Origin: a virus
Reading direction: 5' to 3' (one strand)
Virus record (IMG/VR): IMGVR_UViG_3300043313_001297
Span: 1-26,941 of that record
DNA: 26,941 bases
Positions 1 to 26,941 of this stretch are shown in pieces; position 1 is the stretch's first letter; every line of letters begins with the position of its first letter. The position numbers and the translations under genes are program-made. The notes beneath the pieces were generated by a model, which worked only from the letters and a program-made list of their open reading frames with translations, had not been told where the DNA came from and searched no databases.

Positions 1-27
1 CGCTCGGGCGGATGGTCGCGGGCGCAA
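1..27. repeat. Terminal direct repeat (circular overlap), left copy
   Basis: These 27 bases are identical to 26915-26941. They lie inside the integrase coding sequence, and the frame reads through the join without interruption. This is what an assembler leaves when it closes a circle, and it is not an att duplication. The true circle is therefore 26,914 bp. Confidence 0.93.
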
Positions 28-47
28 GGATGCCTGATTCGGAGTAG
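1..47 (+). CDS. int: Integrase, C-terminal end (continues from 26065-26941 across the circle)
   Basis: This is the last part of the tyrosine recombinase that begins at 26065. Joining base 26941 to base 28 keeps the frame and adds a short tail (GARMPDSE) before a TAG stop at 45-47. The catalytic tyrosine lies before the join, so this piece is only the C-terminal extension. The attP core starts about 30 bases after the stop, the usual int-attP arrangement. Confidence 0.9.
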   Translation, partial: LGRMVAGARMPDSE

Positions 48-52
48 GACGC

Positions 53-120
53 CTGATCCAGCGGCTGGAATGCGTGTTCTGGATCAGTTAGTTGAGGTTC
101 GAATCCTTGTACCCCAGCCA
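53..120 (+). other. attP: Phage attachment site attP with the 3' half of tRNA-Gln
   Basis: Bases 77-120 read as a tRNA-Gln 3' half: an anticodon loop TTCTGGA (CTG anticodon), the 3' anticodon strand TCAGT, a T-arm TGAGG-TTCGAAT-CCTTG, the acceptor strand TACCCCA, a discriminator G and an encoded CCA. TACCCCAGCCA is characteristic of bacterial tRNA-Gln. The 5' half is missing: bases before 77 do not pair with the anticodon stem. The tRNA identity therefore starts at the anticodon loop, a common crossover point for tRNA-targeting tyrosine integrases. On integration this segment would restore the host gene. A 9-bp perfect inverted repeat, CTGATCCAG (53-61) and CTGGATCAG (79-87), straddles the left edge and may be a core-type integrase site. 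Only one copy exists, which fits the circular form. Confidence 0.85.
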
Positions 121-127
121 TTAACAA

Positions 128-161
128 AACAGCGCTCTGACAACCATGTTGGGGCGCTGTT
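128..161. terminator. Hairpin downstream of attP
   Basis: AACAGCGCTC (128-137) pairs with GGGCGCTGTT (152-161), ten pairs with one G-T, around a 14-base loop. There is no T run after it, so it may be a weak terminator for integrase transcripts, an mRNA structure, or an integrase/host-factor site beside attP. Confidence 0.35.
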
Positions 162-180
162 GTCGATTCCTGGAGATGAG

Positions 181-582
181 ATGAGTCCAGGTGTAGGTCT
201 GATCAACCTGGTAATTGCGGCCTTGGGCCTTGCGGTCCTCGTGGGCCTTGCAGCGACCTATTTTCGCCAGCAGCCGTATGCGCGGTTCCTGGCGAATGCC
301 TGGCAGGCTTTGCCGTACACCCTAACCGCGATGCTGACAATCGGGCTGACATCCTGGCTGATCAACCCGCTCGGTCGTGGCGCAAATACGCCGGGCCTCG
401 GCTTCTATGACACAGGACCAATTGCACCGGCGCTGTGCGGTGGCACTCGGTACATCGGCAATCCACAGACGCACCTGTACTACCCACCGAGCGAGGACCT
501 GCCGTTACTCAGTCCACGCGAGCAATGTTTTGACACGCCCGCAGCTGCCGAGAACGCCGGCTATACGCCCGCCCGGCAGTAA
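181..582 (+). CDS. Two-TM membrane protein with C-terminal Ada/sunset-like small domain
   Basis: This is a protein of 133 residues. The ATG at 181 is chosen because GGAG lies at 172-175, whereas the frame further upstream runs through attP. Two hydrophobic segments are visible: residues 7-28 (LINLVIAALG onward) and about 42-60 (LPYTLTAMLT onward). The C-terminal third has a YIGN start, a YYPP element, a CF pair and an AENAGYTPAR end. This matches the short IKGN/YH-type domain seen in proteins annotated as Ada metal-binding-like or sunset domain. The gene at 2566 ends in the same domain. The role is unknown. A holin-like or superinfection-exclusion membrane role is only a guess from two TM segments and the position next to int. 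A strong hairpin terminator follows at 685-743. Confidence 0.75.
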   Translation: MSPGVGLINLVIAALGLAVLVGLAATYFRQQPYARFLANAWQALPYTLTAMLTIGLTSWLINPLGRGANTPGLGFYDTGPIAPALCGGTRYIGNPQTHLYYPPSEDLPLLSPREQCFDTPAAAENAGYTPARQ

Positions 583-684
583 TGATGATGAAAAGCTGAT
601 TGGTAAGGTGCGCCGCAAGGGGTACTGAAACAATCGCTCTATGTGGGGCTACTGGACGTCGGCAAAACTGAACAGTAGATCCAC

Positions 685-743
685 AACAGAACGCCCGCCG
701 GAGTAGGTGCCTTAGACGGCTACTCCGGCGGGCGTTCTGTTTT
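685..743. terminator. Bidirectional terminator with 22-bp perfect stem
   Basis: Bases 685-706 and 720-741 are perfectly complementary over 22 bp, with a 13-base loop. A T run follows on the plus strand (740-743). It separates the plus-strand gene ending at 582 from the minus-strand HTH gene. The stop codon of the HTH gene (712-714) is in the loop, so one stem arm also encodes the last residues of that protein. Confidence 0.85.
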
Positions 744-942
744 CCATCGTCTGATTCGCGTCGTCTTTTGGGCGTCCGCCCTTATTCTTCTCACTCGCTC
801 GGTACTGATCCAGTTCCTCCCGAGTAAAAATCCAATGGCCGCTCACTTTGCGCCCAACGCCCTCTTGTGTGAGCTGATGGAGGCGCTGCCGGCTGACACC
901 GAGATACTGCGCTGCTTCCTCACCCATAAGCCAATTATCCAT
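712..942 (-). CDS. Excisionase-like / MerR-type helix-turn-helix DNA-binding protein
   Basis: This is a protein of 76 residues. It opens MDNWLMGEEAAQYLGVSRQR, a helix-turn-helix of the excise/MerR-like family, followed by the small-wing signature GHWIFTREELDQYRASE and a basic tail (KNKGGRPKD). Phage excisionases (Xis) and small regulators have this size and fold. The start at 942 is supported by AAGGGGG just upstream and a promoter directly in front of it; a longer frame reaching 1140 would run through that promoter and the HNH gene. The gene has its own palindromic operator (952-995), suggesting autoregulation. The C-terminus is encoded within a terminator stem. Xis is the first guess because of the proximity to int and attP; a lysis-lysogeny regulator is the alternative. 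Confidence 0.8.
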   Translation of the reverse strand: MDNWLMGEEAAQYLGVSRQRLHQLTQEGVGRKVSGHWIFTREELDQYRASEKNKGGRPKDDANQTMENRTPAGVAV

Positions 943-951
943 TCTGCCCCC

Positions 952-995
952 TTGACGTATGTCCATCAGTATATCCCGCGCCGGACATCTGTCAA
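952..995 (-). promoter_or_regulatory. Promoter and palindromic operator of the HTH gene
   Basis: Reading leftward, a -35 TTGACA (990-995), a 16-base spacer and a -10 TATACT (968-973) lie just before the HTH gene. An inverted repeat overlays them: TTGACAGATGTCC on the minus strand at 995-983 matches the inverse of 952-964 (TTGACGTATGTCC) at 11 of 13 positions. One arm covers the -35 and the other lies at the start of the transcript. A dimer bound here would block transcription, as in autorepression. Confidence 0.7.
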
Positions 996-1000
996 CCAGT

Positions 1001-1399
1001 TTACAACTCCCGATCGCTCTTTCCACTGTTGCATGGCTCACAAAGCGTCCAGAGGTTTTCTTCGTCGTTTGACCCACCTTTGGCGACGGCAACCTTGTGA
1101 TCAACTTCCAGGCGTACACCATCACCCGCGCCAGCTCCACAAAGCGAACAACGGTAGTTGTCTCGCCTCATGATGGAGAACCGCCGGCTTTTGGAGACTT
1201 GAATCCGCCGATGTCGCATGGACCTCGGCAGGCGGCATTCATTACAGGTCGAGGCAACAGTGTAGCAGCCGTCCTTTCGCCGGATCACGAAGTCGATAAT
1301 GTCCTTCCTCGCAAGGCACGTTCCACACACACGGTAGGCGCCTGGCGAGGTGTACCGCCAAGGAAGTTCCTCTCTCCGAATCGGTGTACAATCGTCCAT
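1001..1399 (-). CDS. HNH endonuclease with N-terminal zinc ribbon
   Basis: This is a protein of about 132 residues. The N-terminal half has a CGTC...CNEC pair typical of a zinc ribbon. The C-terminal half is a clear HNH nuclease: YRCSLCG, then LEVDHKVAVAKGG, ENLWTLC and CNSGKSD, giving the His, Asn and second zinc pair of the fold. Small HNH proteins in phages act in DNA packaging with terminase or as free-standing homing endonucleases. The location in the control region, far from terminase, favours the second or a regulatory role. ATG 1399 is used; an in-frame GTG at 1408 is possible. The ribosome site is weak. It is driven by the leftward member of the overlapping promoter pair at 1409-1456. 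Confidence 0.83.
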   Translation of the reverse strand: MDDCTPIRREELPWRYTSPGAYRVCGTCLARKDIIDFVIRRKDGCYTVASTCNECRLPRSMRHRRIQVSKSRRFSIMRRDNYRCSLCGAGAGDGVRLEVDHKVAVAKGGSNDEENLWTLCEPCNSGKSDREL

Positions 1400-1408
1400 A
1401 TAAACCAC

Positions 1409-1437
1409 TTGACATTTGTCTACTGAGAGTGTATCAT
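1409..1437 (+). promoter_or_regulatory. Strong rightward sigma-70 promoter
   Basis: TTGACA (1409-1414), a 17-base spacer and TATCAT (1432-1437) form a near-consensus promoter. It reads into the genes at 1469, 1734 and 2249. Its -10 overlaps the -10 of the opposing promoter, so the two probably exclude each other. Confidence 0.8.
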
Positions 1438-1452
1438 ACTCTTAGACAAATG
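1413..1452. promoter_or_regulatory. Operator: 10-bp inverted repeat across the divergent promoters
   Basis: CATTTGTCTA (1413-1422) and TAGACAAATG (1443-1452) are perfect inverses. Inside them AGAGT (1426-1430) mirrors ACTCT (1438-1442, one base out of register). The palindrome spans both -10 boxes and one -35 of each promoter, so a single bound regulator could control both directions. Which protein binds is unknown. Confidence 0.7.
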
Positions 1453-1456
1453 ACAA
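1428..1456 (-). promoter_or_regulatory. Leftward promoter overlapping the rightward one
   Basis: On the minus strand TTGTCA (1456-1451), 17 bases and TACACT (1433-1428) make a promoter for the HNH gene. The -10 with its downstream bases, TACACTCTCAG, recurs exactly upstream of the CRISPR-like array at 3830-3820. Confidence 0.65.
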
Positions 1457-1468
1457 GGAGTTATGCAC

Positions 1469-1672
1469 ATGGGCTATCAGAACGCACCGGCAACCATCAC
1501 CGTCACGCGCGACGGCCAGCCGGTTGTGTGGATCGTGGATTATGTGGCGAAAACCGTCACAGTCACACTGGCGGGTGTCACGCTCGGCACCTGGGGCAAT
1601 CGCACGGCGGCGAAAACGGCGCTCGACTTGATTGATGTGCCAGCACCAAAGAAGGGCCGGAAGGCGGCCTAA
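1469..1672 (+). CDS. Small basic-tailed protein of unknown function
   Basis: This is a protein of 67 residues, first gene of the rightward control transcript. AAGGAG at 1455-1460 is eight bases before ATG 1469, better placed than the ATG at 1463, which is only two bases away. The sequence alternates beta-type stretches (ATITVTRDG, PVVWIVDYV, TVTVTLAGV), followed by a short helix (NRTAAKTALDLI) and a basic end (KKGRKAA). I do not recognise a family. Position under a tightly controlled promoter suggests a regulatory or early protein, but nothing in the sequence proves this. Confidence 0.7.
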   Translation: MGYQNAPATITVTRDGQPVVWIVDYVAKTVTVTLAGVTLGTWGNRTAAKTALDLIDVPAPKKGRKAA

Positions 1673-1677
1673 CAAGC

Positions 1678-1713
1678 GGCCCGGTCGAGTGACGAAGACC
1701 ACTCGACCGGGCC
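1678..1713. terminator. 14-bp perfect hairpin between two early genes
   Basis: GGCCCGGTCGAGTG (1678-1691) pairs perfectly with 1700-1713 around an 8-base loop. No T run follows, so partial termination, mRNA stability or control of access to the 1734 start are all possible. Confidence 0.55.
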
Positions 1714-1733
1714 ATGTCACCGGAGTACCACCG

Positions 1734-2252
1734 ATGAGCACAATGACTCTACCACACCGAACGACAACGATCACCCCCGAGATGATCACCGCCGCGTCAC
1801 TGCTGGTTCGCATCACGCACTCGGACGATGCCAGCCTTGCCCGCGCACTCGGCAAGGCTGAGTGCCGCCTGTTTGACCTGGCCTGGGTTGTGGCCGATGG
1901 ACAGCTCCACATCGCCAGCCACAGCCGCCCCCGCGATGTGAACCTCACCGACGGCCTTGAGTGTTCGTGTCCGACCAGCCGGGGCACCTGCTGGCACCTG
2001 GCGGCCTGGTCGATTCTCTCGGCGGTTTGCGCTGCCGGCATCAACCCGGTCGCGCCGATTCCCCTCCCGCTCTGCGTCGAGCTCGACGATGATGATGAGC
2101 CGGGGAGCTTCCTGGATGGTCCGTTCGATGCGTTCGACGATGACAGTCTGACGCATGACGAGTACGGCGATGTGATCCCGATGTCTCCGGTGTACTTCGA
2201 GGAAGTGGACGAGTTGCCGGTGATGGTCCGGCGTGTGCGGAGGGCAGCATGA
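1734..2252 (+). CDS. SWIM-type zinc-finger protein
   Basis: This is a protein of 172 residues starting MSTMTLPHRT. GGAG at 1721-1724 supports ATG 1734. The central region holds ECSCPTSRGTCWHLAAW, a CxC...CxH arrangement typical of SWIM zinc fingers, preceded by the usual strand-rich lead (DGQLHIASHSRPRDVNL). The C-terminal third is very acidic (DDDDE, DDDS). SWIM domains bind DNA or proteins in bacterial ATPases, transposases and small phage or plasmid proteins; here the domain stands alone. The acidic tail could mimic DNA or mediate protein binding. It overlaps the next gene by ATGA. Confidence 0.75.
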   Translation: MSTMTLPHRTTTITPEMITAASLLVRITHSDDASLARALGKAECRLFDLAWVVADGQLHIASHSRPRDVNLTDGLECSCPTSRGTCWHLAAWSILSAVCAAGINPVAPIPLPLCVELDDDDEPGSFLDGPFDAFDDDSLTHDEYGDVIPMSPVYFEEVDELPVMVRRVRRAA

Positions 2253-2452
2253 TCACGAGTGAGTTTGTCGAGCTGGCGCGCGAGATCCAACAGGATACCG
2301 GCCTGGACGAAGATGCAGCCTACCGCCAGGCCTGGCAGCAGATGCCCGAGCTGCTCAACGATGTGATGATGGACACGCGCTATATTCCCCGGCGCGTGGT
2401 GCTGTTCGATCTGCTGACAGCGGCTGAGCTGGCGAAGCTCACCGACAGGTAG
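2249..2452 (+). CDS. Small helical protein of unknown function
   Basis: This is a protein of 67 residues, coupled to the SWIM gene by ATGA at 2249-2252. It is mostly helical and acidic in the first half (EFVELAREIQ, LDEDAAYRQA) and ends LLTAAELAKLTDR. No family is recognised. Because translation is coupled, it probably works with or is co-regulated with the SWIM protein. A terminator hairpin follows at 2501-2545. Confidence 0.65.
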   Translation: MITSEFVELAREIQQDTGLDEDAAYRQAWQQMPELLNDVMMDTRYIPRRVVLFDLLTAAELAKLTDR

Positions 2453-2500
2453 GGCTCTCAGCGTCCCCTCAGCAAGCTCTTATCCGTTCCCAAGACCGCC

Positions 2501-2545
2501 AGCACACGAGTCGGTAGACTCCGACTCGTGCTCACCTTGCTTTTG
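2501..2545 (+). terminator. Rho-independent terminator of the rightward early unit
   Basis: CACGAGTCGG (2505-2514) pairs with CCGACTCGTG (2521-2530) around a 6-base loop, followed by a T-rich stretch (CCTTGCTTTTG, 2535-2545). It closes the 1469-2452 unit. Confidence 0.75.
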
Positions 2546-2565
2546 TATTTTGACTGGAGATTTCA

Positions 2566-3063
2566 GTGTTTCACCGTATGATACATATCCCGATGGCCGT
2601 GTGGCGCGCCTATATGCGCCGGGTGCGTGCCGCAGAGGGCCGCAGCAAGCTGGCCTGGATCGTCGTGCCGATCGTCGGGGTGCTCCTACTCATCGGTATG
2701 CTGGCCCCAACGCCGCCGGCGGCGTCCAGTTCGGTTGCAGCTCCTGTCGCGATGCTCGAGACCGTCGACGAGGTTGGGCCCGAGGCGACCGCGCTGCCGA
2801 TCGTGGATGTTGCTCCAGCCGAGGCGCCGGCCGTCGATGAGCCGGCACCTGCTGAAACTTCCGCACCTGCAGCTGCACGCGGCGCGGTCGCACCCACTGG
2901 CGACGACTGCCCACCCGAGGCCATGATCAAGGGCAATCAGGGCAAGAGCGACTGGATCTATCATCGCCCGGGCAGCAGCTCGTACAGCCGCACCGACCCC
3001 GAGGAGTGTTTCGCTACAGCAGCCGATGCCGAAGCCGCCGGCTATCGAGCGGCCAAACGCTGA
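2566..3063 (+). CDS. Membrane-anchored protein with Pro/Ala linker and sunset-type domain
   Basis: This is a protein of 165 residues. The GTG at 2566 is chosen because GGAG ends six bases before it. Residues about 28-48 (KLAWIVVPIV then GVLLLIG) form one transmembrane helix after a basic N-terminus. A long Ala/Pro/Glu-rich linker follows. The C-terminal 50 residues have the pattern MIKGNQG, IYHRPGSSSYSRT, EECF, DAEAAGYRAAKR. This is the small domain found at the end of many secreted thermonuclease-like and actinobacterial or phage proteins (sunset domain). The domain would face outside the membrane. It shares this domain with the 181-582 protein. A function at the cell surface is possible but not shown. 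Confidence 0.8.
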   Translation: MFHRMIHIPMAVWRAYMRRVRAAEGRSKLAWIVVPIVGVLLLIGMLAPTPPAASSSVAAPVAMLETVDEVGPEATALPIVDVAPAEAPAVDEPAPAETSAPAAARGAVAPTGDDCPPEAMIKGNQGKSDWIYHRPGSSSYSRTDPEECFATAADAEAAGYRAAKR

Positions 3064-3328
3064 CGGCAGTGGAATTGCTGCACTGAACAAGCTGAGCGCT
3101 CGCCAGATCCACGCTCACGACCTCGCCATCAATGCTGATGTGCGGGGTCGTTTCGTGGTATGGTCCACTCTCGCACGGTGCGCTGTGGTATGCGGCAGAG
3201 ACCTTGCTAGCGAATGTCCTGTAGCCGTTCAACGCGGCTCGCCGTGCTATCCACGTTTCACTGGAGGGGCCAGCACGACGCCCGGCGCGGCTGTCCTGGT
3301 CGTTATCGTCGGCTTTGTCGTCGTGCAT
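3014..3328 (-). CDS. Small Cys/His protein of unknown function
   Basis: This is a predicted protein of 104 residues. Residues about 27-57 (WIARRAALNG, YRTFASKVSA, AYHSAPCESG, PYHETT) resemble small phage proteins that carry a degraded zinc knuckle ending in a WHLT-like motif, so this part at least looks coded. The C-terminal 30 residues overlap the end of the 2566-3063 gene head-on and look less protein-like. It lies 3 bases after the stop of the 3332-3514 gene, suggesting one leftward transcript that begins upstream of the CRISPR-like array. Confidence 0.45.
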   Translation of the reverse strand: MHDDKADDNDQDSRAGRRAGPSSETWIARRAALNGYRTFASKVSAAYHSAPCESGPYHETTPHISIDGEVVSVDLASAQLVQCSNSTAVSVWPLDSRRLRHRLL

Positions 3329-3331
3329 TTC

Positions 3332-3514
3332 TCATGCAGCGTCGTGCTGGTCTGTAGGATAGCCGATGCTGGCCCGATGCTCGTCACAGACCGGGACCAG
3401 CGTGTAACGTCCATCTGGACGCGCCTCAACGCGGCTGAGGCTGGTAAGGTTCTCGCATTGAGAACACGGCACCGCGGGCGTGTGGTGGATGAATTGGGGA
3501 AACAAGGCGCGCAT
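3332..3514 (-). CDS. Small zinc-ribbon-like protein downstream of the CRISPR-like array
   Basis: This is a protein of 60 residues. It has PCSQCENLTSLSRVEARPDG and PVCDEHRASIG, giving CxxC and CxxH pairs typical of a compact zinc ribbon. The ATG at 3512-3514 abuts the last array repeat: the degenerate repeat 3515-3551 supplies GGAG (minus strand 3524-3521), six bases before the start. The gene is therefore likely to be on the same transcript as the array. Function unknown. Confidence 0.55.
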   Translation of the reverse strand: MRALFPQFIHHTPAVPCSQCENLTSLSRVEARPDGRYTLVPVCDEHRASIGYPTDQHDAA

Positions 3515-3769
3515 CTTTCACTCCACTCCCACGGGTCGATACGGTTTCAACCGCAGCGCGAACACAAAGCGCAGCAGTTGCGAATTGTATGAGTACCCTA
3601 CCACGGGTCGATATGGTTGCAACACACCGGGGCGCATCCTTGACGACCTCGCGCTGCACGCTTTCAGTACCCTACCACGGGTCGATACCATTGCAACCGT
3701 GCCTCGACTGTCGAGGCCTACTGGGGTCAACTCTTTCAGTACCCTACCACGGGTCGAAACACTGGAGGG
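3515..3769 (-). CRISPR. Cas-less CRISPR-like mini-array: four degenerate 37-bp repeats, three spacers
   Basis: Repeats lie at 3515-3551, 3587-3623, 3661-3697 and 3733-3769, with spacers of 35, 37 and 35 bases. The plus-strand core is AGTACCCTACCACGGGTCGA, with ACCC/GGGT forming a short stem. Read on the minus strand each repeat begins GTTGCAAC and ends ACTGAAAG, the usual 5' GTT and 3' GAAAG ends of processed CRISPR repeats. The repeats at 3661 and 3733 share their last 25 bases (minus sense) exactly and keep the ACTGAAAG handle. The repeat at 3733 has lost its 5' end, 3587 has a damaged handle, and 3515 carries several changes. No cas gene is present anywhere. The spacers differ from one another. 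Host-derived arrays, superinfection exclusion through host Cas proteins, or a decoy RNA are all open. Confidence 0.7.
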
Positions 3770-3905
3770 CAGAACCACGCCCCGTCTGCCCCCCAGCTGG
3801 CGGGGCCTAGCCCTGCGTGCTGAGAGTGTAGCACACCCGAAAGAGGGACAAAAAGAGCCAAAGAGGGACATTCTTTCCTTTTGCAAATGGTTATTTCTAT
3901 AACTT
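3770..3905 (-). promoter_or_regulatory. Upstream (leader-like) region and promoter of the array
   Basis: The minus-strand -10 TACACT (3830-3825) is followed by the same TCTCAG as the HNH promoter; a weak -35 TTTTGT lies 17 bases upstream. Transcription would start near 3818 and enter the array about 50 bases later. The transcribed lead holds a 7-bp hairpin (GGGCAGA/TCTGCCC, 3767-3791). Two copies of AAAGAGGGACA (3840-3850 and 3860-3870) are spaced 20 bp, two helical turns, as in tandem regulator sites. The stretch beyond 3870 is AT-rich. No coding sequence is seen between 3770 and 4097. Confidence 0.5.
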
Positions 3906-3995
3906 GATAATCTTGAGTTAATTCGGCATGAAATGAGACGACCCGCTACAACGGGTGGCACGTCGCGCGGGTCTGGTTCGCCCTGATTACCCGAT

Positions 3996-4024
3996 ATAGT
4001 AGCATTTTTACTATTTCTATGCTA
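3996..4024. promoter_or_regulatory. AT-rich overlapping inverted repeats upstream of the lysis cassette
   Basis: ATAGTA (3996-4001) mirrors TACTAT (4009-4014), and TAGCAT (4000-4005) mirrors ATGCTA (4019-4024). The tract stands out in GC-rich surroundings, 75-100 bases before the first lysis-cassette gene. TACTAT and TATGCT are possible -10 boxes, but no good -35 is visible. It is likely a promoter/operator for the rightward late genes. Confidence 0.4.
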
Positions 4025-4097
4025 GATTGACCTCACCGTGGTGGCATGGCAGCCGCCGCGTCTTTGCGTCCGGCCTGTGTCCACGGTCGGAGCACAG

Positions 4098-4331
4098 ATG
4101 ACCCACGAGCAGAACATTATCGCGACGGCCGTTGACTTGATGGTTGCCCGTGACAACCTGCGCGCTGCGATGCGCCAGCGGAACAGTCACCGTGCCGCGT
4201 CCGTCGAGTTCCAAGATGATTTCACCGCTGCTCTCGATCGGCTCGGCACGGCACTCAAGGCGGCTGGGCTGGACTGGCAGGATGAGGCGACGTGGGACCG
4301 CCTACGCTCTGGGCAGTTGGTGATTCAATGA
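4098..4331 (+). CDS. Small helical protein, first gene of the lysis cassette
   Basis: This is a protein of 77 residues starting MTHEQNIIAT. GGAG at 4088-4091 supports ATG 4098; the frame also extends up to 4038 without a ribosome site. It is largely helical (VDLMVARDNLRAAMRQRN, FTAALDRLGTALKAAGL) with no transmembrane segment, so it is not an obvious holin. It is coupled by ATGA to the amidase. Function unknown; a lysis accessory or tail/packaging helper is possible. Confidence 0.65.
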   Translation: MTHEQNIIATAVDLMVARDNLRAAMRQRNSHRAASVEFQDDFTAALDRLGTALKAAGLDWQDEATWDRLRSGQLVIQ

Positions 4332-5062
4332 ACGTCTACGATGTGAGGGATGAGTTCGAGGGCCGCTACACGACCAAGCGCACCTCCAATGCCTATCTCG
4401 TGGTCCATCATGCAGCTGCGCTCTATCCGACCCGCACCGGCATCGAGGACGTGCGCGCCGTCGCCCGCTATCACACCAACGATCGCGGCTGGCCAGGCAT
4501 CGGCTATCACATCTGTCTGGCCGAGGAATCACCCAACGGCCCGATCGCCCGCTACGATGTGAGCGACCCCGACCTGCAACGCGCCCACATCCTCGACCGC
4601 AATCACCAGTGTCTCGGCGTGTCCTGCCTGACGAACTTCACCGGCTGGCCTGAGCAAAAATGGATCGATGCGCTCGTCGAGACGCTGCGCGGCCTCAAGC
4701 GGCAATCGCACTTCAAGAAATCCAAGATCGTCGGCCACGGTGAGATCGCCGTACCCAACGGCAAAACGTCCTGCCCTGGTCCAGCCTGGCCGCAGTGGAA
4801 GCAGACCCTCATCAGCGCGGTCGAAGCCGATCACCCGGTCATCGTCGATAAGCTGCCCGATGGTACCTATCCGGTGTATTCGGCGTTCAGGAGCTACTAC
4901 GATCGCTCGGGTGGTGTGTGGCAGCCCGATCGGGCCTGCCTCGGCTATGCGCTCAAACCATTCGACCAGGCGACGCGGGTGCAGCAATTCGAGCGCGGCC
5001 ACTTGCGTCTCAACGCAGACGGGACCGTGACGGCGCTCTTATTGTCGGAACTGGTGCCATGA
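4328..5062 (+). CDS. Endolysin: N-acetylmuramoyl-L-alanine amidase (PGRP/Amidase_2)
   Basis: This is a protein of 244 residues. The N-terminal 160 residues form an amidase_2/PGRP domain: VVHHAA (His27, His28), the GWPGIGYHICL strand, and GHGEIAVPNGKTSCPGP giving His137 and Cys149. This is the zinc-ligand set of T7-lysozyme-type amidases, which cleave the bond between muramic acid and L-alanine in peptidoglycan. Residues about 170-244 (DGTYPVYSAF, LGYALKPFDQ, VQQFERGHLRL) look like an LGFP-type repeat that may bind the cell wall. There is no signal peptide, so release needs a holin. Start ATG 4328 overlaps the previous stop by ATGA, and the next gene is coupled in the same way. Confidence 0.9.
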   Translation: MNVYDVRDEFEGRYTTKRTSNAYLVVHHAAALYPTRTGIEDVRAVARYHTNDRGWPGIGYHICLAEESPNGPIARYDVSDPDLQRAHILDRNHQCLGVSCLTNFTGWPEQKWIDALVETLRGLKRQSHFKKSKIVGHGEIAVPNGKTSCPGPAWPQWKQTLISAVEADHPVIVDKLPDGTYPVYSAFRSYYDRSGGVWQPDRACLGYALKPFDQATRVQQFERGHLRLNADGTVTALLLSELVP

Positions 5063-5331
5063 TCCTGCAAGAGACGCTGCTGGCCGAACAACTGTTCAGC
5101 GACCATGCGCCGCCGATCTCGATCGTGTATGACACGGCGACCACGCTGCTGTTCACCTGGCTCGGCCGCGATGAGCGTCTCGACGTTGAGGTGGACCTGG
5201 AGCGCCGCGCCCACTGGCGCTACCGCAACACGCGCACACAAGAGGTCTGGACGATGGACCACGATGCCGACGAGGGCTGGCCGGCTGAGGCCAAGCGCAT
5301 GCTGATGCGCTTCAACCGGAGGGCAGCATGA
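5059..5331 (+). CDS. Conserved-looking small protein in the lysis cassette
   Basis: This is a protein of 90 residues, ATGA-coupled to both neighbours. It has beta-type stretches (PISIVYDTATTLLFTWLG, RLDVEVDLERRAHWRYRN) and an acidic middle, with no transmembrane segment or known motif. It sits between the amidase and a secreted protein, so a lysis-related role is plausible but not demonstrated. Confidence 0.7.
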   Translation: MILQETLLAEQLFSDHAPPISIVYDTATTLLFTWLGRDERLDVEVDLERRAHWRYRNTRTQEVWTMDHDADEGWPAEAKRMLMRFNRRAA

Positions 5332-5750
5332 GACGACTCAGCTATCTCTTTGCCGCGATCGTCTGGTTGCCGCTCATCGTCAGCAGCGTGCCAGCTCCAC
5401 AGGTCGCACCATCCGAGCCGATCGTGCTCGATGTTCCCGAGTTCGGGACGGGGTTGAATTTCACCAACCCGCAGATCATCCGTGACCGTGCAGGCGTTGT
5501 CTGGGCGGCAACCCGCGCCGATAGCTCGATTGGTGGCCTTGTGTGGCGGGTGGACGGCTACGTGGATGTGAACCATCGTGGCGTGCCGACCCAGGTCAAC
5601 CCGACGAATCCTACCCAGTTTTTTGCCAATGGCGAGCTGGTGGTCATGCCGGACGGCTACCTCTGGTATGTCACCGTGCAGATCGACAACCTGCGCGACC
5701 GCAACCCGCTGGCGCAGACCGCCTGGCCAGTCCCTGGATGGACACCGTGA
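5328..5750 (+). CDS. Secreted or membrane-anchored protein in the lysis cassette
   Basis: This is a protein of 140 residues. Residues 1-24 (MRRLSYLFAAIVWLPLIVSS then VPAP) form a signal peptide or N-terminal anchor with a basic start, a hydrophobic core and a small-residue end. The remainder is beta-rich (DRAGVVWAATRADSS, GGLVWRVDGYV, PDGYLWYVTVQID), compatible with an extracytoplasmic domain. It is coupled to 5059-5331 by ATGA. Spanin-like or pinholin roles cannot be judged from sequence. No close family is recognised. Confidence 0.7.
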   Translation: MRRLSYLFAAIVWLPLIVSSVPAPQVAPSEPIVLDVPEFGTGLNFTNPQIIRDRAGVVWAATRADSSIGGLVWRVDGYVDVNHRGVPTQVNPTNPTQFFANGELVVMPDGYLWYVTVQIDNLRDRNPLAQTAWPVPGWTP

Positions 5751-5798
5751 TGAGCCTTTTTTTGATGCTGCATGTGTGGGGTATGAGCACGAGCGCCT

Positions 5799-6167
5799 AT
5801 GAACCATTCACCCGAGACAAAGGCGGCTGCCCTGGCATCTGTGCTGGCAGGCGAAACGGTGGCCGCAACCGCGCGGGCCTATGGAGTCGATCCCGGCACG
5901 ATACGCCGCTGGCGATCTCAGGCGGGCGTCGATACCGCGATCGTGCAGCAGCAAAAAAAGGTGGCGATCGGTGAGCAACTCTACGGGCTACTCGAAGATT
6001 ACGTCGAAACCTTACGAGTTCAGGTTCGAGTTACCCGAGACGAAGCCTGGATCAAAAAGCAGGACGCCGACAAACTGGCAATATTCCACGGCGTCTTATC
6101 AGACAAGTCCGTTCGACTCGCTGCTGCGCTGCGACCAACCGACGCTGCGAGGCGAGACGACGAATGA
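5799..6167 (+). CDS. terS: Terminase small subunit-like HTH protein
   Basis: This is a protein of 122 residues. The N-terminus has a clear helix-turn-helix, ETVAATARAYGVDPGTIRRW, of the kind used by small terminase subunits (and transposase N-termini) to recognise DNA. Helical segments follow (EQLYGLLEDYVETLRV, DADKLAIFHGVLSDK), fitting oligomerisation. It lies directly before the large subunit, which fixes the interpretation: it would recognise the packaging start. There is no strong ribosome site. Its stop overlaps an ATG at 6164 that opens only a 15-codon frame leading into the large-subunit start. Confidence 0.82.
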   Translation: MNHSPETKAAALASVLAGETVAATARAYGVDPGTIRRWRSQAGVDTAIVQQQKKVAIGEQLYGLLEDYVETLRVQVRVTRDEAWIKKQDADKLAIFHGVLSDKSVRLAAALRPTDAARRDDE

Positions 6168-6207
6168 CCCGCCGTCATTTCGCGGAGCCGCCGACCGTGC
6201 GCAATCG

Positions 6208-7431
6208 ATGACCGGGCACGAGTGGATTCTGGCCGGTCCTTCCGAGACAGGCAAAACGTTTGCCGCGCTCTGGCGGCTCGACACGCTGCTCAGGACCACG
6301 CCAACGTCAAACTATGCGCTGGTCCGCAAAGTTGCTGCCGATATTGGTCCAACCGTCCTCCGCACGTATCAACGCGTGATTGCCCTGAGTGGCAGCGGTG
6401 CGACACCGTATGGTGGCAATAGTCCACAGTGGTACGACTATCCCAATGGTGCCCGCTTGTGGATCGGCGGCATGGACCGGCCCGGTAAGGTGCTCTCCGG
6501 CGAGCGTGATGGCATCTATGTCAACCAGGCGGAAGAGCTGACGCTCGAAGACTGGGAGACGCTCACCACACGCGCGACCGGCCGTGGCGCCGTGACAGAC
6601 GTGCCGATGCTGTTTGGCGACTGCAACCCCGGCCCGCCGTCCCACTGGATTCTCAACCGGCCATCGCTCGAGGTGCTTTCTTCCCGCCACGAAGACAACC
6701 CGACGCTGTACGACGATGCCGCGGGGCTCACCGATCAGGGGCGGCGCTCGTTAGCGATCCTGGATGCCCTGACGGGTCTCCGCTACAAGCGTCTCCGCCT
6801 GGGGCTGTGGGTCGCGGCCGAGGGCGTTGTCTACGATGAGTTCGATCGGGGTGTGCATCTCATCGACCGCTTTCCCATTCCTGACGCCTGGCGCCGGATT
6901 CGGTGTATTGACTTCGGCTACACGAATCCATTTGTGTGCCAATGGTGGGCGATCGACGAAGACGACCGCATGTATCTCTATCGTGAGCTGTATATGACCG
7001 GGCGCACCGTGCGCGTGCATGCCGGCCAGATTGCCGAGCACAGTGTGGGGGAACGCTACCAGGCGACGATCGCGGACCATGACGCGGAAGATCGGGCAAC
7101 GCTCTCCGAGTGCGGCATCTCCACGAGGCCAGCGATCAAGGATGTGTCGCGCGGCATCCAGGCCGTGCAGGAGCGATTGAAGCTCGCAGGCGACAAGAAG
7201 CCGCGCCTGTTCATCCTGCGAAACAGCCTGATCGAACGGGACGAGACGCTCGCGGAGCGCCATAAACCGGTCGCGACCGAGCATGAGATCGAGTCCTATA
7301 TCTGGCAGAAGGGCGTCGATGGCAAGCCTGTCAACGAGGCGCCAGTCAAGCTGGACGATCACGGCATGGACACCATGCGCTACGGCGTCGCCTACATCGA
7401 TCTTGGATCATCGCTGGGGGTCTACGTATGA
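6208..7431 (+). CDS. terL: Terminase large subunit (ATPase and nuclease)
   Basis: This is a protein of 407 residues from ATG 6208. A Walker A GPSETGKT is at residues 10-17, a Walker B-like IYVNQAEEL follows, and the RNase-H-like nuclease half has CIDFGYTNPF and ADHDAEDRATL, whose acidic residues bind metal. It powers DNA translocation into the prohead and cuts the concatemer. The start is uncertain: the in-frame stretch before 6208 (PSFRGAADRAQS) also looks like family sequence but has no standard start codon. ATG 6164 opens a 15-codon frame that ends on the ATGA at 6208, so reinitiation or a frameshift may be used. ATGA coupling to the portal gene at 7428. Confidence 0.92.
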   Translation: MTGHEWILAGPSETGKTFAALWRLDTLLRTTPTSNYALVRKVAADIGPTVLRTYQRVIALSGSGATPYGGNSPQWYDYPNGARLWIGGMDRPGKVLSGERDGIYVNQAEELTLEDWETLTTRATGRGAVTDVPMLFGDCNPGPPSHWILNRPSLEVLSSRHEDNPTLYDDAAGLTDQGRRSLAILDALTGLRYKRLRLGLWVAAEGVVYDEFDRGVHLIDRFPIPDAWRRIRCIDFGYTNPFVCQWWAIDEDDRMYLYRELYMTGRTVRVHAGQIAEHSVGERYQATIADHDAEDRATLSECGISTRPAIKDVSRGIQAVQERLKLAGDKKPRLFILRNSLIERDETLAERHKPVATEHEIESYIWQKGVDGKPVNEAPVKLDDHGMDTMRYGVAYIDLGSSLGVYV

Positions 7432-9563
7432 CGTCTATGGTTCTGCATCGAGCGCGCGCGCGCAAAGCAGCGCGGACCGGTGATAGCACGCTCGGGCCGC
7501 GAGCAACCGGCGCGACGACGACGAGCCTGACGGCGCCACGCTCGGGCATTGCAGAACGGCGCGACGCTGCCGGCGCGACGGTCGTCGTCAACTATCCGAT
7601 GCCGTCAGCGCTCGCGCTCGATTACTCGACGCGTGGCCTGCTGCGCGTCGCGCGGATCAGCGAGCTCGTCAACGCATGTCTCCGAATCCGCTCGGACGGC
7701 ATCATCGCGCCGCAGCTCGTCGTCGAGCGCAAGGGGCGCGACAGTCTGTACGTCGCAGAGAACGATCACCCGCTCTTACAGCTGCTGCGCTCACCAGGTG
7801 AGACGATCGACGCCGCGACGCTGTGGCGCTGCATGTCTGTCTCGTGGGACGCGACCGGGCTCGTCTATCTGGAGCCGATCTACGGCACGAGCGGCACGCT
7901 TGAAGCGCTGGAACCGCTCGACCCGTCGCTGATCAAGGAAGTACGCGACGCGAGCGGGACGCTGCTGGGGTATCGCTGGTGGCCTGGCTACGGTCAAGAT
8001 GTCGTGTTTGAGCCTGACGAGCTGATCGTGCGCCGCACCGTCTTTTGGGCTGACCCGCCACCACTTGCGACCGCGCTCGCTGCTGTCGACGCTGACGCAA
8101 GTATGACCGGGTATGTGCGCGCCTTCTTTGCAAACGCAGGTGTCCCGAGCGGGATCATCAAAGTCAACGGCGACGTCGGCCAGGAGCAAGCTGACGACAT
8201 TCAGAATCGCTGGGTCGCAAAGTACGGGCGCGATGGCTGGATGGTCGGCGGGCCTGCGGTGCTCGACCGCAACGCTGACTACCAGAAGGTCGGCGCCAAC
8301 CTCGACGAGCTCGAAAGCGACGGACTGCGCGGCACATCTGAGACGCGCGTGTGCATGCCCTTCGGCGTCTCGCCTATTCTCGTCGGCGCAAAGATTGGGC
8401 TGGAAAGCTCGACCTATAGCAACTTTGGCACGGCGCTCAAAGAGTTCTGGGATGGAACAATGAGCCCGCTGCTCAAAGAGTGGGCCGCATGGCTGAATCG
8501 CTCGCTGCTGGTCAAGTACGAAAGCGTCGACGACATACGCGCCGGCACCGTCAGGACGCGCTTTGATACTGCCGGCATCGGCCCCTATGCTGACGACAGC
8601 GCTGCGCTGCTCGCCCAGGCCGGCGACCTCTTTGCGAAGGGGGCGATCTCGCGGAATGAGTATCGATCGCGCGCAGGACTGGAACCAACCGCAGACGGCG
8701 ACGTTTACTACATTCCGGCCAACGTGCTCGTCGAGCAAGCGGCGAAGAGCCGCGCGTCCGCTCGCGCACAGAAAGCACACACCCCGAGGGTAGCCGGCGC
8801 GGCCAGTGACACGCAGACAGCCGGAACAGCAGAAACGACAGTTGCCCAGAGGGCACCCATCGTTCACAACGTCAAGGCTGCTCCCAAGCCGTCACCACGC
8901 CTGGACGCCGATGTAGCGAAGTATCTCAAAGACCAGTATGCAAAGGCACGGCGGCTGTGGATTGCGGGGAATGACCAGGGAACCGAAGCGGTCCTCCGTG
9001 AGATAGACGAGCAGCTTGATAGCGGCATCATGCTCTTTGGTGTGCTCGGACCAGCCGAGCGCAGAGCCTATGCCGAATCGTGGCAGTCAGCAGCGCGGCG
9101 GATTGACTTCGACGCCGTGATTGATTCGGGTGATGTCACGAGCGCGGTCGAGCTGCTGGCCGAGCGAGCCGTGGGCATCTCGCAGACGACCAAGCAAGAG
9201 ATTACTGATCTCATTCTTACGGGCATGACTGAGCAACTGACTGATGCTGAGATAGCAAAGCAGATCGCAGAGTTGGGCTTTGAGCGGTCGAAGGAACGCG
9301 CACCAATAATAACGTCAAATGAGCTTCGTTTCGCTTCGCTCCAAGCGGCCACAGACGCATATGCTGCCTCAGGGGTGGTCTCAGAAATTGAGTGGATTAC
9401 TGCCGGTTCTGATGTGTGCGACATCTGCAAGCCTCTCGACGGGGTGCGCGTGCCGCTCGGAGAGACCTTCCCCGGTGGCATCGCACCGGCTGATGGTCAC
9501 GTGAATTGCCGGTGCGATATTTTGCCAATTGTATCGACTACGCTGGAGGTGACGAGTGCATAA
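7428..9563 (+). CDS. Portal protein fused to a Mu-F-like minor head protein
   Basis: This is a protein of 711 residues. About residues 50-430 match an HK97-type portal (ITR-type region, DHPLLQLLRSPGE, GVSPILVGAKIGLESSTYSN then FWDGTMSPLL). A Pro/Ala/Thr-rich linker (about 445-490) leads to a C-terminal domain with IEWITAGSDVCDICKPLDG and GHVNCRCDILP, the Cys/His signature of Mu F / SPP1 gp7 minor head proteins. These are normally separate genes; here they are one polypeptide. The portal forms the twelve-fold DNA channel, and the Mu-F part is expected inside the head. The first 1,350 bases are markedly richer in GCG/GAC/CGC codons than the rest. Its 3' end overlaps the antisense endonuclease by 26 bases. 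Confidence 0.9.
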   Translation: MTSMVLHRARARKAARTGDSTLGPRATGATTTSLTAPRSGIAERRDAAGATVVVNYPMPSALALDYSTRGLLRVARISELVNACLRIRSDGIIAPQLVVERKGRDSLYVAENDHPLLQLLRSPGETIDAATLWRCMSVSWDATGLVYLEPIYGTSGTLEALEPLDPSLIKEVRDASGTLLGYRWWPGYGQDVVFEPDELIVRRTVFWADPPPLATALAAVDADASMTGYVRAFFANAGVPSGIIKVNGDVGQEQADDIQNRWVAKYGRDGWMVGGPAVLDRNADYQKVGANLDELESDGLRGTSETRVCMPFGVSPILVGAKIGLESSTYSNFGTALKEFWDGTMSPLLKEWAAWLNRSLLVKYESVDDIRAGTVRTRFDTAGIGPYADDSAALLAQAGDLFAKGAISRNEYRSRAGLEPTADGDVYYIPANVLVEQAAKSRASARAQKAHTPRVAGAASDTQTAGTAETTVAQRAPIVHNVKAAPKPSPRLDADVAKYLKDQYAKARRLWIAGNDQGTEAVLREIDEQLDSGIMLFGVLGPAERRAYAESWQSAARRIDFDAVIDSGDVTSAVELLAERAVGISQTTKQEITDLILTGMTEQLTDAEIAKQIAELGFERSKERAPIITSNELRFASLQAATDAYAASGVVSEIEWITAGSDVCDICKPLDGVRVPLGETFPGGIAPADGHVNCRCDILPIVSTTLEVTSA

Positions 9564-10386
9564 CCTCCGCGATATGAGCCACGCACGCCGCAACATCCGC
9601 CTTGATCTCATGCTCCCAAAAGCGCAGCACGGTATAGCCGGCGGCTTGGAGGTAGGCATCCTTATGTCTGTCCTTGCGCTCGACGTTCGGCAGGCGATGC
9701 CAGTAATCCCCATCGCATTCAATCGCAATCATGCTGGTCTCGATGACGAAATCGCAGACCCACACGAGACCGTACGAATTGCTGATCGGCGCCTGGGCAA
9801 CATAGGCAATACCGGCATTGTCCAACGCGGCCGCCATCACAATCTCGATCGTCGTCGGAGCCTGTTGTCCGTTGAGAGCACATCGCGCGCCGTGCGACCG
9901 CATGAACGCCTTATTGTCGGGGTCGGCGTGCCAGGCAGCAGCATTCCGACCATGACACTTCCGCGAGCATGTCTTATTCCGCGAGTGGATCTGTGTTTTG
10001 GTCAGAGACTTACCGCAGATGATACAGGTCGTATGCTCAGCCGGAGGGCGCGTGCTTCGGGCAGCGTCGTGACAGGCCGAGCTGCAATAACTGAGGTGTT
10101 TCGCGGTCTGCGAGGGCTTCCGCTGGACCGGTGCTCCGCAGCGAGCACACGGCACGCTCTCTACAGTTCGGAGTGCATCCCAGGAGCACTCGTACGAACA
10201 GAAGCGAGAAAGCCGGCCTGCATTCAGTCGAGGGGCAAACGGTGCCCCGCAGCTCTGGCACGGCATCAGCGAATGCTTCCGCAGCGAGTCACCGTAACAC
10301 CGTTTCGAGCAAAAGATACGGTTGTGACCGCCCCTGCCAGTCGAAAATGGATTGCCACACTGGGCACAGATGAGGATAATAGGCAT
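9538..10386 (-). CDS. Antisense Vsr/DUF559-type endonuclease with four zinc ribbons
   Basis: This is a protein of 282 residues on the strand opposite the head operon. The first 150 residues contain four CxxC...CSxxC zinc ribbons (CAQCGNPF..FCSKRC; CQSCGAPF..FCSYEC; CARCGAPV..YCSSAC; CIICGKSL..TCSRKC). Residues about 175-275 form a Vsr-fold/DUF559 nuclease: VCDFVIE, AIECDGDYWH, KDAYLQAAGYTVLRFWEHEI, with Asp, Glu and Asp as likely catalytic residues. Zinc ribbons plus a Vsr-like nuclease is typical of EDxHD homing endonucleases. AAGGAG lies eight bases before ATG 10386, and it has its own extended -10 promoter. It probably invaded the gap between portal and protease. Confidence 0.87.
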   Translation of the reverse strand: MPIILICAQCGNPFSTGRGGHNRIFCSKRCYGDSLRKHSLMPCQSCGAPFAPRLNAGRLSRFCSYECSWDALRTVESVPCARCGAPVQRKPSQTAKHLSYCSSACHDAARSTRPPAEHTTCIICGKSLTKTQIHSRNKTCSRKCHGRNAAAWHADPDNKAFMRSHGARCALNGQQAPTTIEIVMAAALDNAGIAYVAQAPISNSYGLVWVCDFVIETSMIAIECDGDYWHRLPNVERKDRHKDAYLQAAGYTVLRFWEHEIKADVAACVAHIAEVMHSSPPA

Positions 10387-10448
10387 GTCAATCTCCTTGA
10401 CAGATTGGCCGCGCCTCGGGGTGTTTCAGCACCGCCGGGGCTTTGTGA

Positions 10449-10465
10449 TGCCTTGAATTATACCA
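10449..10465 (-). promoter_or_regulatory. Extended -10 promoter of the antisense endonuclease
   Basis: On the minus strand TGGTATAAT (10465-10457) is an extended -10 with a perfect TATAAT core. The -35 is weak, as usual for this class. Transcription starts near 10449 and leaves a 5' leader of about 60 bases before ATG 10386. The endonuclease is thus expressed independently of the late operon. Confidence 0.65.
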
Positions 10466-10523
10466 GTCCCGCATGTGTCTGCGACTATGGCCCAATTGTG
10501 TCCGATACGGTGGAGATACCAGG

Positions 10524-11324
10524 ATGACCGCATCGAAAGAACTGCTGGAAGCTGCCGAGCACCTGGCAGCGGCGCGCGCGCTCAACGAAAAGACGACGAC
10601 CGAAACCAAGACGCTCGACAGCGCGATCATGGCGTCGAGCGACGGGACCTATCAACTTTGCTTTTCTGTCTTCGACGTGCTGGACAGCCACGGCGACATC
10701 GTGCAGCCTGGCGCATTCGCCAAGACGATCCGCGAGCGCGGCCCTAAGCTGCCGGTGCTTTGGAACCACGACCTGACGCAAGCGAGCATCGGCGTCGTGC
10801 GCTCGATCGCTGAAATACCGAAATCAGCATTACCCGACGACGTGCGATCGCGCTGGCCCGAAGCGAGCGGTGCGATGCTTGCACGCGTCAAGTTCTTCGA
10901 TACTCCGCGCGCCAACGAGATCGTCAAGGGGATCGACGACGGCGCGCCGTATCAGGGGAGCTTTATGTATGACGCGCTCGGCAAGGAGAGCAGGACACTC
11001 GACAACGGGCGCAAAGCGCGGATCTTGACAGACGTGCGCGTCCACGAGCTGACCGTCTGCCATTTTGGAAGCAATCCCGCGACGTACCTCGCAAAGACAG
11101 CATACGCGCTGCTCGCTGAGTATGAGGCCAAAGCAGGCCGGCGACACTCAGCGCGCGACGACGAGCTGATCGAGGCGATCGTCGAGCTCGGGATCGCGCT
11201 TGGAGCAAGGAATTATCAACGGACGACGCAAGACGCCGCCGCGCCGCTGCTCGACGCAGCACGCACGACTGAGCACAGCCCGCTGATCTCGTCTATCCGT
11301 AAGCTATTGGAGACAATACCATGA
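10524..11324 (+). CDS. Prohead protease (HK97 family)
   Basis: This is a protein of 266 residues. It has DSHGDIVQPGAFAKTI and LPVLWNHD, the His-bearing motif of HK97-type (herpes-assemblin fold) proteases. Further on, VRVHELTVCHFGSNPATYL sits where the family has the catalytic Ser before an NPA-like end. It cleaves scaffold/delta domains during head maturation. ATG 10524 is preceded by GGAG at 10512-10515. Separated from the portal by the antisense endonuclease, it has lost the tight coupling seen elsewhere, but its stop overlaps the capsid start (ATGA). In the catalytic Ser region Cys-His precede the Phe, so the exact nucleophile is unclear. Confidence 0.88.
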   Translation: MTASKELLEAAEHLAAARALNEKTTTETKTLDSAIMASSDGTYQLCFSVFDVLDSHGDIVQPGAFAKTIRERGPKLPVLWNHDLTQASIGVVRSIAEIPKSALPDDVRSRWPEASGAMLARVKFFDTPRANEIVKGIDDGAPYQGSFMYDALGKESRTLDNGRKARILTDVRVHELTVCHFGSNPATYLAKTAYALLAEYEAKAGRRHSARDDELIEAIVELGIALGARNYQRTTQDAAAPLLDAARTTEHSPLISSIRKLLETIP

Positions 11325-12466
11325 GCGCTATGCTCTCTATGCTCAAATCCAAAGCGCTGCCGAAGTTGCAGCTCGTCGACGAGTTTGAGGCGATGACCGA
11401 GCGCAGCGAGACGCAGCAGGCCGATTACGACGCGCTGCTCGTCGAGCTCGACGGCATCAAAGCTGACATCGAGGGCGAGCAGCAGCGCGAGACGAAAGCG
11501 CGCGGCCATTCTGACTTCTGGCAGGGTCTGGTCATCCCGGCGCGGCCGCGCGCGTCGGCGTACTCGCCGCGTCCTGACGACGCGCACGTCGAAGCTGCGA
11601 TCAAGACGTGGAGCCAGCAAGTCTTTGACTCACCGCAGTTCGAGAACATCAAGCGCGGCGGCACGACGATGGACCCGGTTGCCGTGACCGGGCTCAAAGC
11701 GGTGTACGCTCCACGGCCAGCGACTGGTGGACTCATCGGCGTGATCTCAGGACCGGGCACACCCGCGATCCCCTTCCGGCTCCTGGAACTGATGCCGATG
11801 CTGGAATATAACGGCGCGTCGGTCCCGTATCTGCCGATGGCAGCGACCAACCCGATCGTCCCGACCGCGTGGGGGACGGCGAAGCCGGAAGTCATCAACT
11901 CGGGTGCGGTCACAAACGCGCCGATGGTCACCCTGCCGGGCATTAAGTACGTCGCGCGGCAAAGTCTGCGCTATATCCCTGGCCTTGCCGACAGCATCGA
12001 CCGAGAGCTGCTGTACTTTGTGCAAGTCGCGATCACCAACTATGTTGTGACGCAGCTGCTCGCCGCAGTGACTGCGAGCGCGAGCAATACCGATATGGTG
12101 ACCGCAATCTTGGGCGCTGTCGCGCTCGTCGAAGGGCAGGGCATCCCGGTCAACGGCATTCTGATCCACCCGCAGGACCTGGCAGGCATCCGCGCGCTCG
12201 CCTGGACCGCGAACAAATACCTGCCGGCTGTCAATGACGGAAATATCCTCGGCTACCCGACGGTGCCGACGTCAGCGACGCCAGTCGGGACCGCGCTCGT
12301 GGGCAACTTTGCAATGGGCGCGCACCTCTATGTTGGTGAAGAAGCCAATGTCAGGGTCAACGATGCGCCGAACACAAACAATACCGTGTTGTTTGTGGGT
12401 GAGGCTGACGTCGCGGTGACGCCCGACGTGCCGGCCTGGTTTGCGAAAGCGATCGACCTGCCATGA
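11321..12466 (+). CDS. Major capsid protein (HK97 fold)
   Basis: This is a protein of 381 residues. Residues 1-110 are helical and charged (LVDEFEAMTERSETQQADYD, ELDGIKADIEGEQQRE), a scaffold-like delta domain expected to be removed by the protease. The body has GLIGVISGPGTPAIPFRLLE, YVARQSLRYIPGLADSIDRE, ILIHPQDLAGIRAL and NFAMGAHLYV, matching HK97-type capsid proteins. It forms the icosahedral shell. Codon use is GCG/GAC-rich like the protease and portal front. It is directly coupled to the protease by ATGA. A 28-bp palindrome follows at 12494. Confidence 0.9.
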   Translation: MSAMLSMLKSKALPKLQLVDEFEAMTERSETQQADYDALLVELDGIKADIEGEQQRETKARGHSDFWQGLVIPARPRASAYSPRPDDAHVEAAIKTWSQQVFDSPQFENIKRGGTTMDPVAVTGLKAVYAPRPATGGLIGVISGPGTPAIPFRLLELMPMLEYNGASVPYLPMAATNPIVPTAWGTAKPEVINSGAVTNAPMVTLPGIKYVARQSLRYIPGLADSIDRELLYFVQVAITNYVVTQLLAAVTASASNTDMVTAILGAVALVEGQGIPVNGILIHPQDLAGIRALAWTANKYLPAVNDGNILGYPTVPTSATPVGTALVGNFAMGAHLYVGEEANVRVNDAPNTNNTVLFVGEADVAVTPDVPAWFAKAIDLP

Positions 12467-12493
12467 GCACGCAGGGCGCTCGACACAAGAGGC

Positions 12494-12521
12494 GCGACGT
12501 TCGGTGATCACCGAACGTCGC
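12494..12521. terminator. Perfect 28-bp palindrome after the capsid gene
   Basis: GCGACGTTCGGTGA (12494-12507) is the exact inverse of 12508-12521. As RNA it makes a 12-bp stem with a GATC loop. No T run follows, so it is more likely an mRNA-stability or partial-attenuation hairpin that raises capsid yield over downstream genes than a full terminator. Confidence 0.6.
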
Positions 12522-12545
12522 CAGGATGCTCGAAAGGGGAACGAA

Positions 12546-12866
12546 ATGCCTGACACGACTGAGAAGCGACCCGAGACGACGCCGGCGACGCCCAACCCGC
12601 TGCTGACGCCCACGCCAGCAATGCAGCCGCCAACGACCGAGACGATCTATACCTACGACCCGAACGATCCGAACCGTCCACCCGAGACGGCAACGCCCCA
12701 GGATGCACCGGCGCCTGGAAGGCAACCCGGTCACCCGACCCCGTTCGCGCCGGGAGCGCCGGAGGCGCCAGAGGTGCCTCAGCAACCGGGCGTGGTCCAG
12801 CCGATTCGCAAGCCTGAGCCGGGGAAGGTGCCTGAGCCACCGCAGCCGCCAAAGAAAGCCAGTTAG
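12546..12866 (+). CDS. Proline-rich disordered protein after capsid
   Basis: This is a protein of 106 residues, about one third proline, with almost no hydrophobic core (TPATPNPLLTPTPAMQPPTT, PEAPEVPQQPG, KPEPGKVPEPPQPPKK). AAAGGGG precedes ATG 12546. The position right after the capsid, in the place of decoration or head-fibre genes, suggests a capsid accessory or a flexible linker protein. No family is recognised, and low complexity makes homology unreliable. Confidence 0.65.
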   Translation: MPDTTEKRPETTPATPNPLLTPTPAMQPPTTETIYTYDPNDPNRPPETATPQDAPAPGRQPGHPTPFAPGAPEAPEVPQQPGVVQPIRKPEPGKVPEPPQPPKKAS

Positions 12867-12880
12867 GAAGGACGCGCGCG

Positions 12881-13222
12881 ATGCTCAATTGGATCACCAT
12901 CTCAGACATCCGCCTTGCGCTCGATCAGGTGCCTGTGGGCGCTGAGGAAGATGCCAAGCTTCAGTGGGCCGGTGAAGCTGCTGAGGCGACCATCGCGCGC
13001 TTTTTGACAGGTGTGGTGATTGCCTTGCCCGCGCCTGCGGATTTAAAGCAGATCACCGTGGAGCTGACAAGCTCAATCTATCTGACTCGTGGAACCTCGT
13101 CGCTGCTTGAGACGGTTGGGGCTGAGGGCCAGGGCGGGTTTACTTATATTGGACAGCTTAATGATCGCCAGAAAAATGCCCTGCGGCAACTCAGGATTGA
13201 GGCCGGGGCGGTCGCCGTATGA
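12881..13222 (+). CDS. Head-tail connector (gp6-like DNA packaging/adaptor)
   Basis: This is a protein of 113 residues. The form is helix-rich at the N-terminus (TISDIRLALDQ, EEDAKLQWAGEAAEATIARF), then a LKQITVELTSSIYLTRGTSS helix, as in HK97 gp6-like adaptors that sit under the portal. GGAAGG lies before ATG 12881. It overlaps the next gene by ATGA. Position after capsid and before the gp10-like gene supports this. Confidence 0.78.
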   Translation: MLNWITISDIRLALDQVPVGAEEDAKLQWAGEAAEATIARFLTGVVIALPAPADLKQITVELTSSIYLTRGTSSLLETVGAEGQGGFTYIGQLNDRQKNALRQLRIEAGAVAV

Positions 13223-13647
13223 AGCTGTCGACTAACGCCGACAAGGTGGCAAAGCGCGTGCAGGCCTGGGCAAAGAACGTCACGCCAGAGCTTGCCCGCG
13301 CCACGCTCGAAGCGGCCACAGTGATCACCGCCAACAGCAAGCGAGAAGCGCCAGCGGCAACCGGACGGCTCAGGCGCTCCATCAGCTACGTCGCGGGCGG
13401 TGAGGCGCGCTACATCGTCAGCCCCAACGTGCCCTATGCCGTGCCGGTCCACGGTGGGAGCAGGCCGCATCAGATCCGCCCTGTCCGAGCAAAGGCGCTC
13501 TTCTGGCGGGGTGCGCTGCATCCGGTCCGAGTGGTCAACCATCCGGGCAGCAAGGGCAATCCGTTTATGACGCGTGGTCTGAAAGCCAGCCAGCCGACCA
13601 TCCGGCAGATTGTCGAGCGGTGCGGCCATCAGATTGTGACGAGATGA
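13219..13647 (+). CDS. HK97 gp10-like head-tail/neck protein
   Basis: This is a protein of 142 residues with the family signatures APAATGRLRRSISY, YIVSPNVPYAVPVHGG, KALFWRG and HPGSKGNPFMTRGLKAS. HK97-gp10-like proteins join head completion and tail components. It is basic and ATGA-coupled on both sides (13219, 13644). Length is normal for the family. Confidence 0.87.
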   Translation: MKLSTNADKVAKRVQAWAKNVTPELARATLEAATVITANSKREAPAATGRLRRSISYVAGGEARYIVSPNVPYAVPVHGGSRPHQIRPVRAKALFWRGALHPVRVVNHPGSKGNPFMTRGLKASQPTIRQIVERCGHQIVTR

Positions 13648-13865
13648 GAACCGAAGCCGAGATCAGGGCAAAGCTGGCCGAGGCGAAGCAAATCCTGCGG
13701 GAGATTCGGCGCGATTACCCGGATGAGCGTCGAGTGGTTGCGAGATGGGACGCCACGATTGACACCCTGAACTGGATGCTCGTCGAGGGGAAATACAAGA
13801 TGATGGAAACGAAGCGCCGACAGAAGGAAGAACGTGATGCTGTTCGCACAACGCGCGGCCTATGA
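13644..13865 (+). CDS. Small charged helical protein in the connector cluster
   Basis: This is a protein of 73 residues beginning MRTEAEIRAKLAEAKQILRE. The composition is almost all helix-forming and charged (EIRRDYPDERRVVARWD, METKRRQKEERD), with a possible coiled coil. It starts on ATGA with the gp10-like gene and overlaps the next start. Likely a small head-tail accessory; no named family recognised. Confidence 0.65.
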   Translation: MRTEAEIRAKLAEAKQILREIRRDYPDERRVVARWDATIDTLNWMLVEGKYKMMETKRRQKEERDAVRTTRGL

Positions 13866-14223
13866 CGCGCTGGCGGCACGCCTTGCGCTGCTCGACCTCG
13901 AGTTGCTGTTGGGCGTGCCAAAGGCCGTGCAGCGGTTGCCAGGTTCCTTCCTCGTCTCAGCGCAGATCACCGGACCACCACGCACCTTTGCGTTCGCCGG
14001 CCTGCGTCCGGTCCTGACGCTGGTGGTGGTAGCGAATCAGGACGTGAGCGCGGCTGAGCATCAGATTATCGACCTGGTGGACCTGGTGGCGAATGACCTC
14101 CACGGCGCGGACCTCGACAGCGTGTGCAAGTGCAGCGTTGAGGGTATCGCCTATGGCTGGCGGGATTACGGTGGCGTCGAGTACCGGATTGCCGACATTC
14201 AGTTGGTTTTAGCGAACGTATAA
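13837..14223 (+). CDS. Tail completion/terminator-type protein
   Basis: This is a protein of 128 residues. AAGGAAG (13824-13830) supports ATG 13837 (a GTG lies at 13834). It has a globular pattern with strands (FLVSAQITG, PVLTLVVVANQ) and helices (IIDLVDLVANDLH), ending YRIADIQLVLANV. Size and place between the gp10-like gene and the tail tube fit the tail terminator (gpU-like) class, which caps the tail and joins it to the head. The assignment rests mainly on gene order. Confidence 0.65.
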   Translation: MLFAQRAAYDALAARLALLDLELLLGVPKAVQRLPGSFLVSAQITGPPRTFAFAGLRPVLTLVVVANQDVSAAEHQIIDLVDLVANDLHGADLDSVCKCSVEGIAYGWRDYGGVEYRIADIQLVLANV

Positions 14224-14234
14224 GGGAGGGTTCT

Positions 14235-14669
14235 ATGCCTGCTGTTGAAAGTTTTTGCCCCGGCGGTTTTGATTTTTTTCTCAGTCCAGACGGCACAACC
14301 TGGACCAATCACCGTGCGACCGTGCGGCACGTCAACCCGGCAGAGCGGGCGCGCGAAGTGTTAACCTACATGACCTCGGATGGGGCGGTGGTCTGCGCTG
14401 GTCCCGCGCCGGAAACGGACGTTGAAATCGACAACCTGTATCAGGAAGTCGATACCGGCGCGTATGCCGTCCTGCGTGACGCGCACTACAGCGGCGACAT
14501 CATCCACGCGCGCTGGTCGCCGCAGGGTGCGACCAAAGAGTGGATTACCCACGATGCCAGGGTGACAACCTTCGATGAGCCCGACCTCGACAATGACGGC
14601 GATTCGGCGCTGTATTTCCTGGCAACGCTCTCAGCCGGCACGGTTGATTGGGCCGACATCACACCATGA
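14235..14669 (+). CDS. Major tail tube protein
   Basis: This is a protein of 144 residues. GGGAGG sits five bases before ATG 14235, one of the best ribosome sites here, as expected for an abundant protein. Strand-rich sequence (DFFLSPDGTTW, AVVCAGPAPETDVEIDN, ALYFLATLS) is consistent with tail tube folds. It immediately precedes the two chaperone frames and tape measure, the standard siphovirus order. It polymerises to form the tail. Confidence 0.75.
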   Translation: MPAVESFCPGGFDFFLSPDGTTWTNHRATVRHVNPAERAREVLTYMTSDGAVVCAGPAPETDVEIDNLYQEVDTGAYAVLRDAHYSGDIIHARWSPQGATKEWITHDARVTTFDEPDLDNDGDSALYFLATLSAGTVDWADITP

Positions 14670-14944
14670 CGAACGGCAACGGGGCAACCCTTGAGGCAGA
14701 GCCAGCGCCGCCCGTCAGCGTGGAGTTTGACCTGTCGAGCATGACCTACGGCGATATGCGGCGATTGCAAACGATGGACGCCAGCACACCAGCGGGCCAG
14801 GCTGTCCTTGACACCGTGCTTGAGAAGGCGGTGATTGGCGGCATTGACGCGATTCCGCTGCGTGAGCTGCGCGCCGTGGTCGTGGCGCTGATGGCGCATA
14901 TTGCCGAGGAAATGTCAGCAAAAAACGCACAGGCCGCGCCGTGA
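14666..14944 (+). CDS. Tail assembly chaperone (gpG-like)
   Basis: This is a protein of 92 residues, ATGA-coupled to the tail tube gene. It has acidic helices (VEFDLSSMTYGDMRRLQTM, LRAVVVALMAHIAEEMS). It is the short product of the chaperone pair that coats the tape measure during tail assembly. Near its end a slippery A AAA AAC in the right phase (14920-14926) allows a -1 shift into the 14941 frame to give a longer gpGT-like product. Confidence 0.8.
   Translation: MTNGNGATLEAEPAPPVSVEFDLSSMTYGDMRRLQTMDASTPAGQAVLDTVLEKAVIGGIDAIPLRELRAVVVALMAHIAEEMSAKNAQAAP
14920..14926 (+). other. Programmed -1 ribosomal frameshift site
   Basis: The heptamer A AAA AAC has its zero-frame codons as GCA AAA AAC, exactly the X XXY YYZ phase. 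After a one-base back-slip the reading is CGC ACA GGC CGC GCC GTG and on into the 14941-15144 frame without a stop. The fusion would end at 15144. This is the arrangement of lambda G/GT tail chaperones. Confidence 0.75.
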
Positions 14945-15144
14945 TCGATGGCCTACGGCGCGGCAGGATTGGATCACCGCACATGCTGTCACTGGAACTC
15001 TGCAGGGTTTACCACTGTACGCCGCTCGAGCTCGAGCGCCAGCCGCTCGACATCGTGCTGGCGCATCTGTCCTGCCTGGCGGCTGAGAGTGAGTTTCAGA
15101 AGGTCGAATCCGCACGCAACCGCATTCGTAGGAAACGCCGCTGA
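14941..15144 (+). CDS. Tail assembly chaperone, T part (mainly made as a frameshift fusion)
   Basis: This frame holds 67 residues from GTG 14941, which overlaps the previous stop (GTGA). It is probably mostly translated as a C-terminal extension through the -1 shift at 14920-14926; the frame is open back to that site. It is helical with LELCRVYHCTPLELERQPLD and a basic end (ARNRIRRKRR). It stands directly before tape measure, as T does in other siphoviruses. Confidence 0.75.
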   Translation: MIDGLRRGRIGSPHMLSLELCRVYHCTPLELERQPLDIVLAHLSCLAAESEFQKVESARNRIRRKRR

Positions 15145-16973
15145 TGCCAACGCAGGACGAAAATGTCCGGATCGTAATCTCAGCCAAGGACGAGGCCAGC
15201 AAAACGATGTCCGGCATCGGCAAGACGCTCTCGACGGCCATAGGGACGTTCGCGGGCGGGGCCGTGCTGAACGTTGCAACCGCAGGCTTTCAAAAGCTAT
15301 GGGGTGCGGTGCAGGACGGCATCGGCGATGCCAGGGACGCCGCGCAGGTGTTCGCGCAGACGCAGAGTGTGATTGAATCGACCGGAGGCGCAGCGGGCTT
15401 CACAGCAGACCAGATCGCAGAGATGGCCTCTGGCCTCAGCGCGGCATCGGGCAAAAGTTTGTTCGGCGATGACGACATTCAGCGCGGCCAGAACATGCTC
15501 CTGACGTTTACCAACATCACCGACCTCTTACCCGATACAACCCAGACCATGATCGATATGGCGCAGGCGTTAGGGACAGACGCCGGCGGCGCGGCTGTCC
15601 AGCTCGGCAAGGCCCTCAATGATCCGATTCAAGGCATCTCGGCATTATCCCGCGTCGGCGTCAGCTTCACCGACGAGCAAAAAGCGCAGATCAAAACTAT
15701 GCAAGAGGCCGGGGATATGGCCGGTGCGCAGGCGGTGATCCTGGCCGAGCTGAACAAAGAGTTCGGCGGGAGTGCGCTGGCGGCGGCTGAGGCCGATGGC
15801 GGCATGGCGCAGCTTAAGGACCGCATGGGCGAGATGGCTGAATCGGTCGGCGCTGCGGTCCTGCCTGCCTTGAATAGCGTGGTCGGTGGTCTGAATGACA
15901 TGATGACCGCGTTTGAGGAAGGCGGGCTGACGGGTCTGTGGGAGCTGGTGGGGCCGGCATTGGCCGAGTTCGCCGACAACGTGGTCACATGGATACAGGA
16001 ACAGGGTCCGGTCTGGGCGGGCAAGCTGCTCGATTGGGGGCAGGCGTTTGTCGCATGGATCGCGCCGATGATCCCGCCGCTGCTGTTGGAGCTGGCCGCG
16101 TTCCTGGGTCGCATGCTGGCGTGGGTCGTGGACAGTCTACCGGGCTGGGCCGCACAGCTCAAAGAGTTTGGGGCCAAAGCGATTGCGTGGGTACTGGATG
16201 CGCTGCCCGGCCTGGCCGCGAATCTCGGCACGTTCGCGGGCAAGCTGATTGCCTGGATTGTCTCGACCGTTGCCGATGTGGTGCCAAAGCTGGCGGTGAT
16301 GGCGGTCAAGTTCACGGCCTGGGTCATCACCGATGTCCTGCCGGCGCTACCCGGTGTGCTCAAGCAGATATTCGATGCGCTCGTGACGTTCATCCAGACG
16401 GCGACGGCTGAGGTCGTGCCACTGCTGGCCGAGCTGGGCCGGAAGTTCTATACCTGGATTACGACGGTTGTGATTCCCGCGCTGCCCGGTGCGATGCAGA
16501 CGATCAAAGAAACAATCATGGGCTGGATTTCCGGTGCGCTGTCGTGGGCCGGCTCCGCGCTGCTGGGCGTCGGCAAAGCGATTGTGCAATCACTCCTCGA
16601 CGGTATCAACAGCATGATTGGCAAAGCGCGGGCCGCGCTGCAGGAAGTCATCGACATTATCAAATCCATACCGGGCATACCCGGCACGCCGTCAAAGCCG
16701 TCGAGTGGATCATCCGGCTTTGGCGGGGCGCGCGCGCTCGGCGGTCCGGTGCTGTCCGGCATGAGCTACTTGGTTGGTGAGCAAGGGCCAGAGCTGTTCG
16801 TTCCGCGCTCGTCAGGATCGATTGTGCCAGGGGCAACCTACAGCATTACGGTTGATGCACGCGGGGCCAGCGACCCGGCAGCCGTCGAGCGCGCGGGCTA
16901 CCTCGGCGCAAAGCGCGCGATGCAGGAGACGGGCAACCTGTTGACTGAATTACGATCAGGCGGGCGCTTTTAA
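15144..16973 (+). CDS. Tape measure protein
   Basis: This is a protein of 609 residues. The start overlaps the previous stop (TGATG). The N-terminus (VRIVISAKDEASKTMSGIGK) is the common tape measure opening, followed by GFQKLWGAVQDGIGDARDAA helices. Residues about 270-460 show roughly 33-residue repeats with Trp and Pro at fixed places (AWIAPMIPPLLLELAAFLG, AWVVDSLPGWAAQLKEFG, AWVLDALPGLAANLGTF), hydrophobic and able to cross a membrane. The end has GISYLVGEQGPELFVPRSSG-like sequence (here MSYLVGEQGPELFVPRS), typical of this family. By the rule of about 0.15 nm per residue the tail would be near 90 nm. Confidence 0.92.
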   Translation: MPTQDENVRIVISAKDEASKTMSGIGKTLSTAIGTFAGGAVLNVATAGFQKLWGAVQDGIGDARDAAQVFAQTQSVIESTGGAAGFTADQIAEMASGLSAASGKSLFGDDDIQRGQNMLLTFTNITDLLPDTTQTMIDMAQALGTDAGGAAVQLGKALNDPIQGISALSRVGVSFTDEQKAQIKTMQEAGDMAGAQAVILAELNKEFGGSALAAAEADGGMAQLKDRMGEMAESVGAAVLPALNSVVGGLNDMMTAFEEGGLTGLWELVGPALAEFADNVVTWIQEQGPVWAGKLLDWGQAFVAWIAPMIPPLLLELAAFLGRMLAWVVDSLPGWAAQLKEFGAKAIAWVLDALPGLAANLGTFAGKLIAWIVSTVADVVPKLAVMAVKFTAWVITDVLPALPGVLKQIFDALVTFIQTATAEVVPLLAELGRKFYTWITTVVIPALPGAMQTIKETIMGWISGALSWAGSALLGVGKAIVQSLLDGINSMIGKARAALQEVIDIIKSIPGIPGTPSKPSSGSSGFGGARALGGPVLSGMSYLVGEQGPELFVPRSSGSIVPGATYSITVDARGASDPAAVERAGYLGAKRAMQETGNLLTELRSGGRF

Positions 16974-17843
16974 ATGTTTTTTTTAGATCAGTTTGCCACT
17001 GTTCCCTTACCGCTCATCGAGGCACGCCAGGACGTGAGTAGCGGTACATCGTTGTCAGCGTTCCGTCAGATGCAATCCGGCGGGGCGTACCGCGTGCTGG
17101 GGTCTGAGCGAGCCATGCGGCAGATGCAGACCATCACGGCGACGGGGGACTGGTACGTGGATGCTGCCGTGGATATGACCACGCTCGCACGGGCGCTGTA
17201 TGCCGAGCGGGGCAAGCTGGCAAAGCTCTACCGCAGAGCCTACGGCACGGCTGACCGGCAATGGTGCTGGGCTGAGCTGGTCAGGGTTGGGGGTGAGATC
17301 AGCCCGCCGACCGCGCGGCCTGGTCAGATGGTGCAACCCGTCACCCCTGAGTTCCAGATGGTCAGCCCGAGCTGGTACGGCACAAAGCATGGTCCGGCCT
17401 GGCTGTGGGCTGATGGCCAGACGTGGGGCAGCGTTGCCTGGAATCAAGCAGCAGGCGATACCTTCACCCTGCCTATCTCGCCGGGGCCAACCCATGCGGT
17501 GGTGAACGGCGGGAACACCGTTGTCGACAATGCAATTGTCAGGATCACGGCTGGCGCGGCTGCGCTGAACACCCTGAGCATCACCAGCTATGAAAACGGC
17601 CAGGTGCGGGCGCATCTGCTCTTTGACGCTCCGGTCCCAGCCGGGGCCACGCTGGTCATTGATTGCGGCGCGCGCAGTGTGATCCTCGGCGGCATCAGCC
17701 GCTATGCCGATTTCAGGGTTGCAGATGACCACAAGCTAGCGGGCTGGCTCAGACTGTATCCTGGAACAACCACACTGGCGGTCAGCTACACCACGACCAC
17801 GGCGGGGCAGATGATGCTCGAGTACAACGATGGGTTCGAGTAA
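16974..17843 (+). CDS. Distal tail protein (Dit-like)
   Basis: This is a protein of 289 residues. ATG follows the tape measure stop directly. The N-terminal half (SAFRQMQSGGAYRVLG, DWYVDAAVDMTTLARALYAERG) and the C-terminal jelly-roll-like strands (LLFDAPVPAGATLVIDCGAR, YPGTTTLAVSYTTTTA) fit distal tail proteins that join tube to baseplate. The NDGFE end and late hydrophobic strand pattern are also seen in that class. Assigned by position after tape measure and overall shape. Confidence 0.72.
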   Translation: MFFLDQFATVPLPLIEARQDVSSGTSLSAFRQMQSGGAYRVLGSERAMRQMQTITATGDWYVDAAVDMTTLARALYAERGKLAKLYRRAYGTADRQWCWAELVRVGGEISPPTARPGQMVQPVTPEFQMVSPSWYGTKHGPAWLWADGQTWGSVAWNQAAGDTFTLPISPGPTHAVVNGGNTVVDNAIVRITAGAAALNTLSITSYENGQVRAHLLFDAPVPAGATLVIDCGARSVILGGISRYADFRVADDHKLAGWLRLYPGTTTLAVSYTTTTAGQMMLEYNDGFE

Positions 17844-17852
17844 GAGGCACGA

Positions 17853-18320
17853 ATGAGCGCAACCAACCACACGGATCTTGCCTCCGATGGCATCGCCGCG
17901 ATTGCCGCGCATGTGACCGGGCCGGACGGGGAACTCGACGCCGCGATTGGCAACCGGGCATCGCTGAACACCACGAATAAGACCAGCCTGGTCGCCGCGA
18001 TCAATGAAGTGCTGGCGACCAGCGCGGAGGGGGCAGGCGTCAGGCCAGGGATCCTCATCGATTGGACCGCAGGCGAGAGCTACGAGATGACCGCGATCAC
18101 CTACCACGCCACCTACCACGCCACCATCGCCACGGCGACGGTGCGCTGGCCGGATGGGAGTGGCGGGGTGTTCACGACCACGGCGATTGATGCGACGTGG
18201 GAGGCAATCAACGCCTATACCATCACCCACGCGGCAAGCGGAAAAGTCGTGACGCAGGCGGCGGTGAGTCGAAACGCAAATGGCGACGTGACGGTGAAGC
18301 CGCCGCTTGTCGTGTCTTAA
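17853..18320 (+). CDS. Tail/baseplate accessory protein
   Basis: This is a protein of 155 residues. GAGG before ATG 17853 supports the start. It contains NTTNKTSLVAAINEVLATS, a motif often seen in tail fibre and collar proteins, and a short tandem TYHATYHAT coded by two 12-base copies (18098-18121). The C-terminal half is strand-rich. It may join the tail spike encoded next to the baseplate. Function not established. Confidence 0.6.
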   Translation: MSATNHTDLASDGIAAIAAHVTGPDGELDAAIGNRASLNTTNKTSLVAAINEVLATSAEGAGVRPGILIDWTAGESYEMTAITYHATYHATIATATVRWPDGSGGVFTTTAIDATWEAINAYTITHAASGKVVTQAAVSRNANGDVTVKPPLVVS

Positions 18321-18338
18321 CCTCAAGGAGCCAAGCCG

Positions 18339-20591
18339 TTGAGTATTTTAGAGCCACCCGGCGCACCGACCTCAGCCGCGCTTGCTGCTGAGACGGCCGC
18401 GCGCATCGCCGGCGATGCAGCACTGCAAACCTCACTCACCACGACGAATACAAACGTGACCGCAGAAGCGCAGGCCAGGGCCAGCGCCGATACGGTCGAG
18501 CAAGCAGCGAGAGTCAAGGCAGACACCGCCGAGGAGCAGGCCCGGATCATCGCTGATGCCGGACAGACGGCCACGATCAACGCGGGGCTGGTCCAGATGC
18601 ACGAAGAGATCGCGGCGGTGGAATCCATCGCGTCGGTGAACGGCGGCGCGCAGACCACGCGGCTGACACACCTGGCAGGCGCTGCGCAGATAAGTAGCGT
18701 CGGCTCGGACGGCACCACGCTGACGATCCTGACGAGCGGGGCGCATCAGATGGCCGATGGCGACCGGGTGAACATTGTCGGCACAACAAACTACAACGGC
18801 ACGTTTGGGCCGATAGATGTTATCTCCGCGAATGAGATGCGGATACCAACCAGCATTCTCGCCTCGGCCAGCGAAACCGTGGGCACCGTTCGCACTGCCG
18901 CGCTGCGCGTTGAAAGCACCGCTGACTTCCTTGTCGGCATGTGGATCGAAGTGGTCAACGATGTGGGAAGTATCCATATCAGCCCGATCACCGCGCTGGA
19001 TGCATCCACGATCCACATGCGCGATCCGATTCTGACCTCCTGGCTGACGGGCTTGCGGGCAAGCGCGACCAGTATGGTCTCCATCACCCTTCGTGAGATC
19101 ATGCTTGCGCGGAGCGGCATCCCGACCACGCTCGATGTGGCCTTGCCACGCACACTCGACATGATTGGCCTCGGCCATCGGGTCGAAGCCTACGGCGCGG
19201 TTGGTGATGGCGTGGTCGATGATACCGCCGCAATCCAGGCCTGTATCAACGCGGCCGGACCAAGCGATACGGTCATCTTTCGACCGGATCGCACCTACCG
19301 CACGACCGCGCCATTGGTCGCGACCCAGCCCGGTCAGACGCGGCAGGAAGGGCAAACGTGGATCATGTACGGCGCGACGATCCTGGTTGACCATCCCGGC
19401 GCGGGCATCGTCCTGGGAGAGAATCGGGCGGGCCAACGCCTTCGGCGCTGGCAGGGATTCGGCGGGCGCGTGACCCGGACCGGGGCGCAGAACTGGACGG
19501 ATGGACCGGGCGAGATTGGCGTGCTGATGTGGAATCCGAATTACTGTTCGTGGCAGAACTTTGTGATTGACGGCTTTTATACCGGCCTCAAGCTTGTCGC
19601 TGCGAACGCGAGTGGGGCATGCTATAACACCTTTCAGCCGCAGACACTCGAGCAGAACCGGACAGCGATCATGCTCTGGTGTGAGTCGGGCGGGTGGTGC
19701 TCGGAGAATACATTTTACGGCAACGGGTCCATGAGTTGTGCAGGCGTCGGCGCGACCCGCAACGCCGGCGGCGCGTTCTATATCGTGCTTGACCGTGACC
19801 GGACAGCAGGCGCGACCACGGTTGCCGCGCTCAATGGCAATAAGTTTTATGATATGTCGCTGGAATCAAACGGCGCGGTCGGGCAGGAAGCCTACACCGC
19901 GACGGCCATCTATGCCAATTGCAGCTATTGTATCTTTCAGGGATTACGGCTTGAATGGACGCAGCCAGGGCGCAAGCTGATCAAGCTCGGCGCGGATAGC
20001 GCGCAGCAGGGCGGGAATCAATTTACGCTGCCGAACAACGATATGCGCCTTGAGTATTTCGATGAAACAGAGTGTGGCACGGCGACGGGCCATTATTACT
20101 GGAACGGACGCCGCAACATGCATCTGGGCGGCGGCGACGGCGTGAGTCCCCTGCTTCGCCTCCGGGAAATAAGCAGCAATACGAACCAGGCGTTGATCGT
20201 CACGCGCCTTGATAACGTTGACCGCTTTACGCTCTCGTCAAACGGCGCTGCCGAGTTCAAGATGCCAATCAATGCCAGCGCGGTCGCGCAATCATTCGGC
20301 GGCAGTGTCATCGCGTCGACCGGCAACGTCACCGCAAGCGCCGGTGGCGTGGTTGCCTCAACCCAACTGTATGTCGGGGCTGGAAACGTGGTGATCGCCG
20401 ACGTCACCAAGTCCGTGCAGGTTGGATCGTTCGCGGTCGTCGGCCAGCGCAAGACCGGCTGGGTATCGCAGCCGACCGGGACGCTCGACCGGACCACATT
20501 TGTCTCCGATACGGTGACGCATCTGGAGCTTGCAAAACGGGTCGCGGCATTGCTCACAGACCTTCGCGCACACGGGTTGATTGGAACATAG
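18339..20591 (+). CDS. Tail spike/fibre with pectate-lyase-type beta-helix
   Basis: This is a protein of 750 residues from TTG 18339, with AAGGAG placed about ten bases before. Residues 10-90 are a coiled coil (AETAARIAGDAALQTSL, ADTAEEQARIIADAGQTA). The motif VEAYGAVGDGVVDDTAAIQA near residue 285 marks the start of a pectate-lyase/tail-spike beta-helix. The part after residue 600 has repeating strands and ends LAKRVAALLTDLRAHGLIG, a helix that may aid trimerisation. It probably recognises or digests host surface polysaccharide and so sets host range. Confidence 0.85.
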   Translation: MSILEPPGAPTSAALAAETAARIAGDAALQTSLTTTNTNVTAEAQARASADTVEQAARVKADTAEEQARIIADAGQTATINAGLVQMHEEIAAVESIASVNGGAQTTRLTHLAGAAQISSVGSDGTTLTILTSGAHQMADGDRVNIVGTTNYNGTFGPIDVISANEMRIPTSILASASETVGTVRTAALRVESTADFLVGMWIEVVNDVGSIHISPITALDASTIHMRDPILTSWLTGLRASATSMVSITLREIMLARSGIPTTLDVALPRTLDMIGLGHRVEAYGAVGDGVVDDTAAIQACINAAGPSDTVIFRPDRTYRTTAPLVATQPGQTRQEGQTWIMYGATILVDHPGAGIVLGENRAGQRLRRWQGFGGRVTRTGAQNWTDGPGEIGVLMWNPNYCSWQNFVIDGFYTGLKLVAANASGACYNTFQPQTLEQNRTAIMLWCESGGWCSENTFYGNGSMSCAGVGATRNAGGAFYIVLDRDRTAGATTVAALNGNKFYDMSLESNGAVGQEAYTATAIYANCSYCIFQGLRLEWTQPGRKLIKLGADSAQQGGNQFTLPNNDMRLEYFDETECGTATGHYYWNGRRNMHLGGGDGVSPLLRLREISSNTNQALIVTRLDNVDRFTLSSNGAAEFKMPINASAVAQSFGGSVIASTGNVTASAGGVVASTQLYVGAGNVVIADVTKSVQVGSFAVVGQRKTGWVSQPTGTLDRTTFVSDTVTHLELAKRVAALLTDLRAHGLIGT

Positions 20592-20601
20592 AGGAGTCAC
20601 C

Positions 20602-20901
20602 ATGTCACGCATCGGCACACACCAGAACGTCACGATCCGGTACGAGATCACCAAAGTCGTGTTTATCCGGGAGGAAGCCGACGATCCGGTCGGCTATATC
20701 GAAGTCAGGCGCACCCTGATAGAGCCGGACGGCGCGGAGACGCCGCTGGGACCAGTGACGCACTATGTACGAGCGGCTGAGGTCACGCTGGACCTTGCGA
20801 CCGTCACAACAGGCGGCACGCTGTACGATGAGGTGCGGGCCGTGCTGTATGCGCGGCTCGTGGCCGATGGCATTGTGCCAGCAGACGCGACGGACGAGTA
20901 G
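20602..20901 (+). CDS. Small tail-associated protein
   Basis: This is a protein of 99 residues. GAGGAG lies seven bases before ATG 20602. It is strand-rich (VTIRYEITKVVFIREEAD, VGYIEVRRTLIEPDG, THYVRAAEVTLDLATVT) with no motif I recognise. It lies between the tail spike and a baseplate protein, so a tail chaperone for the spike or a small baseplate part is likely. Confidence 0.65.
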   Translation: MSRIGTHQNVTIRYEITKVVFIREEADDPVGYIEVRRTLIEPDGAETPLGPVTHYVRAAEVTLDLATVTTGGTLYDEVRAVLYARLVADGIVPADATDE

Positions 20902-20916
20902 CACGAAGGGGCGGGC

Positions 20917-22356
20917 ATGACCGGGTATTGGCTGGACGCGCACGACCAGACGAGCAACGCAAAGCTCGGGACTGGCCCGATCCTCAGTGTCTCACGCTTC
21001 GCCAGTACCAGGCGGCTGAGTAAGAGCGGGACATGGGGCGCGGACCTGGCCGCAACCGAGTCACGCATCCAGCACACGAACGCAAACCCGGCGCTGCGCG
21101 TGCTGGACAGCAAACGGGTTGTGCGCTGCCACGTGACGCCGCAGTCTGCCACCGCCAGCCTCGTCGGCCCCATCGAGCTGGGCGCGGGCGTTGTGGATAC
21201 GCTGGGGATAGAGGCCGCAGGGTACGGCATGGACATTGGCGGCAACGACCTCTCGGTGCTGCTGGCGAATCCGATTGTGCATGAGCTGGAAGTCGGAACC
21301 GAGGCCGCGCCGCTGGGCATCAAGGCTGCCGTTGACCTCGTGGCCGCGCTGGGAGCCGGGACGGGCATCACGGTGGATACCACAACCTATCTCAGCCTGG
21401 GCGATACCTCTATCGGGGATGACCAGATCGTGAATGTGACCAACATCACCAACTTCACGACCGGCGATCCGATTGTGGGCGCGGGGATCCAGCCGGGAAC
21501 GTATGTCACCACCACGTTCGGAACTACCGTGGTGATGAGCCAGCCGGCGACGGCGACGGGCACGAGCGTCACGCTGCACACCAACCAGGTGGCGCATACG
21601 TTTAGCGGTGAGTCGGTGCTGGCCGCGCTGATCCTGCTGGCGAATGCAACCGGCGAAGATTGGCGGCTGGAAGGAACGACCGTCTATTGGCTGTATCGCA
21701 CGCGCGCCTCGAGCGGGATGTATGCCGTGGCGGGCGGCGATCCGGTTGCGCTGCTCACCAATGACCCGTTGGTCCTGATCACCTCACTGAGCTACCAGCG
21801 TGACTCGTCCCAGGTCTTCAACCGTATCTTCCCCTACGGCGCGGGGAGTGGCGACGCGCGGGAAGGCATCGCGGGTATCACGGCACCGCTGCCACCGGGC
21901 TTTAGTTATCACGAGACGGTGATCGGGGCAAAGCACTACTTTGGCATCCAGCACAGCGACAGCGTTGCGGAGAACGGGCCAATCGAGCGCACCGTGACGT
22001 ATCGCAGTGTCGTCTCACCAACCGAGATCGCGCGCCTCGGGCTGCTCGAGCTGCGGCGCAACCTGACACCGCTGGACACCTACACACTGAGCGTCGAAAA
22101 GCTGCGGTCTGAGCTGCCACCAGGCTATACGATCCATGTCGAATATCACGACAGCATCGACGGCTACCGACCGCTCGACATCGACGCCGATCTGCTGATC
22201 CAACAGGTCGAGCAGGAAGTCACGGTCGACGGCGCGCTGGTTGTCGGGCTGCAACTGTCGAACCAGCGCAGATGGCCGCAGACGGTGGCGGCACGGCTAG
22301 AGAAACTGGCAACCGATATAGACTCCCTGTCGAACTATAGCCAGCCCTCGGTCTGA
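20917..22356 (+). CDS. Baseplate / tail protein (Gp37-like, tail endopeptidase family)
   Basis: This is a protein of 479 residues starting MTGYWLDAHDQTSNAK; AAGGGG supports ATG 20917. It has the layout of baseplate hub proteins of the siphovirus Gp37-like type: FSGESVLAALILLANATGEDWRLEG, then ITSLSYQRDSSQVFNRIFPYGAGSG and a C-terminal YTLSVEKLRSELPPGYTIHV region near a coiled end. It is the last gene of the plus-strand late operon. A middle insert of Thr-rich strands (NVTNITNFTTGDP) is like tail decoration domains. Confidence 0.75.
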   Translation: MTGYWLDAHDQTSNAKLGTGPILSVSRFASTRRLSKSGTWGADLAATESRIQHTNANPALRVLDSKRVVRCHVTPQSATASLVGPIELGAGVVDTLGIEAAGYGMDIGGNDLSVLLANPIVHELEVGTEAAPLGIKAAVDLVAALGAGTGITVDTTTYLSLGDTSIGDDQIVNVTNITNFTTGDPIVGAGIQPGTYVTTTFGTTVVMSQPATATGTSVTLHTNQVAHTFSGESVLAALILLANATGEDWRLEGTTVYWLYRTRASSGMYAVAGGDPVALLTNDPLVLITSLSYQRDSSQVFNRIFPYGAGSGDAREGIAGITAPLPPGFSYHETVIGAKHYFGIQHSDSVAENGPIERTVTYRSVVSPTEIARLGLLELRRNLTPLDTYTLSVEKLRSELPPGYTIHVEYHDSIDGYRPLDIDADLLIQQVEQEVTVDGALVVGLQLSNQRRWPQTVAARLEKLATDIDSLSNYSQPSV

Positions 22357-22401
22357 CCCTATCATGCACGATCTGTTGCGCGTAACTGCGGGATGTTGCG
22401 G
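22357..22401. other. Convergent junction of late and early operons
   Basis: Late (plus) and early (minus) transcripts meet here. No convincing hairpin terminator is visible in these 45 bases. Confidence 0.5.
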
Positions 22402-23103
22402 TCATACCGGCACGCCAGCCAGGAACTGATGGCAGCTCACACAGTAGCGGTGCTCAATATCATCGGGGTGGAATGAGATGGCCGCCCGCCCCTTACTGAT
22501 GCAGGCGAAACAGTAGAGCGCTGGCCGGAACCCGCGTGCCGTCGGCGCATCGAGCACGGCATAGGTATCACTGGTCGGTGTGCCATCGTTCGCTCTCCAC
22601 TCGCACGAGGTCCACGGATCGACCTTCGCCAGCGGCTTGGCCAGTCGATGGCCAAGCTCATCATGCGTCAGGACGGTATAGCCACGCGTCGAGATCAGCA
22701 CCTGATACTTCGGGCGCGTCTTGATGAGGTTTACATCACCGTGGGTATGTATGTCAGCGACTGGACGCGTGGAATACTCATGCCTGCTGTTGTTCAGGTG
22801 CGGGCAGGCCAGCATAGCATACTCGGCACACTCCCTATGGGTCGGTGTCTCAAATATCCGGTTGTACAGGCACATCGGCCCGCCAATAAACCACAGGCGG
22901 TAGCCGCATGGTCCCCCACAGACACCGCAGCACCTGACTTTCATCATCGTGAGCGCAGCGTCGGTATCCAATATCCGCAGATCGAGCGGCTGGCCAGGTT
23001 GCCAATCGTCAGCGCGGTACACGAACGCGGGCACCGGAATGCCACGGGCGTCACGCGGTAAGGCGGCAACGGCAGGCGGCATCGGTACATCTTTCCAGTT
23101 CAT
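22402..23103 (-). CDS. Cys-rich phage protein of unknown function
   Basis: This is a protein of 233 residues, last gene of the early operon. The core CCGVCGGPCGYRLWFIGGP with YNRIFETPTHRECAEYAMLACPHL resembles a Cys-rich phage protein family that puts a CxxCG zinc knuckle before a GGP and a second Cys pair before CPxL. A C-terminal CFACISKG...YCVSCHQF adds another zinc pair. Its function in phages is not known to me; DNA-binding or early host takeover is possible. Coupled by ATGA to the 43-residue ORF. Confidence 0.7.
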   Translation of the reverse strand: MNWKDVPMPPAVAALPRDARGIPVPAFVYRADDWQPGQPLDLRILDTDAALTMMKVRCCGVCGGPCGYRLWFIGGPMCLYNRIFETPTHRECAEYAMLACPHLNNSRHEYSTRPVADIHTHGDVNLIKTRPKYQVLISTRGYTVLTHDELGHRLAKPLAKVDPWTSCEWRANDGTPTSDTYAVLDAPTARGFRPALYCFACISKGRAAISFHPDDIEHRYCVSCHQFLAGVPV

Positions 23104-23231
23104 AGTTCCTCCGTCTGGATACGTTCAAGCTGCTCCATGTACAACTCCAGCACGCGCATTTGTCCGCGGGTCAGCCGCTGCCCGACGGCAAAGCCTGCCA
23201 GGAATGCGATGATCGCAATCAGTGGCCACAT
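23100..23231 (-). CDS. Small single-TM protein
   Basis: This 43-residue protein opens MWPLIAIIAFLAGFAVGQRL, a clean N-terminal membrane helix, and continues with a charged amphipathic tail (QMRVLELYMEQLERIQTEEL). Start (ATG 23231) and stop (ATGA at 23103-23100) overlap both neighbours, so it sits in an unbroken coupled operon and is very likely translated. A small early membrane protein could be an exclusion, lysis-control or signalling factor; nothing specific is shown. Confidence 0.72.
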   Translation of the reverse strand: MWPLIAIIAFLAGFAVGQRLTRGQMRVLELYMEQLERIQTEEL

Positions 23232-23539
23232 CACGCGACCTCATCATTCTGCCGGTCGCGCCGCATCGTGCGAAATTCGGCAAGCAGATGCGCCACGGCA
23301 GGCATGTCCAGCCCGACCTTTGTGGTCATAAAGTCGACGATAAAGGCATCCTGCACGGCACTTTCGGCACCTTGGAGGAGGTTCATCGCCAGATCGCGCG
23401 CCTCGTCCACAGACATCTGCACGAGGTTCCGTTGCCGCTCGTCGAGCGGCTGTTTCTTGCTCGGACGGGGCAGTCTCAGCTCCACGATAGGCTGCTGCGT
23501 CCCGTGACCGTAGATCGTCGTGACTTGAAGTTTCTTCAC
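23231..23539 (-). CDS. Early-operon protein of unknown function
   Basis: This is a protein of 102 residues starting MKKLQVTTIYGHGTQQPIVE. First half strands, second half helices (SVDEARDLAMNLLQGAESA). No recognised domain. The first residue overlaps the stop of the preceding gene by ATGA (23539-23536), and its own stop overlaps the next start (TGATG). Confidence 0.7.
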   Translation of the reverse strand: MKKLQVTTIYGHGTQQPIVELRLPRPSKKQPLDERQRNLVQMSVDEARDLAMNLLQGAESAVQDAFIVDFMTTKVGLDMPAVAHLLAEFRTMRRDRQNDEVA

Positions 23540-23874
23540 TTCGGCCAGTCCTTCGCTGTCTCAATAAACCGTTTGTCGATGTCCACGCCGTTGTCGCGAG
23601 CCACGAGTCCAGGAAATTCGGCTTCCAGCTCCACGCAGAGCGTGTGTGCTGCCTTCTGCAAGGCATCCTGGTATTCGTCTTTGGTTACGAGCCCTTTATC
23701 CATCAGCAGAGCGAAGAGCGCGAGCTGCTCGGCCTGGGTCATCAGGAGCCGACGAAGCCAGCGCCTGGCCGCTCGTGCCTGCGGGTCCTTGTCCGAACGG
23801 GTCCCGGTGAACTCCCCAATAACGCCGATCGGCCATCGTTGCAATCGAACCATCCAGTTTGGTTGATTTGGCAT
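23536..23874 (-). CDS. Early-operon protein of unknown function
   Basis: This is a protein of 112 residues. It is basic at the N-terminus (RSDKDPQARAARRWLRRLL) and helical after that (MTQAEQLALFALLMDKGLVTKDEYQDALQKA). The KGLVTKDEY element is like short helical phage proteins with a helical-bundle fold, but I cannot name a family. It is coupled on both sides. Confidence 0.68.
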   Translation of the reverse strand: MPNQPNWMVRLQRWPIGVIGEFTGTRSDKDPQARAARRWLRRLLMTQAEQLALFALLMDKGLVTKDEYQDALQKAAHTLCVELEAEFPGLVARDNGVDIDKRFIETAKDWPK

Positions 23875-24209
23875 TATGTTGGAACCTCCGAGATAGTCAA
23901 CGGCAAACAGAGCTGGCCCAGCTCAATCTCGTGTCGCCGGCGGAGCTCGACAATCAGCGCGGCCTTGGCCAGCGCCCGGTAGCGCCGGCTATGCGCCCGC
24001 AGATGGCAGCGTGAGCACAGACACACAAGGTTGTCATCCGCGCAGTTAGCCGGCTGAAAGTCCACATGATGGCAACCGAGGCTATTGTGGTCACCGCCCG
24101 GCCAGGTGCAGACTTCGCAGCGCCAGCCGGCCAGTGTCTTGATGCGATCGGAGATGAGATCCCAACCGTCGGGGTAGAGCGCGCGGTTGCGCCTGAACCA
24201 TTTACTCAT
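23874..24209 (-). CDS. HNH endonuclease
   Basis: This is a protein of 111 residues beginning MSKWFRRNRALYPDGWDLIS. It has WRCEVC, HNSLGCHHVDF, DDNLVCLCSRCHLRAHS, the CxxC, H-H, N and CxxCH elements of a compact HNH nuclease. The start at 24209 rather than a TTG at 24254 is preferred because it makes an ATGA overlap with the upstream small ORF. A second HNH protein sits at 1001-1399. In this operon it might help process DNA for replication or packaging. Confidence 0.83.
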   Translation of the reverse strand: MSKWFRRNRALYPDGWDLISDRIKTLAGWRCEVCTWPGGDHNSLGCHHVDFQPANCADDNLVCLCSRCHLRAHSRRYRALAKAALIVELRRRHEIELGQLCLPLTISEVPT

Positions 24210-24307
24210 CGCAGCCGCCGGAGCTGGCGCCAGTACCACCAGGACTTCAGCCAATTTGGTGCCAGGTCTGCCAGGTCCTCAATCCTCCAGCGTAGATAGC
24301 GCATCAT
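24206..24307 (-). CDS. 33-residue Trp-rich ORF
   Basis: The peptide opens MMRYLRWRIEDLADLAPNW and continues LKSWWYWRQLRRLR. A perfect AGGAGG on the minus strand lies seven bases before ATG 24307, the strongest ribosome site of the operon. The ORF ends in ATGA at the HNH start. It overlaps the upstream gene by 29 bases. Five Trp and eight Arg residues in 33 give an amphipathic, membrane- or nucleic-acid-binding look. It could also serve only to couple translation into the HNH gene. Confidence 0.55.
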   Translation of the reverse strand: MMRYLRWRIEDLADLAPNWLKSWWYWRQLRRLR

Positions 24308-24563
24308 GCTCGATCCTCCTATCCCATAGTGCGAACAGCCGCTCCATCAATTTGCTCTCCCGTGGCGGATTTCCTTCCCACAATTCGACGGTGGCGTCGA
24401 CATGCTCGCGCCGAGCCTGCGTGTACTGTTCGTAGCATTCATGGGTTGGCTCATACTCACGGAACACGCGGGCGAGTTCGTCAGACGCGGCTTTAAAGCG
24501 TGCGCGGGCAGCAACGCGTTTCAGCCTTGCGGCTTCGTCAAGCTCTCGTTGCCGTCTCGTCAT
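24279..24563 (-). CDS. Charged helical early protein
   Basis: This is a protein of 94 residues starting MTRRQRELDEAARLKRVAAR. The composition is charged and helical throughout (FKAASDELARVFREYEP, ARREHVDATVELWEGNP), compatible with a coiled coil. It is coupled to 24560-24832 by ATGA. No family recognised. Confidence 0.68.
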   Translation of the reverse strand: MTRRQRELDEAARLKRVAARARFKAASDELARVFREYEPTHECYEQYTQARREHVDATVELWEGNPPRESKLMERLFALWDRRIEHDALSTLED

Positions 24564-24832
24564 GATTGCACCTCATCGTCATCAGGCCAGGCGATCTCAT
24601 CATCGTCGAAGCTCTGCACCTTCATGCCGAGCACCGGCTCACAGCACGCATCATGGAACCGTGCTTCAAGGACTTCAATAGCATCGATTTGGCGGTACAG
24701 CCGGATCGGGACGCCGCGCTCGATGACCTTGCCACACCAGGAGCAAACGCAGGCTGGATGGCCTACGTTGGGGCTGTCCCAAAACCAGGCCAGCGACGTG
24801 ATCGGCACCTTGAGGTCAAAGCCTGCGCTCAT
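24560..24832 (-). CDS. Small zinc-binding early protein
   Basis: This is a protein of 90 residues. CVCSWCGKVIERG with FHDACCE later gives a treble-clef-like CxxC...HxxCC pattern. The C-terminus is very acidic (DDDEIAWPDDDEV). ATGA coupling with the initiator gene upstream and 24563 downstream. Likely DNA- or protein-binding partner in replication; not proven. Confidence 0.7.
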   Translation of the reverse strand: MSAGFDLKVPITSLAWFWDSPNVGHPACVCSWCGKVIERGVPIRLYRQIDAIEVLEARFHDACCEPVLGMKVQSFDDDEIAWPDDDEVQS

Positions 24833-25725
24833 GTGTCGCCTCCTAGCGGGTCGAACAGCTCACGCTCACATCTCGGGCAATGGCCGTGCCAGTCAGCCGG
24901 GCAGAGTCCGTAGCACCTCGGGCAGAACGACGGCAGGGGCGGCATGGGCGGCTCAGGCTGCGTCGGTGCGGGACGAGCTGGCGGTGCCTTCGGCCCCCGG
25001 CTGCGACCAGTCCCCGACGCACCGTACACCCCGCCCGTTTTCAGGCAGCCGATCAAAAAATTGGGCATCTCGCGGCCGCGTCCCGAGCGCCAGGCGGCGT
25101 CGATCTGCTCACGAACATAGACCGGATCGAGATGACCCAGGGCGCGTATCGTCGCCGGATGGACCTTTTCAGCCGTGAGTAACTCGATCGTTTCTGGATG
25201 GATATCGCCGCCTGGCCTTAAGCCTATGTCTTGATTAACTTTTGATCCCGTTAAAGGATACAAGGGGATCGATCTGTCCGGTTCAACCGGATCGATCTGT
25301 CCGGTTCGCGGGGCAAAAATGGAAGGTTCCGGGCCGATGATGACGACCTCGGGAGGTGCTGAACATTCCGCAGCTGCTGCGGAATGTTCAGCAGGCTCAG
25401 GCTCATAGGCGACAATATAGCGCCGGTAGGAATGACCGTCCTTCACCCGCCAGATCAGGCCGGCCGCGATGAGAGAGTCGTCATAGCGGCGGATGGTCCG
25501 CACCGAGACGCCAATGGCAGCGGCGAGCTCGAACTGGCTGATCAGGCTGCTCGTGTCAAGGCCGCAGCGCGCAACAAGATACTTGAAATAGAGTAAGAGC
25601 GTGACACCGTGGCGCGTGCCAGTCAGTGCGTCTTCGCCGGCGCGAAAGGCCAGGGCGTGCCTGGCCTTTGGTCGAGGTTGTCCGCTTCGATTATTATCCG
25701 ATGTGGTAGAATATCCTGCAGACAT
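24829..25725 (-). CDS. Replication-initiator-like protein (winged HTH plus zinc ribbon), first gene of early operon
   Basis: This is a protein of 298 residues. Residues 30-110 contain a phage-type winged helix: LLLYFKYLVARCGLDTSS, then FELAAAIGVSVRTIRRYDDS with LIAAGLIWRVKDG. A long, poorly conserved Pro/Glu-rich middle (about 110-270) follows and a C-terminal zinc ribbon CPRCYGL...HCPRCE ends it. Phage and plasmid initiators often combine such an N-terminal HTH with host-helicase-binding C-terminal parts. The gene heads the early operon and contains repeats with origin-like features. The ribosome site before ATG 25725 is weak, and a hairpin lies 16 bases before it. No helicase, primase or polymerase is encoded nearby. 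Confidence 0.7.
   Translation of the reverse strand: MSAGYSTTSDNNRSGQPRPKARHALAFRAGEDALTGTRHGVTLLLYFKYLVARCGLDTSSLISQFELAAAIGVSVRTIRRYDDSLIAAGLIWRVKDGHSYRRYIVAYEPEPAEHSAAAAECSAPPEVVIIGPEPSIFAPRTGQIDPVEPDRSIPLYPLTGSKVNQDIGLRPGGDIHPETIELLTAEKVHPATIRALGHLDPVYVREQIDAAWRSGRGREMPNFLIGCLKTGGVYGASGTGRSRGPKAPPARPAPTQPEPPMPPLPSFCPRCYGLCPADWHGHCPRCERELFDPLGGDT
25217..25393. other. ori: Candidate origin of replication inside the initiator gene
   Basis: Three features lie together: an AT-rich tract (25217-25262); two identical 19-base direct repeats GGATCGATCTGTCCGGTTC at 25266-25284 and 25289-25307; and a perfect inverted repeat of 18-base arms with one central base, TGCTGAACATTCCGCAGC at 25357-25374 and its inverse at 25376-25393. 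The direct repeats are offset by 23 bases, not a multiple of three, so they encode different residues and must be kept for the DNA itself. Lambda carries its iterons inside the O gene in the same way. Confidence 0.6.
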
Positions 25726-25740
25726 ATGGCACCAAAGTTA

Positions 25741-25773
25741 AGCCGCCTCGACGTTTTGCCCGTCGAGGCGGCT
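25741..25773. terminator. 13-bp perfect hairpin upstream of the initiator gene
   Basis: AGCCGCCTCGACG (25741-25753) pairs with 25761-25773 around a 7-base loop (TTTTGCC). It lies 16 bases upstream of the initiator ATG on the minus strand. It may be an attenuator for the early operon or a terminator. Confidence 0.55.
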
Positions 25774-25820
25774 GCGTTTAAGTCGGCGCGTGACGCGCCC
25801 ATCGGTTACAATCCGAGCAC

Positions 25821-26031
25821 CCTCCTGGGGGCAAAAGTCAGGAGGTCAATTTCCCGAGCCGCGCGGGACCGCATATCACTCGTGGCTCGGGATCTTCACG
25901 TCCCTCACACCTCCTGCAACGAAACGAGCGACAAACACGGGTACACTACCAGCTAGCTGATCCACCGCGCGGGACCGCAAATCACTCCCGATGTATCAGC
26001 GTCACGTCGCCGACGTTCCTGATCCATCGGG
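25821..26031. promoter_or_regulatory. Control region with tandem direct repeats and palindromes between initiator and integrase
   Basis: In this gene-free stretch (25726-26064) there are: CCTCCTG/CAGGAGG (about 25821-25845); TCCCGAGCC/GGCTCGGGA (25852-25860, 25884-25892); two 22-base direct repeats with one mismatch, CGCGCGGGACCGCATATCAC then TC (25860-25881) and the same with CAAATC (25966-25987), 106 bases apart; and a 13-base inverted repeat with one mismatch CCCGATGTATCAG (25987-25999) with 26019-26031, enclosing ACGTCG/CGACGT. No clear sigma-70 promoter was found. It probably controls both the early operon and the integrase. Confidence 0.55.
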
Positions 26032-26064
26032 ACAGATGACAGACTCTAGCTATGGAGTACTGTC

Positions 26065-26941
26065 GTGCCCTATCCAACGGTCCCCACCTCGACCAACGAT
26101 CTGGTCGAGGCATTTCTCGACGCCAAAGTCGCCAAAGGTCTGTCACCGAAGACAGTCATCACCTATCGCCAGCGCCTGGCGTATTTCCTGGCCTGGCTGG
26201 ATGCGCGTCCGATCACCCGCGACAATCTGCGCTTCTACCTGGCCCACTTGCAGCGCAATCCGAAGCTGAGTAAGGCCACGGTAGCGGCCTACTTCCGCGA
26301 TGTGGCCGTGTTCTGCGGCTGGCTGGTCGACGAGCAGATCCTGGATGCGAATCCGGCCTATAAGCTCGGGCCGAAGACGCCGAAGCGCCGGCCGCCGCAC
26401 TACACCGAGTACCACATCCGCCAGCTCCTGGCCGTGTGCGATGCCCGCGACCGGGCGATCGTGATCGTGCTGCTGGATACGGGCTTACGTGCCAGTGAGC
26501 TCACGAGTCTGAACCGCACGGCGATCGATTGGGACACGGGCGCGTTCACTGTCATCGGGAAAGGGAACAAAGAGCGCGCCGGCTGGCTCAGCCCCTACGC
26601 CCAGAACGTACTCGTCGAGTACCTCGACAGGCGACACGATCGGAACCCCGCCGTATTTGTTGGGACAAAGGGCCGACTGACGCCCATCGGGGTCCACAAG
26701 ATGCTGCATCGCCGCGCCGAACAGGTCGGTATCCGCGACGATGTGCGCCGGCTGATCCACTCGTTCCGCGTGACCTTCGCCAAGAGCTTTATTCAAGAGG
26801 GCGGCGATCTGGAGTCACTGCGCGAGCTGCTGGGACACGCCGACATCAGCATGTCAGCCTACTATGCCCAGCTCGCAGATTCTGAACTGGCCGAGGTCAA
26901 GCACCGCGTCAACCCGCTCGGGCGGATGGTCGCGGGCGCAA
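26065..26941 (+). CDS. int: Tyrosine-recombinase integrase (continues at base 28 of the window)
   Basis: From GTG 26065 (GGAG at 26054-26057, seven bases before) the gene codes for 298 residues when the circle is closed. The N-terminal 110 residues form a SAM-like core-binding domain (SPKTVITYRQRLAYFLAWLD, ATVAAYFRDVAVFCGWLVD). The catalytic domain has Arg142 (TGLRASEL), Lys166 (GKGNKER), His232-x-x-Arg235 (HSFR), His258 (LGH) and Tyr267 (ADISMSAYYAQL). It would recombine attP (53-120) with the host tRNA-Gln. No arm-binding domain is obvious. An in-frame TAG at 26047 rules out a longer start. Confidence 0.95.
   Translation, partial: MPYPTVPTSTNDLVEAFLDAKVAKGLSPKTVITYRQRLAYFLAWLDARPITRDNLRFYLAHLQRNPKLSKATVAAYFRDVAVFCGWLVDEQILDANPAYKLGPKTPKRRPPHYTEYHIRQLLAVCDARDRAIVIVLLDTGLRASELTSLNRTAIDWDTGAFTVIGKGNKERAGWLSPYAQNVLVEYLDRRHDRNPAVFVGTKGRLTPIGVHKMLHRRAEQVGIRDDVRRLIHSFRVTFAKSFIQEGGDLESLRELLGHADISMSAYYAQLADSELAEVKHRVNPLGRMVAGA
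26915..26941. repeat. Terminal direct repeat (circular overlap), right copy
   Basis: Identical to 1-27. See the left copy: the two represent the same 27 bases of the circle. Confidence 0.93.

Follow-up and report, generated by a model that had tools for sequence, protein, structure and literature searches.

The stretch of DNA considered here, hereafter the window (26,941 nucleotides), is the whole circular genome of a temperate phage, the first and last 27 bases of which are identical. A tyrosine-integrase frame spans the circular junction, and the genes recognized include integrase, terminase, portal, protease, capsid and tape measure. An earlier, sequence-only reading of this DNA had counted on a tRNA, the 3' end of which is present in an attP-like position adjoining the integrase, but only as a fragment, with no complete tRNA gene at this place. 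Judged by gene flavour, the host might belong to the soil or sediment Chloroflexota, which is only a guess. Coding sequence near the tail genes (18098–18125) includes 2.3 perfect tandem copies of the 12-bp unit CACCTACCACGC.

Four 37-bp repeats alternate with three unrelated spacers of 35–37 nt in the interval bounded by a promoter of the minus strand near 3830 and a small ORF on the same strand (3514–3332), and the array is read on the minus strand. In the order of reading, its parts and neighbours are:

3825–3833, minus strand: extended -10 promoter TGCTACACT, directed into the leader and array; TGnTA...T is conserved in six phage sequences
3764–3816, minus strand: leader, a hairpin starting from GCAG that carries the loop motif CTGGGGGG and is followed by CCCTCC; shares six bases with the start of R1
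3733–3769, minus strand: repeat R1, CCCTCCAGTGTTTCGACCCGTGGTAGGGTACTGAAAG; intact in its 3' half, with stem and ACTGAAAG handle, whereas the 5' half is formed by the end of the leader
3698–3732, minus strand: spacer S1, 35 nt, with the palindrome GCCTCGAC A GTCGAGGC inside
3661–3697, minus strand: repeat R2, intact; GTTGCAATGGTATCGACCCGTGGTAGGGTACTGAAAG
3624–3660, minus strand: spacer S2, 37 nt
3587–3623, minus strand: repeat R3, stem intact, handle changed to ACTCATAC
3552–3586, minus strand: spacer S3, 35 nt
3515–3551, minus strand: terminal repeat R4 (trailer side), intact in its 5' half, having lost the ACCC/GGGT stem; handle AGTGAAAG
3332–3514, minus strand: small ORF beginning with the base that follows R4; MRALFPQFIHHTPAVPCSQCENLTSLSRVEARPDGRYTLVPVCDEHRASIGYPTDQHDAA; Cys-rich zinc-finger-like motif

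The repeat starts are spaced by 72, 74 and 72 bases, and 30-base stretches of the region match one another at up to 28 positions, compared with at most 22 in 200 dinucleotide shuffles. The four repeats and three unrelated spacers of the sequence-only reading were recovered at the same coordinates, beyond chance. Folding also bore out the ACCC/GGGT stem and the 8-nt ACTGAAAG tail described there, as the folded repeat takes the form ACCC......GGGU, behind which exactly eight bases remain, ACUGAAAG. The account of the repeat ends held in part: R3 starts exactly with GTTGCAAC, but R2 and R4 start differently (GTTGCAAT and GTTGAAAC, respectively), and R1 has no such end. Partial decay of the window array affects the handle of R3 and the stem of R4. 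The bases that follow GTTGCA in the repeats are either ACCAT or ATGGT, which are exact reverse complements of each other and which both occur in the window (3587–3697) and in a related contig (L005, 10963–11071). The 8-bp palindrome reported earlier within the spacer at 3698–3732 is real, and its arms (GCCTCGAC/GTCGAGGC) recur as those of an intergenic hairpin at 25745–25769 of the window, with a different loop.

The repeat family is present in three other IMG/VR contigs, of which L005 was found by a scan with the repeat core, and G008 and G009 by looser scans. Of the 15 new matches of one looser scan, 14 were rejected as arrays, as were L054 and L056, all being single chance matches. The L005 contig (13.1 kb) stems from a distant relative of the window phage, and its three repeats lie between a SWIM-like gene and the head genes, which is the counterpart of the position in the window. 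The second L005 repeat is identical to R3 of the window in 32 of 32 bases, whereas the neighbouring DNA is only about 74% identical, and the spacers of L005 have no similarity to those of the window, which are also unrelated to one another. The portal and capsid genes of the two phages are related (window 5881–7431, L005 4405–5598) and their terminases differ, which shows the genomes to be mosaic. G008 (54.6 kb) contains two intact repeats, a decayed one and two spacers, while G009 (30.5 kb) has 10 repeats (nine perfect, one with a single change) and nine unique spacers of 36–37 nt; the repeats of both (GTTGCAAGGGTATCGACCCGTTTGAGGGTACTGAAAG and GTTGCATTGACTTCGACCCGTTTGAGGGTACTGAAAG, respectively) clearly belong to the window's family. 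G008 and G009 have both an HNH gene and the sequence behind the array in common and represent another phage lineage than the window, with which they share little beyond the repeats (in a comparison that took in part of G008). Related repeats are therefore found in two phage lineages, with every spacer different; across the array loci, the spacers measure 33–37 nt and the units 70, 72, 73 or 74. No array is present in the relatives L009, L010, L018, L019, L022, L024 and L025. Other repeats in L009, L010, L022 and L025 were rejected as CRISPR because they are tandem or coding repeats, and the tandem palindromic 23-bp units of L009 (CTAAGGATCCTTAGACCAGGTAC, 6761–6820) probably form a repressor operator.

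With near-identical direct repeats within the range of 23–47 nt, regular spacing and unique spacers of similar length (35, 37 and 35 nt), the locus has the features of a CRISPR array, and its hairpin followed by the 8-nt handle ACUGAAAG is that of Cas6-processed class 1 repeats. A hairpin with an 8-nt handle is the layout cleaved by the Cas6 enzymes of type I and type III systems. In the last G008 repeat (R3), the stem is ATCC/GGAT versus ACCC/GGGT elsewhere, and the change of both sides supports an RNA hairpin. Rfam CRISPR-DR19 (RF01332) was matched by three window repeats over positions 1–37 on the predicted strand, with scores of 34 (E 3.5e-4, R1), 25.8 and 25.4 bits, which are below the curated gathering threshold of 40. 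Two L005 repeats likewise match this family at full length on the predicted strand. CRISPR-DR19 resembles the window repeats in its 37 positions, the position of the stem-loop and the ...AGxGxACUGAAA tail, but it differs in the stem (GCUC/GAGC as opposed to ACCC/GGGT) and in the 5' end (CUUUCGA as opposed to GUUGCAA). Type III and I-B repeats of Thermus, such as GTTGCAA...ATTGAAAC, share the GTTGCAA start of the window family and carry a short GC stem right before an 8-nt xxTGAAAx handle, as here, in a different sequence. In the literature, no occurrence of the repeat core or of CRISPR-DR19 was found. It is highly improbable that the locus is no CRISPR at all and consists of spaced protein-binding or structured DNA sites or of part of a coding sequence, as short palindromes (for example, GTTGCAAC in one repeat) and the open frames crossing the array on both strands could suggest. 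A coding sequence was rejected because the unit lengths break any reading frame, and the match to CRISPR-DR19, the non-conserved spacers of standard length, the 10-unit array of G009 and the paired stem change all speak against this explanation.

Neither Cas1 nor Cas6 was found in the four phages with arrays (window, L005, G008 and G009), at least two of which are linear records that may be fragments. A search of 127 ORFs with PADLOC and Pfam yielded no cas family among the 25 families listed per library, beyond which 60 and 21 further families were matched, and the PADLOC matches to, for example, methyltransferases and HNH proteins were rejected as defence genes because they are ordinary phage genes. 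Given the CRISPR-DR19 match, the occurrence of the repeat family in four contigs and the lack of a detectable cas1 or cas6, the window very likely holds a genuine viral CRISPR array without cas genes, and the proposal of the sequence-only reading to this effect is strongly supported.

The conserved promoter and the leader just upstream make minus-strand transcription, as assumed earlier, plausible. The promoter at 3825–3833 was not flagged by a simple promoter scan and is supported by its conservation only. In the window, the leader immediately precedes R1, and in L005, where it lies at 10855–10910 (plus strand), it immediately precedes the first repeat. Its architecture is also found in the array-less relatives L009, L018/L019, L022 and L025, where it is followed by other small minus-strand ORFs, so the array fills an accessory slot served by a promoter of the phage. 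In folding, the CCCTCC of the leader is able to pair with a G run, a possible pseudoknot, and no Rfam family matched the window leader at the gathering threshold. The leader is thus a candidate structured (pseudoknot) RNA that, in this family of phages, would head an accessory operon on the minus strand. The arms of its hairpin vary in sequence yet stay complementary, together with the CTGGGGGG loop and a downstream C-run. Leader and first repeat are fused in both the window and L005, where the 5' half of this repeat is leader sequence and the stem and handle are retained, which, from the repeat layout, should be enough to make the first crRNA.

At the other end of the array, the terminal sequence of R4, GTGGAGTGAAAG, directly precedes the ATG of the small ORF and may have been reused as its ribosome-binding site. 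This ORF (3332–3514) is probably co-transcribed cargo. Two small minus-strand ORFs follow the array at 3014–3514, encoding the Cys-rich protein of 60 aa and one beginning with MHDD..., a start conserved in L010 and L025, and the pair is possibly anti-defence cargo. The placement of the R4 end, where the start of the next ORF could use it, would also fit a functionless relic, i.e., a piece that an ancestor took over from a host array through recombination and that is now decaying, as would the partial degeneration of R1, R3 and R4 and the patchy presence of the array among the relatives. This reading is nevertheless rather unlikely, since the repeat bases shared by L005 and R3 were all kept in far more diverged surroundings, the wholly different spacers of the two lineages point to repeated renewal, and the G009 repeats are near-perfect.

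Searches for a source and for targets gave no positive result. No host array was detected in 84,980 species genomes with the pattern GTTGCAACN{15,19}GGGTACTGAAAG, which required GTTGCAAC and so misses the GTTGCAAG and GTTGCATT versions of G008 and G009. Three matches in Omnitrophota and alphaproteobacterial MAGs were rejected, because they are single, have no flanking repeats and differ in the inner sequence. For the 16 spacers of the four array phages, no protospacer rose above shuffled controls among the compared loci, including those of relatives, and nothing significant was found in phages or plasmids. The centre of S1 (a 17-mer) has no match in IMG/VR, and S3 has none above shuffled spacers. 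For S2, a site in the terL gene of L009 (25 of 37) was rejected as chance, being equal to shuffled spacers, as were 43 IMG/VR contigs with a common 17-mer (at best 25 of 37).

The reading we favour, with limited confidence and by a little over its opposite, is that this is a class 1, Cas6-type phage array without cas genes that guides an effector of the host, most likely against competing phages. The phages of this repeat family probably draw on the CRISPR machinery of their host, and we infer that the array is transcribed, processed, served by host Cas proteins and directed at other phages. Transcription would proceed along the minus strand from the conserved phage promoter and through the structured leader, and the host would contribute a Cas6-like enzyme, whose cuts behind the ACCC/GGGT stems would leave the 8-nt ACUGAAAG handle. 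The window would then yield two canonical crRNAs, S1 (between R1 and R2) and S2 (between R2 and R3), while for a crRNA of S3 the handle would be altered and the 3' end left uncut. By anatomy, canonical crRNAs could likewise be formed from both L005 spacers. Once loaded into the host effector, the crRNAs would most likely be aimed at competing phages in a lysogen or in a co-infected cell. The lack of a host array (in a single scan of the 84,980 genomes) argues against targeting. The lack of protospacers, the decay of R3 and R4 and the S1 hairpin, which would hinder guide pairing, do so as well and speak for a decoy or a relic.

The main rival to inter-phage targeting is indeed an RNA anti-CRISPR decoy similar to the Racrs, in which abundant repeat RNA would sequester Cas6 and Cas7 of the host and the spacers would be passengers; we regard it as the less probable reading, but one to be taken seriously. 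The array lies right behind a conserved promoter, in a spot that holds variable small ORFs in relatives and is typical of anti-defence cargo, the window array is decaying apart from its stem-handle units, and none of the spacers has a target. Solitary repeats behind promoters are able to act in this manner, and a non-targeting crRNA can lower interference (PMC10651486). A decoy has, however, no need for regular spacers of 33–37 nt that are wholly different between related phages, nor for the nine spacers of G009, and four repeats with three spacers exceed the solitary units of the known Racrs. The combination of a conserved repeat with wholly different spacers thus favours the use of the array as guides over a decoy. 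A bolder version of the guide reading, which we offer as a speculation with little weight, is that the arrays of this repeat family represent a standing weapon common to unrelated temperate phages of one host group, trained by the adaptation machinery of the host and re-equipped with new spacers, and that in the window lineage the leader-repeat fusion couples leader folding to crRNA processing within an early accessory operon.

Virus-borne mini-CRISPR arrays have been described in the Saccharolobus portogloboviruses SPV1 and SPV2 (Medvedeva et al. 2019, PMC6858448). Like the window, these viruses carry an intergenic array of few spacers without cas genes behind a promoter-containing leader, and, as in the window and L005, the arrays of related viruses have a like position and different spacers (PMC6858448). 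In the SPVs, the leader and repeats match the arrays of the host and the spacer targets lie in the sister virus, whereas here a host array and targets were not found. Unlike in the SPVs, the window leader is a phage element that is also present without an array and is fused to R1, and one relative of the repeat family (G009) has 9 spacers. The Racrs (Camara-Wilpert et al. 2023, PMC10651486) are phage-borne CRISPR repeats that, like those of the window, stand behind a promoter and are not accompanied by cas genes, but they are solitary units of one repeat, in contrast to the several repeats with real spacers seen here. The phage and archaeal mini-arrays known so far are for the most part directed at related viruses and rely on the Cas proteins of the host (PMC6858448, PMC11656645). 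The phage mini-arrays known at the time of the SPV study lacked leaders (PMC6858448), and it is from archaeal viruses that mini-arrays with a leader are best known. Phage mini-arrays are a known kind; what is new is a repeat family shared by several phages, the turnover of its spacers and the fusion with a leader. Since one repeat family spans two lineages and at least four phage genomes, with spacers that differ between related phages and number up to nine per array, the gain of spacers and the aims of viral arrays without cas genes become testable by the comparison of metagenomes. The window array is, accordingly, ordinary in kind, and it is unusual in the spread of its repeats over two lineages and in its fusion with a phage leader.
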